Shown: positions 1 to 64,000 of the stretch, in pieces
Layout of the letters: each line of letters begins with the position of its first letter
Position numbering within the stretch: the stretch's first letter is position 1
Assembly: GCF_037969765.1 (NCBI RefSeq)
Contig: NZ_CP150207.1
Coordinates: forward strand, 2,032,001-2,096,000
Length of the DNA stretch: 64,000 nucleotides
Reading direction: 5' to 3'
DNA from: Paenibacillus sp. FSL W8-0186
Lineage (GTDB): Bacteria > Bacillota > Bacilli > Paenibacillales > Paenibacillaceae
Translations under genes and position numbers: made by a program
Notes under the pieces: generated by a model
Database searches by the model: none
What the model saw: only the letters and a program-made list of their open reading frames with translations
What the model was told of the DNA's origin: nothing

Positions 1-684
1 CAGGTGAATAAGGCCATTACGGGTGAAAATGCATTTGCCCATTCCTCCGGAATTCATCAGGACGGCTTGCTGAAGGATAAGCAGGTCTACGAGATTATGT
101 CACCGGAGGAGGTCGGAGCGGATAGTATGGAGCTGATTTTGACGGCCCGTTCCGGCAGGCATGCCTTTAAGAATACGGTAGAGAAGCTAGGTTTCGACAC
201 GGGAGATGAGATGGATTTCGAACAGCTGTTCGAGGAGTTTTTACAGTTGGCCGATGCCAAAAAGGAGGTATATGATCACGACGTATTTTACCTGGTCACA
301 AATCACCGGGCAGTTGACGGTCATAGCAAGCAGCTTTATGAGCTCGTCTCATTTCAGGTGATCACGAATGATGTGTATCCCACGGCTATCGTAGAGCTGA
401 AGAGAGGCTCGGAAACGCTAAAAGGCAGCGCTGTTGGAGACGGTCCGATCGACGCGCTGTATAGCGTCATCCGATCTCTGGCCGGCCTGGATGTCCAGCT
501 TGAGGATTACAAGATCAACAGCTTGTCTCGCGGCAAGGAAGCCGTCGGCCGGGTGAATATTCGAATTCAATATGAAGGCAAAGTATACTCGGGCCGTGCG
601 ATGGATACCGATATCATAAAAGCCAGTGCACTTGCTTTCCTGAATGGCATCAACGCCGTTCTGCTCGAGCAGGCAATTCCGTGA
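1..684 (+). CDS. leuA: 2-isopropylmalate synthase, C-terminal part (cut by window edge)
   Basis: LeuA condenses acetyl-CoA with 2-oxoisovalerate, the first committed step of leucine synthesis in the cytoplasm. The visible 227 residues open inside the catalytic barrel with GENAFAHSSGIHQDG, the family's conserved His/Gly-rich stretch, and continue through the C-terminal leucine-sensing domain (about residues 90-227, including GSAVGDGPIDALYS). The reading frame is open from base 1, so the gene starts upstream of the window and the GTG at base 4 is not its start. A hairpin terminator follows 22 bases after the stop. The call is firm; only the 5' half is missing. Confidence 0.95.
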   Translation, partial: QVNKAITGENAFAHSSGIHQDGLLKDKQVYEIMSPEEVGADSMELILTARSGRHAFKNTVEKLGFDTGDEMDFEQLFEEFLQLADAKKEVYDHDVFYLVTNHRAVDGHSKQLYELVSFQVITNDVYPTAIVELKRGSETLKGSAVGDGPIDALYSVIRSLAGLDVQLEDYKINSLSRGKEAVGRVNIRIQYEGKVYSGRAMDTDIIKASALAFLNGINAVLLEQAIP

Positions 685-706
685 AACTAAATCGCTGAAA
701 ATGAAT

Positions 707-741
707 AAAGGTGGAAGCCTATGATGGCTTCCGCCTCTTTG
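707..741 (+). terminator. Rho-independent terminator after leuA
   Basis: A 10-bp stem (GGTGGAAGCC with GGCTTCCGCC, one G-U pair) around a 6-base loop is followed by a short T-rich tail. It ends the leucine transcript. Confidence 0.75.
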
Positions 742-1105
742 TCATTCGCGTCATGCCTCCGAAATCAGCATCGTGGCCGCAGCGGAATATACAGTTCAAA
801 CAACTGGTATTACAGCGAATATTAGGATAAAGTAGGATTTAGTTGTGTGATCAATACATAAGGGTTTACTCTGCAATACAGCTCTTGCATGCAAAGTGAA
901 AGGGATTGGAATTTTGATGGAATGAGCGTGTAGAATCAGAAATGAAGTATATAGTATTAATGTATCTGGTATCAAGCGATCTGGTATCAAGCGATCTGAT
1001 ATCAAGTTATCGGGGATCTATCAAAGCATAGAAACATCAAAATATCGTGGTATCCAGCTATTCCGGCATTGGTACTAAGGGAATGCAATTTGAGGGGTGT
1101 AAGCT
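742..1105. other. Intergenic region between leuA and rbsK
   Basis: I see no convincing gene here. The stretch is AT-rich and holds the tandem 15-bp repeat annotated separately. The ribokinase ribosome site (GAGGGGTG) lies at its end. A small reading frame on the minus strand consists mainly of repeat-encoded residues and is not believed. Confidence 0.6.
964..1008. repeat. 15-bp tandem repeat, three units
   Basis: The unit ATCTGGTATCAAGCG occurs twice exactly (964-978, 979-993) and a third time with three changes (994-1008). A further ATCGGGGATC-like remnant follows. It lies about 100 bases upstream of rbsK. Confidence 0.85.
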
Positions 1106-2023
1106 ATGGCAGCAAGCAAAATTTTAGTTATAGGCAGTATTAATATGGACTTGGTGTTACGAGTGCCATATATTCCGCAGGTGGGCGAAACCTTGCTTGG
1201 CAGCTCTGTCGAACGGGTGCCCGGCGGAAAGGGGGCCAACCAGGCGGTAACCGCAGCAAAATTAGGGGCTGACGTCTCCATGTTGGGCAAGGTCGGTGGG
1301 GATGAATTCGGCGGCCCGCTTATGGACAATCTGAGACAGGCAGGCGTAAACACAGATCATATCGATCTTGTAACTGCGGCATCCTCGGGGCTCGCTGTCA
1401 TTCAAGTCAATGATGAGGGAGATAACAGCATCGTTGTGATGCCGGGCGCCAATGACCTTTGCCATCGAGATTACGTGGCGGCGCATGAGAGCTTAATCAA
1501 GGAAGCCGACATCGTTATTTTACAAATGGAAATTCCCTATGAGGCGGTCTACGAGGCTGTAGATCTGGCAAGCAAGCATAGTAAAACGATCATAGTAAAT
1601 CCGGCCCCTGCACCAGACTCCATTCCTGATGAGGTGCTTGGCAAATTGGATTATTTGATTCCCAACGAGACTGAACTGGAGAAGCTTAGCGGACAGACCG
1701 TCAATTCTATAGCTTCCGCAGAGAACGCGGCTAAAGTGCTGCTAGCCAAAGGAGTGAGCAGCCTTATCGTTACGCTTGGCAGCAACGGATCCCTGTACGT
1801 GGATGCGAATGAGACGTTTCATGTCCCGGCAAGAGTGGTGAAAGCTGTGGATACAACGGCGGCCGGCGACTCGTTTGTGGCAGCCTTTGCCGTCAGCTTG
1901 TCTGAGGGGAAGAGCGTGCAGGCGGCCATTTCCTTCGCTACGAAAGTATCGTCGATCGTCGTAACCAAGGCCGGCGCGCAGACATCGATTCCAGAGCGGA
2001 GCGAGGTTGACCTTTTACAGTAA
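1106..2023 (+). CDS. rbsK: Ribokinase (PfkB-family sugar kinase)
   Basis: Phosphorylates D-ribose to ribose-5-phosphate with ATP in the cytoplasm. The 305-residue length is typical. It shows the N-terminal GSINMDLV strand, the PfkB signature with GGKGANQA near residue 40, and the C-terminal DTTAAGDSF motif, whose last Asp (about residue 255) is the catalytic base. The ATG at 1106 follows a GAGGGGTG ribosome site. No ribose transporter or RbsR lies beside it, so it stands alone here between a leucine gene and a convergent regulator-like gene. A related PfkB sugar kinase remains possible, but NMDLV and GGKGAN favour ribokinase. Confidence 0.88.
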   Translation: MAASKILVIGSINMDLVLRVPYIPQVGETLLGSSVERVPGGKGANQAVTAAKLGADVSMLGKVGGDEFGGPLMDNLRQAGVNTDHIDLVTAASSGLAVIQVNDEGDNSIVVMPGANDLCHRDYVAAHESLIKEADIVILQMEIPYEAVYEAVDLASKHSKTIIVNPAPAPDSIPDEVLGKLDYLIPNETELEKLSGQTVNSIASAENAAKVLLAKGVSSLIVTLGSNGSLYVDANETFHVPARVVKAVDTTAAGDSFVAAFAVSLSEGKSVQAAISFATKVSSIVVTKAGAQTSIPERSEVDLLQ

Positions 2024-2060
2024 CTTGAAGCAGGTAAGCTTATTTAGAGCCATATATATG

Positions 2061-2084
2061 TTGTTGTTGTTGTTGTTGTTGTTG
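2061..2084. repeat. TTG trinucleotide microsatellite, 8 units
   Basis: Eight perfect TTG units follow an ATG about 37 bases downstream of the rbsK stop codon. Length variation by slippage would be expected here, but it is outside any coding sequence. Confidence 0.9.
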
Positions 2085-2272
2085 TGCAGCCCTGCTCGTA
2101 GGAGCGGGGTTTAGGCTTTCTACATGTGGAGATTGCGGTGAGCGTGTAACTTAAGGGGCCGTGTTTGGGTTTTTATGCAGGAAAAGGGGCTGAAATGCAG
2201 TGAGCATGGGGGTGTTAAGCAGAGTAGGTGTTGTGATGATGCGATGTGGAGTGAAGTGAAGCTCAACTTTAC

Positions 2273-2448
2273 CGGACCCTAGTTCCTCTATTTCGGCAAA
2301 AAGCTGTAATAACTGAAGCTATCGGACCGTGGTTCCGCTATTAAGCGTGTTTCGGCGAGAATTACCTCACAATTAAGCCAATAGCTGATCCTGTGTCCGT
2401 TAATCTCAAAAAACGGTTAAAAATGTGAAATAGAGGATCTGTTGTCCG
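2273..2448. repeat. Repeat array A: four ~21-bp copies, two direct then two inverted
   Basis: Copies with the pattern CGGACnnnnGnTCCnCTATT occur at 2273-2293 (+), 2323-2343 (+), 2380-2399 (-) and 2428-2448 (-), about 50 bases apart. The outer and inner pairs are mutual inverted repeats, so the array could fold into a long imperfect hairpin or two hairpins. It lies in a convergent gap. Confidence 0.75.
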
Positions 2449-2652
2449 TTGGCTTTAACTAGAATCACTTCAACATTGCGCAAGTTCCCCACACTCGTCA
2501 GTTCCCCGGGCTACCACCACATCATGCACTTCTTCACTAAACGCTCTACGTATAGCTTTCTCACCCAACCCATCACATATATCCTCACCCACCGAACCCG
2601 GCACACTCTATCTACTATGCACTTCATCAACGCCCTATGCACATAGCTTAGG

Positions 2653-2682
2653 CACACCCCACACCCCACACCCCACACCCCA
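2653..2682. repeat. Heptamer tandem repeat (CACCCCA)
   Basis: About four perfect 7-bp units of the CACACCC type lie within the G-poor tract. A related AAACCCCATC-like repetition follows around 2779-2830. No coding or RNA role can be read from it. Confidence 0.8.
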
Positions 2683-2889
2683 TACATCAGATGCACCAAC
2701 CCTACTCTCTATAATCCTTATAACTCCCTACATCTATCCTAGAGCAGCATCTCAAACTACAGTTACTTGATGACCCACCAAACCCCATGAAACCCCATCA
2801 AACCTCATCAACTCATCAAACCTCACCAAAATTTCACCCAAGCTCATTTTTACTTTATCCTCCCTAGCTTCCTAGTTCCGAACTAACAC

Positions 2890-3537
2890 TTATAACCTCA
2901 GTTTATAGCTCCGTCTCCGCTGCTTTCCACTAGCAATGCACAGGATACTCATGTCAAGTAGACGATGCAGAATCCGTCTGGCGTGCCGGTCGCTAATTCG
3001 CAAATGATGGGCAAGTTCGGAAGGAGTAAAAGGGCGCAGCACACGGCGGGCAAAACGTATCGTTTCAGCTTCAAGCCAGGACAATTGGGAAGGGGTATCC
3101 ATGGAAATAAACCTGCCTATGAAGGATAGAACAAGCTGCTGGCATTCCTCGGGTTCGTCTTGGATGGACAAATAGGCGATCGGCAGAAAAACCCATCCGT
3201 CCAGAGCAAGCAAACAATGCCTCCGGCATAGATCCTTGAATCTTCTAACATCCAAATCCCTCGCGTGAGGCCCGTATCCCTGAATTTCAATTCCGCCTTT
3301 CGCATCCCCAGGCATGTAGGCCAAATCCAAATAACGATATCCGCTATGGAAATCGCGTACCTCCCACTCGGGATACAGGTTGTTAAAATTACCGACCGCA
3401 GGAAACCAAACTGACCGCAAAAACGCCACTGTCCCATGTCCGAGTCCCTTTTCAAGCAGCTCCAGTCGCCGATGGTTCTTTTCCTCCGATATATGTCTCT
3501 GCATCCAGTTGTCATATTCTTCTTTAAAACGCTGCAT
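2890..3537 (-). CDS. Nuclease-fold (DUF559/Vsr-like) protein with C-terminal winged HTH
   Basis: A 215-residue protein of unknown function. Residues about 60-130 read like the core of the DUF559/Vsr-type restriction-endonuclease fold: a strand YRYLDLAY with an Asp, then GGIEIQGYGPHARD, then a basic helix and LDGWVFLPIAY, matching the family order D, E-x-x-G-x-x-H, basic helix, GW. The usual E-x-D is E-x-Q here. The C-terminus (about 165-205, PSELAHHLRISDRHARRIL) is a helix-turn-helix. Start ATG 3537 was preferred over GTG 3546 because a GAAAGGG site sits 10 bases ahead of it. Divergent from the J-domain gene. Function may be regulatory; the fold call is inference from pattern. Confidence 0.6.
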   Translation of the reverse strand: MQRFKEEYDNWMQRHISEEKNHRRLELLEKGLGHGTVAFLRSVWFPAVGNFNNLYPEWEVRDFHSGYRYLDLAYMPGDAKGGIEIQGYGPHARDLDVRRFKDLCRRHCLLALDGWVFLPIAYLSIQDEPEECQQLVLSFIGRFISMDTPSQLSWLEAETIRFARRVLRPFTPSELAHHLRISDRHARRILHRLLDMSILCIASGKQRRRSYKLRL

Positions 3538-3841
3538 TGGCTGCACACCCTTTCATTATTATGAATCGGCATCAACTGGAACCAAAAAAGCCGCTCCGAT
3601 TCAGCATCGCCTTCCTTAATTAAGAAAGGGATGCTTGTATCAAAGCGGCATGTGCTCCATGACCGATTACATGTTGAAATGAATGACATCTAAGGTAAGT
3701 ATAGAATGAAACTGTATTAGTCAGCAAGCTTCAAGTGTCCTCATCTGGATTTGAAAAATTAACTTTTTATCCGATAAAAGGAATATACGAGTTCACGACG
3801 TGAATTTCAAAAGTCTATTTGAGAGGCGGATCTACTTCATC

Positions 3842-5176
3842 ATGACAATCTGGGAGAGACTGGACATTGAGCCGACCCATGACCTGAAAACCATAAAACG
3901 CGCCTATGCGAAAATGCTGCAAGTTTACCATCCGGAAGAGGATGCCGAAGGCTATCAAGCTCTACGCGAGGCTTATGACAGGGCGCTGAAATTCGTCAAG
4001 GAGCAGCAGGTAAGGAGAGACGCTGGGGCGGAAGCGTCAGCGTCAGCATCAGCATCAGTGTTAGGGGCAGAAGTGTCTATAGATGTTTCGTTAGCTTCAA
4101 CAGGGCAAGCAGCGGCACCATATGAAGACAGCTCCGATCATGCCGATAACTGGGGCAACCCGGAAGTCGACACATATGATGATGAGTTAAAAATCAGCAC
4201 CGTTCAGCAGTTTATAGAAAAAGCGGCAGATCTATATCAACATTTTCCCTCACGAATTAACCCCGAGCTGTGGATGCAGCTGTTGAACTCGGATGTTGCC
4301 TGGGACACCACAAATAGACGGAGTTTAAACACGGCAATGCTCGATTTTGTACAAAGCCATAGGTTTTTTCCTTCAGCGATATGGAGACTGCTGGATGGAT
4401 TTTTCCATTGGAAAGAGGAAATGAGGGAATCGCTGGAGCCTCATATCGTGGAGATTCCAGCTTCTTTTAAAAAATATTATCTGGAACAGCTCAACGAAGA
4501 CGGATTAAATTATGAATACCTGCTTCGAGCGGAAAATATCAATATAGATGAGTTTTTGCAGTATCGCGAGCATGGTTACCGGTCGCTTAAGGAGAACAAG
4601 CTGGAGGAAGCGGGACAAGCTCTGAAGCTCGCTCTTCAATTATTTAACGATGATCCTGATTTGTTTCGTCTGCTTGGTGAGTATTACTTTAGAACATCGC
4701 AATATGGCCTAGCGGTAAATGTATTAACAAAAGAATTGCAGATGCGGCCAGGTGAATTCGAAAGTCATTACTTACGGGCTAAGTGTTATTACTACGGCAG
4801 ACAAATAGAACTGGCTCTGCTGGACTGCGAAATCATCTTAAAGATGTGGCCCGCACATCTTGAGACAAGAATTCTACTGGGGCATTGCTTTAGTGCGCGG
4901 GAACAGCGAGAGCAGGCTCTGGCCAGCTATAGATATGTCCTCAATGTGACCGATGCAAGTGACATAGGAGATTATATGATCCGTAAACAAGCTTTACAAG
5001 GTATTTTTGAAATTGAAGAAAGAGACAGTATCCAATCTAAATCAATTTATTCGGAGCGTGAGTTAATCGAACACAGTCAAAGTCCGGAAGGAAGCCGCGA
5101 TCAGAGAAGTTCAGTCAATTATGGGCTACTTATATTTGCTGTCTTGTTCATATTGAAATTCATCTTCACAAGATAA
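3842..5176 (+). CDS. J-domain/TPR protein with HPE motif and C-terminal anchor (paralogue 1)
   Basis: A 444-residue protein. Residues 1-55 form a J domain (helix II KTIKRAYAKMLQ, loop, helix III YQALREAYDRALK), but the Hsp70-stimulating HPD is HPE (30-32). A low-complexity Ala/Ser linker follows, then a conserved helical region (about 125-230), TPR-like repeats (about 235-370) and one C-terminal membrane helix (LLIFAVLFILKFIF), suggesting a tail-anchored protein facing the cytoplasm. ATG 3842 is preferred over GTG 3800 because MTIW aligns with the paralogue at 18805 and a GAGAGGCGG site precedes it. Its partner Hsp70 is unknown; no dnaK-like gene lies nearby. Confidence 0.75.
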   Translation: MTIWERLDIEPTHDLKTIKRAYAKMLQVYHPEEDAEGYQALREAYDRALKFVKEQQVRRDAGAEASASASASVLGAEVSIDVSLASTGQAAAPYEDSSDHADNWGNPEVDTYDDELKISTVQQFIEKAADLYQHFPSRINPELWMQLLNSDVAWDTTNRRSLNTAMLDFVQSHRFFPSAIWRLLDGFFHWKEEMRESLEPHIVEIPASFKKYYLEQLNEDGLNYEYLLRAENINIDEFLQYREHGYRSLKENKLEEAGQALKLALQLFNDDPDLFRLLGEYYFRTSQYGLAVNVLTKELQMRPGEFESHYLRAKCYYYGRQIELALLDCEIILKMWPAHLETRILLGHCFSAREQREQALASYRYVLNVTDASDIGDYMIRKQALQGIFEIEERDSIQSKSIYSERELIEHSQSPEGSRDQRSSVNYGLLIFAVLFILKFIFTR

Positions 5177-5290
5177 TTTTGCTTAGCTACATACATAAAA
5201 AAGATTGTTCTCACCCGTATAGTATGCCGTATTAGTTAATGGGAATAAATGGACGTAACGCATGAATTTCACGTATACGGGGGGCAACGC

Positions 5291-6010
5291 ATGCATATTG
5301 ATTGGTCACAAACCCAGGTCTACAATACCATCATGTCCGTCGCAACAGGGATCGCGCTGCTGATGCTGGTCCGCTTCAGCCAGCATGTCACCCGCGGAGA
5401 TAAAATCAGCCTCGAAGGCTGGTCTATTGGCTTTGCCGTTCCCGGTTTTATTCTAACCTTGACGGGTGGAGCGATGACGCTTACCTGGCCTTTGTCAAAA
5501 ATCGGGTTTCCGTTCGATGACATCATATTTGGCGAGCCTACACTGGCTTTTGGCGTCATGCTGCTGGGCGGAGCTATTCTGATTTGGCGCAGATCGAACC
5601 TCCATCATAAGGCGGAGCTAAGCGACAAGGAAGCCAAGCAGCAATCTGGAGTGCTGACTTCACAGCTCATCGACATGATTCGGCCTCTGTCCTATTTTGC
5701 TGCCGCCATGGGGCTGGCGCTGATATCCATTGCTATCGCTGGCGTATATTATCAGTTATTCGCAGCGCCGCCCGAAGAGCCGATATCAGGACGGTTTGCG
5801 GATTATCCGCTGCTGGAGGCCTCTTTTATATCTGGTCTCTATGCCGTTACCGGCATCGGGGCGATTCTCCTGCCATTTTCCCTGGCCACAAGAAATCCAA
5901 TAGTCACCCGCATTATGGGGTTATGCTGGAGAGTCACGGGGATACTCTTCGTCCTGTTCGGGGCGATGAATTACTTTACGCATATCGGGCTTATCATTAA
6001 CACGATGTGA
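5291..6010 (+). CDS. DUF981-family membrane protein
   Basis: A 239-residue protein with about six hydrophobic segments separated by short charged loops, one basic/acidic loop near residues 95-120 (HHKAELSDKEAKQQ). The pattern, including the early QVYNTIMSV segment and the FPFDD loop, matches my memory of DUF981, a family of uncharacterised bacterial and archaeal membrane proteins. Start ATG 5291 is chosen because a GGGGGC site sits just before it; an in-frame ATG at 5249 has no good site. It lies 114 bases after the J-domain gene on the same strand, so co-transcription is possible. No function can be inferred. Confidence 0.65.
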   Translation: MHIDWSQTQVYNTIMSVATGIALLMLVRFSQHVTRGDKISLEGWSIGFAVPGFILTLTGGAMTLTWPLSKIGFPFDDIIFGEPTLAFGVMLLGGAILIWRRSNLHHKAELSDKEAKQQSGVLTSQLIDMIRPLSYFAAAMGLALISIAIAGVYYQLFAAPPEEPISGRFADYPLLEASFISGLYAVTGIGAILLPFSLATRNPIVTRIMGLCWRVTGILFVLFGAMNYFTHIGLIINTM

Positions 6011-6145
6011 GAGAAGCTGTACTGCCGACCAAAGCGAATGACGGAGAGGCTGCAACCGACTAAGGCTGCAGCCTTAGTTAGTGCCTCGGGCTTAACGCCA
6101 GGACAAGGCGGATGATATAATTGCAGAGTCGGGAGGGTTGTACAG

Positions 6146-6586
6146 ATGAATACTCAACAATTTCTGCAGCTGGCGATCGATTTAGCCCGCAGCAACGTGA
6201 AGGAGAAGGGCGGCCGGCCGTTCGGGGCCGTCATTGTGAGGAATGGAGAGGTCGTGGCGACCGGCGTCAATACTGTGTTGGAAACGAAGGATCCAACGGA
6301 TCACGCCGAGATGAGAGCGATTCGGGAGGCCAGCCGCGTATTGGGAAGCGAGCTGCTGTCCGACTGCGAGATTTACGCTAGCGGGGAGCCGTGTCCCATG
6401 TGCCAGGGCGCGATCCAGCGGGCTGATCTGAAGGCCGTCTACTACGCATCCCCCAAGGAGGTTGCCATGGAGGCAAAGGTCGTTCCGGCGGGGAGCAACC
6501 TGAATATTCCTTTTCAATACGTCGAGATGGCGAACGGATCTGAGCCTTTTGAATTATGGACCAAGCGCAAGGAAAATACGGAATAG
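6146..6586 (+). CDS. Nucleoside/guanine deaminase-like zinc enzyme
   Basis: A 146-residue member of the cytidine/deoxycytidylate deaminase fold. It has the zinc motifs DHAEMRAI (His ligand and catalytic Glu, about residues 52-59) and PCPMCQGAI (two Cys ligands, about 83-91). The N-terminal GGRPFGAVIVRNGEVVATG and the C-terminal YVEMANGSEPFELWTKR resemble the guanine deaminase GuaD branch rather than TadA, whose C-terminus differs. GuaD converts guanine to xanthine in purine salvage. ATG 6146 follows a GGAGGG site. It stands alone and is followed by a terminator. Substrate is inferred only from family resemblance. Confidence 0.8.
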   Translation: MNTQQFLQLAIDLARSNVKEKGGRPFGAVIVRNGEVVATGVNTVLETKDPTDHAEMRAIREASRVLGSELLSDCEIYASGEPCPMCQGAIQRADLKAVYYASPKEVAMEAKVVPAGSNLNIPFQYVEMANGSEPFELWTKRKENTE

Positions 6587-6638
6587 GGCAAACGGAACGC
6601 CATGCGCTTCGTCATAACGCTGCGCGGGCAGCAAGAAC

Positions 6639-6675
6639 AGGCCATTCCCAGCAGCAGTTGGGATGGTCTTTACTT
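6639..6675 (+). terminator. Probable terminator after the deaminase
   Basis: An imperfect hairpin (GGCCATTCCCA with TTGGGATGGTC, one bulge) is followed by TTTACTTTT. Confidence 0.55.
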
Positions 6676-6821
6676 TTAATTTGGAGAAATTAAAGTAAAT
6701 TGTGCATTGTTCTTATACAAATCAGCTATTTGAATTGCTAATATAATAGGAGAATTTTCGAAGTGCTCGCCAGCAATTACCTTGGAAGCGCTATCTTATT
6801 GTCATCGGGGAGTGAACCGTC

Positions 6822-7955
6822 ATAATACGCGTAGCTATTATCGGTACAGGGTCCATTGCACATTCTCATGCGGCTGCTTATGCCTCTTTTTCAGAGCGCT
6901 GTAAGGTGGTTGCTTTAATTAATCGTCATGAAGATAAAGCCATTTTGCTTCGGGACAAATTTCAATTCGACTGCAAAGTCATGCAGGATTATAAAGAGCT
7001 GCTTCATGAGGAGGATATCGACTTGGTGTCCATTTGTACTCCGCCTCAAATGCATGCCGAGATTGCTAGTGATTTACTGAGCGCAGGGAAACATGTGCTT
7101 GTCGAGAAGCCGATGGCGATGTCGCTTGAGGAATGCGATCAAATGCTGGCTGCTGCCGCTGAATCTGGATGCATTCTGTCCGTCGTGGGCCAGAACCGCT
7201 TCCATGAACCCAATTGGAATTTGAAGCATATCCTAGATTCCGGATTACCAGGGAAAATCGTCCACGCCCAGGTCGATTCATATCATTGGCGCGGCGAGAG
7301 TTATTACGATTTATGGTGGCGCGGAACCTGGGAGCAGGAAGGGGGCGGCTGCACGCTCAACCATGGCGTTCACCACATGGACATGCTGTTGTGGATGATG
7401 GGGATGCCGCAAAGTGTACAGGCTGTCATGAGCAACACCTCGCACCCGAATTCGGAGGTCGAAGATATCTCCATTGCGATTCTTTCCTATGCGGATGGGA
7501 GCCTGGCGCAAATTACGAGTTCCGTCATCCATCATGGGGAGGAGCGGCAGATGGTATTTCAAGGCGAGCACGCCCGTATTTCTTCTCCCTGGAAAGTGTA
7601 TGCCTCGACGGCGAAAGACAATGGGTTTCCTGAGCGGAACCCTGCTTTGGAGACGGAAATCGAAGCTTACAGGGATGGGATTGAACCGCTGCTGTATAGC
7701 GGGTTCGAAGGGCAGGTTGATAATGTTTTGACAGCTATCGAGAATGGATCGCATCAGGTACTTATCGACGGTCAGGACGGAAGAAATGTGCTGGAGCTGA
7801 TTACGGCCGTTTACGAGGCATCCATAACGAAGCAGCCCGTCAGCCTTCCATTGGCGAAAGACAATCCCTTTTATACGCGAGAAGGCTTATTGGCCCATGC
7901 TCCCCGTTTTAACGCCAAAACGAGGCCAGCATTAAAGGCGAGTGAACAGCAATAG
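6822..7955 (+). CDS. Gfo/Idh/MocA-family oxidoreductase, probable ATA start
   Basis: A 377-residue NAD(P)-dependent sugar or inositol-type dehydrogenase. The Rossmann fold opens with VAIIGTGSIAHSHA, which is encoded upstream of the first standard start codon in the frame (GTG 6906). Between the in-frame stop TGA at 6813 and that GTG there is no ATG, GTG or TTG; the ATA at 6822 lies 7 bases after a GGGGAGTG site and occupies the position where Met would be expected. The catalytic EKP motif (about residues 95-97) and the C-terminal domain with GGGCTLNHGVHHMDML are intact. It forms a two-gene operon with the next gene, 17 bases on. Substrate unknown. Confidence 0.8.
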   Translation: MIRVAIIGTGSIAHSHAAAYASFSERCKVVALINRHEDKAILLRDKFQFDCKVMQDYKELLHEEDIDLVSICTPPQMHAEIASDLLSAGKHVLVEKPMAMSLEECDQMLAAAAESGCILSVVGQNRFHEPNWNLKHILDSGLPGKIVHAQVDSYHWRGESYYDLWWRGTWEQEGGGCTLNHGVHHMDMLLWMMGMPQSVQAVMSNTSHPNSEVEDISIAILSYADGSLAQITSSVIHHGEERQMVFQGEHARISSPWKVYASTAKDNGFPERNPALETEIEAYRDGIEPLLYSGFEGQVDNVLTAIENGSHQVLIDGQDGRNVLELITAVYEASITKQPVSLPLAKDNPFYTREGLLAHAPRFNAKTRPALKASEQQ

Positions 7956-7972
7956 GTCGGGAGGAAGACGAG

Positions 7973-9061
7973 ATGAAGCCAGTAAAATTCAGCATTATCG
8001 GCGGGGCAGGCTTTCGGGCCCAATATTTTTTGCGTATTGCGGAGGCTCTGCCGGAGACTTTCCAGGTCAGCGGTATAGTCGTCAGGAACGAGTCCAAAGC
8101 AAGAGCAATGGAGGAACGGTGGGGTGTAACGACTTATCGTTCGCTTAAACAGCTTCTGAAGAGCGAAAGTCCCGATTTTATCGTCGTTTCGGTCAGCGGA
8201 GCAGCAGGGATGGAATATTTGTTCCAGCTGGCTGAGGCGGGCATACCGGCACTGATGGAGACGCCGCCGGCACCGGATTTGGAAGGCCTGGAGCTGCTGC
8301 ATGATCGGCTAACGGCTATAGGCGCTCGCGTTCAAGTCGCGGAGCAATATCATTTTCACCCTATCCAAGAAGCGCGTCTCGCTCTCATTCGCTCGGGAAG
8401 ACTGGGAAGAATTACGGAAACGACCGTTTCTATCTCCCATCTTTATCATGGTGTCAGCTTGATCCGCAAAATGCTGGGCATCACCTTCGAGGAAGTTAAA
8501 ATCCGAGGCATGCGTTTCCAATCCGAATGGGTGCAGGGACCGACGCGCCAAGGCCCGCCAACCGAAGATGCGATGATTCCTTTGCAGCGGGATTTAGCTT
8601 GGCTAGATTTTGGAGACCGGCTCGGAATTTATGATTTTACGAAGGATCAGCATCGTTCCTGGGTGCGCTCGAACCATCTTTCCGTTCGCGGGGAACGCGG
8701 AGAAATATTCGACAGCCGCATTTTAATCCAGCAAGAGTCGACGATACCGCTGCAAATGGAGCTAAAACGGATAAACAAAGGGGAGCTCGAAAATCAGGAG
8801 GGTTACTTCCTGCAGGGCATTTTGTGCGGCGACCAATGGCTCTATGACAATCCGTTTGCTCCGGCGAGGTTGTACGATGATGAAATCGCCATTGCCCGCT
8901 GCCTGCAGCGCATGGCTGAGTATGTCCGCGGCGGGCTTGAGTTTTATAGTCTTGCGGAAGCGTCGCAGGATCATTATTTGGGGATGCTGATCGAGAAGGC
9001 GATCCTGACCGGGGAGACCGTTGCATCAACAAGACAGCGCTGGGCGCTGGATCGGCCATAA
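7973..9061 (+). CDS. Gfo/Idh/MocA-fold protein lacking the catalytic lysine
   Basis: A 362-residue protein with an N-terminal Rossmann fold (FSIIGGAGFRAQYF) and the usual C-terminal alpha/beta domain. In the position of the EKP motif it has ETP (residues 96-98), so the catalytic lysine is replaced by threonine; the neighbouring first enzyme retains it. The C-terminal half has SISHLYHGVSLIRKMLG where the family often carries active-site residues. It may bind a nucleotide or sugar without classical dehydrogenase activity, or act as a partner of the upstream enzyme. ATG 7973 follows GGGAGGAAG. A strong terminator follows. Confidence 0.75.
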   Translation: MKPVKFSIIGGAGFRAQYFLRIAEALPETFQVSGIVVRNESKARAMEERWGVTTYRSLKQLLKSESPDFIVVSVSGAAGMEYLFQLAEAGIPALMETPPAPDLEGLELLHDRLTAIGARVQVAEQYHFHPIQEARLALIRSGRLGRITETTVSISHLYHGVSLIRKMLGITFEEVKIRGMRFQSEWVQGPTRQGPPTEDAMIPLQRDLAWLDFGDRLGIYDFTKDQHRSWVRSNHLSVRGERGEIFDSRILIQQESTIPLQMELKRINKGELENQEGYFLQGILCGDQWLYDNPFAPARLYDDEIAIARCLQRMAEYVRGGLEFYSLAEASQDHYLGMLIEKAILTGETVASTRQRWALDRP

Positions 9062-9068
9062 CAAAATA

Positions 9069-9112
9069 CAGCCCGACGCCATGGATTGAAGGTGTTCGGG
9101 CTGTTTTTTTTC
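9069..9112 (+). terminator. Rho-independent terminator after the oxidoreductase pair
   Basis: CAGCCCGA pairs with TCGGGCTG and is followed by eight T. It lies directly against the 3' end of the convergent VOC gene. Confidence 0.85.
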
Positions 9113-9859
9113 TTAGAACTCGAGCATCCCGAACTCCCTGCCCTCCGGGTCGCAGAAAGCAAAGGCCTTCAAGCCGTCTTCCTGTTCTGTTAGAGCAGTG
9201 ACGCTCACGCCTTTGCTTTGCAGGTAGCGATGATCCTCCGCCGCGCTGCTTGTGCGAAATTCGCATACTCTGTGCTGAATGACGCTGACAGGCGACTCCA
9301 CCACATTTACCGGGATTTCCTTGAAGCAGCGGAAGCGGGCGTTCTCCAGCGAGTCGGTGGGGTGATCAAACGAATATTCGATTTCAGCGTCAAATATGTC
9401 CTTATACCACTCAAAGGAGCGGTCAAAATCGGTCAGACTGATAAAAATGCCATCAATCCGAAAATAATTGTTTGGCGTATCAGGCCAGGAGGGATCGCTG
9501 ATGATGTTAAACGGATTGCCGTCCGGATCATGAACGTCAAAGTCGACATAGTGGAGCCAGTCCTCCGGCCGATTGGCCCGTACCTGCGACTTGTCCAGCA
9601 TGTCGTAAGCTTTTCGCGCATCATGAGCTTTGAAGTTAATAGGTACCGTATCGTATTTGTTCAGTTTGCCGCACTCTACGAGCGTCAAAGTGGTTCCTTC
9701 GGCCAGGCGCAGTTTTGCCCGATCTGAATTTAGCTCCTGAAGCTGCAAACCGAAGTGCTGCTGGTACCAGCGGGAAGAAGCTGAAGCGTTGGTGACGGGA
9801 AAATAAAATTCATGCAATCCGGTAATATGCAGGGCAGAGATGCGGTTAGGCTTGGGCAT
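9113..9859 (-). CDS. VOC-superfamily protein with two glyoxalase-type modules
   Basis: A 248-residue protein with two consecutive VOC (glyoxalase/bleomycin resistance/dioxygenase) modules, about residues 8-122 (LHEFYFPVTNASASSRWYQQHFG ending YVDFDVHDPDGNPFNIIS, seen in parts) and about 130-247 (DGIFISLTDFDRSFEWYKDIF ending AFCDPEGREFGMLEF, seen in parts). The family folds around a metal site and includes lyases, dioxygenases and binding proteins. No substrate can be assigned. ATG 9859 follows an AAGGATGA site. Single-gene unit facing the chemosensory operon with a 270-base gap. Confidence 0.75.
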   Translation of the reverse strand: MPKPNRISALHITGLHEFYFPVTNASASSRWYQQHFGLQLQELNSDRAKLRLAEGTTLTLVECGKLNKYDTVPINFKAHDARKAYDMLDKSQVRANRPEDWLHYVDFDVHDPDGNPFNIISDPSWPDTPNNYFRIDGIFISLTDFDRSFEWYKDIFDAEIEYSFDHPTDSLENARFRCFKEIPVNVVESPVSVIQHRVCEFRTSSAAEDHRYLQSKGVSVTALTEQEDGLKAFAFCDPEGREFGMLEF

Positions 9860-10131
9860 TCAGAATCATCCTTTCCAAATATCTTGATAAACAAAGCTTC
9901 CAGTTACCGGAAGGTCAATCTTTTTTTAGAATAACATAAAACCTGCAGCTTCATATTCGAACATTTAGGCTAAACTGGACAATCAGACAAAATTCGACAA
10001 AATAAATTTAAATATTTCATAATTCGACATTATCTCGTTCCGTTTTTACACGCATCATGATAAAATACCTAATAATAGAGGACTAAATGCCCATTATTCC
10101 ATACATATGAGATAGGAGGTGATCGTTCCGC

Positions 10132-12222
10132 ATGACAGACTATTCGTCAATCGATACGCTTCTGGAGATGTTCATCTTCGAAACATCGACTTTGCTGGAG
10201 CAGCTGGAGCAGACCATTCTCGATTGCGAGCAAACAAAGGATTACGGCTTGGGCGTAGTTAATGAGATTTTCCGGATCATGCACACGATTAAAGGCTCAT
10301 CCACCATGATGGAGTTTCACAACATTTCAACCTTGGCGCATGTAACGGAGGATCTTTTTTCGTTTATTCGGGAAAGGCAGCTTCAGCTTGCCGATGATTC
10401 GGCTGTTTCTGAGCTGATGCTGGGCAGCATCGATTTCATGAAGGTGGAGATGCTGAAAATCAAAAACGGCGATCCGGCGGACGGTGATGCCTCCTTTTTA
10501 ATTGAACAGTTAAGGTCGCTGCTGGCGGAAATGAAGCAGTCGCACGGGACAGGCAATGCAGCAAGCGGTACGGCAATAAGTGTTCCTGACAGGCAGTCTC
10601 CTATGGAGTCTAAGAAATCAGGGACATCGCTTGAAAGCGGGCACTGCAGATATATGGCCGTTCTACGCTACGATGAAGGCTGCGAGATGGAGAACCTTCG
10701 CGCCTATCAAGCTGTAATGAACTTGCAGAGTGAGCTGCAATCGATCGCCCATGTTCCAGAGGATTTGCTGGAAGATGAGAAGGCGGTGGCGGAAATCCGC
10801 CGCGAAGGTCTGCGTTTGTCGTTCCAGACGGACAAGACGTATGACCAAATTAACCAGCTTCTTCATCAGATCAGCTATGTACGGAGCATCGTGCTTGAGA
10901 AACAATCGGATACGGGTGTTCCGTCCGTAGGCGAATTCACGCCCGAACTGGTCAAGGAGCAGCATAAGCTAGATGCTCCTGTGATTCCGCTGAGAGAAGC
11001 AACGCCAAGGGCGCAGGAGGAAACGAAGCGGGGCGCCTCATCCCAGCAGTCCAACTTTATAAGCGTACATATAGCCAAGCTCGATGAGCTTATGGATTTA
11101 GTTGGCGAGCTTGTCATCGCCGAAGCGATGGTCACGCAAAATCCCGATTTGCAGGGACTCGGCCTGGAGCTGGAGCAATTCCAGAAGGCTTCGCGCCATC
11201 TTCGCAAAATAACGACAGAAATGCAGGATATGGTGATGTCGATTCGCATGATCCCTTTATCCGGCACGTTTCAGCGCATGCACCGCATCGTCCGTGACAT
11301 GGGCAAGAAGCTGGGGAAGGATGTGCGGCTGCAGCTGGTAGGAGAGGACACCGAAGTAGACAAGAACATTATTGACCATATTGCCGACCCGATTATGCAC
11401 ATGGTGCGGAATGCCATCGATCATGGGTTAGAGAGCGGTGATGAACGGATACGGAGAGGGAAGCCGGCGTATGGAACGCTGACGCTGGAAGCGAGCCAAG
11501 CTGGCGGCGAGGTGCTGATCCGGATCAGGGATGACGGGCGGGGCTTGGATAAAGAGAAGCTGCTGCAGCGGGCCAGGCAGAATGATTTACTCGTGAAGAA
11601 CGAAAGCGAAATGACGGATAAAGAAATTTACAGCCTCATTTTCTTGCCCGGATTCTCGACGAAAGACCAAATTACCGAGTTTAGCGGCCGCGGAGTCGGG
11701 ATGGACGTGGTCACCAAAAATATCGAATCCGTTGGCGGTGTCGTAACCGTTGACAGCGCCATGTATGAAGGCACAGCGATCACAATCAGAATCCCGCTAA
11801 CACTGGCGATTATTGATGGCATGAACGTTAGGGTAGGAGAGTCAAGGTATACACTGCCGACAACGGCAATCAAAGAATCCTTCCGTCCAGCGGCCGGCGA
11901 TATTATCACCGATCCGGACGGTGGCGAAATGATCATGGTGCGCGGGCAATGCTATTCTATCGTAAGGCTGCACCGGCGGTTCGGAGTTCAGACCGATGTT
12001 ATCGGATTGACGCAGGGGATACTCATCATGGTCGAGCAGAATGACCGGCAGATCTGCATATTTGCGGACGAACTGATTGGCCAGCAGCAGGTGGTGGTAA
12101 AGGCGCTGCCGCCATATGTCCATAATTTGGCCAGCATTGAAGGTGTCTCCGGATGCACGCTCTTGGGCGACGGGAGCATCAGCTTGATCCTTGACGTTCA
12201 GGGTCTGTTGAATGGCAAGTAG
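10132..12222 (+). CDS. cheA: Chemotaxis histidine kinase CheA
   Basis: The central kinase of a chemosensory array; it autophosphorylates and passes phosphate to response regulators such as CheB. 696 residues. Domains: P1 Hpt with phospho-acceptor His51 in MHTIKGSS, a P2-like region (about 175-270), P3 dimerisation helices (about 315-380), P4 ATPase with N-box MVRNAIDHGLES, DDGRGLD and FSGRGVGMD, and C-terminal CheW-like P5 (about 565-696). The ribosome site TAGGAGGTGATC is near-perfect. First gene of a five-gene che operon. No cheY, cheC, cheD or flagellar gene is present in the window, so the output of this kinase other than CheB is unknown. Confidence 0.96.
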   Translation: MTDYSSIDTLLEMFIFETSTLLEQLEQTILDCEQTKDYGLGVVNEIFRIMHTIKGSSTMMEFHNISTLAHVTEDLFSFIRERQLQLADDSAVSELMLGSIDFMKVEMLKIKNGDPADGDASFLIEQLRSLLAEMKQSHGTGNAASGTAISVPDRQSPMESKKSGTSLESGHCRYMAVLRYDEGCEMENLRAYQAVMNLQSELQSIAHVPEDLLEDEKAVAEIRREGLRLSFQTDKTYDQINQLLHQISYVRSIVLEKQSDTGVPSVGEFTPELVKEQHKLDAPVIPLREATPRAQEETKRGASSQQSNFISVHIAKLDELMDLVGELVIAEAMVTQNPDLQGLGLELEQFQKASRHLRKITTEMQDMVMSIRMIPLSGTFQRMHRIVRDMGKKLGKDVRLQLVGEDTEVDKNIIDHIADPIMHMVRNAIDHGLESGDERIRRGKPAYGTLTLEASQAGGEVLIRIRDDGRGLDKEKLLQRARQNDLLVKNESEMTDKEIYSLIFLPGFSTKDQITEFSGRGVGMDVVTKNIESVGGVVTVDSAMYEGTAITIRIPLTLAIIDGMNVRVGESRYTLPTTAIKESFRPAAGDIITDPDGGEMIMVRGQCYSIVRLHRRFGVQTDVIGLTQGILIMVEQNDRQICIFADELIGQQQVVVKALPPYVHNLASIEGVSGCTLLGDGSISLILDVQGLLNGK

Positions 12223-12287
12223 CTTAAGCAGCAAAGCATTGTGTGTTATGACTAAGCAAGTTATCCAAGGAAGGAGGAAGGCATAGC

Positions 12288-12785
12288 ATGTCGAGTCAGA
12301 TACAGCAAGATGATATTGAAATCGAGGACACGCAGACAGGTAAATTCCTGACCTTTCAATTGGAGGAGGAGTTCTACGGCATCGAAATCAGGTTTGTCAC
12401 GGAGATTATCGGAATTCAGAAGATTACCGAAGTCCCGGAAATGCCTGAATACTTACGGGGGATTATTAATTTGCGGGGCAAGATCATTCCGGTCATGGAC
12501 GTGAGGCTTCGCTTCAAGAAGAGCTTCCGGGAATACACGGACCGTACCTGCGTCATTGTGGTCGACATTAAGGAAATCTCCATCGGTCTTATCGTGGACA
12601 GTGTGTCTGAGGTGCTGTTCATTCCGGAGGCGGAAATGATTCCGCCGCCTGAGTTTCATAAATCGACGTCTAAATTCATTAAGGCCATCGGCAAGGTCGG
12701 GCAGGATGTTAAATTAATACTAGACTGCGAGAAGCTGCTTCACGAGCAAGAGGTTGAGGATTTGGGCGAGATCGTCCGGCAATAG
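12288..12785 (+). CDS. cheW: Chemotaxis coupling protein CheW
   Basis: Adaptor that links chemoreceptors to CheA in the array. 165 residues with a single CheW domain: FLTFQLEEEFYGIEI near the N-terminus, the PEMPEYLRGIINLRGKIIPV signature around residues 45-65 and a C-terminal KAIGKVGQDVKLILDCEKLL strand-helix. Length is normal for the family. It lies 65 bases after cheA and 62 bases before the receptor gene on the same strand. ATG 12288 follows AAGGAGGAAGG. Confidence 0.95.
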   Translation: MSSQIQQDDIEIEDTQTGKFLTFQLEEEFYGIEIRFVTEIIGIQKITEVPEMPEYLRGIINLRGKIIPVMDVRLRFKKSFREYTDRTCVIVVDIKEISIGLIVDSVSEVLFIPEAEMIPPPEFHKSTSKFIKAIGKVGQDVKLILDCEKLLHEQEVEDLGEIVRQ

Positions 12786-12847
12786 TTCGTCCGTAGATCG
12801 GCAATAAAAGGATGCTATGATAAGTCAATTGAGAGGAAGTGTTTCCT

Positions 12848-14581
12848 TTGGTTAGAGCATTTCGCAATTTAAGCATTGGCAAAAAATTGAATATCGGATT
12901 CATGGCTGTGTTGGCTGTTTTGGTGACATTATCAGTCATCAGCTACCAGAATTTCAGCAAAACTAGCAAAGCAATGGATTGGAACAAACATACATATGAA
13001 GTGCTGATGGGATTGCAAACTGTCCTGGACAGCATGGTCAATATGGAGACCGGGCAGCGCGGTTTTGCGCTGACGGGAAATGAAAGTTCTCTTGAACCTT
13101 ATGTAAGCGGCAAAGCCAGCTTTGAACAGAGCTTCAATCACGTTAAGGAACTGACTTCGGACAACCCTTATCAGCAGGAGCTGATGAACAAAATCCAAAA
13201 TGTGCACCAGGAATGGTTGCAAATCGCCGAGAATAACATTCAGCTAAGACGGAACGTTTCTAAAGGCATTGGCTCCATGGACGATGTCGTTAAAGAAGAG
13301 CAGGCCGCGAAGGGCAAAGCCGCCTTTGATGAATTCAGGGCTATTATTGCGGAAAGCTCGGGCATAGAGTCCAAACTTTTGCTAGAACGCAGCTTGGAAG
13401 CCGAGAGAGTTGAGTCGATCACCAAAACATCGATTATCGCAGGTTCTGCCGCAGCTGTATTGCTGTCGCTCTTGATTGCTTTCATCATTACAAGATTGAT
13501 TACTCGCCCGATCTACGAAGTGAAGCAGGCAGCTGAACAGGTGGCGGACGGCAACCTGGATGTTATGGTACAGGTGCATTCGAAGGATGAGATCGGAGCG
13601 CTGTCCGAAGCGTTCAGAATTATGGTGCATAACATGAACGACGTGCTGGCGAATATTAATACGGCGGCAGAGCAAGTTTCCTCCGGTTCGCGCCAGGTAT
13701 CTGAGACGAGCATGTCTCTGTCTCAAGGGGCTACCGAGCAGGCGAGCTCTGTGGAACAGCTGACCGCCTCGCTAGAGGAAATTGCCGCGCAGACGAAGCA
13801 GAATGCCGATAATGCGACAGAGGCCAATGCATTAGTTGAGACTGCCAGAGAGAATGCTGTCCAAGGCAATACGCAGATGAAGGAAATGCTGGGCGCCATG
13901 GACGATATCAACAAAGCTTCGGAGAGCATTTCCAAAATCATTAAGGTCATCGATGAGATTGCCTTCCAAACGAACATTCTGGCGCTCAATGCCGCGGTAG
14001 AGGCAGCAAGAGCAGGACAACACGGCAAAGGTTTTGCCGTGGTTGCTGAGGAGGTACGGAATTTGGCGGCCCGCTCGGCAAACGCAGCGAAGGAGACAAC
14101 GGAAATGATCGAGGGCTCCATCCGTAAAGTGCAGGACGGCACGAAAATCGCTAACGAAACGGCATCGGCCCTGCAGCATATCGTGGAGGACGTGGCAAAG
14201 GTAGCCGAGCTGGTGAACGAGATTGCTATAGCCTCTAACGAGCAGGCCTCTGGCGTAAACCAGATTAATCTAGGGCTCATGCAGGTATCGCAGGTGGTGC
14301 AGGCAAACTCGGCGACCTCGGAAGAGAGCGCGGCAGCTAGCGAAGAGCTGTCGGACCAGGCAGAGCTGTTGAGAGAGCAGGTTGGCAGATTCAAGATCAA
14401 AAGCCAATCCCCGCCAGCTTACAGGGAGCATGGGCAGCTGAATCCGGAAGTGATGAGGCTGCTGGATTCGATGTCGGAGAAGAAAAGAATGCAGGCCTTC
14501 GCCGAGGACGGCGAACCTGCAGCCGCTGGAACCTCACCGCGTAAAATTATGCTGTCGGATCACGACTTTGGCAAATATTGA
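12848..14581 (+). CDS. Methyl-accepting chemotaxis protein with CHASE3-type sensor
   Basis: Transmembrane receptor of the array, 577 residues from TTG 12848. Membrane helices lie at about 12-32 and 190-212. The outside domain between them has the CHASE3 look (METGQRGFALTGNESSLEPY then a long helical stretch). A HAMP domain (about 213-265) leads to the helical signalling domain with the EVRNLAARSANAAKETTEMI hairpin tip. There is no C-terminal NWETF-like CheR tether. TTG 12848 is chosen because GAGAGG lies 11 bases upstream; GTG 12839 is too close to that site. Being inside the operon, it is the likely dedicated input; the ligand is unknown. Confidence 0.9.
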   Translation: MVRAFRNLSIGKKLNIGFMAVLAVLVTLSVISYQNFSKTSKAMDWNKHTYEVLMGLQTVLDSMVNMETGQRGFALTGNESSLEPYVSGKASFEQSFNHVKELTSDNPYQQELMNKIQNVHQEWLQIAENNIQLRRNVSKGIGSMDDVVKEEQAAKGKAAFDEFRAIIAESSGIESKLLLERSLEAERVESITKTSIIAGSAAAVLLSLLIAFIITRLITRPIYEVKQAAEQVADGNLDVMVQVHSKDEIGALSEAFRIMVHNMNDVLANINTAAEQVSSGSRQVSETSMSLSQGATEQASSVEQLTASLEEIAAQTKQNADNATEANALVETARENAVQGNTQMKEMLGAMDDINKASESISKIIKVIDEIAFQTNILALNAAVEAARAGQHGKGFAVVAEEVRNLAARSANAAKETTEMIEGSIRKVQDGTKIANETASALQHIVEDVAKVAELVNEIAIASNEQASGVNQINLGLMQVSQVVQANSATSEESAAASEELSDQAELLREQVGRFKIKSQSPPAYREHGQLNPEVMRLLDSMSEKKRMQAFAEDGEPAAAGTSPRKIMLSDHDFGKY

Positions 14582-14596
14582 GGATCATGACAACCG

Positions 14597-15412
14597 ATGT
14601 TTACTATAACGGATAGAGAATTTGCGCAGCTCGCCTCCTATATTCATTCGAACAGCGGCATTTATCTGAAGCCGGAGAAAAAAATGCTGGTGCTCGGCAG
14701 GCTGCATCAGGTTCTCCTGCAGCTCGGCCTTGATAATTTTACCGATTATTACGAGTATCTGGTCTCGGATCAGAGCGGAGCCGCGATGGGTACACTGATC
14801 AATAAAATCACGACCAACCACACGTTTTTCATGCGGGAAGCGAATCATTTCCACTATTTTAAAAACCATGTACTTCCGTATTTAAAGCAGACTGTGGCAA
14901 GCAGGGATTTACGCATATGGAGCGCCGGATGCTCAACGGGGGAGGAGCCTTACTGCCTCGCTATGCTGATGGACGAATACTTCGGCATAAGCAAGAAGGA
15001 GTGGGATACAAAGCTGCTGGCCACAGATATATCGGACAAGGTGCTTAGTCTGGCGAGTCAGGGAATTTACGAGAAGGGAACGATCGGGAATCTCCCTAAG
15101 CATTGGAGGAGCACATATTTTACAAAGCTGGACGAGGACCGGGTTCAAATTGCCGAGGGCATCCGCAGAGAGATTATTTTCAGGCGGTTTAATCTGATGT
15201 CGCTGAGATTTCCATTCCGCAGGAAGTTTCACGTTATATTTTGTAGAAATGTTATGATCTATTTCGATAACCGCACAAAAGCGGAGCTTATTCAGCGTTT
15301 CTATGATTGGCTCGAGCCGGGCGGGTACCTGTTTATCGGGCATTCGGAGACGATTGACAAGTCGCAGAGCCGATTCCATTATGTTATGCCTGCGGTGTTC
15401 CGCAAGAATTGA
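14597..15412 (+). CDS. cheR: Chemoreceptor glutamate methyltransferase CheR
   Basis: Methylates receptor glutamates with S-adenosylmethionine for adaptation. 271 residues with the N-terminal helical CheR domain (about 1-75), the TTNHTFFMRE substrate/SAM loop, the SAM-binding WSAGCSTGEEPY motif and the FCRNVMIYFD segment of the methyltransferase fold. No TPR extension is present. It begins 15 bases after the receptor gene, and its stop is 20 bases before cheB, fitting one transcript. Confidence 0.95.
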   Translation: MFTITDREFAQLASYIHSNSGIYLKPEKKMLVLGRLHQVLLQLGLDNFTDYYEYLVSDQSGAAMGTLINKITTNHTFFMREANHFHYFKNHVLPYLKQTVASRDLRIWSAGCSTGEEPYCLAMLMDEYFGISKKEWDTKLLATDISDKVLSLASQGIYEKGTIGNLPKHWRSTYFTKLDEDRVQIAEGIRREIIFRRFNLMSLRFPFRRKFHVIFCRNVMIYFDNRTKAELIQRFYDWLEPGGYLFIGHSETIDKSQSRFHYVMPAVFRKN

Positions 15413-15432
15413 GGGAAGGCAGTAGGAGGCGT

Positions 15433-16452
15433 ATGAAAAGCAGGATAAAAGTACTGGTCGTCGATGATTCTTTGTTGTTTCGGACTTTTATAAGCAAAGG
15501 AATATCCACTGACCCCGCGCTGGAAGTGGTGGCGACCGCAAACGATCCCTTTGACGCTAGGGATAAAATCATCAGGTATAATCCGGATGTGATGGTCTGC
15601 GATGTGGAAATGCCGAGGATGAACGGCATTGAATTTCTGCGCCGCCTCCTGCCTCAGCATCCGCTGCCGGTCGTTATTGTCAGCGCGGTGAGCCAAGCGG
15701 TGTTTGAGGCGATGAGCGTGGGGGCGGTGGATTTCATGACCAAGCCCGACATGAGCGCCCTCGGCAGGATTGAGCCGTTCGTGGAGGAATTGATTCAGAA
15801 AATACATATCGCTGCCAAGGCCACGGTTGTCAGTTCTGCCATAACGGTCATCGAACCTGTTCCTCATTCAGAGAGAATGAGCACGGACAAGAAGCTGATT
15901 GCCATAGGCGCCTCTACAGGAGGCACGGAGGCCATCTATAATCTGTTGAAGCTGATGGACCCGCAGCGGTACCCCGGGCTTGTCATTGTCCAGCATATTC
16001 CGCCGGTGTTCTCCACGATGTTTGCGGAGCGGTTGAACCGGTTCACTGCATGGATGGTCAAGGAGGCGGAAACGGGCGATATCATCGAGCCTGGCAAGGT
16101 ATTGATGGCGCCTGGCGACCGCCATATCAGGATCAGGAAATTTGGCAGCGGTTATAAAGTCGTTTGTTCTCAAGGGGAAAAGGTAAGCGGGCATTGTCCC
16201 TCAGTTGACGTATTGTTCGAATCCGTCGCCAAGGAAGCCGGCAAAGAGGCGCTTGGTGTGATTCTGACTGGTATGGGTTATGACGGAGCAAGAGGCATGC
16301 TCGCCATGCGCAGAAAAGGAGCGAGGACGATCGGGCAGAATGAGGAATCGTCAGTTGTGTACGGAATGCCCAGGGCTGCCTATGAACTGGGCGCCGTGGA
16401 GAAGCAGGCTGCGCTGCAGAACATTCCCCGCCTGATCAACGCCATGCTATAA
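15433..16452 (+). CDS. cheB: Chemoreceptor methylesterase/deamidase CheB
   Basis: Removes methyl groups from receptors when phosphorylated by CheA. 339 residues: an N-terminal receiver domain (VLVVDDS acidic pocket, phospho-acceptor Asp in MVCDVEMPRMNG, Lys in FMTKPD) and a C-terminal esterase with the Ser of IGASTGGTEA, His of VQHIPPVFS and Asp of GMGYDGARG. The ATG at 15433 is taken because AGGAGG lies just before it; a TTG overlapping the cheR stop has no site. With CheR it gives this array a full methylation-based adaptation loop. Confidence 0.95.
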   Translation: MKSRIKVLVVDDSLLFRTFISKGISTDPALEVVATANDPFDARDKIIRYNPDVMVCDVEMPRMNGIEFLRRLLPQHPLPVVIVSAVSQAVFEAMSVGAVDFMTKPDMSALGRIEPFVEELIQKIHIAAKATVVSSAITVIEPVPHSERMSTDKKLIAIGASTGGTEAIYNLLKLMDPQRYPGLVIVQHIPPVFSTMFAERLNRFTAWMVKEAETGDIIEPGKVLMAPGDRHIRIRKFGSGYKVVCSQGEKVSGHCPSVDVLFESVAKEAGKEALGVILTGMGYDGARGMLAMRRKGARTIGQNEESSVVYGMPRAAYELGAVEKQAALQNIPRLINAML

Positions 16453-16498
16453 TCGGTTGGAATGAAGGATCGAGCAATGTATGGAAGGAGGCATCCAC

Positions 16499-17293
16499 TT
16501 GGCGATTACGATACAGCAGGTTTTGGATCAATTGACGGCGCCTGCGCCCGCTCTGGAGAATACGGTGGACAGGCTGCTAACGGGAGATCCGGGCACCTCC
16601 GTAACTGGAATTGGCATTACATTTATTCCAACGCAGCAGGTGATTCAGCAAGCCGCCGATTTGGGCATCAATTTATTGATTACTCATGAAGGCCCTTATT
16701 ACAGCCATCATAGCCAGACGGATTGGCTGCAGGGGGATTCGGTCTACGCAGAGAAGCAGGGATTGATCGAAGCTTCGGGGCTCGCGATGTTCAGGCTCCA
16801 TGACTATATTCACAAATATGAGCCGGACGGAATTACGGCTGGCTTAGTGCAGGCATTGGACTGGGAGGATTGTATTGATCGCATTCACCCGGCCTCAACG
16901 ATCCTTGATCTGCCGGATATGACTGTAGCCGAGATTGCGGATCATTTGAAGCTGAAGCTGAATGTCCCATATGTCCGTGTTGTCGGGGATATGACGATGC
17001 GCTGCAGACGGACAGGGTTGCTGGTCGGGTATCGCGGCGGCGGCGCCAATGCGATTCCTTTATTTGTCCAAGAGAATCTGGATTTGATTATTGCCGGGGA
17101 GGGGCCGGAGTGGGAGACCCCCGAATACGTGCGAGACAGCTGGCAGCAGGGACGGTCTCGTGCCTTAATTATGCTCGGCCATGCCGAGAGCGAGGCGCCT
17201 GGCATGAAAGCTTTAGCGAAGCGGCTGGAAACGTGGTTTCCAGCAGTTCCGGTTCATTTCCTGGCGGAACAGCCGCTATATCAAATTGTGTGA
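16499..17293 (+). CDS. Nif3-like dinuclear metal-centre protein
   Basis: A 264-residue member of the Nif3/YbgI/YqfO family, ring-shaped hexameric proteins with two metals per subunit; some members act as GTP cyclohydrolase-like or DNA-binding factors, but the role is unsettled. The metal-site strand NLLITHEGPYY (His near residue 65) and later GEGPEWE and LGHAESE segments fit the family. TTG 16499 is preferred because GGAGG lies 7 bases ahead; ATG 16481 overlaps that site. It follows cheB by 46 bases and probably shares the transcript, without an obvious functional link. Confidence 0.8.
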   Translation: MAITIQQVLDQLTAPAPALENTVDRLLTGDPGTSVTGIGITFIPTQQVIQQAADLGINLLITHEGPYYSHHSQTDWLQGDSVYAEKQGLIEASGLAMFRLHDYIHKYEPDGITAGLVQALDWEDCIDRIHPASTILDLPDMTVAEIADHLKLKLNVPYVRVVGDMTMRCRRTGLLVGYRGGGANAIPLFVQENLDLIIAGEGPEWETPEYVRDSWQQGRSRALIMLGHAESEAPGMKALAKRLETWFPAVPVHFLAEQPLYQIV

Positions 17294-17314
17294 TCATCCA
17301 TACGCCTTAATAGC

Positions 17315-17360
17315 AAAGACGGCGCCCGAGGTTTCCTCACGGCAGCCGTCTTTGTTTTTG
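17315..17360 (+). terminator. Terminator after the che/Nif3 operon
   Basis: AAAGACGGC pairs with GCCGTCTTT across a 21-base loop, followed by GTTTTTG. It lies between convergent genes. Confidence 0.75.
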
Positions 17361-17391
17361 TTTGCGCAAAAATGAATCCGCATGAGTTGAA

Positions 17392-18309
17392 TTATTTGGA
17401 TTCTACGTAAGTTTCTCCGACGATTTGCGAAAGTGAATACTTGTCCGCAGGGAGGGACTTTTCTAGAAACGTTGCCACTTCATGCTGCTCAAGATCGTAC
17501 ATGATTTCAATTTCTTTGGAGAATAAGCGCAGCTCTCTCATTAGAAGGGCTGCTACTTCCGGAACGGCGCGTACTTGCAGGGATTCTGCTTCCAGTACTT
17601 GGGACAGGGCCTTCACATAGTCTGCTAATGATCTGGCCCCGACGATTTTCACGCCCTTATTGTCACTATTGACCATAATGATCGTCGGGAAGCCTCGTAC
17701 TCCAAGCGACCTGGACAGCTCGAAATCCTCCTCCAGCAAACTCTGTGCAGCCGGCACGGCGGCTTGGTCTACAATATCGGCTCCATTCAAGCCCATTTGG
17801 CTGACGATATCGGCAAGCACTTCGTCGGTTCCGATGTTTCGATTGAAGGCAAATACCGCTTCCCTCGCCCGCCGCAAAAACGTATCCGCCAGCTGCACAT
17901 TCTGCTGCTGAATGATTTTGTATATGCGAGAGGGAATGTAAGAGGATTGTACAGGATTGTCCAGCCACAGCGAGCCGTCGATCGGCATGCGGGAATGCTC
18001 GCCCACTTCGCGCCAGTGGCCGGCTACATCCGCCGGACTTTGAATGCCGTTGCTGACATCGGCAAAGCCGTTCCAGCTCTCCAGCAATCCGCCCATTACC
18101 GTGTGAAACAGGAAATAATGTCCGTATTGCTCCTGAAAGCGTCTTAGTACGGGCTCAAGCGCCCAGCAGTGGGAGCAGATGGGATCGGTGACATAATACA
18201 GCTTCACTTTCTTCTCAGGCTCATTCAGATCGATAAGCTCCACCGTATCGTCGCCGGCTTCACCGCATACTCCTGTCTGTAAATCACACATCATATTCTG
18301 GTTTGTCAT
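17392..18309 (-). CDS. DsbA-family thioredoxin-fold protein, SpxH-like
   Basis: A 305-residue DsbA-fold protein without a signal peptide, so probably cytoplasmic. The CxxC redox motif is CSHC in YVTDPICSHCWALEPVLRRF; the helical insert and the cis-Pro region GVRGFPTIIMVNSD are recognisable. Cytoplasmic DsbA-like proteins in Bacillales include SpxH/YjbH, the adaptor that delivers Spx to ClpXP, and FrnE-type disulfide isomerases; the long C-terminal helical tail suits the SpxH type, but I cannot separate the two. Its start ATG overlaps the stop of the HxlR gene (ATGA), so the two are translationally coupled, suggesting regulation by redox or electrophile stress. Confidence 0.75.
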   Translation of the reverse strand: MTNQNMMCDLQTGVCGEAGDDTVELIDLNEPEKKVKLYYVTDPICSHCWALEPVLRRFQEQYGHYFLFHTVMGGLLESWNGFADVSNGIQSPADVAGHWREVGEHSRMPIDGSLWLDNPVQSSYIPSRIYKIIQQQNVQLADTFLRRAREAVFAFNRNIGTDEVLADIVSQMGLNGADIVDQAAVPAAQSLLEEDFELSRSLGVRGFPTIIMVNSDNKGVKIVGARSLADYVKALSQVLEAESLQVRAVPEVAALLMRELRLFSKEIEIMYDLEQHEVATFLEKSLPADKYSLSQIVGETYVESK

Positions 18310-18644
18310 TTGTTTTCTTCCTCTTTTCCGTGTAGATTCTCATATTGCTGAGCCCATTTCTGGATAGGCGTTAACGCTGCCGTTAAAGCCCGGCCCTTCT
18401 CCGTCAAATCATATGAAATGGTAACCGCGGGGTTTGCCGTAATCTTTTTCTCGATTAAACCGTATTCGATCAGCTCGGCCAGCTTCAAGGACAAAGCCCT
18501 TGACGTGATGTCCGCTAAATCCCGCTTGATATCCGAGAAATGAGCGGAACCGTTTGCGCATAGCGACAGATAATGAAGGATCAATCCATTCCACTTCTTC
18601 CCAAGGATGCGGAAGGAATACTCTAGGTACGGGCAAACTTGAAT
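18306..18644 (-). CDS. HxlR-family transcriptional regulator, probable ATT start
   Basis: A small winged-HTH regulator of about 112 residues. HxlR proteins often sense thiol-reactive or redox stress through an N-terminal Cys. The family signature CPYLEYSFRILGKKW is encoded upstream of the only standard start codon (TTG 18584), so that start would remove the signature. The frame is open to a TAA with no ATG, GTG or TTG; ATT codons at 18644 and 18647 lie 8 and 5 bases after GGAGG. ATT initiation is therefore inferred. The conserved Cys is present. The gene overlaps the DsbA-like gene by ATGA and is divergent from the J-domain gene at 18805. Confidence 0.75.
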   Translation of the reverse strand: MQVCPYLEYSFRILGKKWNGLILHYLSLCANGSAHFSDIKRDLADITSRALSLKLAELIEYGLIEKKITANPAVTISYDLTEKGRALTAALTPIQKWAQQYENLHGKEEENK

Positions 18645-18804
18645 AATTATCGCCTCCCTATGTGATGTGAGATATATTAATTATATCTACTGTAAAAAAT
18701 AAAGCAAGTATAAAAAATATACATAAATTAATCGAGACTTGTGCTCGCTCCGATAAAATAAGGGGGATGTCCGAAAAATTTACATTTTCTTAGGGAGAGC
18801 GTTT

Positions 18805-20697
18805 ATGACGGGATTTTTTATGACGATTTGGCAGCGGCTTGGCATTGAGCCTACAAATGATATCAAGGAAATTAAGCGGGCGTATGGCAAGCAGCTTCAG
18901 ATTTATCATCCAGAGGAAGACGCCGAGGGGTATCAGGCGCTCCGTGAGGCATATGACCGGGCAATAAAGCTAGTTAATCAACGGATGGATCGTTCAGATG
19001 ATCACATGCCTGTTCAAACCATAGAGCGAGACGAGCCAGAAGATCAAGAAGATCAAGAAGAACAGGAAGGCGATGAGAACGCGGCCGTTTTCATTTCTAG
19101 GCTCTCGCGTGATGCTGGGTTTGTTTTTTCGGAACCGGAGCTTTATGAATTTGGGGATTCCTCTGAAAGTGTCGATGAGTTCATAGCACAAGCAATCGCC
19201 ATATATGACCATTTTCCAACCCGGATTTCAAGAGACGCATGGATTGAGCTGCTCAATTCCAAGATAGCTTGGGACATCTTTAGTAAAGATGAAATTAACA
19301 GGCGAATGTTCGAGGTACTAAAAGACCGCTGCTATTTGCCTCAAGAAGTGTGGCAGCTGCTGGAGGGCTTCTTTGGATGGAGACACGAGTTTACGGCACA
19401 TTGGAAAGAGCAAGAATACGCTGGAGCCGATCCCTTCCTGGAGTACTATGACAAGCAGCTGGCCGAACCTGGGCTAAGTTATGAGTTTTTGTTAGGTGCG
19501 GGCAATATCGATTATGACCGATTTTTAAGCTGCCGGTATAAGGGCTTTCAAGCACTATTCGTCAATGATTTGAAGGAAGCAGGTAGATTTCTTGAAGAAG
19601 CCTACGGTCTCTTTGCCGATGATCCCGATCTGCTCCGTCTGCTGGGCGAATATTATTTGCGAAAGGGGAACGAGGAACAAGCGCTGCAGGCTTACGGGAG
19701 GCAGATCAGAGTCGTGCCGGATGAGATGGAGGGTTACCTTGCCCGGGCTCGCATCCTCTTCCGGCAAGGACAGTATGCCCAAGCTGTAGAGGACTATCAA
19801 TGGGTGCTGTCTCGTGTACCCCACCTGATGGAAGCCAAGCTGTCGCTGGGCCATTGCTGGTTGAAGCTAGGCCAAGAAGACAGGGCCAGAACATATTATC
19901 TGGAGGTGGCAGAGCAGGCAGATCCCGCTTCTCTGGAGGCGGTACAGGCGCTGCAAGGATTGGCTCATGCTCACCCTGAACATGTAAGAAAGCTGTACAA
20001 TGAACGGAAAGCAGCCCGGCGGGAGAAGTTCAAACAGAAATTTTCCTGGCTGCAGATCTGTGTGTTTGTATTGACGCTGCTCAGCTTAGGCTGGTATGTG
20101 CAATCCCTGATGATGGAGGCAAACGTTATGAAGACCGCTTCGGTTACCAGCCTTGATCAACTGGAGAATACACCAAAAAACAGCCATGTAGCCATAACTC
20201 TTACGGACGTATTGGACGTTGGTTTAGGCCTGTATGAACTGCAAATGGGCGAAATGAAGGGAACTACAATGATTCAGGGGAGATCCGCATCTGAGAAGAA
20301 TTTGCAGTATTACGGCTTTGCCAAGCGCTATATTTACATTGGAAGCTTTGAAGGGCAGCACATCGTATTTCTATCGGAAAAATGGCTTGGGGACAGCGCA
20401 TCGCTGCTGATGCGCCCCGTGACCATCACCGGATATGCCCGTATGCTGAAGTCCACGGATGTTGAGTCTGCCGTCTCTTTTTCACTTCTTAGTCTGCCCG
20501 CCGAAACCGAGAAGCCTTTAAAGCTTTATCCGAAATATATCGAAGAAGGTCCGCAGCTTCAGAACAAGTCTATGGTTGGCCGGGGCAATTCGTTGGCTTT
20601 TTATTTATTCCTATGTTTTGTAACTTGGGGTCTTCGTTTACATATGAAAAAGAAAAAAGCGTCGAAAGCTGCTTATTCGGAAAGGACAAGCCTATGA
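18805..20697 (+). CDS. J-domain/TPR protein with HPE motif and outside domain (paralogue 2)
   Basis: A 630-residue paralogue of the protein at 3842. The J domain (about residues 6-60) again has HPE (35-37) for HPD. An acidic linker (Glu/Asp/Gln-rich, about 70-92) leads to the shared helical region (FIAQAIAIYDHFPTRI, AWIELLNSKIAWD) and TPR-like repeats (about 235-390). Unlike paralogue 1 it continues through a membrane helix (about 415-435), a roughly 160-residue domain likely outside the cell, and a second helix (about 595-615) with a lysine-rich tail. ATG 18805 follows GGGAGAG. Its last bases overlap the DUF1266 gene (ATGA). Confidence 0.75.
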   Translation: MTGFFMTIWQRLGIEPTNDIKEIKRAYGKQLQIYHPEEDAEGYQALREAYDRAIKLVNQRMDRSDDHMPVQTIERDEPEDQEDQEEQEGDENAAVFISRLSRDAGFVFSEPELYEFGDSSESVDEFIAQAIAIYDHFPTRISRDAWIELLNSKIAWDIFSKDEINRRMFEVLKDRCYLPQEVWQLLEGFFGWRHEFTAHWKEQEYAGADPFLEYYDKQLAEPGLSYEFLLGAGNIDYDRFLSCRYKGFQALFVNDLKEAGRFLEEAYGLFADDPDLLRLLGEYYLRKGNEEQALQAYGRQIRVVPDEMEGYLARARILFRQGQYAQAVEDYQWVLSRVPHLMEAKLSLGHCWLKLGQEDRARTYYLEVAEQADPASLEAVQALQGLAHAHPEHVRKLYNERKAARREKFKQKFSWLQICVFVLTLLSLGWYVQSLMMEANVMKTASVTSLDQLENTPKNSHVAITLTDVLDVGLGLYELQMGEMKGTTMIQGRSASEKNLQYYGFAKRYIYIGSFEGQHIVFLSEKWLGDSASLLMRPVTITGYARMLKSTDVESAVSFSLLSLPAETEKPLKLYPKYIEEGPQLQNKSMVGRGNSLAFYLFLCFVTWGLRLHMKKKKASKAAYSERTSL

Positions 20698-21344
20698 TTA
20701 GAGCATTGAGAAGTCGGATTTTTTATTGTGCGATGACTGAAGCACTGTTTTTGAATGACCCGCTGAACGATCACAGCGTCGGGGGGTTGAATCGGCTCAG
20801 CGTGCTGTCCAGCCAATTGCTAGACAATTGGATGTATCATCACTATGGAATAAAGAGTTCAATAACTTGCGACAGAAAACTGAAATGGCTGCTGTACGAG
20901 GGATACAGATCAGAGTTCAGGCAGTTGAGGGATAGTCTGGCTGTCCTGCCAATGACGGAGCGCGACCTGTACATTGCCAGTCTTCCAGACTCCGATGAGT
21001 GGAAGAGCAAATTGAGGCGGGTTAGCCAGCTCATGCCTTATCTGGTCCGGCCGGGGATTGCGGCTTATGATTATGCATTATATCTGGCCGTCGCTCAATC
21101 CGGCGTCAGATTGGGTTATTTGGCTTTCAATGAAGCGCGGATCTTTTCCCGAGAAATTGCCAAGCTGGCTCAGAGCCAGTATGAGAGCTGGGACGAATAT
21201 CATCTGGCCTGCATCGCCGGTATGCATTATCTTAGCGGCAACGATAAATCTCAAAAAAAGGATTACAGTACGTATATGCACGTGCGAATGCTGTCCCGAA
21301 GGCTCAGTCCCAGCAAGCGGATCAGTTGGCGAGCCAAATTGTAG
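20694..21344 (+). CDS. DUF1266-family protein, coupled to J-domain gene
   Basis: A 216-residue soluble protein whose C-terminal half matches the DUF1266 pattern as I know it: DYALYLAVAQSGVRLGYL, then an EARIFSREIAKLAQ helix, SWDEYHLACIAGMHY. The N-terminal half has WLLYEGYRSEF, also typical. The ATG at 20694 shares bases with the TGA of the J-domain gene, so translation is probably coupled. E. coli carries DUF1266 genes (ybeR, ybeU) beside the J-domain genes djlB and djlC and the Hsp70 gene hscC, as I recall, which makes this pairing meaningful. The molecular role of DUF1266 is unknown. A strong terminator follows. Confidence 0.75.
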   Translation: MIRALRSRIFYCAMTEALFLNDPLNDHSVGGLNRLSVLSSQLLDNWMYHHYGIKSSITCDRKLKWLLYEGYRSEFRQLRDSLAVLPMTERDLYIASLPDSDEWKSKLRRVSQLMPYLVRPGIAAYDYALYLAVAQSGVRLGYLAFNEARIFSREIAKLAQSQYESWDEYHLACIAGMHYLSGNDKSQKKDYSTYMHVRMLSRRLSPSKRISWRAKL

Positions 21345-21371
21345 AGCTCAGCATGAACAAAAGGCCATTAG

Positions 21372-21405
21372 AGAAGGCTTGATCACTAGATCAAGCCTTC
21401 TTCCA
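21372..21405. terminator. Bidirectional terminator after the DUF1266 gene
   Basis: A perfect 12-bp stem (GAAGGCTTGATC/GATCAAGCCTTC) with loop ACTA and short A/T flanks serves both the DUF1266 gene and the convergent lipase gene. Confidence 0.85.
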
Positions 21406-21435
21406 AATTATGCTTCGGAACCTATTCCCGCTTGC

Positions 21436-22272
21436 TTAATGGAACAGCTTGCGGATGTCTTTCATATGCTCCATCGCCAGGTCATAGCCATGCTGGCATG
21501 TATCGCGCAGCTTGCCGACGTTCTTCTCGAAGCTGTCCAGCGGCACCTTCGGACGGATAATGATCGCTTGGCCCTCTTGCTCCAATCGCTCGCAATAGGC
21601 GACCGTCTCATTATAACGTTCATGCCTCGTCAGCAATATTTCCTCCAGCAGCGGGTATTTCCGTCTTAATAATCTGGCGACCGCTGCATTTTGCTTGCTG
21701 AATGTTTTAACATATCCCTTCGGCTGAGTCAGAATGATTAAATGCTTCTCATTTCCGTCCTCGACGGCCTTGCGGATCGGAATCGGGTCGGTTAACCCGC
21801 CGTCATAGTATTTGGCGCCGTTCATTTCAATTGCCGGAAAAAACATGGGAATGGCACAGGTAGCCCTGAGCATGGTCATTGCTTCGTCAATTTGCAGACC
21901 ATCCATATATTCCGGCCGGCCGGTTAGCGCGTTGGTAACTCCGACAAGCAGCTTGCCCTCATAGCTGTTGAACGTTTCCATATCGAAAGGGATCAGCTGG
22001 CCTGGAATTTCGCCAAAGATGAAATCCAGCCCGAATAAGCTGCGATGGCGCAGAAAATTACGGTATCCAATGTAGCGGGGATCGTTGCGGTACTGCTCCA
22101 CGATTTCCAGGTTCCTTCGTTTCTGCTTGGATATATAGGAAAATCCATTGCTGATTCCGGCGGATACTCCAATGCAATAAGGGAACATCATTTCCTCGTC
22201 CAGCAGCGCATCCATGACGCCCGCGCTGAAAATCGGGCGCAGAGTTCCCCCTTCCAATATTAAGCTTGGCAC
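21436..22272 (-). CDS. Patatin-like phospholipase
   Basis: A 278-residue cytoplasmic patatin-fold lipid acyl hydrolase. It carries the oxyanion loop EGGTLRPIFSAGVMDAL, the nucleophile elbow GVSAG (Ser about residue 39) and the catalytic Asp in YYDGGLTDPIP (about residue 160). The layout resembles the YjjU/RssA type, with a C-terminal helical segment. Single gene; ATG 22272 follows GAGGTGAG. The lipid substrate is unknown. Confidence 0.85.
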   Translation of the reverse strand: MPSLILEGGTLRPIFSAGVMDALLDEEMMFPYCIGVSAGISNGFSYISKQKRRNLEIVEQYRNDPRYIGYRNFLRHRSLFGLDFIFGEIPGQLIPFDMETFNSYEGKLLVGVTNALTGRPEYMDGLQIDEAMTMLRATCAIPMFFPAIEMNGAKYYDGGLTDPIPIRKAVEDGNEKHLIILTQPKGYVKTFSKQNAAVARLLRRKYPLLEEILLTRHERYNETVAYCERLEQEGQAIIIRPKVPLDSFEKNVGKLRDTCQHGYDLAMEHMKDIRKLFH

Positions 22273-22348
22273 TTCAACTCACCTCATTAGGGACATATAG
22301 GATGAAATCACAGGAATAAACACTTCTATTTATAGTTTAATGTCGGAG

Positions 22349-22663
22349 CTATTTATTATCAAACGTAACGGATATGATTTTTGCGGCGGGAATGAAGACA
22401 AGCCTTCTGTTTGTATCGCGGATTTCAAAATTGTCGCTATGAACAGCAACCAGCGTTCCAGGAATGGTTAAGCTCATAGTCTGAATGGCAAGAGACTCAC
22501 CGGCGAATTTGCTGAGCCGTTCCACCGTCTCGGAATCGGGGAATGTAGCTGCGGCGAGCAGGCTTTCCAAATGCTCAACCCGCTGCTTCAACAGCTCTAG
22601 CCCAGCATGCAGCAGGCGGAGCTCCAGCTTGCGCCGTTTGAACAAGCGGCCGAAGATGCCCAT
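22349..22663 (-). CDS. Small protein with DUF2642/YuzF-like C-terminus
   Basis: A 104-residue protein. The N-terminal third is basic (MGIFGRLFKRRKLELRL), the middle a heptad-like helix (LELLKQRVEHLESLL), and the C-terminal 40 residues form short beta strands (TIPGTLVAVHSDNFEIRD then LVFIPAAKIISVTF) that resemble DUF2642/YuzF spore-related small proteins. ATG 22663 is selected because AAGGAGG lies ahead of it; an upstream in-frame start has none. Function unknown; the domain call is tentative. Confidence 0.55.
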   Translation of the reverse strand: MGIFGRLFKRRKLELRLLHAGLELLKQRVEHLESLLAAATFPDSETVERLSKFAGESLAIQTMSLTIPGTLVAVHSDNFEIRDTNRRLVFIPAAKIISVTFDNK

Positions 22664-22843
22664 CACGGATTCCTCCTTGCTGAATATGATGTGAATCGCA
22701 ATATATCGTATGCTCGATAGATTCATAGAGTTTGGACAAGTGTGCTGCCAGCAGGGTAAAGTTATTTTAAGATATTAGTACGTGTAAAAATGCGGTATGA
22801 TAGATATACTGATCGTTATTAATTTTTAAGGAGAGAGCAGGCT

Positions 22844-23131
22844 ATGATTAAACATATTGTATTGTTCAAGCTAAAGGATTCTTCGCCGGAGAGCATTGAG
22901 AGAACGGCTGGCGTTCTTCGCGATATGGAAGGAAAGATCGAGCAGCTTCGCAGCATTGAGGTAGGGATCGACGTCGTCAAGTCTCCGCGTTCTTACGATA
23001 TAGCGCTGGTTACCACATTTGATTCCCTTGAGGATCTGCAGGGCTATCAGGTACACCCTGTGCATAAGAAAGTGATCGAGCATATGGCGGAAGCCAGAGA
23101 GAGCCAGGTTGCTGTTGATTTTGAATTCTAG
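22844..23131 (+). CDS. Dabb-family stress-responsive barrel protein
   Basis: A 95-residue protein with the stress-responsive alpha/beta barrel pattern: MIKHIVLFKLKD at the N-terminus, GIDVV in the second strand, YDIALVTTFDSLEDLQGYQV and HPVHKKVIEHM near the C-terminus. Such proteins form small dimeric ferredoxin-like barrels; most have no assigned activity. ATG 22844 follows AAGGAGAG. The next gene begins 27 bases downstream on the same strand, suggesting a two-gene unit. Confidence 0.85.
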   Translation: MIKHIVLFKLKDSSPESIERTAGVLRDMEGKIEQLRSIEVGIDVVKSPRSYDIALVTTFDSLEDLQGYQVHPVHKKVIEHMAEARESQVAVDFEF

Positions 23132-23158
23132 AACGGCACGTGGAAGGAGGAGACTTTC

Positions 23159-23599
23159 GTGTATTACGTTAATCGGGAACAAATCGAGCGCAGATTACAT
23201 ATGCTGCCGGAAATTGTACAGGTTCTGAATTCATCGGATATGTTAGAGGCTCAGAATTCAGGGCTTTTGGAACGTTACGCCATAGAGAGAGCGCTTCATC
23301 TGGCGCTGGAAATCGTTACGGACGTAGGGAGCTATTTAATCGATGGCTTTATTATGCGGGATGCAAGCAGTTATGAGGACATCATCGATATTATGCTGGA
23401 CGAGAAAGTGGTGGACGCGGGCTTGCATGCTGTTTTGATCGAGCTGGTGCGTCTGCGCAAGCCGCTGGTGCAGGAGTATTTTGCCGTCGACCGCGTTGCA
23501 GTTACAGGGCTCTTGAAGCAATTGAAGGAAGCAGAAGCGCTTACTGTCTTTGCTGAACGCGTTCGTGCATATTTGGATCAGGAAGGAATCGAGAGCTGA
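23159..23599 (+). CDS. DUF86/HepT-like protein (YutE type), degenerate RNase motif
   Basis: A 146-residue helical protein of the DUF86 superfamily, which includes HepT toxins of MNT/HepT systems. HepT toxins carry R-X4-6-H-X-Y; here the equivalent is R100-KPLV-Q105-E-Y107, so the His is Gln. No minimal nucleotidyltransferase (MNT) gene is adjacent. It resembles Bacillus YutE, a chromosomal DUF86 protein not known as a toxin. GTG 23159 follows GGAGGAG. A housekeeping role is more likely than a toxin role, but it is unknown. Confidence 0.7.
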   Translation: MYYVNREQIERRLHMLPEIVQVLNSSDMLEAQNSGLLERYAIERALHLALEIVTDVGSYLIDGFIMRDASSYEDIIDIMLDEKVVDAGLHAVLIELVRLRKPLVQEYFAVDRVAVTGLLKQLKEAEALTVFAERVRAYLDQEGIES

Positions 23600-23730
23600 T
23601 CGGCTTGCAGGAAATTATCCAAAATGTCCTCTTCACGTTGTGTCGAAACAAGCATCTGCTGCTTATAATGAATTAACTATATAGGCATTAGCCCTGATGT
23701 ACGGGCGTGCCGCATAAGGAGAGATGTATC

Positions 23731-24180
23731 GTGAGCAAAGGAAACAAAGGATGGATATGGGGCGCAGCCATCGGTACGATTGTCGGTTCGGTTACGGCGC
23801 TGCTGCTTGCTCCCAAGCCGGGGAAAGAGCTCCGCAAGGATATTGCCGACGGGGCGCGTCAGGTCGGAGAGAAAACAGGCGAGATTGCCGGCAAGGTTAC
23901 TGAACAGAGCGTTCATTTGGCCGAGATTGTAAAGGAAACCGCCGGAAATCTCATTCATGACATTCAGGCCTGGCGTGAGAGCAAGGGCGAGGAAGAAAGC
24001 ACGGACGAAGGCAAGGAAGTGCAGATTTCCGCATTACCTGGGGAGAACGAAACCGAAGAAGCGGAAGCGTTCGCAGCTGCAGCCATCGAAGCCGAAGCAA
24101 GCGAAGCTGCTGAAATGATCGAAGCTACCGAGCAGACGGCCGTGGTTGAGAATGAGGATAAGGATAAAATCCAAGCATAA
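23731..24180 (+). CDS. YtxH-domain protein with acidic tail
   Basis: A 149-residue small membrane-associated protein. After a basic start it has one membrane helix (WGAAIGTIVGSVTALLLAP, about residues 9-27), then PGKELRKDI, the YtxH signature, amphipathic helix repeats and a long Glu/Ala-rich acidic tail. YtxH proteins are general-stress proteins in Bacillus of unclear role. GTG 23731 is chosen because AAGGAGAG precedes it; an in-frame start upstream would overlap that site. A TATAAT box at about 23661 suggests its own promoter. Confidence 0.8.
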   Translation: MSKGNKGWIWGAAIGTIVGSVTALLLAPKPGKELRKDIADGARQVGEKTGEIAGKVTEQSVHLAEIVKETAGNLIHDIQAWRESKGEEESTDEGKEVQISALPGENETEEAEAFAAAAIEAEASEAAEMIEATEQTAVVENEDKDKIQA

Positions 24181-24207
24181 TCGAATCGCCGAATATGATG
24201 AAGAAAA

Positions 24208-24228
24208 GGACCCTGCAGGGTCTTTTTT
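24208..24228 (+). terminator. Terminator after the YtxH gene
   Basis: The palindrome GACCCTGCAGGGTC is followed by six T. Confidence 0.8.
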
Positions 24229-24366
24229 CTCGCATTTAGCAGGACAGGCTCCCGTGTTCGTTCCTTGTCACGTTCTCGTGGCATGAGGTAATATTAATTA
24301 GTACACTTTAGGATGAACGGTCATAAAGTAACGTAAAGCATCTAAACTATAATAAAAGGAAGCGGT

Positions 24367-25182
24367 ATGTTCGTGCAGCAAGCCATCGCAATATTAGACT
24401 CGGGAGTGGGCGGTCTTACCGTGGCCAAAGAAGTCATGAGACAGCTCCCCAGAGAGAAAATCATCTATTTCGGGGATACCGCCCGGTCTCCATACGGGCC
24501 CCGGTCTCCGGAAGAGGTCACTTTGTTTACCGAGCAGATCGTGGACTATTTGATTCAATTCAATCCGAAAATGATTGTCATCGCGTGCAACACTGCAACA
24601 GCAGCTGCACTAGAGCACATTAAGAAAAAGGTGAGCATCCCGGTCATCGGGGTAATACATCCTGGGGCAAGGGCTGCGATCAGCGCCACGAAGACGGGCC
24701 GGGTCGGGGTCATCGGTACGGTCGGCACGATTAATAGCGGGGCGTATATCACGGCTTTGAAGGAGCTCAATCCCGTGATCGACGTGGAGAGTGAAGCGTG
24801 CCCGGATTTCGCTCCCCTTGTGGAGAAGGGGCAGTTCGAGACGCCGGAGGCACAGCTGGTCGTGGAGCATTCACTGCAGGAAATGAAGCAGCATCCGATC
24901 GATTGCCTGATCCTTGGATGCACGCACTATCCGTTCCTGAAGCGTTCGATTCAGGCGGTCATGGGGCCGAAGGTGAAGCTGATCAGTTCCGCAGACGAAA
25001 CCGCGCGCGAGATCAGCACCGTGCTGTATCAGAAAGGGCAGCTGGCCCGGGGCAATGAAATTCCGATTCATCAGTTTTTTTGCAGCGGGGATTCTGAAAT
25101 GTTCAATAAAATCGCCCGCCAGTGGCTGGGGGAGCAGATCGAGCTTACCCCCATCGTATGGCAGGTTTCCACGCCTTCCTAA
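24367..25182 (+). CDS. racE: Glutamate racemase
   Basis: Interconverts L- and D-glutamate, supplying D-Glu for peptidoglycan in the cytoplasm. 271 residues with the N-terminal LDSGVGGLTV loop, the first catalytic Cys in IACNTATAAALE (about residue 77) and the second in LGCTHYPFL (about 188). These two Cys act as the acid/base pair. ATG 24367 lies 5 bases after AAGGAAG. A terminator follows. The downstream M14 peptidase gene, likely specific for D-Glu-containing peptides, fits a cell-wall theme. Confidence 0.95.
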   Translation: MFVQQAIAILDSGVGGLTVAKEVMRQLPREKIIYFGDTARSPYGPRSPEEVTLFTEQIVDYLIQFNPKMIVIACNTATAAALEHIKKKVSIPVIGVIHPGARAAISATKTGRVGVIGTVGTINSGAYITALKELNPVIDVESEACPDFAPLVEKGQFETPEAQLVVEHSLQEMKQHPIDCLILGCTHYPFLKRSIQAVMGPKVKLISSADETAREISTVLYQKGQLARGNEIPIHQFFCSGDSEMFNKIARQWLGEQIELTPIVWQVSTPS

Positions 25183-25196
25183 GCTGGAAAATGCGA

Positions 25197-25240
25197 ACAA
25201 CCTTTGCCGGCAGGAGTTATCCGGCAAAGGTTGTTTTTGT
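25197..25240 (+). terminator. Terminator after racE
   Basis: AACCTTTGCCGG pairs with CCGGCAAAGGTT around a 10-base loop and is followed by GTTTTTG. Confidence 0.85.
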
Positions 25241-25318
25241 GTAGCCCGCTCATAAGCCAAGCCTAATGTGAGCCATATTGAAACAATAGACCATCACTAA
25301 AATGGATGAAGGAGGATT

Positions 25319-25954
25319 ATGATGCAGCTGCTCGCCATGTTGACGATGCTGATCGATCATGTAGGACTGCTCTTTTTTCCCGATCAGCCCCTCTGGAGAA
25401 TTATAGGCCGAATCGCATTTCCCCTATATGCTTACGCTTTGGCGCTAGGGCATCGCCATACATCCTCGCGCGGCAAATACGTGCTCCGGCTGCTCGGTAT
25501 CGCGGCGTTGTCGCAAATTCCGTATCAACTGGCTTTCGAAACGAATGAATTGAATGTCGTTTTCTCGCTTTGCGCAGCGGCGATCCTGCTTCGTGTGCTC
25601 GACGGGCTGTCTCCAGGCTGGATATCCTACGCGCTGATTGCCCTGGTTTGCGCGCTGTTCGAGGTGTTCCCTTTCGAATATGGGGCATATGGACTGCTTC
25701 TCATGCTTATATTCAATTATATGAAGCCCGGTCCGATGCTCGTCGGAATGCATTTATTATTGAACTTGGCTGCGCTGTTTGCTTACGGCTGGGTCATCCA
25801 GCTCTTTAGCATCATTCCGACGATGATCATTGCGTACGGGCCGAATTTATGGAGAAGGCTTGAGTCGTGGCGGATGCCTCGCTGGCTCTGGAGAACGTTC
25901 TACCCGGCGCACTTGGCCGTGCTTGCCGTGATCGTTCATCTTATTGGCGAGTAG
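25319..25954 (+). CDS. TraX-family membrane protein
   Basis: A 211-residue protein with about seven membrane helices. It begins MLTMLIDHVGLLFFPD, the typical TraX start (LxxKxxAMxxMxxDH-like), followed by WRIIGRIAFPLYAYALALG, both conserved in the family. TraX of plasmid F N-acetylates pilin, but chromosomal homologues are membrane acyltransferase-like proteins of unknown substrate. ATG 25319 follows GGAGGATT. The M14 peptidase starts 38 bases after its stop. Confidence 0.8.
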   Translation: MMQLLAMLTMLIDHVGLLFFPDQPLWRIIGRIAFPLYAYALALGHRHTSSRGKYVLRLLGIAALSQIPYQLAFETNELNVVFSLCAAAILLRVLDGLSPGWISYALIALVCALFEVFPFEYGAYGLLLMLIFNYMKPGPMLVGMHLLLNLAALFAYGWVIQLFSIIPTMIIAYGPNLWRRLESWRMPRWLWRTFYPAHLAVLAVIVHLIGE

Positions 25955-25992
25955 CTGTTGCCCACTCAGCGCTCAATAAAGGAGGAATAGAG

Positions 25993-26919
25993 GTGTTGGC
26001 GTCAGTAAGCAATGGCCAGGAGCCTATCGTGCGCATCCATAAAGGATACCGCTATGAGGACGGGATAGCCCACATTAGACAGCTGCAAGGACGTTACGGC
26101 TGCCTGAGGCGCGTGGAGGTTGGCAAAAGCGTGCTCGGCAAATCCATCGATGCACTCGTGCTAGGAAGCGGGGAGGAGTGCGTTCATGTGAATGCCTCGG
26201 TTCATGCCAATGAGTGGATTACGACGCCGCTGCTGCTCCGCTTCATCGAAGAGCTGGCGGCTGAGCTGGAATCTTCATCCGGCAGGGGAGATGCCGGCAG
26301 CCTGACCGAGGATCTGCTGGGCCGGATAACGCTATGGGCGGTGCCGATGGTCAATCCAGACGGCATAAATTTGTCGCAGGATGGTTTATGGCCGGAATGT
26401 CCCTATAGGGAGCACCTGTTATCGTGGAACAGCGGTGTGGAAGACTTCAGCCGCTGGAAGGCGAATATCCGCGGCGTCGATCTTAACGATCAATTTCCCG
26501 CGGGCTGGGAGGAGGAACGAGCCCGGCGCAGTACAGGCGGCCCAGCCTCCCAGGACTACGGGGGAAGCGCGCCGCTAAGCGAGCCGGAAGCCGCCGCGCT
26601 CGCCAGCCTGACGCGAAGGCTGCGGTTCAGCAGAGTAGCGTCGCTGCATACCCAGGGGCGTGAAATCTATTGGAATTACCGGGATCTGGAGCCGGATGGC
26701 TCCGAAGCTTTAGCCAGCAGGTTAGCCGAAGCCAGCGGATATAGGGCGGTGAAGCTTACAGGCAGCGATGCAGGTTATAAAGACTGGTTCATTAGCGAAT
26801 TTCGCCGTCCCGGATTTACGATCGAAGCGGGGGTTGGCGTCAACCCGCTGCCGGCAGGGCAATTTGAGGCGATTTATGGAGAAATCAAGCCGCTGTTGAC
26901 CGAGTTTATCCGGGGGTAA
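25993..26919 (+). CDS. M14-family peptidase, gamma-D-glutamyl-diamino acid endopeptidase type
   Basis: A 308-residue zinc carboxypeptidase-fold enzyme without a signal peptide. Zinc ligands and catalytic residues are visible: His and Glu in ASVHANEW, the third ligand His in ASLHTQGREIYW, and the catalytic Glu in FTIEAGVG. The segment GVDLNDQFPAGW is characteristic of the branch that cleaves D-Glu-diaminopimelate bonds in muropeptides (MpaA/endopeptidase I-like). Absence of export signal suggests cytoplasmic murein-peptide recycling. GTG 25993 was chosen because AAAGGAGGAA precedes it; the frame is open further upstream inside traX without a ribosome site. Confidence 0.8.
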   Translation: MLASVSNGQEPIVRIHKGYRYEDGIAHIRQLQGRYGCLRRVEVGKSVLGKSIDALVLGSGEECVHVNASVHANEWITTPLLLRFIEELAAELESSSGRGDAGSLTEDLLGRITLWAVPMVNPDGINLSQDGLWPECPYREHLLSWNSGVEDFSRWKANIRGVDLNDQFPAGWEEERARRSTGGPASQDYGGSAPLSEPEAAALASLTRRLRFSRVASLHTQGREIYWNYRDLEPDGSEALASRLAEASGYRAVKLTGSDAGYKDWFISEFRRPGFTIEAGVGVNPLPAGQFEAIYGEIKPLLTEFIRG

Positions 26920-26938
26920 TCCCCGGATTTGCTTTTTT
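26908..26938 (+). terminator. Terminator overlapping the M14 peptidase stop
   Basis: ATCCGGGG pairs with CCCCGGAT around the stop codon and is followed by GCTTTTTT, so the hairpin begins within the last codons. Confidence 0.8.
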
Positions 26939-27028
26939 AAATGGCGTAAATTAGGGTATTGTAATGAATAAGCCATACCGGCCATAATGAATGATAAGGC
27001 GATAGTGCAAAGAGGAGGGGAAGCAGCT

Positions 27029-27268
27029 GTGAAATGGAGAAGATTGTGGTCGCTCCGGCATTGGTCGCATATATTCCGCCGTGTTCCAAGGCTGCTTGCG
27101 TCATCGCGGGTTCCTGTATTGGACAAGCTGCTGCTGATCGTTCCAGCCCTGGCCTATTGGGTGCTGCCGGATGTATTGCCGTTTATTCCGATAGACGATA
27201 TGGCCGTGACGATGCTGCTGATGGACTGGTTCGTCGGGAGAGCCGAACGCAAGCATCCGCTGACTTAA
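27029..27268 (+). CDS. DUF1232-type small membrane protein
   Basis: A 79-residue protein. After a basic, aromatic start (MKWRRLWSLRHW) it has LDKLLLIVPALAYWVLPDVLPFIPIDDMAV, read here in pieces, which matches the DUF1232/YkvA pattern of a membrane helix followed by the P-x-D-x-P-x-x-P-x-D-D motif. Role unknown. GTG 27029 follows AGGAGGGG. Confidence 0.75.
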   Translation: MKWRRLWSLRHWSHIFRRVPRLLASSRVPVLDKLLLIVPALAYWVLPDVLPFIPIDDMAVTMLLMDWFVGRAERKHPLT

Positions 27269-27357
27269 ACAGGCAGAGGGGATACATGCTTGCGTGAACC
27301 GTTGACATTCTTTACAATAGGAATGTTAGATAGTCATAAGAAGATAGGAGCGATCAT

Positions 27358-27660
27358 ATGAGCGTAAAAATTACCCGCAATGCGGCGAAGGTGATAAAGA
27401 GGGAATTGGATAAAGAAGAGAACAAGGGTCTTGCGCTGAAAGTGTTCATCACTCATGCTCATGGGGATCACGCCCATTACGGACTCGATTTGGTCAAGCC
27501 TGCCGAGACGGACCAAATCGTGGCTACGGACAAAGAAATCGACGTCGTTATTGATCTGAACGAACCGCTTCTTGAAGGCGTGAAGATCGACTATCTATAT
27601 TTTCCGGAGGAAGGCTTCGTGATTACGAATCCATCCAAAGGAAATCACGGTGATCACTAG
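27358..27660 (+). CDS. HesB/IscA-fold protein with all cysteines replaced
   Basis: A 100-residue A-type carrier-like protein. The fold markers are present (ITRNAAKVIKREL at the start, YGLDLVKPAETDQ, DVVIDLNEPLLEGVKIDYLY, GFVITNPSKG), but it contains no Cys at all. The first cluster Cys position lies in a His-rich stretch HAHGDHAHYGL (33-43) and the C-terminal CGCG is replaced by NHGDH (96-100). It therefore cannot hold a cluster through the usual cysteines; a His-bound metal or a different role is possible. The next gene, DUF1450, is 26 bases downstream. ATG 27358 follows TAGGAGCG. Confidence 0.8.
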   Translation: MSVKITRNAAKVIKRELDKEENKGLALKVFITHAHGDHAHYGLDLVKPAETDQIVATDKEIDVVIDLNEPLLEGVKIDYLYFPEEGFVITNPSKGNHGDH

Positions 27661-27686
27661 CACTTTGAAAGAAGAAGGGATTCAGC

Positions 27687-27917
27687 ATGGCTAATGACAT
27701 TCGCATATGCGATAAATGCAATCATATACGGATGAAGACGTTTGTGCCCAAGCTGCAGAAGCTGGCTCCGGACGCGGAGATTAAGGTTGGCTGCAAATCT
27801 TATTGCGGCCCATGCGGGAAGCGGGCGTTCGTATACATTAACGGACGCTACATCAGCGCTCCGACCGAAGACGAGGTATTGACCAAGGCGGCTCCTTTCG
27901 TGAAGAAGCCCAAATAA
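27687..27917 (+). CDS. DUF1450-family cysteine-rich small protein
   Basis: A 76-residue protein with CDKC (residues 8-11) and CKSYCGPC (36-43), a likely metal or redox site, followed by KRAFVYINGRYISAPTEDEVL. The pattern matches DUF1450 (YuzB-like) proteins of Bacillales, of unknown role. It lies just after the cysteine-free HesB-like gene and probably shares its transcript; one protein is rich in Cys and the other in His, so a joint metal-related role can be imagined but is unproven. Confidence 0.75.
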   Translation: MANDIRICDKCNHIRMKTFVPKLQKLAPDAEIKVGCKSYCGPCGKRAFVYINGRYISAPTEDEVLTKAAPFVKKPK

Positions 27918-27934
27918 AGCGTTTGAAACCGAAC

Positions 27935-27980
27935 AAAGAAGAGCTGCTTATTTCTCTTGCGAGATAAGCAGCTCTTCTTT
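27935..27980. terminator. Bidirectional terminator between DUF1450 and ltaS-type genes
   Basis: A perfect 17-bp stem (AAAGAAGAGCTGCTTAT and its complement) with a 12-base loop; flanking A and T runs suit both strands. Confidence 0.88.
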
Positions 27981-28024
27981 GCGTTGCGGCAGGGAGCAGG
28001 ATGCAAGGATCAACGAGGATCAAC

Positions 28025-30019
28025 TTAGCGATACTCCCGGAGCAGATTGTACTGGATGACCCGGTCTGATATGGACAGGCGCAGTTTCGCTTCTTCATAG
28101 CCCCGGCGGCACTGCTCTAGATCCGTCAGCTCTCTAGTGTCGAGGCTGTAGCATTCCCCGTGCTCGAACAGGCCATCGGCGGAAGGAGTGTAGTACACGC
28201 GCCCGTCGGTAAATGCCCCCGAGCGCAGCGCGACGAAGCGTTCTCCGCTTCCAAATAAATCGTTGCCCATCATGTAATACGAACCGGTCTCAATTCCGAG
28301 CAGATGAAGAAGGGAGGGCGCCATATCCAGCTGTCCTGCTGGCTCCTGGTAGACGCCGGCTTGTCCGTTGTCCGGCAGATGAATAACAAGGGGCACCTGA
28401 TTCATGATCTGATGCATGTCGAACTCTGACAATGATCTGCCCAGGAACTGCTCATAAGGCTCTTTATCCTTAAGCGAATTATCATGATCCCCGTATACAT
28501 ACAGAATCGTATGATCCCATATTCCTTTCTGCTTCATTCCTTCGATGAGCTGTCCTAAGGCTTCATCGGCATAGTGAACGGATTCTAGATAGCTGCCGAA
28601 AAGGGTTCCCTGGAATTCTCCGACATCTAGCTTGCGTTCTGAGGCCGGCAGCTGATAGGGGTGATGGCTTGTCAGAGTTACTAGAAAGGCATAGAATGGC
28701 TGCCGGCTCTCCCGCGTCATGAAATCGAGCGACTGGCGGAAGAAGGATTTGTCGCCAAGCGACCAGCCGAGCGGTTCATCCATCATGTAATGCTGTTTGT
28801 TATAGAAATGATCATAGCCCATCGCCTTGTACATGGCATTGCGGTTCCAGAAGCTGCCTTCGTACGCATGGTAAGCCCCTGTCTCATAGCCGTGTTCGCC
28901 TAGTATTTGCGGGAGCATATCGTAATTGTGATTCGGAAAGCGGACGAAGACTGAACCCGTAGGCAGCGGGTGCAGGGAGCTGTTCGAGGAAAAATCAGCA
29001 TCCGAGGTACGCCCTTGTCCTGTCTGATGATAATAGCTAGCAAAGTACATGCTGTCCTTTATGAGCTGGTTGAGATGAGGCGTGATTTCCTCTCCGCCGA
29101 TCTGTTTCCCAATCACGAAATTCATCAGGGCTTCCACCTGAACGACGATGACATTGCTGTTCTTATAAGCAGCAAAAGTATCGTTATGTGCCTTGCGCTT
29201 CTCTGCGGCTTCGCGGAACCAGCGCTGGATTTCCTTGTGTTCTTCTGCGGTTAGCGCAGGCTTGCTGCTCAGATGCTCCTTGGCGTAGCGGTACGCATCG
29301 TAATAATGGAACCCGAGCAGCCCGGTGATATTATATAACGACAAATTCCACCAGTTGCCCGTAAACAACTCGCCGGCCCAGGTGTTCTTGTAATGTTGGA
29401 TCGGCCCGATCGTCAGGACATATCCAAGCACAAAGGCCAACAGTCCCGTAAGCAGACGGCTCATTGGACGCTCTTTGCCTTGTGCAGCGGAAGCGCCGGT
29501 TTCGCGTTCACCGTCCTGCGGTAGACGCTCAGATTTGAGCCGCCGGAGAAGCAGCCAGGCACCTAGTATGACGACTGCAATGAGCCAGTCGGCGGCAAGC
29601 CACAGGTCGCTTGGGAGGAGCAGAGAGGAGATGCTCTCGCCAAGTTCACCGACCTGGCCCGCCTGAAGCAGGACGGGGACCGTGATAAAGTCACGGAAGT
29701 ACCGATAATACACAAGATCGGCGAAAATAACGCCCGTAAGCAGGACATTCAGCAGCGCGAGGGCTGCCGTACGGGCACGGGTGCTCAGCCATAGCGTCCA
29801 GAAGGAGGCAAGGATCAGCGACCCGATCGCGATGAGGTTATCCAGCCGGTTCATATCAATATTGTTCGCATTTAAGTTGTGATGCAGATAGCGGAGCTTC
29901 CAGAACAAGGCGAAGACGAATAAAGGATATTCGAGATGGCGATAGCGCAAAATGCCCGGAATCAGCCGCCATAGACGCTTGCAGCCGAATTTCGATGAAT
30001 GGCCTGGATGCTTCGGCAC
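28025..30019 (-). CDS. LtaS-type lipoteichoic acid synthase/sulfatase-family enzyme
   Basis: A 664-residue membrane enzyme that would transfer glycerol-phosphate from phosphatidylglycerol to a growing polymer outside the cell. The N-terminal 200 residues hold about five membrane helices; the rest is an outside sulfatase-fold domain with metal/nucleophile segments: QVEALMNFVIG (metal Glu), the nucleophile Thr in QGRTSDADF, YVYGDHDNSL (metal Asp/His) and MNQVPLVIHLP. GTG 30019 lies 8 bases after GAAAGGAG. Paralogues in Bacillus include primases and stress-specific forms, so the exact type is not assigned. It follows the RNA methyltransferase gene on the same strand by 41 bases. Confidence 0.88.
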   Translation of the reverse strand: MPKHPGHSSKFGCKRLWRLIPGILRYRHLEYPLFVFALFWKLRYLHHNLNANNIDMNRLDNLIAIGSLILASFWTLWLSTRARTAALALLNVLLTGVIFADLVYYRYFRDFITVPVLLQAGQVGELGESISSLLLPSDLWLAADWLIAVVILGAWLLLRRLKSERLPQDGERETGASAAQGKERPMSRLLTGLLAFVLGYVLTIGPIQHYKNTWAGELFTGNWWNLSLYNITGLLGFHYYDAYRYAKEHLSSKPALTAEEHKEIQRWFREAAEKRKAHNDTFAAYKNSNVIVVQVEALMNFVIGKQIGGEEITPHLNQLIKDSMYFASYYHQTGQGRTSDADFSSNSSLHPLPTGSVFVRFPNHNYDMLPQILGEHGYETGAYHAYEGSFWNRNAMYKAMGYDHFYNKQHYMMDEPLGWSLGDKSFFRQSLDFMTRESRQPFYAFLVTLTSHHPYQLPASERKLDVGEFQGTLFGSYLESVHYADEALGQLIEGMKQKGIWDHTILYVYGDHDNSLKDKEPYEQFLGRSLSEFDMHQIMNQVPLVIHLPDNGQAGVYQEPAGQLDMAPSLLHLLGIETGSYYMMGNDLFGSGERFVALRSGAFTDGRVYYTPSADGLFEHGECYSLDTRELTDLEQCRRGYEEAKLRLSISDRVIQYNLLREYR

Positions 30020-30060
30020 AGATCTTCAACTCCTTTCAAAGGGAAACCCCTTCCCGGGCA

Positions 30061-31206
30061 TTAATGCCGCGGAGGAAGGGGACCCAGAAATTGCAGATAT
30101 TGGCACTCGATTCGGCCGTTGAACAGCTTGCGGCGTTTGTCTGCCTTGCGCTGAAAATCATGCTCGAATTGCTTGGTAGGCGTGAGCGCAAAGAACGACC
30201 AGGTCGGAAGCCCGGCTGCCACCCGGCCAAGCTGGGAAATCAGCTTGCGGACTTCCTTCTCCTCACCGATCCGCTCGCCGTACGGCGGGTTCGTGATCAG
30301 GCAGCCGTAGTCTCCCTGAGGCTGTATTCTGGCTGCTGGCAGAACCTCAAAAGTGATCTCCTTGCCGAGCCCGGCGCTCTTGGCGGCAGCCGTGGCTATC
30401 TCGATCGCTTTCGGATCAATGTCGCTGCCGGCGATATTCAGCGGGATATCATCCTGTACCGCGTCGAACGCTTCTTCGCGCGCCTGCTGCCACAGTTCCT
30501 CGGGAAGGATTGGCCACCCCTCGGCATTGAAGGAACGGCGCAGCCCAGGGGCGATATTCCAGCCGATCATCGCGGCTTCAATCGGCAGCGTCCCTGATCC
30601 GCAGCAAGGGTCATAGAATGGGCGCGACGGATTTTGATTCCAGCGGCTGAGCAAAATCATGGCGGCAGCCATGGTCTCCTTCAGAGGAGCTTCGGTCGCC
30701 AGTTTGCGGTAGCCGCGTTTATGCAATGCCGGTCCGGTCGTATCGAGCGTCAGCAGCGCTATGTCATTCAGCAGATTGATTTCAATGACGTAGCGCGGTC
30801 CAGTTTCCTCGAACCATTCGGTGCGGTAGGATTCCTTGAGCTTCTCGACAATCGCTTTTTTGACAATTCCCTGGCACGCGGGAACGCTGCTTAACTGGGA
30901 TTTGTGGGAACGGCCTTCGACGGGGAACTCGCCGTGGGCCGGAATCCAGTCCTGCCAAGGGAGCGCCTTTGTTCCTTCGAACAGCTCATCGAATGTGACC
31001 GCAGAGAATTCACCCATTTTGATCAGCACGCGATCTGACGTGCGCAGCCATAAGTTGCAGCGGCAAATGTCGATGAAATCTCCGGTAAAATTCACTCGCC
31101 CGTTCTCAACCTTCGTATCTTCGTACCCCAGTTCTTTGAGCTCCCTAGCCACGACGGCTTCGAGTCCCATGGGGGAGGTCGCGATTAATTGCAGTGGACC
31201 TGGCAT
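30061..31206 (-). CDS. THUMP-domain class I RNA methyltransferase (RlmL/YpsC-like)
   Basis: A 381-residue SAM-dependent methyltransferase that modifies guanine in rRNA in related proteins (23S m2G). The N-terminal THUMP domain (about 40-165) carries RNA-binding segments such as RSHKSQLSSVPACQ; the C-terminal domain has the SAM site FYDPCCGSGTLPIEA and the catalytic NPPYGERIGEE. Length matches Bacillus YpsC. Single ATG start at 31206 with a GGAGTG site. It reads into the ltaS-type gene, so the two may be co-transcribed. Confidence 0.88.
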   Translation of the reverse strand: MPGPLQLIATSPMGLEAVVARELKELGYEDTKVENGRVNFTGDFIDICRCNLWLRTSDRVLIKMGEFSAVTFDELFEGTKALPWQDWIPAHGEFPVEGRSHKSQLSSVPACQGIVKKAIVEKLKESYRTEWFEETGPRYVIEINLLNDIALLTLDTTGPALHKRGYRKLATEAPLKETMAAAMILLSRWNQNPSRPFYDPCCGSGTLPIEAAMIGWNIAPGLRRSFNAEGWPILPEELWQQAREEAFDAVQDDIPLNIAGSDIDPKAIEIATAAAKSAGLGKEITFEVLPAARIQPQGDYGCLITNPPYGERIGEEKEVRKLISQLGRVAAGLPTWSFFALTPTKQFEHDFQRKADKRRKLFNGRIECQYLQFLGPLPPRH

Positions 31207-31335
31207 ATGAATATATCACTCCGTTTTGTCAGTTGTAGTCATCGTCTAAAAACCATACAATTCAGTATAGGACAATGTCAATGAAGATACAAACAGATTC
31301 GGCAAGAATTCAGCTGAGAGGAGCAATCTGAATTT

Positions 31336-31965
31336 ATGTTAACCCCTGAACAATACAGCGAGGAATTATACGCTGAGGATGAGCAGTTGAATAAAGTGAA
31401 GCAATCGATTGAAGACAGCGGGATCAGGGACGTATCGGTCGTCCCGGGCTACGGCAGGCTGCTGACCTTGCTGGTTAAGTCCTCCGGGGCCAAGTCGGCT
31501 CTGGAAATCGGCGCGCTGGGCGGATACAGCGGGATTTGCCTGGCGAGAGGACTTTCCGAGGGAGGCAAGCTGGTGTCCTTAGAGCTGAAGGAAGAGAATG
31601 CGGCTTTGGCCCGCAGCAATATGTCGGCAGCTGGTTATGGAGAAATCGTGGACTACCGGGTCGGCCCGGCCCTGGACAGCCTGATCGAGCTGGAGCGGCA
31701 GGGGCAGCGGTTCGACTTCTTTTTTATCGATGCAGACAAAGAGAATTACCCGGTATATCTGGAATATGCAATCAAATTGGCTCTACCCGGAGCGATCATC
31801 GCCGGGGACAACACGCTGCTGCGCGGCCGTACCCTGAACCCGGACAAAAACGGCCCTGCCGTACTTGCCATGCGCAAGTTCAATGAAATGATTGCCCGGG
31901 ACGAACGTCTCCTAAGCACCTTTTTACCGGCCTTTGACGGTCTAGCTCTAGCGCTGGTTAAATAG
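31336..31965 (+). CDS. Class I O-methyltransferase (TrmR/YrrM-like)
   Basis: A 209-residue member of the caffeoyl-CoA/catechol O-methyltransferase family. It has the SAM-binding strand ALEIGALGGYSGICLA, the acidic loop VSLELKEE, the metal/catalytic FFIDADKENYPVYLE and GAIIAGDNTLLRG with the metal Asp-Asn. In Bacillus the homologue TrmR methylates 5-hydroxyuridine in tRNA; that role is plausible here but not provable. Terminator follows. Confidence 0.82.
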   Translation: MLTPEQYSEELYAEDEQLNKVKQSIEDSGIRDVSVVPGYGRLLTLLVKSSGAKSALEIGALGGYSGICLARGLSEGGKLVSLELKEENAALARSNMSAAGYGEIVDYRVGPALDSLIELERQGQRFDFFFIDADKENYPVYLEYAIKLALPGAIIAGDNTLLRGRTLNPDKNGPAVLAMRKFNEMIARDERLLSTFLPAFDGLALALVK

Positions 31966-32009
31966 CAAGTGTTTATTTTGCATACATGGTGAATTTGTAA
32001 TGTAAAAAG

Positions 32010-32045
32010 AAATAACCTCGCCAAAGCGGCGAGGTTATTTCTATT
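32010..32045. terminator. Bidirectional terminator
   Basis: AAATAACCTCGCC pairs with GGCGAGGTTATTT around a 5-base loop, with A and T runs on the flanks, between the O-methyltransferase and the convergent MFS gene. Confidence 0.88.
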
Positions 32046-32123
32046 CCTAATCGAATAGCCAGAATGCCGGACGGGCCGCTTAAGCCCTTCTTCCGGAGCT
32101 TCCACACAGGTGAAACACCGCCT

Positions 32124-33347
32124 TCAGCCTTGTTTCAAGGAGCCCAGCTTCGGCTTCGAGTACAGTTTCAGGCGGACCCAGACGGTGTTGCATAAGAGAA
32201 GCACGCCGGAAATGATGAAGATGCCCTCAATGCCAATATAGCCGGACAAAAAGCCTCCGATCAAAGCGCCAAGCATGTTCCCCAGCGCGAGCGTGCTGCT
32301 GTTGAAGCCGAAAGCCCGGCTCTCCATGCCGTCGGGCGTATAATGCCGGATGAGTGCGTTAACGCTGGGCAGAAGGCCGCCCATGAATATCCCCAGCAGG
32401 AAGCGGACGATGATCAGCTGCCAGACGCTTTGCACGAAGGCCTGAGGAATCAGCGTTGCGGCGGCTCCGATCAGGCAGTACGTCAAAATGCGGTGCGCCC
32501 CGATTTTGTCGCTGACTCTGCCCAGGACGGGCGAGGTAATCATGTTCGATATGCCGGTAGCGGCGGTGACCATGCCTGCCCAGAACGGCACGTTAGCGGC
32601 GATGCCGTGTAAATGCTCCACATATATCGGCAGAAGCGACATCGGGCTTAACATGGCGAATTGCAGCAGGAAGGTTACTGCGAACAGCGCTGTGAGCTGA
32701 GGCGTTTTGTTCAGCTCCATGAACCCCTGCAAAATGGAGATTTGCGGGACATGAGCCGCTTCCTCGCGATCGAAGCTTTCACGAACAAACAGCATGGCGA
32801 GGACAGAGGCAATGAACAGCAGGATGCCCGTAATATAGAATATTGGCCGGAATCCGACCCATTCGGCCAGCAGGCCGCCGATCAGCGGACCGAGTATCGT
32901 CCCGGCAACGATCCCCGACTGCACCACGCCCATGGCAAAGCCCATCCGCTCCTTGGGCGCGGTTCCCGAGACGAGTGCGACCGCGGCGGGATTGAATCCC
33001 GATATCGTTCCGTTCAGCATGCGCAGAGCCAGTAAATGCCAGGGCTGCGTAGCGAAGCCCATCAATGTGATGACGATGGCCATCCCGAAGCCGGAGCGCA
33101 GCAGCATGATTTTGCGGCCGTAGCGATCGGCGAGCTTGCCCCAAATCGGCTGAAAAATAAATGCCGTGGCAAAGTTCGCGGCAAAAATCGATCCTGCCCA
33201 GAAACCGATGGCTTGCTCGCCCTGCACATTCAAATCCCTTGCGAGGTATAGAGACAGAAACGGAGTGATCATGGTCATGCCTGCGTTGACGAGGAACTGA
33301 CCGAACCAAAGCACAAGGACGTTCACTTTCCAAGTATTGTCCTTCAC
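32124..33347 (-). CDS. MFS drug/solute transporter (DHA1 type)
   Basis: A 407-residue, 12-helix major facilitator. The loop 2-3 motif GKLADRYGRKIMLLRS, the loop-5 antiporter-type segment GIVAGTILGPLIGG and the duplicated motif in the second half (GRVSDKIGAHRIL) are clear. The type suggests proton-driven multidrug efflux like MdtG; the substrate is unknown. GTG 33347 has only a distant AAGGATGTGAG site, so the start is less certain. It is divergent from the heme operon. Confidence 0.82.
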   Translation of the reverse strand: MKDNTWKVNVLVLWFGQFLVNAGMTMITPFLSLYLARDLNVQGEQAIGFWAGSIFAANFATAFIFQPIWGKLADRYGRKIMLLRSGFGMAIVITLMGFATQPWHLLALRMLNGTISGFNPAAVALVSGTAPKERMGFAMGVVQSGIVAGTILGPLIGGLLAEWVGFRPIFYITGILLFIASVLAMLFVRESFDREEAAHVPQISILQGFMELNKTPQLTALFAVTFLLQFAMLSPMSLLPIYVEHLHGIAANVPFWAGMVTAATGISNMITSPVLGRVSDKIGAHRILTYCLIGAAATLIPQAFVQSVWQLIIVRFLLGIFMGGLLPSVNALIRHYTPDGMESRAFGFNSSTLALGNMLGALIGGFLSGYIGIEGIFIISGVLLLCNTVWVRLKLYSKPKLGSLKQG

Positions 33348-33499
33348 TTGTTCTCACATCCTTTCTCTTTCCGTACGGTCTAGTTGCACCTCATTTGTAC
33401 CTCATTATTGTGTTCAAACTTATCCAATTATATCATAATGACGGCATCGGCCTGATTAAGGATGTCATAGTATTGTCATCGGATGCTGAAGTGTGACAG

Positions 33500-33528
33500 T
33501 TGTTACTTACTTTTAAAAGGGGCATAAT
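33500..33528 (+). promoter_or_regulatory. Sigma-A type promoter of the heme operon
   Basis: TTGTTA at 33500-33505 and CATAAT at 33523-33528 are separated by exactly 17 bases, about 40 bases upstream of hemE. Confidence 0.6.
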
Positions 33529-33567
33529 GTAATTTAGGGAAATTTTAAATATTGGGGGCTTGCTTAC

Positions 33568-34629
33568 ATGAGTTACAATGACCGGTTTATTCGTGCCTGT
33601 CTCAGACAGGAAGTTGATCGTGCTCCTGTTTGGTACATGCGACAGGCGGGAAGATACGATCCGGAGTACCGCAAGATCAAGGAAAAGTACAGCTTGCTTG
33701 AAATTTGCCTTCAGCCCGAGCTGGCCGCTGAAGTAACGCTTATGCCTGTCAAAAAGCTAGGCGTGGACGCTGCCATTTTATATTCAGATATTATGAATCC
33801 AGTTGCTTCTATTGGTATTGATTTTGATATCGTCAAGGATGTTGGTCCGGTTATCCATAATCCGATTCGGACGAAAGCCGATATTGACCGGCTGAAGCCG
33901 ATTGATGTCGAGAACGATTTGTCCCACATTTTGAAGACGATCTCGATCCTGGACAAAGAGCTGGACGTTCCGCTGATTACGTTTGCCGGAGCGCCGTTTA
34001 CGCTCGCCAGCTACTTGATCGAAGGCCGTCCATCCAAAAATTACATCCGCACAAAAAGCCTGATGTACGGCGAGCCGCAGCTTTGGCATAATCTGATGGA
34101 GAAGCTCGGCGATATGGTGATCACCTATTTGCGCGCCCATATCAAGAATGGAGGCAAGGCATTTCAGGTGTTCGACAGCTGGGTAGGCGCATTGTCGGCC
34201 AAGGATTTTGAAATCTATGTCCTGCCGACGATTAAACGTATTTTTACCGAGCTTCGGGATCTGGATGTTCCGAAAATTTATTTTCCAGGCGTAAGCTCGG
34301 GAGAACTGCTGCCGACATTGCCGGGTCTTGAGGCTGATGTCATTGGCGTGGACTGGCGCGTTCCGATTCGCGAAGGCCGCCTTCGGACGGGCGGGAAGTA
34401 TGCCATCCAAGGCAATTTAGATCCTTTAGTATTAACCGCGCCTATGGAAGTTATTAAGGAATATGCCCGGGAAATCATCGATCAGGGCGTCGAATCGCCA
34501 GGATTCATTTTCAATCTGGGTCATGGGCTGTTCCCCGAAGCATCACTGGACAAGCTCCGCGAGCTAACAGAGTACGTTCATGAATACTCTGCCGAAGCGA
34601 TCGCCCGTCAGAAACAACAGACGGTATAA
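33568..34629 (+). CDS. hemE: Uroporphyrinogen decarboxylase
   Basis: Decarboxylates uroporphyrinogen III to coproporphyrinogen III in the cytoplasm. 353 residues, standard length, with the N-terminal substrate loop RAPVWYMRQAGRYDPEYR, YSDIMNPVASIGIDF and the GHGLFPEASLDKLREL C-terminus, all family hallmarks. First gene of hemE-hemH-hemY, the classical Bacillus order. In monoderm bacteria this route proceeds by oxidation of coproporphyrinogen first, then iron insertion. ATG 33568 follows a GGGGGC site. Confidence 0.96.
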   Translation: MSYNDRFIRACLRQEVDRAPVWYMRQAGRYDPEYRKIKEKYSLLEICLQPELAAEVTLMPVKKLGVDAAILYSDIMNPVASIGIDFDIVKDVGPVIHNPIRTKADIDRLKPIDVENDLSHILKTISILDKELDVPLITFAGAPFTLASYLIEGRPSKNYIRTKSLMYGEPQLWHNLMEKLGDMVITYLRAHIKNGGKAFQVFDSWVGALSAKDFEIYVLPTIKRIFTELRDLDVPKIYFPGVSSGELLPTLPGLEADVIGVDWRVPIREGRLRTGGKYAIQGNLDPLVLTAPMEVIKEYAREIIDQGVESPGFIFNLGHGLFPEASLDKLRELTEYVHEYSAEAIARQKQQTV

Positions 34630-34667
34630 TTCCAATTTAGAAGACAAAGACAGAGGTGAAGAGAGTC

Positions 34668-35606
34668 ATGAACAAAATTGGTGTATTGGTAATGTCATAC
34701 GGAACGCCGGAGAGCCTGGACCAGGTAGAGGCCTATTACACGCATATCCGACGGGGGAATCCGCCTACGGAGGAACAGCTAAAAGAGCTTAAAGACCGCT
34801 ACGAAGCGATCGTGGGAGGCGTGTTTCCTCTTCGGGCCAACACAGACAGCCAGGTCGCAGCCCTACAGGAGACGCTGGATCGGCTCAATCCGGACAAAGG
34901 GCTACAATTCGTATGCTATCAAGGCTTGAAGCATGCGCGCCCATTTATCGAGGATGGTGTAGCCAAAATGGCTGAAGACGGAATTACGGAAGCGGTCGGC
35001 ATCGTCCTGGCCCCCCATTATTCCGTGATGAGCGTTGGCGGCTATATCAAGCGTGCTCAGGCCAAGGCCGAGGAATGCGGCCTGAAAATGAAGTTTATCG
35101 AGAGCTATCACCTTCATCCGAAGCTGATTCAGGCCTTTGCCGAACGCGTATCCGCCAAGCTGGATTTGTTCGAGGAGGCGGGAGCCGAGCGGAGCAAGGT
35201 CAAGGTATTGTTCAGCGCGCACAGCCTGCCGGAGAAAATCCTGGCCATGGGCGATCCTTACCAGGATCAGCTTCTGGCGACCTCCGCCGCCGTTGCGGAG
35301 AAGGCAGGGGCAGGCTCCTGGCAGTTTACTTGGCAAAGCGCGGGTCGTACCGCTGTGCCTTGGCTTGGGCCGGATATTCTCGATACGCTCCGCACCCTTA
35401 GCCAGGAGCAGGTCGAGGATGTGCTCGTAGCGCCGGTCGGTTTCGTATCCGACCACCTCGAGATACTGTACGATCTGGATATCGAAGCGAAGGCTATCGC
35501 CAAGGAGCTCGACATCCGGCTGGAACGGATTGATTCTTTAAATACCGATCCGTTATACATGGAGACATTAAGTGAGGTCATCCTTAACACTCAGGCAAAG
35601 GAATGA
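34668..35606 (+). CDS. hemH: Coproporphyrin ferrochelatase (HemH/CpfC)
   Basis: Inserts Fe2+ into coproporphyrin III in the coproporphyrin-dependent heme pathway. 312 residues. Seen: the MSYGTPESLDQVEAYYTHI start, the metal-site His in LAPHYSVMSVGGY and FSAHSLPEKI, and the C-terminal VAPVGFVSDHLEILYDLDIEA with the catalytic Glu. ATG 34668 is selected since GAGGTGA lies 8 bases ahead; GTG 34656 is part of that site. It lies 38 bases after hemE and 7 bases before hemY. Confidence 0.95.
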   Translation: MNKIGVLVMSYGTPESLDQVEAYYTHIRRGNPPTEEQLKELKDRYEAIVGGVFPLRANTDSQVAALQETLDRLNPDKGLQFVCYQGLKHARPFIEDGVAKMAEDGITEAVGIVLAPHYSVMSVGGYIKRAQAKAEECGLKMKFIESYHLHPKLIQAFAERVSAKLDLFEEAGAERSKVKVLFSAHSLPEKILAMGDPYQDQLLATSAAVAEKAGAGSWQFTWQSAGRTAVPWLGPDILDTLRTLSQEQVEDVLVAPVGFVSDHLEILYDLDIEAKAIAKELDIRLERIDSLNTDPLYMETLSEVILNTQAKE

Positions 35607-35613
35607 GGAGTAT

Positions 35614-37035
35614 ATGAGCGATGCGTCCCGCAAGGTAGTCATTGTCGGCGGGGGCTTGACCGGACTTAGCGCGGCTTTCTATATCCGCAAATTTTATAAG
35701 GAAAAGGGATGCAAACCGGAAATAACGATCATCGAAAAGGATAAAGTCCTTGGCGGCAAGATCGAAACTTTGCATCGCGACGGCTTCGTCATCGAGAAAG
35801 GGCCGGATTCCTTCCTGGCCCGCAAGACGGCGATGGTCGACCTGGCCAAGGAGCTTGAAATCGATCACGAGCTGGTCACGACAAATCCCGAAGCGAAGAA
35901 AACGTATATCGTCAATCAGGGACGGCTGCACCCGATGCCGTCCGGTCTAGTGCTCGGAGTTCCGACAGAGATCGGCCCCTTTCTGAGATCCGGGCTCGTC
36001 AGCTGGAGCGGCAAGCTTCGGGCGCTGACGGATCTCGTGCGAGCGCCACGGAAGAGCACGGAAGACGAGTCGCTAGGGAATTTCATCGAACGCCGCCTGG
36101 GAGCGGAAGTGTTAAGCAATATGACGGAGCCGCTGCTCGCGGGCATTTATGCGGGGGATACATATCGTCTTAGCCTGCAATCGACGTTCCCGCAGTTCGG
36201 TGAAATGGAGCGTAAGTACGGCAGCCTGATCAAGGGCATGATGACGGGCAAAAAGCCTGTAGAGACGCATACCGGAACGAAGAAAAGCGCATTTCTGACC
36301 TTTCGTCAAGGACTGCAAAGCCTGGTGCATGCTCTTGTCCATGACTTGGACGATGTGGAGCAGCGGCTGGAATCGGCGGTTATCGCGGTTGAGCCGCGCA
36401 GCGGCGAGCAGGCAGGCTATGAGGTCGTTCTCGCTTCCGGCGAAAGGGTTGCTGCCGACGACGTGGTTGTGACGACGCCGGCGTTTGCCGCCGCCGATTT
36501 GCTGCGGCCGCTCGTTGACGTCACCGAGCTGGACGCCATTAACTACGTTTCCGTAGCGAACGTAGTGCTTGCTTTCGAGCGGGAGGATGTCAGCGGATCG
36601 TTTGACGGTTCCGGATTCCTGGTTCCGCGTAAGGAGGGACGCAATATTACGGCCTGTACGTGGACGGGCGTGAAGTGGCTGCACACCAGCCCCGAGGACA
36701 AGATGCTCCTCCGCTGCTATGTCGGACGCTTCGGCGATGAGGAGAAAGTGTCTTATCCGGACGAGGAGCTGATCGCGCTGGTCAGGAAAGACTTGCGGGA
36801 GCTGATGAATATTACGGCGGAGCCGCTGTTCGCGGAAATTACCCGCCTGCCGAAGTCCATGCCGCAGTATCCCGTGAATCATTTACGGCATATTGCCGAG
36901 TTCAGGTCCCGGCTGGACAGGATGCTGCCCGGCATTTACGCTACGGGCGCTGCCTTTGAAGGCGTCGGCCTGCCGGATTGCATCCGCCAAGCTAAAGAAT
37001 TGGCCGGACAAATGGCCGACCGGCTTGCCCGCTAG
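35614..37035 (+). CDS. hemY: Coproporphyrinogen III oxidase, FAD type (HemY/CgoX)
   Basis: Six-electron oxidation of coproporphyrinogen III to coproporphyrin III using FAD and oxygen. 473 residues. The FAD Rossmann motif VVIVGGGLTGLSAAF is at residues 7-21, followed by EKDKVLGGKIET; the FAD C-terminal motif GIYATGAAFEGVGLPDCIRQ closes the protein. ATG 35614 follows GAGGAG. Its position after hemH completes the operon. In older literature this enzyme is called protoporphyrinogen oxidase. Confidence 0.95.
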   Translation: MSDASRKVVIVGGGLTGLSAAFYIRKFYKEKGCKPEITIIEKDKVLGGKIETLHRDGFVIEKGPDSFLARKTAMVDLAKELEIDHELVTTNPEAKKTYIVNQGRLHPMPSGLVLGVPTEIGPFLRSGLVSWSGKLRALTDLVRAPRKSTEDESLGNFIERRLGAEVLSNMTEPLLAGIYAGDTYRLSLQSTFPQFGEMERKYGSLIKGMMTGKKPVETHTGTKKSAFLTFRQGLQSLVHALVHDLDDVEQRLESAVIAVEPRSGEQAGYEVVLASGERVAADDVVVTTPAFAAADLLRPLVDVTELDAINYVSVANVVLAFEREDVSGSFDGSGFLVPRKEGRNITACTWTGVKWLHTSPEDKMLLRCYVGRFGDEEKVSYPDEELIALVRKDLRELMNITAEPLFAEITRLPKSMPQYPVNHLRHIAEFRSRLDRMLPGIYATGAAFEGVGLPDCIRQAKELAGQMADRLAR

Positions 37036-37073
37036 AGATGTCTGAGCAGGAATAACCGCTGGAACAAGGAACA

Positions 37074-37115
37074 AGAACCCCTCCGCTTGAAAATAGGCGA
37101 GGGGTTCTATTTATT
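37074..37115 (+). terminator. Terminator of the heme operon
   Basis: AGAACCCCTC-GC and GCGAGGGGTTCT form the stem, followed by ATTTATTT. Confidence 0.82.
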
Positions 37116-37235
37116 TAAGGTTACCTGATATAATAAAATCAATGGTGCAATGAATTTGCTCCTCATTTTTTTTGGCAAGATAAGAATGAGCATTCAGGCC
37201 ACCCGGGCTCTGAGCGAGAAATAAAGGAGTTTGCG

Positions 37236-38591
37236 ATGTACCCACCAAGATCAGATAAATACCGCAAGCGAAAACAGGAGAAACAGCGCAGGTACAGCCG
37301 CTTCTGGCTTACGATCAATGTATCGCTGATCATCGCGATCATTGCTTTGGGCGCCTATTACTACGTCGGAGAGATCATTGCTCCGAACACGGAGGGCAGC
37401 CAGGATCCGGCTTCTGTTCAGCATCCTGCCGATCACCCAGCGGATCCGCCGAACGAGAGCGACGCCCAGTCCAGGGCGGATGAAACCAATTCTGGCTATG
37501 ATACGGATACGGATCCGGCGCAAAGCGTCGATCCGGCTGGCGCCAAGGCAGGTGAGGGGATGGATTCAGGCCAGTCTCCACCGCCTTCCGATGAGGATGA
37601 CGGCGGGTTACCTGCGCCAAACGAACAGGATCCTGAGGAGCTGCTGCATTTACATTTCGCCGGAGACACGATTTTCTCGGGAAGCATTGCATCGAAGCTG
37701 GAGAAGGAAGGCTATCATTATCCTTATGAATATATTCGTGAACTATTTGAAAGCGACGATTTAAGCGTGCTGAATCTGGAGACTCCGGTTACAGAACGCG
37801 GAACGCCGGCGGAGGATAAATCCTTCGTGTTCAAGGCGCCGCCCAAAGTGCTGTCCCCGATGCGTGAAGCGGGGGTTGACGCCGTCAACCTGGCCAATAA
37901 CCATACGCTGGACCAGGGCGTCGAAGGATTGCTCGATACGACGAAGCATTTGCATGACCATGACATCCATTACTTCGGAGCAGGGAAAAATAAACAGGAA
38001 GCTTATGCCCCTTTGTATCTGGAACGAAAAGGAATTACAATTGCGCTCTGCGGGTTTAGCCGCGTCATCCCCCATTCAGATTGGGCGGCAGGCAAGAACA
38101 AGCCCGGCCTGGCCGTTGCCTATGATTCGGCGGAGGCTGTTAAAGCGGTGCAGAGCGCCAGGCAAAATGCTGACCTAGTGATCGTCGTGGCCCACTGGGG
38201 TAAGGAACGGACGACGAAACTGGAGAAGCATCAGACCTCGCTGGCTCACGCATTTATCGATGCCGGGGCGGATCTGATTATCGGCGGCCACCCTCACGTG
38301 CTTCAAGGCATGGAACGTTATAAAGGCAAATGGATTGTTTACAGCACCGGTAATTTTATTTTTACCAAAAAATCATCGGCTCCCGATACTTGGGATACTG
38401 CCGTATTTGAAGCCAAATGTTCGAAGAAGGGCGATTGCCAGATGAAGCTGCTGCCTTTCCGTACGGAAGTCGGCCAGCCGGTTCCGCTGCAGGGCGAGGA
38501 AGGGGCGGAGGTTCTCAGAAAGGTGGAGAGCCTGTCTAAAAATATCGCTATTGACGCCAGCGGCGCCGTACACAGTTTAATTGACGGTTAA
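37236..38591 (+). CDS. CapA-family metallophosphatase-fold protein
   Basis: A 451-residue protein with a basic N-terminus, one membrane helix (WLTINVSLIIAIIALGAYYY, about residues 24-43), a disordered Pro/Asp/Ser-rich linker (about 50-135) and an outside CapA domain. The domain shows HFAGDTIFSG, NLETPVTE, LANNHTLDQG, VVAHWGKE and IGGHPHVLQG, the calcineurin-like metal motifs of PGA_cap proteins. CapA/PgsA takes part in poly-gamma-glutamate export in Bacillus, but no pgsBC genes are nearby, so the polymer is unknown. ATG 37236 follows AAAGGAG. Confidence 0.88.
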   Translation: MYPPRSDKYRKRKQEKQRRYSRFWLTINVSLIIAIIALGAYYYVGEIIAPNTEGSQDPASVQHPADHPADPPNESDAQSRADETNSGYDTDTDPAQSVDPAGAKAGEGMDSGQSPPPSDEDDGGLPAPNEQDPEELLHLHFAGDTIFSGSIASKLEKEGYHYPYEYIRELFESDDLSVLNLETPVTERGTPAEDKSFVFKAPPKVLSPMREAGVDAVNLANNHTLDQGVEGLLDTTKHLHDHDIHYFGAGKNKQEAYAPLYLERKGITIALCGFSRVIPHSDWAAGKNKPGLAVAYDSAEAVKAVQSARQNADLVIVVAHWGKERTTKLEKHQTSLAHAFIDAGADLIIGGHPHVLQGMERYKGKWIVYSTGNFIFTKKSSAPDTWDTAVFEAKCSKKGDCQMKLLPFRTEVGQPVPLQGEEGAEVLRKVESLSKNIAIDASGAVHSLIDG

Positions 38592-38616
38592 CGAATGGTT
38601 GAAGGAGGCCTCAGGA

Positions 38617-39342
38617 ATGAACAACTTATGCGTGGCACACCGGGGCTTCTCGGGCAAAGCGCCGGAGAATACGATGGCTGCGATGCAAATGGCAATGCAG
38701 TTTCCTTTTGTGCAATGGGTTGAAGTTGACGTGCAGCTAAGCAAAGATGGCATTCCGGTACTCATTCACGATTTCACGTTGAATCGGACAACTAACGGAC
38801 GAGGCCCCGTCAGGGAGAAGACGCTAGCAGAGCTGAAGCAGCTGGATGCCGGCAGCTGGAAATCCAGGGTGTTCAGGGAGGAGCGCCTAATAACGCTCGA
38901 AGAGTTCTTGAAAGCGGTATGCGGGAGGCTGCGGGCGAATATCGAAATCAAGACCCAGGGGAATATGTACCCGGGGATTGAAGAGAAGGTGGTTGCGGAG
39001 ATCAGGCGCCACCAAATGGAGCATGATGTGGTGCTCACTTCTTTCGAGCCGCGGATTTTGGCGAGGATCAAAGAAATCGCGCGCGGCATTCGCACCGGAC
39101 TCATCATCGAAGGAAGGCCTAAGGATTTGCTGCTGCGGCTGCAATTGCTGCGCTGCTCCTTTCTATCGATCAGCCAGCGCCACCTAACCGCTGAGCTTGC
39201 TTCCCGTGCGGCAAAGCTGGGAATCACAGTCATGGCTTGGACGATCGATGATGCGCGGACAATGCAGCGGGTTGCCGCGCTGCATAAGGACATTCTTATA
39301 TGTACGAACCGGCCTGACATCTGGCAAGAGGCCATGCTCTAG
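38617..39342 (+). CDS. Glycerophosphodiester phosphodiesterase
   Basis: A 241-residue GDPD barrel enzyme, without a signal peptide, that hydrolyses glycerophosphodiesters to glycerol-3-phosphate and alcohol. The metal/catalytic set is visible: His-Arg in VAHRGFSGKAPENT, Glu and Asp in WVEVDVQLSKDG, His in LIHDFTLNRTTNG, and Glu-Lys in ANIEIKTQG. ATG 38617 lies after AAGGAGG; an earlier in-frame TTG overlaps the capA stop. Tandem to capA, gap 25 bases. Confidence 0.9.
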   Translation: MNNLCVAHRGFSGKAPENTMAAMQMAMQFPFVQWVEVDVQLSKDGIPVLIHDFTLNRTTNGRGPVREKTLAELKQLDAGSWKSRVFREERLITLEEFLKAVCGRLRANIEIKTQGNMYPGIEEKVVAEIRRHQMEHDVVLTSFEPRILARIKEIARGIRTGLIIEGRPKDLLLRLQLLRCSFLSISQRHLTAELASRAAKLGITVMAWTIDDARTMQRVAALHKDILICTNRPDIWQEAML

Positions 39343-39380
39343 TTTAATCAGAAATGAGCCATTAGGAGGCGATTCTTTAG

Positions 39381-40025
39381 ATGAAACAACTAATCAGAAA
39401 CATATACTGTGTTGGACGCAATTACAGGCTGCATATCGAGGAACTGGGGAATGATGTTCCGTCCGAACCGATGATTTTCATGAAGCCGTCGCACGCGGCA
39501 GTCCCGATGGATGGCAGCGCGATTGAACTGCCGGAGGGACGAGGTGAGGTTCATTATGAGGCTGAGCTTGTCCTGCGCATCGGCCGGGATTACACGCCGG
39601 GCATTACCGTTGATGATCTGGTTGATGTCATCGCATTTGGCATCGACTTTACGCTGCGCGACGTTCAGAACAAGCTGAAGGACAAAGGGCATCCTTGGAC
39701 AGCGGCCAAAGCGTTCCTGAATTCGGCGCCAATGACGCCTTACATGGCTTTTCCGGGAGTCGAGGACACCGCGGGGCAGGATTTCGTACTTCGGAAGAAC
39801 GGCGAGGTCGTTCAGCGTGGAAATATAAGCAACATGATTTTTCCGCTGCAGCAAATCGTTGATTATATCGCGAACCATTATGGGCTCGGCGAAGGCGATC
39901 TGATCTTCACAGGCACTCCAGAGGGAGTCGGACCTGTCGCGAGCGGGGACAAGCTGGAGCTGGCTTACGGCGGCCAGATTCTTGGCAACTGCACTGTCCT
40001 GCTTGGCTCAGGCTCGAATTCATAA
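39381..40025 (+). CDS. Fumarylacetoacetate hydrolase-family protein
   Basis: A 214-residue FAH-fold enzyme, short for the family and like YcgM/FAHD1-type acylpyruvases or oxaloacetate decarboxylases. It shows YCVGRNYRLHIEELGN, FMKPSHAAVPMDG, EVHYEAELVLRIG (metal Glu residues), GIDFTLRDVQNKLKDKG and FTGTPEGVGPV. These support a Mg2+-dependent cleavage of a 2,4-dioxo acid; the substrate is unknown. The next gene begins one base after its stop. Confidence 0.85.
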   Translation: MKQLIRNIYCVGRNYRLHIEELGNDVPSEPMIFMKPSHAAVPMDGSAIELPEGRGEVHYEAELVLRIGRDYTPGITVDDLVDVIAFGIDFTLRDVQNKLKDKGHPWTAAKAFLNSAPMTPYMAFPGVEDTAGQDFVLRKNGEVVQRGNISNMIFPLQQIVDYIANHYGLGEGDLIFTGTPEGVGPVASGDKLELAYGGQILGNCTVLLGSGSNS

Positions 40026-40026
40026 A

Positions 40027-40842
40027 ATGAACTGGATCATTGGAGCGGTATGCGCGCTGGCTGTGTCAGCGGCGGCTTATTGGAAACGGTCGCTCAGCCT
40101 GTCAGGGATGGCTGCTGCGGCCGTCATGGGCACGGTGTACTTCGGGGCCGGGAATGTGTTCTGGTTCGGAATATTGCTCTTGTTCTTTATATCATCAAGC
40201 GCATTCTCCAAACTGAAGGCGAGCCGGAAGTCGGAGGCGGAGAAGAGCTACTCCAAAACGGGCACAAGGGATGCTGGACAAGTGATGGCCAACGGTGGGC
40301 TGGGAATGGCTGCCTGTATAGGCCATGCGCTCTGGCCCAACCCCGGATGGGCCTTGTTTTTTGTCGGGACGATGGCTTCGGTAACAGCGGATACCTGGGC
40401 TACAGAATGGGGCAGTCTCAGCAAGAAGCCTCCAAGATCGATTATGAACGGCCAGCCGATAGCCCCGGGCACGTCGGGAGGAGTATCGCTGCTTGGCAGC
40501 TCGGCGGCGTTGGCAGGGGCGCTGTTTATCGGCGGGGCGGCCGGCCTGCTTGGACTGTGGAGCGGCCAGACAGCTTACATCCACCCGCCGCTGCTTGGTT
40601 TCATCGTCATCGGCGGCTTGTCGGGCTTTGCCGGAGCCATGCTTGATTCATTTTTGGGGGCGACGCTGCAGAGCATGTACCGCTGCCCGGTTTGCGGCCG
40701 CAGTGTCGAAACGGCCAGGCACTGCGGGGAGGATACAGTGCCTCAGCGGGGCTGGGGCTGGATGAATAATGATATGGTGAACATGATTAGCTCGCTTGCG
40801 GCGGGCGGTCTTGCTGTAGTTATGGGGAGCTGGCTGTATTGA
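40027..40842 (+). CDS. DUF92/TMEM19-family membrane protein
   Basis: A 271-residue protein with about seven membrane helices. Family markers: SSSAFSKLKASRKS, the KTGTRDAGQVMANGG loop, ASVTADTWATEWGSLSK, GTSGGVSLLG, and a DSFLGATLQSMYRC segment near the C-terminus with two CxxC-like pairs. Plant VTE6, a phytyl-phosphate kinase, belongs to this family, so a polyprenyl-phosphate kinase role is conceivable. The ATG at 40027 sits one base after the upstream stop, implying translational coupling. Confidence 0.85.
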   Translation: MNWIIGAVCALAVSAAAYWKRSLSLSGMAAAAVMGTVYFGAGNVFWFGILLLFFISSSAFSKLKASRKSEAEKSYSKTGTRDAGQVMANGGLGMAACIGHALWPNPGWALFFVGTMASVTADTWATEWGSLSKKPPRSIMNGQPIAPGTSGGVSLLGSSAALAGALFIGGAAGLLGLWSGQTAYIHPPLLGFIVIGGLSGFAGAMLDSFLGATLQSMYRCPVCGRSVETARHCGEDTVPQRGWGWMNNDMVNMISSLAAGGLAVVMGSWLY

Positions 40843-40882
40843 AGGTTTAGAGCTACGTATTTCATGCAAAGTAGGGAACGAA

Positions 40883-42859
40883 ATGAACATTTTAACGGTT
40901 GAACAAATTTCAAAGAGCTACGGGGAAAAGGTGCTGTTTCAGGACGCGTCTTTTGGAATGGAGGAGCATGACAAAATCGGCGTCATTGGCGTCAACGGGA
41001 CAGGGAAGTCCACCTTCCTGCGCATTGTGGCCGGACTGGAGCAGCCGGATACTGGCCGGGTGGCCGTAAACAACGATATACGGATCGCCTGTCTGCCCCA
41101 GAATCCCGATTTCGACCCGGACACGACGGTGCTGCGGCAGGTATTCCAGGGCGGCGACCCGATGCTGCAGATTGTATCCGCATATATCGAAGCGGTGGAG
41201 CGGCTGGAGCTGCATCCGGCGGATGAACGGCTGCAGGCCGAGGTAACAAGGCTAAGTCAGGAAATGGACCGGCTGCAGGCCTGGAGCCTGGAAAGTGAAG
41301 CGAAGAGCGTGCTGTCCAAGCTCGGAATCACGGACTTCGGCGCGAAGGTTGGGGAGCTATCGGGCGGGCAGCGCAAGCGGATCGCCTTGGCTTCGGCGCT
41401 GATCGTGCCCTCTGAGCTGCTGATTCTTGACGAGCCGACGAACCATATCGATAATGATTCGGTGGCCTGGCTGGAGTCTTACCTGCAAAGACGGCGCGGC
41501 GCGCTGCTTCTCATTACGCATGACCGGTATTTCCTGGATCGGGTATGCAATGTCATGCTGGAGCTGGACCACGGGCGATTGTTCCGCTATGAAGCGAACT
41601 ACAGCCGTTTCCTGGAGCTAAAGAGCGAGCGGGAGGAACGGGAAGCATCGGCGGAGCAGAAGCGGCAGAATCTGCTCCGCACGGAGCTGGCCTGGATTCG
41701 CCGAGGTGCAAAGGCAAGAACGACAAAGCAGAAGGCGAGAATTGAACGATTTGAGAAACTGCAGCAGGAGAGAACCGAATATAAGAGCGAGCAGCTCGAT
41801 ATATCGGTGGCCTCGACGCGGCTGGGGCGCAAAATCGTGGAAATCTTCGAACTAAGCAAGTCGGCTGGGGAACGTGTTCTGATTCGGGAGCTGACCTATA
41901 CGGCGGTACCCGGCGACCGCGTCGGCATTGTTGGCCCGAACGGCAGCGGCAAATCGACGCTGCTCAACATGATCGCAGGGCGTATTGAGCCGGATCAGGG
42001 CTATGTCGAGCTGGGGCCGACGGTGAAGCTGGGCTTCTTCACACAGGAGCAGCAGGAGATGGATGACAAGCAGAGGGTCATCGAATACATTAAGGAGGAA
42101 GCCGAGGTCGTCACGACGGCAGACGGCTCGCGGATTACCGCGGCGCAGATGCTGGAGCGGTTTCTGTTCCCGCCGGCGATGCAGTGGACGCCGATCGGGA
42201 AGCTGTCGGGCGGCGAGAAGCGCCGGCTGTATTTGCTTCGCGTCTTGATGGGCGCGCCAAATGTGCTGCTGCTGGACGAGCCGACGAACGATCTTGACAT
42301 TCAGACGCTGACCGTCCTGGAAGCTTATTTGGACGAGTTTCCGGGCGCTGTGTTCGTCGTATCCCATGACCGCTATTTCCTCGACCGTACTGTGGATAAA
42401 ATTATGGCGTTTGAGGGGGAAGGCGTTGTAGCGGTTCATGTCGGCGATTACAGCGATTATGCCGAGCGGGTTCAGCAGCTTGGCAAGTCCGCTGATCCGG
42501 GTATCGATTCTGCAGGCGGGAAAGGCAAAAGGGCCTCTACGGCGGCTTCAGGAGCAGGAAGCTCCGAAGGCGGGACGACGGGAGGTTCAGGAAGTCAAAG
42601 AGATCAATCCCGCGTCGAGCGTGTGAAGTTCAGTTATAATGAGCAGCGGGAGTATGAAGCGATCGATGGTCTCGTTGAAGCAGCGGAGCAGCGGCTTGCC
42701 GACATCGCCTCGGCTATGGAGCAGGCGGTCAGCGATGCCTCCAGGCTGCAGGAGCTGATGAAGGAGCAGCAGGAAGCGGAGGCCGAGCTGGAGCGGCTGA
42801 TGGACCGCTGGACTTATTTGAACGAGCTGGCGGAGAAAATTGAGCAGCAGAAGAGTTAA
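40883..42859 (+). CDS. ABC-F protein (Uup/EttA-like ribosome-associated ATPase)
   Basis: A 658-residue protein with two ATP-binding cassettes and no membrane part. Walker A: GVNGTGKST and GPNGSGKST; signatures LSGGQRKRIAL and LSGGEKRRLYL; Walker B ILDEPTNHID and LLDEPTNDLD. The linker between cassettes (about 240-300) is the P-site-tRNA interaction motif of ABC-F proteins. The C-terminus has a Gly/Ser-rich spacer and an antiparallel coiled coil (about 580-655) like Uup. ABC-F proteins act on stalled or drug-bound ribosomes. Whether it gives antibiotic resistance cannot be read from sequence alone. Confidence 0.9.
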   Translation: MNILTVEQISKSYGEKVLFQDASFGMEEHDKIGVIGVNGTGKSTFLRIVAGLEQPDTGRVAVNNDIRIACLPQNPDFDPDTTVLRQVFQGGDPMLQIVSAYIEAVERLELHPADERLQAEVTRLSQEMDRLQAWSLESEAKSVLSKLGITDFGAKVGELSGGQRKRIALASALIVPSELLILDEPTNHIDNDSVAWLESYLQRRRGALLLITHDRYFLDRVCNVMLELDHGRLFRYEANYSRFLELKSEREEREASAEQKRQNLLRTELAWIRRGAKARTTKQKARIERFEKLQQERTEYKSEQLDISVASTRLGRKIVEIFELSKSAGERVLIRELTYTAVPGDRVGIVGPNGSGKSTLLNMIAGRIEPDQGYVELGPTVKLGFFTQEQQEMDDKQRVIEYIKEEAEVVTTADGSRITAAQMLERFLFPPAMQWTPIGKLSGGEKRRLYLLRVLMGAPNVLLLDEPTNDLDIQTLTVLEAYLDEFPGAVFVVSHDRYFLDRTVDKIMAFEGEGVVAVHVGDYSDYAERVQQLGKSADPGIDSAGGKGKRASTAASGAGSSEGGTTGGSGSQRDQSRVERVKFSYNEQREYEAIDGLVEAAEQRLADIASAMEQAVSDASRLQELMKEQQEAEAELERLMDRWTYLNELAEKIEQQKS

Positions 42860-42876
42860 AAAGTTAAGCAAAATTT

Positions 42877-42925
42877 AAGAGCACCCCGTTCAGGAGATAC
42901 CGGCTCCTGATCGGGGTGCTCTTTT
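42877..42925. terminator. Bidirectional terminator after the ABC-F gene
   Basis: AAGAGCACCCCG and CGGGGTGCTCTT form the stem, extended by CAGGAG/CTCCTG. It lies between convergent genes. Confidence 0.85.
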
Positions 42926-42954
42926 AAGGTTTTTTAGCGGATGTTTCAGCGTCG

Positions 42955-43992
42955 TCAGCTCATCACATAAGCGGCCAGCAGCCGGGCCGTGTTCAAGACC
43001 GCTTGCTTATGAGTCCGTTCCATGGCATGCGAAGCATGGACTCCCGGACCAATCAAAGCGGCGCGAATGTTGCTGCCCCCGCGCAGTGCCGCAGACGCGT
43101 CGGAGCCGTAGTGCGGATAGATGTCGACGGCAAAAGGAATGTTGAGGTTCTGGGCGAGCTGGATCAGTTTGCCCGTCATATCGTAGTCATAGGGCCCGGT
43201 CGAATCTTTGGCGCAGATCGACACATCCGTTTCCTTACAGCTTAGGTCATCGCCGATTGTCCCCATGTCCACGGCAATCATTTCATGGATGCCGCCAGGT
43301 ATCCATGAGGCGCCGTGACCGACTTCCTCGTAGTTGGAGATCAGCAGCACCACATCGTGCGCCGGCTGCCATCCTTCCCGCCGGCTTGATTCCAGCAGTC
43401 CGAACAGCGCCGCAACGCTAGCCTTATCATCGAGATGGCGGGATTTCACGTAGCCGCTTGGCGTAATAACCGGACGGGCATCAAACGATATGAAGTCACC
43501 GGGCATGATGCCGAGCTTCATTACGTCTTCCTTGCAGTTTACCAGCTCATCAATGCGAACTTCCATATGCTTCTCTTCGCGCGTGAAATCACGGGCATCG
43601 CTATAGACATGAACGGAAGGGCGGGAAGTCAGGATCGTTCCGGTATACGTTTTGCCGCTCCGTGTATGGATCGTGCAGTATTCGTTCTCAATGCTCTGCA
43701 TCATGAACCCGCCGACGGAGGTGATCGCCAGCGTTCCCTGGGAGGTAATAGAACGAACCATAGCTCCCAGAGTGTCGACATGCGCGCTGAGGGCAATGCG
43801 TCGCGAGGAATCCTTTCCTTTCATCGTGATGATGGCCCCGCCTTTTTCGTTTTGGGTAACGGCAAAGCCAAGCGCTTTAGCTTCGGCTTCAATCACTTTC
43901 ATGATGCGATGGGTGAAGCCGCTGGGGCTTGGTGTGTTAAGAAGCTTGGTCAGCAAGTCCAGCATATATGTTTCATTGGGGTGGATGTTCAT
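42955..43992 (-). CDS. M42-family metalloaminopeptidase
   Basis: A 345-residue cytoplasmic di-zinc aminopeptidase, usually a large tetrahedral complex. Metal ligands: His-Asp in ALSAHVDTLGAM, Asp in SRHLDDKASVAAL, Glu pair in LISNYEEVGHG, Asp in IAVDMGTIGDD and His in GVHASHAMERTH. ATG 43992 is preferred since AGAGGAGG precedes it; a further in-frame start upstream would lie inside lapA. It overlaps the lapA gene by 20 bases, so translation is coupled. Confidence 0.88.
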   Translation of the reverse strand: MNIHPNETYMLDLLTKLLNTPSPSGFTHRIMKVIEAEAKALGFAVTQNEKGGAIITMKGKDSSRRIALSAHVDTLGAMVRSITSQGTLAITSVGGFMMQSIENEYCTIHTRSGKTYTGTILTSRPSVHVYSDARDFTREEKHMEVRIDELVNCKEDVMKLGIMPGDFISFDARPVITPSGYVKSRHLDDKASVAALFGLLESSRREGWQPAHDVVLLISNYEEVGHGASWIPGGIHEMIAVDMGTIGDDLSCKETDVSICAKDSTGPYDYDMTGKLIQLAQNLNIPFAVDIYPHYGSDASAALRGGSNIRAALIGPGVHASHAMERTHKQAVLNTARLLAAYVMS

Positions 43993-44296
43993 GATCAGCC
44001 TCCTCTGGTGCGGATTTTTCGTTGTCAAGAAATTCGTAGCCGGTAGCTTCCTGGATTTGCGCCAGTTTGGCGCTGAGTATTTTGACTTCCTTCTGCAGCC
44101 GGTATCCTCGGTAGATCCCGAAGGAGCCTACGATAATTCCGCCGAGCAGGGTCGAACCCAGAATAAGTAGAATGAGCGGAATATGTACGGAATTGAACAG
44201 CAGGTTGACTTGAACCGGCTCCACGTTAATGACGGCAAATAACGCCGTGATGAGTGCGAAGACGAGAGCAAGAATGAGAGACCATTGTAGCTTCAT
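43973..44296 (-). CDS. LapA-domain small membrane protein
   Basis: A 107-residue protein with two membrane helices (LILALVFALITALFAVI and IPLILLILGSTLLGGIIVGSF), the INVEPVQVNLLF loop of the LapA/DUF1049 family and a cytoplasmic coiled-coil tail. In Gram-negative bacteria LapA takes part in lipopolysaccharide assembly; in Gram-positive bacteria its role is unknown. ATG 44296 follows AAGGAAGG. The 3' end overlaps the M42 start. Confidence 0.8.
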   Translation of the reverse strand: MKLQWSLILALVFALITALFAVINVEPVQVNLLFNSVHIPLILLILGSTLLGGIIVGSFGIYRGYRLQKEVKILSAKLAQIQEATGYEFLDNEKSAPEEADHEHPPQ

Positions 44297-44327
44297 GTTT
44301 GTGCACCTTCCTTCTTGTATACAGTGT

Positions 44328-44360
44328 AAAATCCCTTACCCCAAAAGGGCAAGGGATTTA
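44328..44360 (-). terminator. Terminator after pepF
   Basis: On the minus strand AAATCCCTTGCCC pairs with GGGTAAGGGATTT around a 5-base loop, followed by a short T-containing tail. Confidence 0.65.
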
Positions 44361-44372
44361 TCAATGAACCGG

Positions 44373-46163
44373 TTATTTCGTCAAGTTCTCCATTTGCTCG
44401 ACCAACTCACCGAATACGCTCATCGCTTCGCGAATCGGCTCAGGCGAAGACATATCGACGCCAGCCTTTTTCAGGATGTTGATCGAATAGTCGCTGCCCC
44501 CGCTCTTGAGGAAGCCAAGATAGCGGTCAACGGCAGGCTGGCCTTCCTCCAGAATTTGTTTAGAGAAGCTCGTCGCCGCGCTGAAGCCGGTCGCGTATTT
44601 GTACACGTAGAAGCTGGTGTAGAAATGCGGAATCCGCGCCCATTCCATCTCGATGTCCTGATCGACGGCCATCTCTTTGCCATGATACTTCACGTTGAGA
44701 TCATAGTAGATTTTGGACAGTTCCTGCGGCGTCAAGGACTCGCCGGATTCCGCACGTTCATGAATCAGTTTCTCAAATTCCGCAAACATCGTTTGACGGA
44801 ACACTGTGGTCCGGAATTGATCGGCATAGTAGGTGAGCAGGTACAGCTTTTGCTTTGGATCGGTCGATTTTTTCAATAAATAATCCATAAGCAGCGCTTC
44901 GTTTGTCGTTGAGGCTACTTCAGCCAGGAAGATCGTATATTGGGCATCCCGGTATTTCAGATTCTCATCCGAGAAATAGGAGTGCAGGGCATGGCCCATT
45001 TCATGCGCCAGCGTGAACATGCTGTTCAGGTTGTTCTTATGGTTCAGGAGCACGTATGGATGCGTGCCGTAGGCCCCCCAGCTGTAAGCTCCCGTACGTT
45101 TGCCTTCATTCTCGTACACGTCAATCCAGCGATTGTCGAGGCCCTCGCGCAGCACATTCAGATAATTCTCGCCAAGCGGCTTCAAGCCCTCGAGCAGCAT
45201 ATCCTTGGCTTCTTCATACGAGATGTCCCATTTGTATTCCTCCACAAGCGGCGCGAAGAGGTCGTACATATGCAGCTCATCGACGCCGAGCAGCTTCTTC
45301 CGCAGCTGCAAATAACGGTGAAGCAGCGGGAGGCTCTCGTGAATCGTATCGATCAGATTTGTATAAACCTCTTTTGGAATGTTATCGCCGTACAGGGACA
45401 TCTCCAAGACGGAAGGATATTTGCGAACCCGGGAGTAGAACATGTTCTTGTTAATGTTGGCGCTAAGCGTAGCGGCAATCGTATTCTTCTGTTTGCCGTA
45501 GGTTTCGTATACGGCCTTAAAGGCCCGCTCCCTGACCTCCCGATTCGGATTTTCGAGAAATTGAATATAGCTGCCATGGGTCAATTCCACTTCTTTGCCG
45601 TGCTCGTCTTTAATTTTTGGGAACTTCATATCGGCATTGTTGATCATTCCGAAAATTTGCTGCGGCGCCTGCGACAGATTGCCGACCTGGGCCAGCAGAG
45701 CCTCTTCGGTTTTGCTGAGGATGTGGGCCTTTTCGCGCTTGATTTCCTGCAAAGTAAATTTGTAGTCGGCAAGCTGCGGATCGCTAATGTAGCTGTCCAG
45801 CTGCTCCTCAGGCAGAGCCAGAATTTCCGGCGTAATGAACGACAGGGCTTCGCTGACTTCGACGCTAAGCTTTTTGGCTTTCTGGACAAGAGCTTGATAT
45901 GTAGGGTTTGTCGTGTCCTGATCATGGCTCAGGTGGGCGTAAACATACAGGCGTTCAATACGCAGGGAAAGATCGTCCTCCAAAGCGAATACCGCTTTGA
46001 CGTTATCAGGCGTACTCAGCTTGCCTTCGAACTCGGCCGCCTTATTCTTCAACTGCTTCAGCTCTTCAAATGCAGCGTCCCAGTCTTTCTGGCTCGGGAA
46101 CAAATCTTCTAATTGCCAGCTGTTCTCTGGCTGAACTTCAGAACGTTTCGGTAATGTGGTCAT
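44373..46163 (-). CDS. pepF: Oligoendopeptidase F
   Basis: A 596-residue M3-family zinc peptidase that degrades oligopeptides. The active site is TLAHEMGHALHSYF with a downstream Glu in FLAEVASTTNEALL; the N-terminal helical domain and C-terminal HFYTSFYVYKYATG are typical. ATG 46163 has AGGAGG 6 bases upstream and matches the family's normal N-terminus. The frame stays open for 50 codons above this start and a second good start at 46292 would add a signal-peptide-like leader, described separately. Confidence 0.92.
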   Translation of the reverse strand: MTTLPKRSEVQPENSWQLEDLFPSQKDWDAAFEELKQLKNKAAEFEGKLSTPDNVKAVFALEDDLSLRIERLYVYAHLSHDQDTTNPTYQALVQKAKKLSVEVSEALSFITPEILALPEEQLDSYISDPQLADYKFTLQEIKREKAHILSKTEEALLAQVGNLSQAPQQIFGMINNADMKFPKIKDEHGKEVELTHGSYIQFLENPNREVRERAFKAVYETYGKQKNTIAATLSANINKNMFYSRVRKYPSVLEMSLYGDNIPKEVYTNLIDTIHESLPLLHRYLQLRKKLLGVDELHMYDLFAPLVEEYKWDISYEEAKDMLLEGLKPLGENYLNVLREGLDNRWIDVYENEGKRTGAYSWGAYGTHPYVLLNHKNNLNSMFTLAHEMGHALHSYFSDENLKYRDAQYTIFLAEVASTTNEALLMDYLLKKSTDPKQKLYLLTYYADQFRTTVFRQTMFAEFEKLIHERAESGESLTPQELSKIYYDLNVKYHGKEMAVDQDIEMEWARIPHFYTSFYVYKYATGFSAATSFSKQILEEGQPAVDRYLGFLKSGGSDYSINILKKAGVDMSSPEPIREAMSVFGELVEQMENLTK

Positions 46164-46292
46164 GGGTATCCTCCTTTGAATTGGATAAGCCTTCGGCCGG
46201 GTGTTTGCGCCGGCCATATCGCCGGGTATAGCCGCTATGAGCAGGGAGGAGGACAGCAGGAGGGGGAGCAGGGAAATGCTTTTTATTTTCAT
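46164..46292 (-). other. Alternative in-frame signal-peptide leader of pepF
   Basis: From ATG 46292 (GGGAGG 6 bases ahead) the frame encodes MKIKSISLLPLLLSSSLLIA followed by an AGA-type cleavage candidate and about 14 residues, then runs into the internal pepF start. Basic start, 17-residue hydrophobic core and Ala-rich exit fit a Sec signal. It would give a 639-residue exported form. Confidence 0.5.
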
Positions 46293-46417
46293 AGGAACCT
46301 CCCTCGGAATCACTTATGGAGATTGCTCTAGTATGTCCTTCTGTCCCGGAATCTACTCCGCAAAGAGCGAATGAGGAATAAATGGTCCCTGTCACATCCT
46401 CCTCCTGAGTAGGCGCG

Positions 46418-46588
46418 CTATACCAGAAAACTGTAAATGATAAGACCGAATGCAAAGGCAATCATCAGGCTGGCAAAAATGGCAAGCCAACGCCGGATTT
46501 TGGGCTGAACTTGATTCTTGCTCAGAATTAGCACGATACCAAGAGCGAACGCGGAAATGATAAAGATCAGATGGTTTGAACTGTCCAT
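46418..46588 (-). CDS. Small two-helix membrane protein
   Basis: A 56-residue protein consisting of two hydrophobic segments (HLIFIISAFALGIVLIL and WLAIFASLMIAFAFGLIIY) joined by a basic loop KNQVQPKIRR. ATG 46588 has GGAGAA about 12 bases ahead. I recognise no family. It follows the next gene (46630-46863) on the same strand. Confidence 0.5.
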   Translation of the reverse strand: MDSSNHLIFIISAFALGIVLILSKNQVQPKIRRWLAIFASLMIAFAFGLIIYSFLV

Positions 46589-46629
46589 GGTCTTGATAGG
46601 TTCTCCTTTATATAAGGTAATCAGGCGGT

Positions 46630-46863
46630 TTAAACTTGCTTGAAGGCGTTCATGATGTCGTTCCATTCCTCTTCCCTGCCAGCGAATTCCTCTTTGGGGA
46701 AGCGGCTTTCGGCCCAGTTCATCAGGGCAGGCCGGCTAAGAAACGTATGGCATTCCTCGCCCCATTGATCGGAAATTTCCCGAAGGACGATATACTTGCC
46801 TTGAACTTCTACCGTCATCATATTCCATTTGTCTCTTTTGTATATTTCGTGTTTTTTGATCAT
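46630..46863 (-). CDS. Conserved small hypothetical protein
   Basis: A 77-residue soluble protein, acidic and aromatic in the C-terminal half (WGEECHTFLSRPALMNWAES, FPKEEFAGREEEWNDIM). The ATG at 46863 is preceded by a GAGAACGAC sequence, a weak site. No domain is recognised; composition and codon use look like a real gene. It is divergent from the cold-shock gene. Confidence 0.55.
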   Translation of the reverse strand: MIKKHEIYKRDKWNMMTVEVQGKYIVLREISDQWGEECHTFLSRPALMNWAESRFPKEEFAGREEEWNDIMNAFKQV

Positions 46864-46994
46864 CTTTGTCGTTCTCCGATCATCGTTTATTGGCGGTTGT
46901 GTTTTTTATGTAAAATGATAACTCACGCCCGGTACGAAAGCAAATAAAAACACCGGAAGCGGTTCATTAAAAAAATGCTTGTGTGCATGGCAAA

Positions 46995-47030
46995 TGATAC
47001 GTTGCATTGTATCAAACCATGGAGTATAAT
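46995..47030 (+). promoter_or_regulatory. Cold-shock gene promoter with overlapping palindrome
   Basis: TTGCAT (47002-47007) and TATAAT (47025-47030) lie exactly 17 bases apart. The dyad TGATAC-N8-GTATCA (46995-47014) covers the -35 box, a position suited to a repressor. The transcript would have a leader of about 40 bases. Confidence 0.65.
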
Positions 47031-47076
47031 ATGGATATTCGTCAATGATGGCGATTATTTTTAGGAGGTTGTTCAT

Positions 47077-47274
47077 TTGAAAGGTACAGTTAAATGGTTT
47101 AACGCAGAAAAAGGCTATGGCTTCATCCAAGTTGAAGGCGGCGAAGACGTATTCGTGCATTTCTCCGCGATTCAAGGCGAAGGATTCAAAACACTAGAAG
47201 AAGGCCAAGCCGTTGAGTTCGAAATCACCGACGGTAACCGTGGTCCTCAAGCCGCTAACGTAATCAAATTATAA
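47077..47274 (+). CDS. Cold-shock protein, CspA family
   Basis: A 65-residue single-stranded RNA/DNA-binding beta barrel. It opens [18 protein letters not shown] with RNP1 KGYGFI and has RNP2 DVFVHF. Such proteins act as RNA chaperones in cold and general growth. Translation starts at TTG 47077, preceded by AGGAGG. A terminator follows. Several paralogues usually exist per genome, so no specific symbol is given. Confidence 0.95.
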
Positions 47275-47337
47275 GATCTCTTCCGCACTAGCGGATCACT
47301 TATAAGGTTTGGTTTCAAGAAGGCTTAAATATGAAAG

Positions 47338-47367
47338 ACACAGCTCTTAACGGGCTGTGTTTTTTTG
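47338..47367 (+). terminator. Terminator of the cold-shock gene
   Basis: ACACAGCTC and GGGCTGTGT form the stem, followed by seven T. Confidence 0.82.
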
Positions 47368-47460
47368 TTGTTTACTTGTTAACTCGTATATCAAGGGATG
47401 ATAAAATGGCTGAAATGAACATCAATTCCCGAACAGGGGGACTTTAAGAGGTATTGTGCA

Positions 47461-47817
47461 TTAAAGATGAACAAGAATATTGACAAGCTTCCCGAAAGGA
47501 TCTCTTACAAAAAAACGCCGCACCTGCCACGGCTCATCAACGGGGCCATACTCAATTGGAATCCCCGCCTTTGTTATGCGAGTTAAAACATCTTCAAGGT
47601 CATCAACTTCAATGGACAAATCAGGCACAGGCATTCCAGAACCCCCCTCTGAAAGAAAACTGATTTGAGTATCCATTTTTTCATGTGAACCGTAGGTCGC
47701 AATAAATCCCATATCCATCAATTGATCAAGTTCAAGTATTTCCCCATAAAAGTGCTTAGCTTTGGCAATATCCTGTGTCTCAATGTTGGCAATAATTCTT
47801 TTGACTTTCATTTTCAT
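47461..47817 (-). CDS. VOC-family protein, single module
   Basis: A 118-residue glyoxalase-fold protein. The beginning RIIANIETQDIAKAKHFYGE and the end RRFFVRDPFGKLVNILVHL, with a middle DLSIEVDDLEDVLTRI, are typical of the superfamily. Substrate unknown. Base composition is more AT-rich than surrounding genes, as is the lipoprotein gene beyond it, which hints at separate ancestry of this short stretch. Confidence 0.75.
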   Translation of the reverse strand: MKMKVKRIIANIETQDIAKAKHFYGEILELDQLMDMGFIATYGSHEKMDTQISFLSEGGSGMPVPDLSIEVDDLEDVLTRITKAGIPIEYGPVDEPWQVRRFFVRDPFGKLVNILVHL

Positions 47818-47990
47818 ATTCTCCTAAAATTTTATTCTGTGACCAGGTATTCTTTCCATTTGTGTTAACTCTTCCTAAATATATTATATAATAAGATGGA
47901 TTTCATCTTTACTTCTTTATTTACGCATACAACATTTAAAAGATCGGAAGAGCCTCATTATTGAAATGCGCTTAATTAGGAGGACGTTGA

Positions 47991-48341
47991 ATGAAAAAAG
48001 CGTTAGTAATCATACTTGCTGTGCCAATTTTTCTTGGGCTCTGGTCATGTTCAAACCAACACAACTTACAAAGTTGGGCATTTGATGTTGTGACATGGAA
48101 CCATGAAGTATATAAAATTACAAATGAAGCTGTTACTGAAATTGATGATGAAATTGGCACAATAAAAAAATATTCCACAAATGAATCCAGTGAGCTGCCG
48201 AATCTGTTTTCTAATAAATACAACAAAGGAACTAAATTGTTTAAAATTAAAAATGTCGAAACGAATGATTATATTGCAGTTCAAGATGATGGTTTATACT
48301 ATAAAGCAGAGAAAATGGAAGGGATGAAAATCTCGCGGTAA
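47991..48341 (+). CDS. Orphan lipoprotein
   Basis: A 116-residue protein with a lipoprotein signal: basic MKKA start, hydrophobic core and lipobox GLWSC (Cys at residue 20). The mature part is short, rich in Asn, Lys and Thr, and has no recognised domain. ATG 47991 follows TAGGAGGACG. The gene is clearly AT-rich compared with its neighbours, so it may be acquired. Function unknown. Confidence 0.65.
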   Translation: MKKALVIILAVPIFLGLWSCSNQHNLQSWAFDVVTWNHEVYKITNEAVTEIDDEIGTIKKYSTNESSELPNLFSNKYNKGTKLFKIKNVETNDYIAVQDDGLYYKAEKMEGMKISR

Positions 48342-48435
48342 CCGGTACGGCGCAAGCCTAAACCGGCAACTCGAGGTATTTAGGCGAACAGTGCTGCAAG
48401 ATATGCAGGCACTCTCTGAAGGGAGGAGGCCGGTT

Positions 48436-49332
48436 GTGAGCAATCGGTTGAATGGCAGTGAAACAATAGACCGGGCCAGAAGCTTTATCTATAACAGCGC
48501 ACGGCTGCTGGATCGGATGCGCTTTGCTTATCATTTTGAGCATGGCTCCAAACAGAAGGTTATTCAAGCACTCAAACCTTATCAAAATGAGGACGGCGGG
48601 TTTGGCCATGCCCTTGAACCGGATATGCGCTGTCCCGACAGTCAGCCGGTGACTACGGAAATGGCTCTTTCACTGATCGATGAAATGGACGGCTGGGATT
48701 CCGAGCTCCTGCCCCTGCTCCTGTCTTATTTGCAGGAGCTTACTCTCCCTGGCGGAGGTTTGCCGCGGGCGACGACTGCAGTTAATCGTTATGGCCATGC
48801 TCCGTGGTGGGAGACACAAAGGGATGGCATACCTTCCTTGAACCCTACGGGGAAGATTATCGGCCTGTTATTGAAGAGTCCGTTTCGGAAGCCGCTGCTG
48901 AAGAAGGAGTGGTTCCAAACCAACATATCGTTTATTTGGAGCTCCCTGGAGAAGGGGCCTCCTGGCGATTATCATGACGGAGAGCAGTGGAGCGTGTTTT
49001 TGGCTAACGCACCGGATGCTGATCGGGCAGCCAGGTACTATGGCGTGCTTGATGAATGGCTGGGCTCTCCCGGTGTTATTGAGCGCGATCCGCTTGCCGA
49101 GGGGTATGTCCAGAAGGTGCTTGATTATGCTCCTACACCGGCAAGTTATGCCCATCGCTTTGTTACGACGGACGAGGTAAATCTGCATTTGGAGGAGCTT
49201 CAGCGCCAGCAGCAGCCTGACGGCGGGTGGCCGATTTCCTGGCCGGCCGTAAGTACTGCTGCAGAGCAGGAGTGGCGGGGATACGTGACGATAAATCATC
49301 TCTTGACGCTTCGCGCATATGGGCGATTGTAA
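48436..49332 (+). CDS. Squalene-cyclase/prenyltransferase-repeat protein
   Basis: A 298-residue alpha/alpha-barrel type protein. It contains QW-like repeats with QNEDGGFGHALEPD near the N-terminus and QQQPDGGWPISWP near the C-terminus, as in squalene-hopene cyclases and related proteins, but is only about half the length of a cyclase and shows no DxDD motif. It could be a binding or degenerate family member. GTG 48436 is preceded by GGGAGGAGG; the frame is open upstream without a site. A terminator follows. Confidence 0.7.
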   Translation: MSNRLNGSETIDRARSFIYNSARLLDRMRFAYHFEHGSKQKVIQALKPYQNEDGGFGHALEPDMRCPDSQPVTTEMALSLIDEMDGWDSELLPLLLSYLQELTLPGGGLPRATTAVNRYGHAPWWETQRDGIPSLNPTGKIIGLLLKSPFRKPLLKKEWFQTNISFIWSSLEKGPPGDYHDGEQWSVFLANAPDADRAARYYGVLDEWLGSPGVIERDPLAEGYVQKVLDYAPTPASYAHRFVTTDEVNLHLEELQRQQQPDGGWPISWPAVSTAAEQEWRGYVTINHLLTLRAYGRL

Positions 49333-49354
49333 AATACGGGTTGAGGAATAAAAA

Positions 49355-49391
49355 ACGGACTGGTCAAAGGATGCATCCCTGATCAGTCCGT
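49355..49391. terminator. Bidirectional terminator
   Basis: ACGGACTGGTCA pairs with TGATCAGTCCGT (one G-U) between convergent genes, with A and T-rich flanks. Confidence 0.78.
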
Positions 49392-49402
49392 CGTTATTTC
49401 TC

Positions 49403-50050
49403 TTATTCCACAATGCGCAGGATTTCCGCGACTTCCTTGCGGGGCGTCGCTTTCGGCGAGATAGCGGGATGGCCCAGCGCAATGACCATGTTCACTCCGC
49501 GGTCTTCCGGAATTTCAAGGTATTCCCGAAGCTTGTCCTCTGCCAGCAGAACAGGTCCTGTCATCGGGCAGGTCGCCAGTCCCTTCGCGTGGGCTGCGAG
49601 CATTAAGTTCTGCGTAGCCAGGCAGCTGCTCTTCAAGCCTTCCTCCGTCCAAACCTCTGGCTCTACGAATGCGATAGGATCGAAGATCCGCTCCCTGAAC
49701 TTAGACGTATACGGGGTAGAGAGGCAGACGATCAGCACAGGGGCTCCCGCGAAAGCGGTGGCGTACGGTCCAAAGGATTTGACCAGCAGCTTGGCTTCCC
49801 TTGCCAATCCATTTCCTTCGGCACGCGCGGCAATTTCATGCAGCTTCTCCCAGGTGAAATCCTCAATATGCTTGATTTTCTCCTTATTGACTACGGCGAT
49901 GAATTCCCAAGTCTGTGAGTTCGTATCGCTAGGGGCATAGCGGGCACAATCGATGATTTCTTCGATATCCGAAATGGCAACAGGCTCCTCCGTAAAGTCC
50001 CGTATGCTTCGGCGGGTCGTGATGATGTCCCGGAATTGATAAAAATCCAT
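49403..50050 (-). CDS. Nitroreductase-family flavoprotein
   Basis: A 215-residue FMN-dependent NAD(P)H oxidoreductase. The N-terminal TTRRSIRDFTEEPV binds FMN phosphate, ARYAPSDTNSQTWEFI and the C-terminal MVIALGHPAISPKATPRK complete the family pattern. Substrates of such enzymes include nitroaromatics, quinones and flavins; none can be assigned. ATG 50050 follows AAGGTGGG. Single gene before an MFS transporter on the same strand. Confidence 0.88.
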   Translation of the reverse strand: MDFYQFRDIITTRRSIRDFTEEPVAISDIEEIIDCARYAPSDTNSQTWEFIAVVNKEKIKHIEDFTWEKLHEIAARAEGNGLAREAKLLVKSFGPYATAFAGAPVLIVCLSTPYTSKFRERIFDPIAFVEPEVWTEEGLKSSCLATQNLMLAAHAKGLATCPMTGPVLLAEDKLREYLEIPEDRGVNMVIALGHPAISPKATPRKEVAEILRIVE

Positions 50051-50154
50051 AATATCCCACCTTCGTTTCATTTAACACTAGGTACTATAATCTGCTCTTA
50101 ATTATAACGTATGAGGCGGGCTTTGAACAGAAGACGGTTTATTTGGCGTATTTT

Positions 50155-51354
50155 TTATAGGTCATGATGAGTAGCCGAGTGACTGCTGTGCACCTTTGCC
50201 TTGGATCTGTAAAAATAACGGCTGGCAAAGCCGATAAAAGCCAGTAAAGAGGTGCCCATGGCCGTAAAATAGAAATTCTCCCTGCCAAAATGCTCAAATA
50301 CCATGCCGCCGAATGCCCCGCTGCATAGTCCCGACAAGCTGGACCACATGACCGTAAACAGGGCAAGTCCGGTAGCCTGAAATTGAGCCGGAATGAGGCG
50401 GGAGAGCATGCGTATGGCCGTAACATAGAAAATGCCGAAGGAGACTCCATGCATTAATTGAATGAGCAGTATGCCGGTTGCCGAATCTGCTAATCCTACC
50501 AGCATGAATCTTAGAGCGAACATCAGGCTTGCTAAAAGCAACAGAGGAAGCTCCTTGAATTTCGCACCATATTTGGTGAGCAGCAAAAAGATCGGAATTT
50601 CCGAGAAGGCTGACAGGAGCATGGCCCAGCCGACTAGTTCTTGTCCGGCTCCGAGGTCATGCAGCGAGATGGACAGGAAAGCATCGTTCATCCTCATGCC
50701 AAGAGCAAGGCAAAATACGCAGCCCAGGAACCAGAGCAGCTCTCTTTGCTTCAGGATCGATAAGACGCCGGAGAAATTAACCCTCGCTACGCTGGTTGCC
50801 TGATCTTTGACGAATAGCGTCAGGAACAACGCCGTACCCGCTATAATCATCGATACCCCCATGGTTGTGATGGAAGGTATGGTTGACAGGACATAACCGA
50901 TCAGCAGTGCAAAAATTGCAAAGCCGATCGAACCGAAAATGCGGATCGACACAAAGTTCTTCTTGTGGCGGTTTGCTGTCGAGATCGCGATCGAGTCGGA
51001 TAGCGGAAGCACGGGGTAGAAGAAGGAATAGTACAATGTAATAATGAGCATAATGACCGCAAATTTCGTCGTCATCGAAAGGAAAAAGGACATTAGCAGC
51101 TGGCCTGCCAGCAGGATGAGGAGTATTTTCTTAATGGTGCGGAAGCGATCGCTTGCATAGCTCCACAGCAAATTGGATATTAACGAGATCATCGGGCCGA
51201 CGGCGTAGATGTAGCCGATCTGTGTTCTGGAAAATCCCAGGTCTGCATAAAACAAAGGGAAATAAGAAGCCACCAGCGCACTGGTTCCATAAATCGTAAA
51301 AATAAGAGCTCTGAGCCAGGATACTTCTGAGCGGGCCAAGTGTTGTGATTTCAT
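50155..51354 (-). CDS. MFS transporter, LacY/HcaT-like subfamily
   Basis: A 399-residue protein with 12 predicted membrane helices. The loop between helices 2 and 3 is WSYASDRFRTIKKIL, and SIRIFGSIGFAIFALLIG marks the PPP/HcaT-like MFS_1-like group of nucleoside, sugar or phenylpropionate carriers. The C-terminal tail is His/Ser/Lys-rich. Substrate unknown. The start at 51354 has no strong ribosome site close by; the AAGATGAAAT context leaves the exact start somewhat open. Confidence 0.75.
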   Translation of the reverse strand: MKSQHLARSEVSWLRALIFTIYGTSALVASYFPLFYADLGFSRTQIGYIYAVGPMISLISNLLWSYASDRFRTIKKILLILLAGQLLMSFFLSMTTKFAVIMLIITLYYSFFYPVLPLSDSIAISTANRHKKNFVSIRIFGSIGFAIFALLIGYVLSTIPSITTMGVSMIIAGTALFLTLFVKDQATSVARVNFSGVLSILKQRELLWFLGCVFCLALGMRMNDAFLSISLHDLGAGQELVGWAMLLSAFSEIPIFLLLTKYGAKFKELPLLLLASLMFALRFMLVGLADSATGILLIQLMHGVSFGIFYVTAIRMLSRLIPAQFQATGLALFTVMWSSLSGLCSGAFGGMVFEHFGRENFYFTAMGTSLLAFIGFASRYFYRSKAKVHSSHSATHHDL

Positions 51355-51518
51355 CTTTAGATCCGTACTCCGTTCCGGTAATTTAAGTCATACATCTCTA
51401 GGGTTGACATGCAACATGGATAGTATATCATAACCGTAACTAAATAAGTTTTGTAAACCTATTAAATTCGTTATAATATAGTTTGGCAATATACAACCTC
51501 GGGTAGGGGAGGATCAGC

Positions 51519-51839
51519 GTGTATCAATCCTGCTTTGTGTACGACGAAAGATTGGATATTCATGTACCGTCTCTTGATCGGCCTTTTGAAGATTACGGCG
51601 TTGAGGAAAGGCTGGCGATGATCGAAAGCTGGGAGAACATTCGGGGACGGATACCGACCAAGGTCATGGCGCTGGAGCGTCTGATCGAGCGGAAGCTGTC
51701 CGAGATGGGGAATGAGAACGATTTTGAGAAGAGCTGTCAAATCAATGGAGAAATCGCGGAATTGGCCAGCCAGATTCACGATCTCCAGATATGGTACCGG
51801 GTCTCTCAGGATGAGCCGACGGCCAGAACGCATCTGTGA
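51519..51839 (+). CDS. Conserved hypothetical protein
   Basis: A 106-residue acidic, mostly helical protein (ERLAMIESWENIRGRI, KVMALERLIERKLSEMG, INGEIAELASQIHDLQIWYR). I do not recognise a family. GTG 51519 has GGGGAGGATC ahead, and coding composition is normal. It precedes ytpB by 91 bases; a TATAATATA stretch in that gap suggests ytpB also has its own promoter. Confidence 0.6.
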   Translation: MYQSCFVYDERLDIHVPSLDRPFEDYGVEERLAMIESWENIRGRIPTKVMALERLIERKLSEMGNENDFEKSCQINGEIAELASQIHDLQIWYRVSQDEPTARTHL

Positions 51840-51930
51840 TTTAGTTAATTTGTACAAAGAGAGGGATCATATTATAATATAGACTGATTTAAAACTCGCT
51901 ATATATAAACAACCTAGTGGAGGCAGGCCA

Positions 51931-53013
51931 TTGATTGAACTTAAGCAAAGTCGAAACCAGTTTCCTAGAGAGCCGATCAGGCTGATGAGCCGGGTATACA
52001 AGTTCATTTTGCCCGATGTTCGCAAGGAGCTTAACGGCTGGAGGAAGGAAGCGGGAATGATCCCCGATCCTGAGCTAAGAAGACAAGCGCTTGCTAGTAT
52101 TGAGACGAAGGAGTTCCACTGCCAGGGGGGCGCGGTTTATGCGGCTGCCAATTTGCCGAAGCGCCATATTCTGATCCCCTTAATCGTAGCCTTTCAGACG
52201 ATCAGTGATTATTTGGATAATCTTTGTGACCGCAGTACATCGATGGATGAGGGGGACTTTCGCCTTCTTCATCAAAGCATGCTGGACGCCATTGACCCGC
52301 AGGCAGAGCTAACCGATTATTACGCGCTTCGGGAGGAACGCGAGGACGGAGGGTATTTGCACCGCCTTGTCTTAACCTGCCAAGACCGGATTAGGGAACT
52401 GCCCGGATATCATGCAGCCCAGCCATTCGTTGCCGAGCTGGTGCAGCTGTACACGGACTTACAGGTGTACAAGCATATTGATCCCAGTCTCCGCGAGGCT
52501 GCACTCCTTTCATGGTGGGAGCTTCACCAGTCGCGGGCGCCCCAGTTGAAATGGAACGAGTTTGCTGCGGCAACGGGCTCAACCCTAGGCGTATTTATGC
52601 TGTTTCTGTCGGCAAGCGACGAGCATCTCAGCGAGACGAGCGCACAGAAGATCCAGGATGCTTATTTTCCTTATGTATGCGGAGTACATATAATGCTTGA
52701 CTATTTGATAGACCAGGCAGAGGATGAAATTGGCGGAGATTTGAATTTCTGCAGCTATTACGATAATAAAGAAACTATGCTTCAACGCATTGTATTTATG
52801 GTCGATGAGGCCCGGAGGGATGTCGCCGTCCTGCCGGCTTCGTCGTTTCACGTGATGATTATCGAAGGACTGCTGGCTTTGTATCTATCCGACCCCAAAG
52901 TCAGTGAGCAGCAAGAAATTCGAGGGGTTTCCAGGCAATTGATGAGACGAAGCTCGCTCATGCGATTATTTTTCTTCGTGAACAGCCGATGGATCCGCAA
53001 ACGTTTGAAATAG
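51931..53013 (+). CDS. ytpB: Tetraprenyl-beta-curcumene synthase (YtpB/DUF2600)
   Basis: A 360-residue large-terpene cyclase that converts tetraprenyl diphosphate to tetraprenyl-beta-curcumene, a precursor of C35 sesquarterpenes in Bacillus. Features: GGAVYAAANLPKR, the acidic DYLDNLCDRST segment where the metal-diphosphate site lies, and MLDYLIDQAEDEIGGDLNFC. TTG 51931 lies 7 bases after GTGGAGGC. Sesquarterpene formation also needs a cyclase of the squalene-hopene type; a short protein of that repeat family lies 2.6 kb upstream. Directly followed by a repeat and pfkA. Confidence 0.85.
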   Translation: MIELKQSRNQFPREPIRLMSRVYKFILPDVRKELNGWRKEAGMIPDPELRRQALASIETKEFHCQGGAVYAAANLPKRHILIPLIVAFQTISDYLDNLCDRSTSMDEGDFRLLHQSMLDAIDPQAELTDYYALREEREDGGYLHRLVLTCQDRIRELPGYHAAQPFVAELVQLYTDLQVYKHIDPSLREAALLSWWELHQSRAPQLKWNEFAAATGSTLGVFMLFLSASDEHLSETSAQKIQDAYFPYVCGVHIMLDYLIDQAEDEIGGDLNFCSYYDNKETMLQRIVFMVDEARRDVAVLPASSFHVMIIEGLLALYLSDPKVSEQQEIRGVSRQLMRRSSLMRLFFFVNSRWIRKRLK

Positions 53014-53027
53014 CTTGTTTTTACATG

Positions 53028-53153
53028 ACAAAACTAAGCGAGAGCTTACGAAGCAAGTTTTGCTTCACAAAACTAAGCATATGCTTACGAGGCAAGTTTT
53101 GCTTCACAAAACTAAGCGTATGCTTACGAGGCAAGTTTTGCTTCACAAAACTT
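53028..53153. repeat. 39-bp tandem repeat, three units plus partial, upstream of pfkA
   Basis: Units at 53028-53066, 53067-53105 and 53106-53144 are nearly identical, and a fourth begins at 53145 and runs into the pfkA ribosome site. Each unit contains the dyad GAAGCAA-GTT-TTGCTTC or its GAGG variant. Across the junction to the partial unit, AAGTTTTG and CAAAACTT (53133-53153) form an 8-bp stem with loop CTTCA immediately before AGGAGG. The unit length of 13 codons keeps the pfkA frame open. Confidence 0.9.
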
Positions 53154-53168
53154 TTAGGAGGAATCATT

Positions 53169-54140
53169 ATGTCAGCAGTAAAAAAAATCGCAGTTCTCAC
53201 CAGTGGCGGTGACTCCCAAGGCATGAACGCCGCCGTACGCGCAGTCGTACGCAGCGGATTGTACTACGGGCTTGAAGTATTCGGAGTGCAACGGGGGTAT
53301 CAGGGGCTGCTCAATAATGACATCTTCTCCATGGATCTAAGAAGCGTAGGCGATATTATCCAGCGCGGAGGTACGATTCTTCAATCGGCGCGCTGCGTGG
53401 AATTCAAAACGCCCGAAGGCCAGCAGAAGGGTGCTCAAATTTTGCGGGATCGCGGCATTGACGGCCTGGTCGTCATTGGCGGTGACGGCTCTTACCATGG
53501 CGCTGCAAAGCTTAGCCAACTGGGAATCAAAACGATGGGCCTTCCAGGCACGATCGACAACGATATTTCCTTTACCGATTACACCATCGGCTTCGATACT
53601 GCGGTAGGCATCGTAGTTGACGCTGTTAATAAGCTGCGGGATACTATGTCTTCCCATGAACGGGCATCGGTCGTTGAAGTGATGGGGCGCCACTCTGGAG
53701 ACATTGCCCTGCATGCGGGATTGGCCGCTGGCGCGGAGACGATTCTGGTTCCAGAGGTACCGTTTGATTTGAACGAGGTTGCGGACCGGATGAGATCGAA
53801 TTTCGATAACGGCAAGAGACATAGTATCGTTATCGTAGCGGAAGGCGTAGGAACGGGAGAGGAAGTCGTCAAGGCTATCAAGGAGCGCCAGCCGTCTCTG
53901 GAGCCTCGCGCTACGGTTCTCGGCCATATTCAGCGCGGCGGGTCTCCGACTCCGTTTGACCGTAATCTGGCGAGCCGCCTTGGAGACTTTGCAGTTCGCA
54001 AGCTGATTGAAGGTGAATCCAACAAGGCCTGCGGCATGATCGGCGGCGAAATGATCCTGACCGATATTGAGAAGGTCGTATCGACCAAGAAATCGTTTGA
54101 TATGACACTGTATGAGCTGGCATCCCGTCTGTCCCAGTAA
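53169..54140 (+). CDS. pfkA: 6-phosphofructokinase
   Basis: Phosphorylates fructose-6-phosphate in glycolysis. 323 residues, the usual bacterial length. Seen: the N-terminal TSGGDSQGMNAAVRAVVR, GGTILQSARC, GGDGSYHGAAKL whose Gly after GGD favours ATP rather than diphosphate, the catalytic GTIDNDI, EVMGRHSGDIALHAGL and GHIQRGGSPTPFDR. The usual APGMN reads SQGMN. ATG 53169 is 7 bases after AGGAGG. The open frame upstream runs through repeats and is not believed to be translated. A strong terminator follows. Confidence 0.95.
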   Translation: MSAVKKIAVLTSGGDSQGMNAAVRAVVRSGLYYGLEVFGVQRGYQGLLNNDIFSMDLRSVGDIIQRGGTILQSARCVEFKTPEGQQKGAQILRDRGIDGLVVIGGDGSYHGAAKLSQLGIKTMGLPGTIDNDISFTDYTIGFDTAVGIVVDAVNKLRDTMSSHERASVVEVMGRHSGDIALHAGLAAGAETILVPEVPFDLNEVADRMRSNFDNGKRHSIVIVAEGVGTGEEVVKAIKERQPSLEPRATVLGHIQRGGSPTPFDRNLASRLGDFAVRKLIEGESNKACGMIGGEMILTDIEKVVSTKKSFDMTLYELASRLSQ

Positions 54141-54179
54141 TGGGCTGGCGGTTGCGTGCTGATTGCATAACCGAGAAAT

Positions 54180-54232
54180 GCAAAAGGGAAATCCATGTGA
54201 GTCAAGTCACTCACTGGATTTCCCTTTTTGCG
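54180..54232 (+). terminator. Terminator after pfkA
   Basis: A 15-16 bp stem (GCAAAAGGGAAATCCA with TGGATTTCCCTTTTTGC) is topped by a second dyad (GTGAGT/ACTCAC). Confidence 0.85.
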
Positions 54233-54296
54233 TTCCTTATAATGCGATTAATGCAAAAGCCTCGCGACTGTTCCCAGCCGGTCAGGATCAGGTGGT

Positions 54297-54489
54297 AACT
54301 AGATGTATTTCATACAGTTAGTTCATCGGCTTTGGCCGTGTTAATGAGAACTAACTGCAAACCCTACATTTAGTTTTAAGCTATTTCGACGAATTAGCTC
54401 CATTCAGGAAAACTAACTGCATGTTTTACATTTAGCGCAAGTATTTTTTAAAAAAGAGCTTAACTAGATGTATAAAATACATTTCGAAC
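54297..54489. repeat. Repeat array B: four 28-bp copies, orientation + - - +
   Basis: Copies of the form AACTAGATGTA-N5-CAGTTAGTTC lie at 54297-54324 (+), 54348-54375 (-), 54409-54436 (-) and 54462-54489 (+). The ends are conserved and the middle varies. Adjacent inverted copies could pair as hairpins. No gene is present. Confidence 0.75.
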
Positions 54490-54601
54490 TAAAATACGTT
54501 ACGAATATAAACTCATGGCCTAGAAAGCTGCATTATTGGGGTCTGTCAAGATTTTTGTGTAAACTCATTTCAAGTAATTCTCCGAGGGGGATTTAGCCTG
54601 C

Positions 54602-54671
54602 TTAACGTAAATGGTTACCGATGCGTTCCGGGAAAAAGATGGAGAACTCCAGCCCAGCAGCATCTGTCCCC
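54602..54671 (-). pseudogene. IS256 transposase C-terminal remnant
   Basis: The minus strand encodes NWGQML and then, after a frame change, SIFFPERIGNHLR and a stop. This resembles the end of IS256-family transposases (PNWG...LxIxFPERF). The frame shift and missing core show decay. Confidence 0.65.
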
Positions 54672-54875
54672 AGTTTTGGACTTGACCTAGTAATTGTCAT
54701 ACGATGAGAAACTAGTATTCAAGCAGTCAGTAATACGACCGATGATCTGCCCTTCGGTCCGGAGAACATCCTACCATCGCACGGCACTCCGAATATAGAT
54801 GGTATGGAACACTTAGTGACCAACATGTTAGCCTCGTACGAGCGACCTGTTTGGAAGAGGCTGAAGAGGCTACGC

Positions 54876-55079
54876 TAACGGTTGTCATCGCGCTTAATCG
54901 TCCCTAAAAGAGGGGGGGCTTTTCTAACGGTTGTATGAGCGCTTATTTGGACGAAATAGCCCCTCTGCCTACGAAAAACCGTAAATAGGCTCGATGGCAA
55001 CCGTTACATTTTGTTAAACCCCACTTTTGCCCAAATAACGTCACTCACAACCGTTAGAATTTGCAGCTCACGACCATTA
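54876..55079. repeat. Repeat array C: TAACGGTTG copies, orientation + + - - (-)
   Basis: Copies beginning TAACGGTTG and ending near TTATTTGG or similar lie at 54876-54903 (+), 54925-54953 (+), 54979-55006 (-) and 55030-55056 (-), with a short fifth remnant at 55067-55079 (-). The array occupies the gutted interior of the IS element. Confidence 0.7.
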
Positions 55080-55175
55080 GGATTTCCGATCACTTCCAAC
55101 CACAACCTCCCGGGCAGTAACCAGCTGATTGTCCTTAATGAAAGCCCGCAGTTGTTCTTTTGACCAAAGTCCCAC
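55078..55175 (-). pseudogene. IS256 transposase N-terminal remnant
   Basis: From GTG 55175 with AGGGAG ahead, the minus strand encodes VGLWSKEQLRAFIKDNQLVT and a few more residues before a stop at 55078. This is the recognisable start of IS256-family transposases; about 350 codons that should follow are missing. Confidence 0.75.
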
Positions 55176-55358
55176 GTGTTCTCCCTATCTTTCTGTTACT
55201 TCCACTTTAATGGGCTTAGGAGTTTACACAAACTAATTTACAGACTCCATTATTTCAGTATTCTGTATGAATGACCTAACCTACCTAATCGAAACCTAAC
55301 CTAATCCACTCTAATCTATTCTAATCTCTTAAGCCTGTTACTCTATTAGGCTCATTCA

Positions 55359-56729
55359 TTACTTCGATTCAGGCAGAAGCGCCCGCCTCGCGAATTTGCG
55401 CTGGACGGCCAGAAGGCGGCCGGTGAGCAGTACAGCGGCTACGGCCAGTCCGGATATGAGCCCAACCCAGTAACCATAGGCGCCTTGATTCGCATAATTA
55501 GCCAACACGTGGCCCAGCGGCAAGCCGATAATCCAGAAGGCGAGCAGGGTGATCCAGAACGCAGGATTCACATCCTTGTAACCGCGCAGCGCACCTTGAA
55601 TTGGCGTGGCAATAGCATCGGACAGCTGGAAGAAAATCGCGTAGATCAGGAAATGCATGATCAGCTGCACGACCTCCGGCTCGCTGGCATAAATCTGCGC
55701 TACATTTTGACGGAACAGCATAATGATCAAGGCGGTGGCCACCGATAAAGCGGCTGCTGATCCGATGCCAATGTATGAATACTGCTTGGCATCTTTTAAC
55801 CGTGACGCGCCGGTTTCGTAGCCGACCAGAATCGTCAGCGCCATGCAGATGCTAAGCGGAATCATGTACAATGTGCTGGCAAAGTTAAGGGCAGCCTGGT
55901 GCGCCGCGATGGTGAGCGTATCGAAACGGCTCATCAGCAGCGTTACCGCTGCAAAGACGGCGGTTTCGAAGAAGATCGCGAATCCGATTGGCACGCCTAG
56001 CTTCATAAGCTCCTTCCACTTCGCAAGCGATACGCCGTACCATTTGCGGAACACGCCATAGGAGGCAAAAGGCTCTGCCTTATGGACGATCAGAACCGAT
56101 ATCAAAAAGATGCACCAGTAAGCAAAAGCAGTGGCAATCCCGGAGCCTATCCCTCCTAGTCTTGGGAAACCGAGTTTTCCGAAAACCAGCACATACCCGG
56201 CTCCGACGTTTAGCGGCAGGGAAATCAGCGTAATGATCATCGATATTTTGGTCTGGCCAAGCGCGTCAATAAACGAACGCATCACGATGTATCCAAACAG
56301 CGGGAAGATGCCGGTCGATATCGCCACGAGGAAATATTGGGCGATATGATGCACCTTAGGCTCCAAAGCCATCCCATTAAGCACCGGTGTTACGGTGAAC
56401 ATGCCAATAAGCGCGACGGCCGCGGCGATGGCAATCGAGAGCCAAAGCGCCTGAATGACATGATACGCTACTTTGTCTTTATGCCCGGCGCCGATCAATT
56501 GCGATACGATCGGAATCAGACCCATCAAAATTCCGCTAAGACCGGTTTGGACAGGGACCCACAGGCTGGAGCCGATCGCAACGCCAGCCAAATCGGCAGG
56601 ACTGGCATGGCCCGACATCATCGTGTCAAAAAAGGTCATGAGGGACATCGTAATTTGCGTTACTAGAATAGGAATAAGTATGATAATAAACTGGGCATAT
56701 TTTTGCCTAAGATTGTTAGTTTCTTTCAA
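55359..56729 (-). CDS. MATE-family efflux transporter
   Basis: A 456-residue membrane protein with 12 predicted helices in two halves. Family marks include the N-terminal MTFFDTMMSGHASPADLAGVAIGSS and the mirrored TIAAHQAALNFASTLYMIPL in the second half. Such proteins export cationic drugs or metabolites using Na+ or H+. The exact substrate is unknown. The ATG at 56729 is preceded by a GAAATCAGG sequence after an AAGGAGAAATC site, a good context. A 68-base gap separates it from the glycosidase-like gene upstream. Confidence 0.9.
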   Translation of the reverse strand: MKETNNLRQKYAQFIIILIPILVTQITMSLMTFFDTMMSGHASPADLAGVAIGSSLWVPVQTGLSGILMGLIPIVSQLIGAGHKDKVAYHVIQALWLSIAIAAAVALIGMFTVTPVLNGMALEPKVHHIAQYFLVAISTGIFPLFGYIVMRSFIDALGQTKISMIITLISLPLNVGAGYVLVFGKLGFPRLGGIGSGIATAFAYWCIFLISVLIVHKAEPFASYGVFRKWYGVSLAKWKELMKLGVPIGFAIFFETAVFAAVTLLMSRFDTLTIAAHQAALNFASTLYMIPLSICMALTILVGYETGASRLKDAKQYSYIGIGSAAALSVATALIIMLFRQNVAQIYASEPEVVQLIMHFLIYAIFFQLSDAIATPIQGALRGYKDVNPAFWITLLAFWIIGLPLGHVLANYANQGAYGYWVGLISGLAVAAVLLTGRLLAVQRKFARRALLPESK

Positions 56730-56797
56730 GCCTGATTTCTCCTTAGTCCGCCCAAACCAAAACCCGGGCGGGTCGCCCGGGCCATGTCGGATGGCAT

Positions 56798-57991
56798 TTA
56801 TTTATAGGTTACGCCGGATGTATACCGGTTGGATGCATTCCATAGCAGATATTCATCGACATTCAATTCCTTGAGCGCGCGGATTTGTTCTTCCACTTCA
56901 TGCTTGCCGTACTTGGTGTAGTGGCCTTTGCCGAGCCAGCTTGCCGTAAAGTCCTGAATCCATGGCCGAATTACAGGCTGGTTGTCGCCTAGCGGCTCCA
57001 GCTTCTTCTGCGTATCGATCGTTGCTCCACGTATCGTTTGATAGGGGGCCATGTCTGGATCCTTGGCATTGAACCAGCCGGTTGTATAATGGCTAGGATA
57101 GATCATGGGGCAGATGATGTCTACATTTTCCGATATTTTCACGAAATCCTGGCCGATCCCCTCGGCAGCAGGCACGGAAGCCGCATAACCGAAAATATCG
57201 ACAGATACCTTGACGCCAAGCGGTTGAAGCTCTTCTTTTGCATATTTTACAAAGGAGGTTACCGCGTCCACGCGGCTGCGCTCATCCTTGTGATATTTTA
57301 AAGTGTCGGCTCTTTTCTCGAACCCTTCGGGGAACCGCACGTAATCAAACTGTACCTCCTTAAAGCCCAGCTTGGCAGCTTCTTTGGCTATCTCCACATT
57401 ATAATCCCATACTTCCTTGCTGTATGGATTGACGAAGGCTTCCCCCTTGCCATTGGCCCAGACGGAGCCGTCACTATGTACAAACGATAATTCCGGATGT
57501 TTCTTCGCAAGCACGCTGTCTTTGAACACGACAACGCGAGCTATAGGGTAAATTTCATGTTTATCGAGACGCTCCATCAGCGCGCCCATGTCACGAATGA
57601 AGGGCTGGGGCTGACCTAGCTCTTGAAGCTTGGTATTGTCTGTCTTATAAGTAATGTAGCCATGATCATCCTTGAGGTCGATAACCATGGAATTCAATTC
57701 GGTGCTGTCCAGCAAGTCGATCAGTTGGTCCATGCGGGAACCGCCGGCACTGTAAGCCGTTACGTAAATCCCCTTTACGACTGGAGCGGCTGTTTGAGGC
57801 TGCACTGCCAGCATGGTAGGTGAAAGCGGGGCGTCCAGCCGTCCCTCGGCGGCATTGGCCAGGAAGGTATGATAGGCGGATTGCATAATGCCCGGCATTT
57901 TGCTGTTTGAAGCGTCAGTGTGAGCCGGGGAAACATCCCCACCGGTACCCGCGCTCAGAGCCAGCAATAAAATCGTCCAAAAGATGTTCAT
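56798..57991 (-). CDS. Secreted glycosidase-like protein (DUF4015)
   Basis: A 397-residue exported protein with an N-terminal hydrophobic signal (IFWTILLLALSAGTGG) and a disordered stretch to about residue 70. The rest is a TIM-barrel resembling glycoside hydrolases: GIYVTAYSAGG, NSMVIDLKDDHGYITY, FKEVQFDYVRFPEGFE (acidic residues at the barrel end), SVDIFGYAA and ICPMIYPSHY. It fits DUF4015, predicted glycosidases without a known substrate. ATG 57991 follows GGGGAGAG. Confidence 0.85.
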   Translation of the reverse strand: MNIFWTILLLALSAGTGGDVSPAHTDASNSKMPGIMQSAYHTFLANAAEGRLDAPLSPTMLAVQPQTAAPVVKGIYVTAYSAGGSRMDQLIDLLDSTELNSMVIDLKDDHGYITYKTDNTKLQELGQPQPFIRDMGALMERLDKHEIYPIARVVVFKDSVLAKKHPELSFVHSDGSVWANGKGEAFVNPYSKEVWDYNVEIAKEAAKLGFKEVQFDYVRFPEGFEKRADTLKYHKDERSRVDAVTSFVKYAKEELQPLGVKVSVDIFGYAASVPAAEGIGQDFVKISENVDIICPMIYPSHYTTGWFNAKDPDMAPYQTIRGATIDTQKKLEPLGDNQPVIRPWIQDFTASWLGKGHYTKYGKHEVEEQIRALKELNVDEYLLWNASNRYTSGVTYK

Positions 57992-58184
57992 CGTCTTCTC
58001 TCCCCATAAGATACACGTTCTAAGATGATTATAATGGATGTTTGTTACTCATAATAAACAGTTTTGTTATTGTTTGCGAAAAAAATAACCGCGTGCTTTA
58101 CTCATTAACACGGCAATGCCTGGTTGAAACCGATAACCAGAAATGCACCCAAGGAGATCCTCATAAGTACAAGCTCAAAATTCC

Positions 58185-58227
58185 AAAAAAAGGCCGCTTC
58201 TTCTGCCAAGACAAAAGAAAGCGGCCT
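58185..58227 (-). terminator. Terminator of the minus-strand small gene
   Basis: On the minus strand AGGCCGCTTTCTT pairs with AAGAAGCGGCCT and is followed by seven T. Confidence 0.8.
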
Positions 58228-58266
58228 GGGTAGTGCTATAAGGCTGAAGCTCGCCGAAACTAATAT

Positions 58267-58461
58267 TTAATGAAGCAAATTAGTATCTTGAAGCTCGCAA
58301 ATGCTGAATTGAATAATCTCCATCGCATCATTCGGTTCCAATAAGTTCATACCGTCCCGAAGGATGATCATGGAGTCAAGCTCCTTCTCGTTAAAGAAAG
58401 GAAGCATATCGGGGAACCACTTCATGACGATTTGTGCCAGTTTTACCGTTTCCATTTCCAC
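58267..58461 (-). CDS. Small hypothetical protein
   Basis: A 64-residue acidic protein, predicted helical (ETVKLAQIVMKWFPDMLPFF, then MIILRDGMNLLEPNDAMEII). I know no family. GTG 58461 is 9 bases after AAGGAAAGG; GTG 58470 touches that site and ATG 58455 is a further option. The following hairpin with T run supports an expressed unit. Confidence 0.5.
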   Translation of the reverse strand: MEMETVKLAQIVMKWFPDMLPFFNEKELDSMIILRDGMNLLEPNDAMEIIQFSICELQDTNLLH

Positions 58462-58639
58462 ATCAATCACCCTTTCCTTCTAGAATCATTCGTGTAGAGA
58501 ATCATTCTTAAATGGAAAAGCACAAAGCCTGTGAAATCGGGTAAAGCTGAAATCTTATGAAATTGACGAAGGAACCGCGCATAATTCATTATATCATATC
58601 AAATATCTTTTGGCATCGAGTACAGGCCTGTGGGAAAAT

Positions 58640-59467
58640 TTACTTTTTTCTGAACGAACCCATAACGCCTACGGTTTCTACAATGTTCACGAACGCTGTG
58701 GGGTCGGTCTGTTTAATAATATTTCTAAGCTCGGTCAGTTCGTAGCGGGTCGTTACGGTCATCAGCATATCCTTTTCTTTGTGGGAGAATGCGCCTTGTG
58801 TCTTAATGAGAGTAACCCCGCGCGGTAGCTTCAAAAGTCTGCTTAGCAATTCGTCGGTTTTGTCCGTTATTATGAACAGGGTAACTTTAATATGGCTGAC
58901 ATGAAGGAGATCGACCACTTTGCCGCTGAGGTAAATCGATACCATGGAAGCAAGGGCCAGATTCCAGTCCCCTTCGATATAACCCATGGCCAAAATGACG
59001 ATGGCGTTCATCGATACGAGCACGCTGCCGACCGGGAAATCGCGGTATCTCGTAATAATCGAACCTATGATATCAAAGCCGCCGGATGATCCCCCCGCCC
59101 GAAACGATATTCCGCTGCCACCCCCGACGAGCACGCCTCCGATGACCGCGGACAGAAAAGCATCGGTGGTAATCGGATTTTCGTGAACAGGGATCAGGGC
59201 GATGAACCAGGTTACCGCCGCGACGGAAAGAATGCTCAGCAGGATGAAGCGCCTTCCAAGCAGAAACAGTCCCGCAATGAGAATAGGAATGTTGTATACG
59301 AAATACATCGTCCCGATATTTAAGGGCGTAAAGTAACCGGTCAGCATCGATAATCCGGAGACCCCGCCGCTAAGCAGGTGGTGCGGGACGAGGAATAGAT
59401 TGAAGCCGGCTGCGATCAATGCCGCTCCGAACACGATGACTAGGCTGTTCCAGATTGTTTTGAGCAT
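58640..59467 (-). CDS. YitT-family membrane protein
   Basis: A 275-residue protein with five to six membrane helices (residues about 1-190, including LVPHHLLSGGVSGLSMLTGY and FRAGGSSGGFDIIGSII) followed by a cytoplasmic DUF2179 domain (about 195-270, LFIITDKTDELLSRLL, HKEKDMLMTVTTRYEL). This is the YitT/DUF161-DUF2179 architecture common in Bacillales, possibly a transporter; its role is unknown. ATG 59467 follows AGAGGTGATT. Divergent from the helicase gene. Confidence 0.88.
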   Translation of the reverse strand: MLKTIWNSLVIVFGAALIAAGFNLFLVPHHLLSGGVSGLSMLTGYFTPLNIGTMYFVYNIPILIAGLFLLGRRFILLSILSVAAVTWFIALIPVHENPITTDAFLSAVIGGVLVGGGSGISFRAGGSSGGFDIIGSIITRYRDFPVGSVLVSMNAIVILAMGYIEGDWNLALASMVSIYLSGKVVDLLHVSHIKVTLFIITDKTDELLSRLLKLPRGVTLIKTQGAFSHKEKDMLMTVTTRYELTELRNIIKQTDPTAFVNIVETVGVMGSFRKK

Positions 59468-59546
59468 CGTAAAATCACCTCTTATGGTTGTGAAAATGGT
59501 TGTGAAAATAAGCCAGGCAGCTTGCTGGTGTTCTTTTCATGTTTTG

Positions 59547-59755
59547 TGCTATAATGTTTGAGATATTCTTGAGTAGGTATCCTTTTCCATGTTAAATGGG
59601 AAAGAATGTATTAGTGATCTGAACCGAATCTTCTGAAGATCCGTATGCTATGTAAAATTTATGGGCTGATTGGACAGCCTATAAACGTTCCAATGCTACT
59701 TAAGAATACAGTCAAGATGGTGGGAAGTCCACTGTATAGAAGGAGTATGAATATT
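59547..59755 (+). promoter_or_regulatory. Extended -10 promoter and ~190-base leader of the helicase gene
   Basis: TG-C-TATAAT (TATAAT at 59550-59555) is an extended -10 element. The leader to the start codon contains hairpins such as CTTTTCCAT-GTTA-ATGGGAAAG. Long leaders on DEAD-box helicase genes often serve cold or autoregulation, which is inference here. Confidence 0.5.
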
Positions 59756-61336
59756 TTGAGCACATTTGCAGATTTCGGCCTAGAGCCTAAAGTTCTACAG
59801 GCAATAACAGAACTCGGTTTTGAAGAGGCAACCCCGATTCAAACCAAATCGATTCCCATTGCTATGACAGGTCGCGACCTCATCGGACAAGCACAAACGG
59901 GAACAGGTAAGACGGCGGCGTTCGGTCTTCCGCTGATCAACAAAATTTCAGCCAATGAGGATCGTATCGTAGCGCTGATCATGGCCCCTACCCGGGAGCT
60001 TGCTATTCAGGTCGCAGAAGAAATTGGGAAGCTGTCCCGTTTCAAAGGCATTCGTTCCCTGCCGATTTATGGGGGACAAGACATCGTCCGCCAAATTCGC
60101 GCATTGAAGAAGAAGCCTCAAATCATTATCGGCACCCCTGGCCGCTTGCTCGACCACATTAATCGCAAGACGATTAAGCTTGACGATGTACAGACAGTCG
60201 TACTGGATGAAGCCGATGAAATGCTGGATATGGGCTTCATGGACGATATTCAGTCGATTCTGAAGCTTGTCCCCGAAGAGCGCCAAACAATGCTATTTTC
60301 CGCTACAATGCCAGCAAATATCCAGAAGCTTGCCCAGCAATTTCTTAAAAACCCGGAGCATGTTTCCGTTATTCCAAAACAAGTTAGCGCACCGCTAATC
60401 GATCAGGCGTACATTGAAGTACATGAGCGCCAGAAATTCGACGCGATTACGCGTTTGCTGGATATGGAATCACCGGAACTGGCTATCGTGTTCGGACGGA
60501 CGAAGCGGCGCGTGGACGAACTGGCGGAAGCTTTGCAGAAACGCGGCTATTCAGCGGACGGCCTTCATGGCGACTTGTCCCAGAACCAGCGCGATAACGT
60601 GATGCGCAAGTTCCGGGATGGCAGCATCGACGTGCTTGTGGCTACCGACGTGGCAGCACGCGGATTGGACGTATCCGGCGTAACCCATGTCGTCAACTTC
60701 GACCTACCGCAAGATCCGGAGAGCTATGTGCACCGCATCGGCCGTACAGGACGGGCGGGCAAGGAAGGCGTAGCCTGGTCTTTCGTTACGCCGCGTGAAA
60801 TCGACCATCTTCACTTCATCGAGCGGATCACCCGCCAGAAGATCGCCCGCAAGCCGCTGCCATCCATTGCTGAGGCGATCGAAGGGAAGCAGCGCATTAC
60901 GGCAGAGCGTCTGATCGAGCTTGTGGAAGCAGCCGAACTGAACGAATACAAAGGAATCGCCATTTCGCTGCTGGAGCAATATGATTCGGTCAACCTGCTG
61001 GCAGCCGCGTTTAAGCTGATTACGGGAGACAAAGGGGATAAAGCGAGTATTGAGCTGACTCCGGAGGAGCCGATTCGCGTTAAACGCCGCAAGCCGGACA
61101 TCCGTTCCAGCGGACGCAAGCCGTATGGCTACGGCGGCAACCGCAGCGGAGGCGGCGGATACCGGAGAGATAATCGCGACGGTGGCGGCCGTGGAGGTTA
61201 CGGCAGCAAAGGCGGCTATAACAGAGACGGGGGAAGGGACTACCAGTCTTCTTCGGACCGAAAGCCGCGTCCTGCAAGCAGCGGCGGGGATCGCAGACCG
61301 CCAAGACGCAATGACAATCCTTCGTACGACGCTTAA
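59756..61336 (+). CDS. cshA: DEAD-box RNA helicase (CshA-like)
   Basis: A 526-residue ATP-dependent RNA helicase involved in mRNA decay and ribosome assembly in relatives. Motifs in order: Q motif (FADFGL...ATPIQ), I AQTGTGKT, Ia PTRELA, Ib [50 protein letters not shown]. The C-terminus is an RGG-type Gly/Arg/Tyr-rich tail (about 455-526). TTG 59756 is preferred since AAGGAG lies 10 bases ahead; ATG 59747 is one base from that site. A terminator follows. Confidence 0.9.
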
Positions 61337-61360
61337 TGAACAATAAGCACGTATATAGCA

Positions 61361-61398
61361 AAGAAGACGGAGACGCCTGCTGGCGCTCCGTCTTCTTG
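61361..61398. terminator. Bidirectional terminator after the helicase gene
   Basis: A perfect 12-bp stem (AAGAAGACGGAG/CTCCGTCTTCTT) around a 13-base loop serves both the helicase and the convergent short gene. Confidence 0.85.
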
Positions 61399-61409
61399 CT
61401 TATAGGAGA

Positions 61410-61514
61410 TTAGATCAGAATAGAACGGCTCACAATAACGAGCAGAATGAACAACACCAGAATAGTACCTGTGGAAGTCCAGAAACCGCCACAAGTTGGA
61501 CCTACACCCGACAT
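61410..61514 (-). CDS. YjcZ-family sporulation-type micropeptide
   Basis: A 34-residue peptide, MSGVGPTCGGFW near the start then TILVLFILLVIVSRSILI, a Gly-rich head and one membrane helix. This matches the YjcZ family of very short sporulation-associated membrane proteins of Bacillales, whose usual head is Gly/Cys-rich. The ATG at 61514 is 7 bases after GGAGG, which makes translation likely. It is too short for most gene finders. Confidence 0.8.
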   Translation of the reverse strand: MSGVGPTCGGFWTSTGTILVLFILLVIVSRSILI

Positions 61515-61689
61515 GAGATAACCTCCTTTAAAGATGTTTGTTTAGAAGTTACGGTATATACTATGGCAATATCGTTCATCTAGTTTAGACGCTTACCTAG
61601 AACATGTTAAAATAGGCGCTGGATAGTGCTCATTTAATCATGTATAGTATTATTAATAGACATAAACCTTACTGGAGGGAGATTTTTTT

Positions 61690-62550
61690 TTGGAATACAA
61701 AGGACTAATGAGCGGTTTCTACAAAGTAACCGAGTGGATCATGAGAATATCGGGAAGCAATTTGCTCTGGCTTCTCTGTTCGTCGCCTTTTTGGTTTTTC
61801 GTGCTAACGGGATTGTTAACCCCGGACATCGAAATGTGGATTCAAATCGCTTGGATTTTAGCCGTGTTGGCACCGTTTACATTGTTCCCGGCTACAGCGG
61901 CGCTATTCTCGGTGACACGTAAATGGGTCATGGGCGATACGGATGTGAGCGTTGTTAAAGTGTACTTCAAAGGGTACAAAGAGAACTACAAGCAGAGCAT
62001 GATCGGTGGAATCTTCTACACTTTGTTGATCATCGTCATGATCGTCGACTATAACGTATATATGAAGCAGTTCGCCAACATGCAGATTATCGGCATCATC
62101 ATGTTGATTTTCTTGATCTTGCTGTCGGTTTCCTTATTCAATTTCTTTTCATTGGTTGCCCACTATCATTTGAAAACTTCGCTTCTTATTAAGAATGCGA
62201 TCTTGTTGACCATCCTCCGTCCGTTCCGCGTGTTATCGACGGTGCTTTGCGTCATTGCGCTGGGATTCATTACGATGCAGTTCACATGGCTGATCTTGTT
62301 CGGCTTCGGTACGCTTGCCGCATTCGTTGCCTTCTACAATTTCAATGTCAGTTATAACAAGCTTCAGGAGAAGGTGGAGAAGATGCGCGTAGCGGAGGAA
62401 GGCTCGAAAGACGGCGAAGAAGACAGCACCGACGCTGAAGGAAACGAAGGAGCCGGGAATGACCGCGAAGACCGTGAGCATGCCGGAAATACAGAAGGGC
62501 CAACGGCTGAGCTGCCGGATGACAGCAGTAAGGATCAGACAAAATCCTAG
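61690..62550 (+). CDS. YesL-family (DUF624) membrane protein with acidic tail
   Basis: A 286-residue protein. Residues 1-220 hold five to six membrane helices with the DUF624 look (SNLLWLLCSSPFWFFVLTGL, PATAALFSVTRKWVMGD, VYFKGYKENYKQS). A cytoplasmic tail of about 60 residues is very rich in Glu, Asp, Gly and Asn, unlike standard YesL. Translation begins at TTG 61690, 8 bases after GGAGGGAG. YesL lies in rhamnogalacturonan clusters in Bacillus, but no such genes are near, so the role is unknown. Confidence 0.8.
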   Translation: MEYKGLMSGFYKVTEWIMRISGSNLLWLLCSSPFWFFVLTGLLTPDIEMWIQIAWILAVLAPFTLFPATAALFSVTRKWVMGDTDVSVVKVYFKGYKENYKQSMIGGIFYTLLIIVMIVDYNVYMKQFANMQIIGIIMLIFLILLSVSLFNFFSLVAHYHLKTSLLIKNAILLTILRPFRVLSTVLCVIALGFITMQFTWLILFGFGTLAAFVAFYNFNVSYNKLQEKVEKMRVAEEGSKDGEEDSTDAEGNEGAGNDREDREHAGNTEGPTAELPDDSSKDQTKS

Positions 62551-62587
62551 GCCGAGTTTACAAATTTTACAAACTGCCTATATTAGG

Positions 62588-62616
62588 TTTACATTTAGAA
62601 ATAGAAGGACTATAAT
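62588..62616 (+). promoter_or_regulatory. Strong promoter of the 6S-like RNA
   Basis: TTTACA (62588-62593) and TATAAT (62611-62616) are 17 bases apart, placing the start near 62623. There is no gene directly downstream. Confidence 0.7.
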
Positions 62617-62622
62617 AGGTTT

Positions 62623-62812
62623 ACGTCCTGCGATGTGCGTTTCGGTTCCAAGTTGTTTTGAACCAATGACAATGTCCAGGGAGACTTAAATTGCTTCGCT
62701 GCTGAAAGGCCCTATCTATTAGATCAGGGGACTTCAAAGGCGCTGCTGCGGTCACCCACCTGCTGATGCAGGTTCGAGACAGTGTAACCGGACGGCATAG
62801 GCGGGTCTACAT
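62623..62812 (+). ncRNA. ssrS: Probable 6S RNA
   Basis: 6S RNA mimics an open promoter and binds RNA polymerase. The transcript starting near 62623 begins ACGTCCTGCGATGTGCG and its 3' side GGACGGCATAGGCGGGTC closes a stem (CCTGC with GCGGG, then ATG with CAT). In the 5' arm GGTTC-N11-GAACC is a small hairpin at the place where Firmicute 6S RNAs have one, and the start GTCCTG resembles Bacillus 6S-1 as I recall. Length of about 190 bases, a strong promoter and no reading frame agree. A terminator lies at 62826. Structure search would be decisive. Confidence 0.65.
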
Positions 62813-62825
62813 ATTCAATGATGAC

Positions 62826-62870
62826 AGCACCCTGTCCCTTTATGGAGTAAAGGTACCAGGGTGCTTTTGT
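62826..62870 (+). terminator. Terminator after the 6S-like RNA
   Basis: AGCACCCTG pairs with CAGGGTGCT across a 22-base loop and is followed by TTTGTTTG. Confidence 0.8.
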
Positions 62871-62953
62871 TTGTTACGCAACAATGTTAAACTAGATACA
62901 AATGTAGTACATACACCCTATGTCTCGTGACGAGTAACGAAGGAGGAAGTAGA

Positions 62954-63346
62954 GTGTCAATCAAGAGAACCCTCATCGGCATATTCCGCAGCCAGGAAGG
63001 TACGAGCGACCGTGCGAAAGTGCCCGAAATGAAAACAAGGTATTATCAGCTATCCAAGGATCGAATTTGGGAGGAAGTCTCCTCGACGTTAAAGAAAATT
63101 CCAGGGTATAAAGTGCTGCACGAGGTGCAGTCTGTCGGCGAAATTACGCTGGAGAAGAAAACCGCGTTGGGCCGCACGATGGATATTACCGTATCGATCG
63201 TGTCGACAGGGCCGCTTCGCAGTGCGGTGGACATCTACTCGGCGACGAGGGGGTCGTTGGGGGATTTGGGCAGCAACTATCGCAATATCCTCAATCTTTA
63301 TGCGGCACTGGACAAGAAGCTCGGGGCTTATAAAGTAACTTCATAA
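62954..63346 (+). CDS. DUF1499-like small protein
   Basis: A 130-residue soluble protein. The sequence TRYYQLSKDRIWEEVSSTLK, a middle with strands (LHEVQSVGEITLEKKT, MDITVSIVS) and SAVDIYSATRGSLGDLGSNY resemble the DUF1499 pattern (RSxSRxGxSDFGxNxxRI). DUF1499 proteins are widespread and uncharacterised. GTG 62954 follows AGGAGGAAG. It stands alone between the 6S-like RNA and tpx. Confidence 0.65.
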   Translation: MSIKRTLIGIFRSQEGTSDRAKVPEMKTRYYQLSKDRIWEEVSSTLKKIPGYKVLHEVQSVGEITLEKKTALGRTMDITVSIVSTGPLRSAVDIYSATRGSLGDLGSNYRNILNLYAALDKKLGAYKVTS

Positions 63347-63353
63347 TTAAACA

Positions 63354-63395
63354 AAAGCGAGCAGGGAGGTTTATCCTCCTACTCGCTTTTCTTGT
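63354..63395. terminator. Bidirectional terminator
   Basis: AAAAGCGAG-C-AGGGAGG pairs with CCTCCT-A-CTCGCTTTT around a short loop, between convergent genes. Confidence 0.85.
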
Positions 63396-63417
63396 TCAAT
63401 AGGGTTATTGCAACTTA

Positions 63418-63936
63418 TTACAGAAGGGCTTTAACTGCAGCAATTGCATTTTCATAGTTCGGATGTTCAGTCATTTCACTCAGGTACTCGACATAAGTGA
63501 TTTTATTGTCTTTGTCGATAACGAACACGGAGCGGTGATCCAACTTGAATTCATTAATCAACACGCCATATGCCTGGCCAAAGGAATTGTCCTTATAGTC
63601 GGACAGTGTTACGACGCGGTCAACGCCTGCGGCACCGCACCAGCGGGCTTGAGCGAATGGGAGATCCGCGCTGACAGTAAGGATAACGACGTCGTCGCCA
63701 AGGCTGGCAGCTTCTTCGTTAAAGCGGCGAGTTTGCGCATCGCAAACGCCGGTGTCCAGGGAGGGGACAACACTGATCAGCTTGATTTTACCTGCAAAAT
63801 CCTGAAGAGTTGCTTCTTCGAGCAAATTTTTACTTAAACGGAAGTCTGGAGCCGTATCGCCAACCTTCAGCTCAGGACCTACCAGAGTAATTGGATTGCC
63901 TTTAAATGTTGCCACATTTGTACGTTGTTGTGCCAA
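63418..63936 (-). CDS. tpx: Thiol peroxidase (atypical 2-Cys peroxiredoxin Tpx)
   Basis: Reduces peroxides in the cytoplasm with thioredoxin as donor. About 172 residues. The peroxidatic Cys lies in [14 protein letters not shown], with the T-x-x-C arrangement, and the resolving Cys in [12 protein letters not shown]; the start [18 protein letters not shown] and ending are family-typical. TTG 63936 has AGGAGGAG ahead and gives the normal N-terminus; an upstream in-frame start would add residues without a site. The promoter side leads out of the window. Confidence 0.95.
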
Positions 63937-64000
63937 AATGTATCTCCTCCTAAAACAATTTTGTGAAAGCACCTAATTTTAATTATAATCTTTTTATAAA

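Follow-up and report, generated by a model that had tools for sequence, protein, structure and literature searches.

The closest described relatives of the gene pair reported here are found in Escherichia coli, where ybeR–djlB and ybeU–djlC each join a DUF1266 gene to a gene for an HPE-type J-domain protein through a 4-bp overlap, and adjoin hscC, the gene for the Hsp70 HscC. The initial annotation had named this arrangement correctly. A listing of the Crl regulon gives ybeU–djlC as one transcription unit (PMC6469107). In the cited part of a review, HscC is presented as a divergent Hsp70 whose role is treated as open; the E. coli protein is without a GrpE signature, and the review argues that it needs no exchange factor (PMC8215388). 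The same three families occur in Dickeya fangzhongdai under consecutive gene numbers (ND14b.1127–1129; hscC, YbeS-DUF805 and DUF1266) in a table of species-specific genes, where the J protein differs in carrying DUF805, with no TPR listed, and the genes are tabulated without comment (PMC6329079). In the cited portions of these sources the enteric neighbourhood is mentioned in passing and is not read as a chaperone module. A description of a three-part module of HscC, J protein and DUF1266 was not found in the literature searched.

Two other systems offer partial parallels. The isc operon encodes together a specialised Hsp70 (HscA), a dedicated J protein (HscB) and a third protein, IscU, which is a scaffold client. 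That system differs in that its Hsp70 and J protein belong to other families and in that DUF1266 can be fused to its own J protein. CbpA differs in that its motif is HPD and its Hsp70 is DnaK. Like the pairs considered here, CbpA and its small partner CbpM are encoded in an operon (PMC13254874).

An overlapping gene pair in Paenibacillus

The window, a stretch of 64,000 nucleotides from Paenibacillus sp. FSL W8-0186 (contig NZ_CP150207.1), holds the following features.

18805..20697, + strand: J-domain/TPR protein gene, 630 residues, of the DjlB/DjlC-like HscC co-chaperone family, with HscC as putative partner
18820..18981, + strand: J-domain, residues 6–59, with HPE replacing HPD
19168..19419, + strand: helical domain after the J-domain, residues ∼122–205 (boundaries approximate), common to the J protein of the triad described below
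19624..19956, + strand: TPR region, residues ∼274–384 (PF14559 at 46.4 bits, and other TPR families, above cut-off)
20044..20100, + strand: predicted transmembrane segment, residues 414–432 (Kyte–Doolittle hydropathy scan)
20590..20640, + strand: possible second membrane segment, residues 596–612, picked by eye and below the cut of the scan
20681..20686, + strand: AAAGGA, Shine-Dalgarno-like by inspection, within the J gene and 7 nt before the DUF1266 start
20694..20697, + strand: ATGA stop/start overlap of the two genes, with predicted translational coupling
20694..21344, + strand: DUF1266 (PF06889) protein gene, 216 residues from the ATG at 20694
3800..5176, + strand: a further HPE-type J/TPR gene, an orphan member of this J family that has no DUF1266 partner; its start may be at 3842

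Both open reading frames are present and share the ATGA as stop and start, which bears out the initial annotation in tying the DUF1266 gene to the J gene by this overlap. The mechanically called frame of the DUF1266 gene opens upstream, at 20613, and the length of 216 residues is counted from the ATG. Among 60 Bacillota pairs, the closest DUF1266 start lies at −22 to +46 nt relative to the stop of the J gene in 58, and in seven of these the offset is −4. A further Shine-Dalgarno-like motif, AGGGAG, precedes the start of the J gene by inspection. A promoter and terminator scan gave counts not above those in shuffled sequences, and a hairpin can be seen by eye at 21374–21399; its T tail is poor, and we do not propose it as a terminator.

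Gene order in the pair is reversed relative to E. coli, where hscC is opposite and adjacent; here it is unlinked, and no Hsp70 match lies within the window. The same genome does encode an HscC-type Hsp70 distinct from DnaK (G000, 415067–416770), the HscC class scoring at least 682 bits and the DnaK class at most 401. Genes for HscC (568 residues), a J protein (772 residues) and DUF1266 (213 residues) form one row (L005, 7087–11771), a full triad 1.6 Mb from the window pair. The triad has the same three families and the same J-then-DUF1266 order, and the two J-domains are 63% identical over 54 residues; it differs in being complete, and the window DUF1266 is only ∼17% identical to its counterpart there.

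The J-domain protein

Pfam model PF00226 (DnaJ) aligns with residues 9–50 of the window J protein at 23.1 bits, below its cut-off of 27.8; DjlC itself scores 19.3 bits, and all nine scanned J proteins of this kind fall below the cut-off. Identification as a J-domain, as initially annotated, holds despite this score: BLASTP against E. coli DjlC shows 43% identity over 60 residues, with E 5e-13 for that one comparison, and solved structures of DnaJ, CbpA and DNAJA are matched by a profile (A4) made from 13 J-domains of this type (best E 2e-6). The loop motif in the A4 alignment is HPE, as in the DjlB/DjlC-type co-chaperones of HscC, and not the HPD of class A and B DnaJ proteins. HPE occurs in 114 of 121 J matches and HPD in none, some loci being counted twice; a passage of PMC13254874 also states HPE for DjlB and DjlC.

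The likeness extends beyond the J-domain at the level of families. The helical domain that follows it is also common to the DjlB/DjlC-type proteins of Pseudomonadota, and in a single comparison of family profiles the region beyond the J-domain in Pseudomonadota and Bacillota aligned with an hhalign probability of 95.7 (E 9.7e-9). BLASTP of the window J protein alone against DjlC found no homology outside the J-domain. DjlC is described as tail-anchored (PMC8215388), whereas TPRs and, past the membrane segment, an additional region are present in the window protein.

At least one membrane segment is predicted in 34 of 62 partnered J proteins. We dropped the membrane as a common theme, and do not consider it part of a common mechanism, because the other 28 have no predicted segment. 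The TPR region as a docking site was likewise dropped, there being no Pfam TPR in DjlC or in the scanned J proteins of Erwinia, Pseudomonas and Marinobacter.

The DUF1266 protein

The protein encoded at 20694–21344 matches PF06889 at 88.1 bits (cut-off 27), so that its assignment to DUF1266 stands. It is predicted to be all-α (AlphaFold2 pLDDT 84.2, pTM 0.84). A sequence search from this protein alone returned only seven close relatives. An alignment search with DUF1266 gave 77, enterobacterial or from Paenibacillus where a name was shown; a plasmid search with YbeU gave 12 records, from E. coli and Erwinia persicina only, and one with the triad DUF1266 gave none.

Association of DUF1266 with J proteins and HscC

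A survey of 198 genomes of the same order found 73 DUF1266 matches in 36 genomes. Neighbours were identified with HMMs built from five J, two HscC and five DUF1266 seeds, the J and DUF1266 models being rebuilt from their own matches, and J genes were sought in those 37 genomes that carry at least one of HscC and DUF1266. An HPE-type J gene lies within 3.5 kb of 60 of the 73 matches, in 10 of 11 genera, where 0.18 adjacencies would be expected by chance; conversely, 60 of 63 HPE-type J genes have a DUF1266 partner beside them. (In locus L095 a second J-domain falls upstream of the earliest usual start codon in its reading frame, and was left out of the pair count.) DUF1266 also lies within 7 kb of 33 of 37 HscC genes. 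By genome, 32 have both, one has HscC only, four have DUF1266 only and 161 have neither (Fisher p 2e-31, for genomes that are not phylogenetically independent).

The pairing extends across phyla. In a scan of named loci, which shares some Paenibacillus loci with the order survey, an HPE-type J gene stands beside DUF1266 in 47 of 56, and the two surveys together uphold the expectation of the initial annotation that J genes would be enriched near DUF1266, and support its reading of the pair as a conserved module related to chaperones. All 33 Pseudomonadota loci hold DUF1266 abutting the J gene with HscC next; these were reached through a pattern scan that favours relatives of its Erwinia query, and are not an even draw. 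DUF1266 comes first in Pseudomonadota and the J gene first in Bacillota. At phylum level DUF1266 is present in five of seven HscC genomes.

Two variations on this layout occur. Pairs are kept together with HscC elsewhere in genomes G323, G329 and G432, as in the window, and a single HscC is followed by two J–DUF1266 pairs at seven loci, which belong to genera g3, g232 and g234. DUF1266 was not detectable beside HscC and an HPE- or NPE-type J gene in G375, G204 and G289, and is therefore not essential to the HscC–J pair.

DUF1266 also occurs on its own. No J gene accompanies 13 of the 73 matches in the order, five of seven phylum-level matches outside it, or nine of the 56 named loci. In Bacteroidota and several distant Bacillota DUF1266 follows predicted signal peptides, and lipoprotein-like forms also exist. 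E. coli ynjI is a lone DUF1266 gene, between gdhA and topB, and exemplifies what a pattern scan from an Erwinia query can miss. Given these J-less, ynjI and signal-peptide forms, DUF1266 is not only a chaperone part. At four Bacteroidota loci (L152, L154, L156 and L157) DnaK lies ∼3.4–3.9 kb from DUF1266; this Hsp70 is DnaK-like, ∼40% identical to HscC, other genes intervene in L152, the one locus looked at, and we judged the proximity to be plain synteny within one genus.

Fusion and pair-level correlation

In one Bacilli genome (G178) the J-domain, TPRs, membrane segment and DUF1266 form a single chain, with HscC encoded just upstream. DUF1266 is at the far end, after a predicted membrane hairpin. 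The J, TPR and DUF1266 parts of the AlphaFold model are each confident, with an overall pTM of only 0.57, so that the model gives no packing of DUF1266 on the rest of the chain.

With each DUF1266 matched to its upstream J protein, similarity matrices for 62 pairs gave a Spearman correlation of 0.78, rising to 0.83 for the part outside the J-domain and falling to 0.58 for the J-domain alone, whose shortness makes its scores noisier. Paralogous pairs matched in 595 of 810 comparisons across 19 genomes, against 44% expected. Across 43 triads DUF1266 correlates almost as well with HscC (0.84) as with the J protein (0.85), and near-equal values are what shared ancestry alone would give.

Proposed role of DUF1266

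The reading that we favour, with evenly balanced confidence, makes DUF1266 an adaptor subunit dedicated to a J protein of the HscC co-chaperone type. The J protein of the pair would drive HscC rather than DnaK, because HPE marks the HscC co-chaperones in E. coli. DUF1266 would work through the J protein rather than the Hsp70, since most J genes own a DUF1266 and one HscC can serve two pairs. It would act on the cytosolic side, because it follows the predicted hairpin in the fusion and 61 of 62 partnered forms have no predicted membrane or signal segment. In the window pair it would present a particular client set to the HscC-type Hsp70 encoded elsewhere in the genome.

The one-to-one pairing of DUF1266 with J genes (60 of 63) and the fast divergence of the partner (∼20% identity) would also suit a dedicated client, folded or remodelled by HscC and its J protein as IscU is by HscA and HscB, for which the isc operon is a precedent. 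We think this unlikely: a natural fusion to the J protein would be unusual for a client, and the lone, signal-peptide and lipoprotein-like forms would need to reach their fold independently of HscC. It seems distinctly unlikely to us that DUF1266 is a regulator which masks or tunes the J-domain in the way that operon-encoded CbpM blocks that of CbpA. Such an operon-coupled pair is described (PMC13254874), and DUF1266 is small, predicted helical and encoded in overlap with the J gene, but its similarity matrix agrees better with that of the remainder of the J protein than with that of the short and noisier J-domain, and in the fusion it sits past the membrane segment, far from the J-domain.

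We give little credence to DUF1266 as the missing nucleotide-exchange factor of HscC. The absence of a GrpE signature from HscC (PMC8215388), the co-occurrence of HscC and DUF1266 and the predicted all-α fold would agree with that role, yet DUF1266 follows the J gene and not HscC, as shown by two pairs on one HscC and by pairs far from any; three HscC–J loci have no DUF1266, and the same review, in the part cited, argues that no such factor is needed. That the genes are merely neighbours, carried along in shared operons but functionally unrelated, we find scarcely credible. Shared ancestry accounts for much of the matrix correlation and the genes may spread as one unit, but adjacency is kept while order is reversed between phyla, the two-way pairing is near-complete, pairs are retained where HscC is absent from the locus, and J protein and DUF1266 are fused in one chain.

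The adaptor reading leads to a broader and more tentative proposal, which we hold at somewhat less than even confidence: DUF1266 may be a new kind of co-chaperone, a J-bound adaptor, which would make the HscC machine three-part, with J–DUF1266 pairs as swappable client-recognition units on a shared HscC and the window pair acting in trans.

A Pfam family of unknown function would thereby gain a testable role. The association in the order (60 of 73 matches), with the 33 of 33 pattern-scan loci in a second phylum, merges the questions of HscC and DUF1266 into one that is open to test by single-gene deletions in E. coli K-12. If the pairs are swappable, this would explain how a single specialised Hsp70 serves several tasks.

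The window pair

The two genes of the pair share four bases, ATGA, which hold the stop of the first and the start of the second.

18805–20697, + strand: J-domain/TPR protein gene; besides its J-domain and TPRs the product has a helical region and a predicted membrane segment
20694–21344, + strand: DUF1266 protein gene; PF06889 match, 88.1 bits

The initial annotation had read a J-domain/TPR membrane protein tied by this overlap to a DUF1266 protein, and both assignments are borne out, as is the overlap itself. The J-domain falls under the cut-off of the Pfam profile (23.1 bits against 27.8); over 60 residues it shares 43% identity with the J-domain of E. coli DjlC, and a profile built from its relatives finds solved J-domains. 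The DUF1266 protein, modelled alone with AlphaFold, is all-helical and well defined (pLDDT 84.2, pTM 0.84). C-terminal to the J-domain, at 19168–19419 and in relatives, lies a conserved helical region with a tryptophan, which is common to the DjlB/DjlC-type proteins of Bacillota and Pseudomonadota; Pfam gave it no separate match in any protein scanned.

The diagnostic loop of the J-domain reads HPE, HPD being absent. According to PMC13254874, HPE is seemingly the only tolerated replacement of HPD and is present in DjlB and DjlC, partners of the divergent Hsp70 HscC, whose ATPase, as stated in PMC8215388, is stimulated by DjlC and not by DnaJ, CbpA or HscB. HPE occurs in 114 of all 121 J matches and HPD in none, some loci being counted twice; the J protein of genome G284 has lost the motif altogether. 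In an HscC–J–DUF1266 triad of a distant Bacillota genome (L038, 8635–11603) the J-domain no longer has HPD or HPE and reads NNN at this place.

Conservation of the pairing

Within the Paenibacillales, 198 genomes from 43 genera yielded 73 DUF1266 matches in 36 genomes and 11 genera. The bit scores of HscC (37 matches, each at least 682) stand well apart from those of DnaK (at most 401), and a similar gap sets off the HPE-type J genes in the 37 genomes carrying either DUF1266 or HscC (63 at 81 bits or more, the next tier at 30 or less). By coordinates, a J gene lies within 3.5 kb of 60 of the 73 DUF1266 genes, where random placement would give 0.18 adjacencies, so that the neighbourhood is clearly enriched, and in the same 37 genomes DUF1266 accompanies 60 of 63 HPE-type J genes. 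The closest DUF1266 start falls at −22 to +46 nt of the J stop in 58 of 60 Bacillota J-then-DUF1266 pairs, and at +80 and +238 nt in the remaining two. HscC belongs to the same neighbourhood, with J within 3 kb of 34 and DUF1266 within 7 kb of 33 of its 37 genes. Both HscC and DUF1266 occur in 32 of the 198 genomes, HscC only in one (G375), DUF1266 only in four (G342, G365, G376, G381) and neither in 161 (Fisher p 2e-31, not a true probability as the genomes are related).

The association reaches beyond one phylum. From named genomes, a scan recovered 56 loci. In all 33 from Pseudomonadota (Erwinia, Pectobacterium, Pseudomonas, Gilliamella, Escherichia, Klebsiella, Marinobacter) DUF1266 is followed by J and then HscC, the last in pieces at L107; in 14 further Bacillota loci J precedes DUF1266, with HscC in five. 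Gene order is reversed between the two phyla and adjacency kept, and their J proteins align outside the J-domain (224 columns, hhalign probability 95.7). J is absent at nine loci: seven Bacteroidota, one Brevibacillus and one Paenibacillus contig end. E. coli K-12 carries the pairing named in the initial annotation twice, the two genes overlapping by 4 bp both in ybeR-djlB and in ybeU-djlC; its remaining DUF1266 gene, ynjI, the third (L164, 3832–4872, 346 codons), has neither J nor HscC beside it.

The literature searched on DUF1266, HscC and DjlB/DjlC, which leaves most subscription papers outside, gave no description of an HscC–J–DUF1266 module. Three Dickeya genes, one for each family of the module, are tabulated (PMC6329079), ybeQ-R-S-U-V of Salmonella Typhimurium LT2 is termed a single gene cassette (PMC6935094), ybeU-djlC is entered as one unit of the Crl regulon (PMC6469107), and an insertion in ynjI is on record (PMC10044804). 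One DUF1266 gene, EC042_RS03510 of E. coli 042, is strongly raised in an hns mutant (∼308-fold at 25 °C, 4-fold at 37 °C; PMC7582179), and a genome-reduced strain lacks the entire locus through a deletion reaching from ybeL to gltI and insH (PMC10652928).

DUF1266 apart from J proteins

Several results count against a general tie of DUF1266 to HscC-type J proteins. At phylum level DUF1266 occurs in 10 of 299 genomes and HscC in seven, five of which also have DUF1266; outside the order, J is beside or fused to DUF1266 in only two of seven DUF1266 genomes (G178, G284). At loci from four distant Bacillota genomes (L034, L037, L039, L040) DUF1266 stands behind predicted signal peptides, with Cu_amine_oxidN1 or TPR, and both Bacteroidota loci read (L146, L152) encode lipoprotein-like forms. 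Such sequences suggest an extracytoplasmic use of DUF1266, apart from J proteins.

DUF1266 was not found in G375, G204 and G289 despite HscC and an HPE- or NPE-type J protein; the loci L158, L162 and L163, of this composition, are natural exceptions. G381, in which no HPE-type J was found, has an apparent module remnant (L055, 6875–8246) of a 116-residue HscC piece and a 78-residue DUF1266 piece.

Partner and possible role of DUF1266

In G323, G329 and G432 HscC lies elsewhere, with neither J nor DUF1266 beside it, and the J–DUF1266 pair is intact; the window is a similar case. Two J–DUF1266 pairs follow a single HscC at seven loci. We conclude from these arrangements that DUF1266 follows J, not HscC. 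Counting against this, DUF1266 similarity across 43 triads tracks J (0.85) hardly better than HscC (0.84). In the second J gene of one two-pair row (L095, 8677–10083) the J-domain precedes the first ATG/GTG/TTG of the frame, from either an unusual start or decay of the gene.

A genome from another family of the same class, G178, encodes a single 669-residue protein (L036, 6501–8510), directly behind HscC, in which an HPE J-domain, TPRs and a predicted membrane segment are joined to DUF1266. AlphaFold models its DUF1266 part well, but at a pTM of 0.57 for the fusion the model does not define how the parts pack.

A part bound to J is favoured by this fusion, by a pairing close to one-to-one and by the fact that the pair does not depend on where HscC lies, and we infer that DUF1266 is likely to be an adaptor subunit dedicated to J proteins of the HscC type. 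Three rivals stand beside the adaptor: by analogy, DUF1266 could be a client, as IscU is, or a regulator of the J-domain, as CbpM is; it could also be an exchange factor.

Of the three DUF1266 genes in the genome that holds the window (5.66 Mb, one contig), one belongs to the window pair, another (L004) stands by itself and encodes a protein with a predicted membrane segment at its N-terminus, and the last ends a triad row. The genome also has a third HPE-type J gene.

L005 triad row: HscC (568 aa), J/TPR (772 aa), DUF1266 (213 aa), the last gene of the row
Window 3800–5176: orphan HPE-type J gene, J/TPR, without DUF1266

The orphan is followed by a DUF981 membrane protein (5249–6010). Its likely counterpart in G388 (L062, 13382–14710) lies only ∼3 kb from a J–DUF1266 pair, whereas in the window the two are separated by a longer stretch that includes chemotaxis-like genes. 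The window pair itself would work in trans with the HscC encoded at 415067–416770 of the genome.
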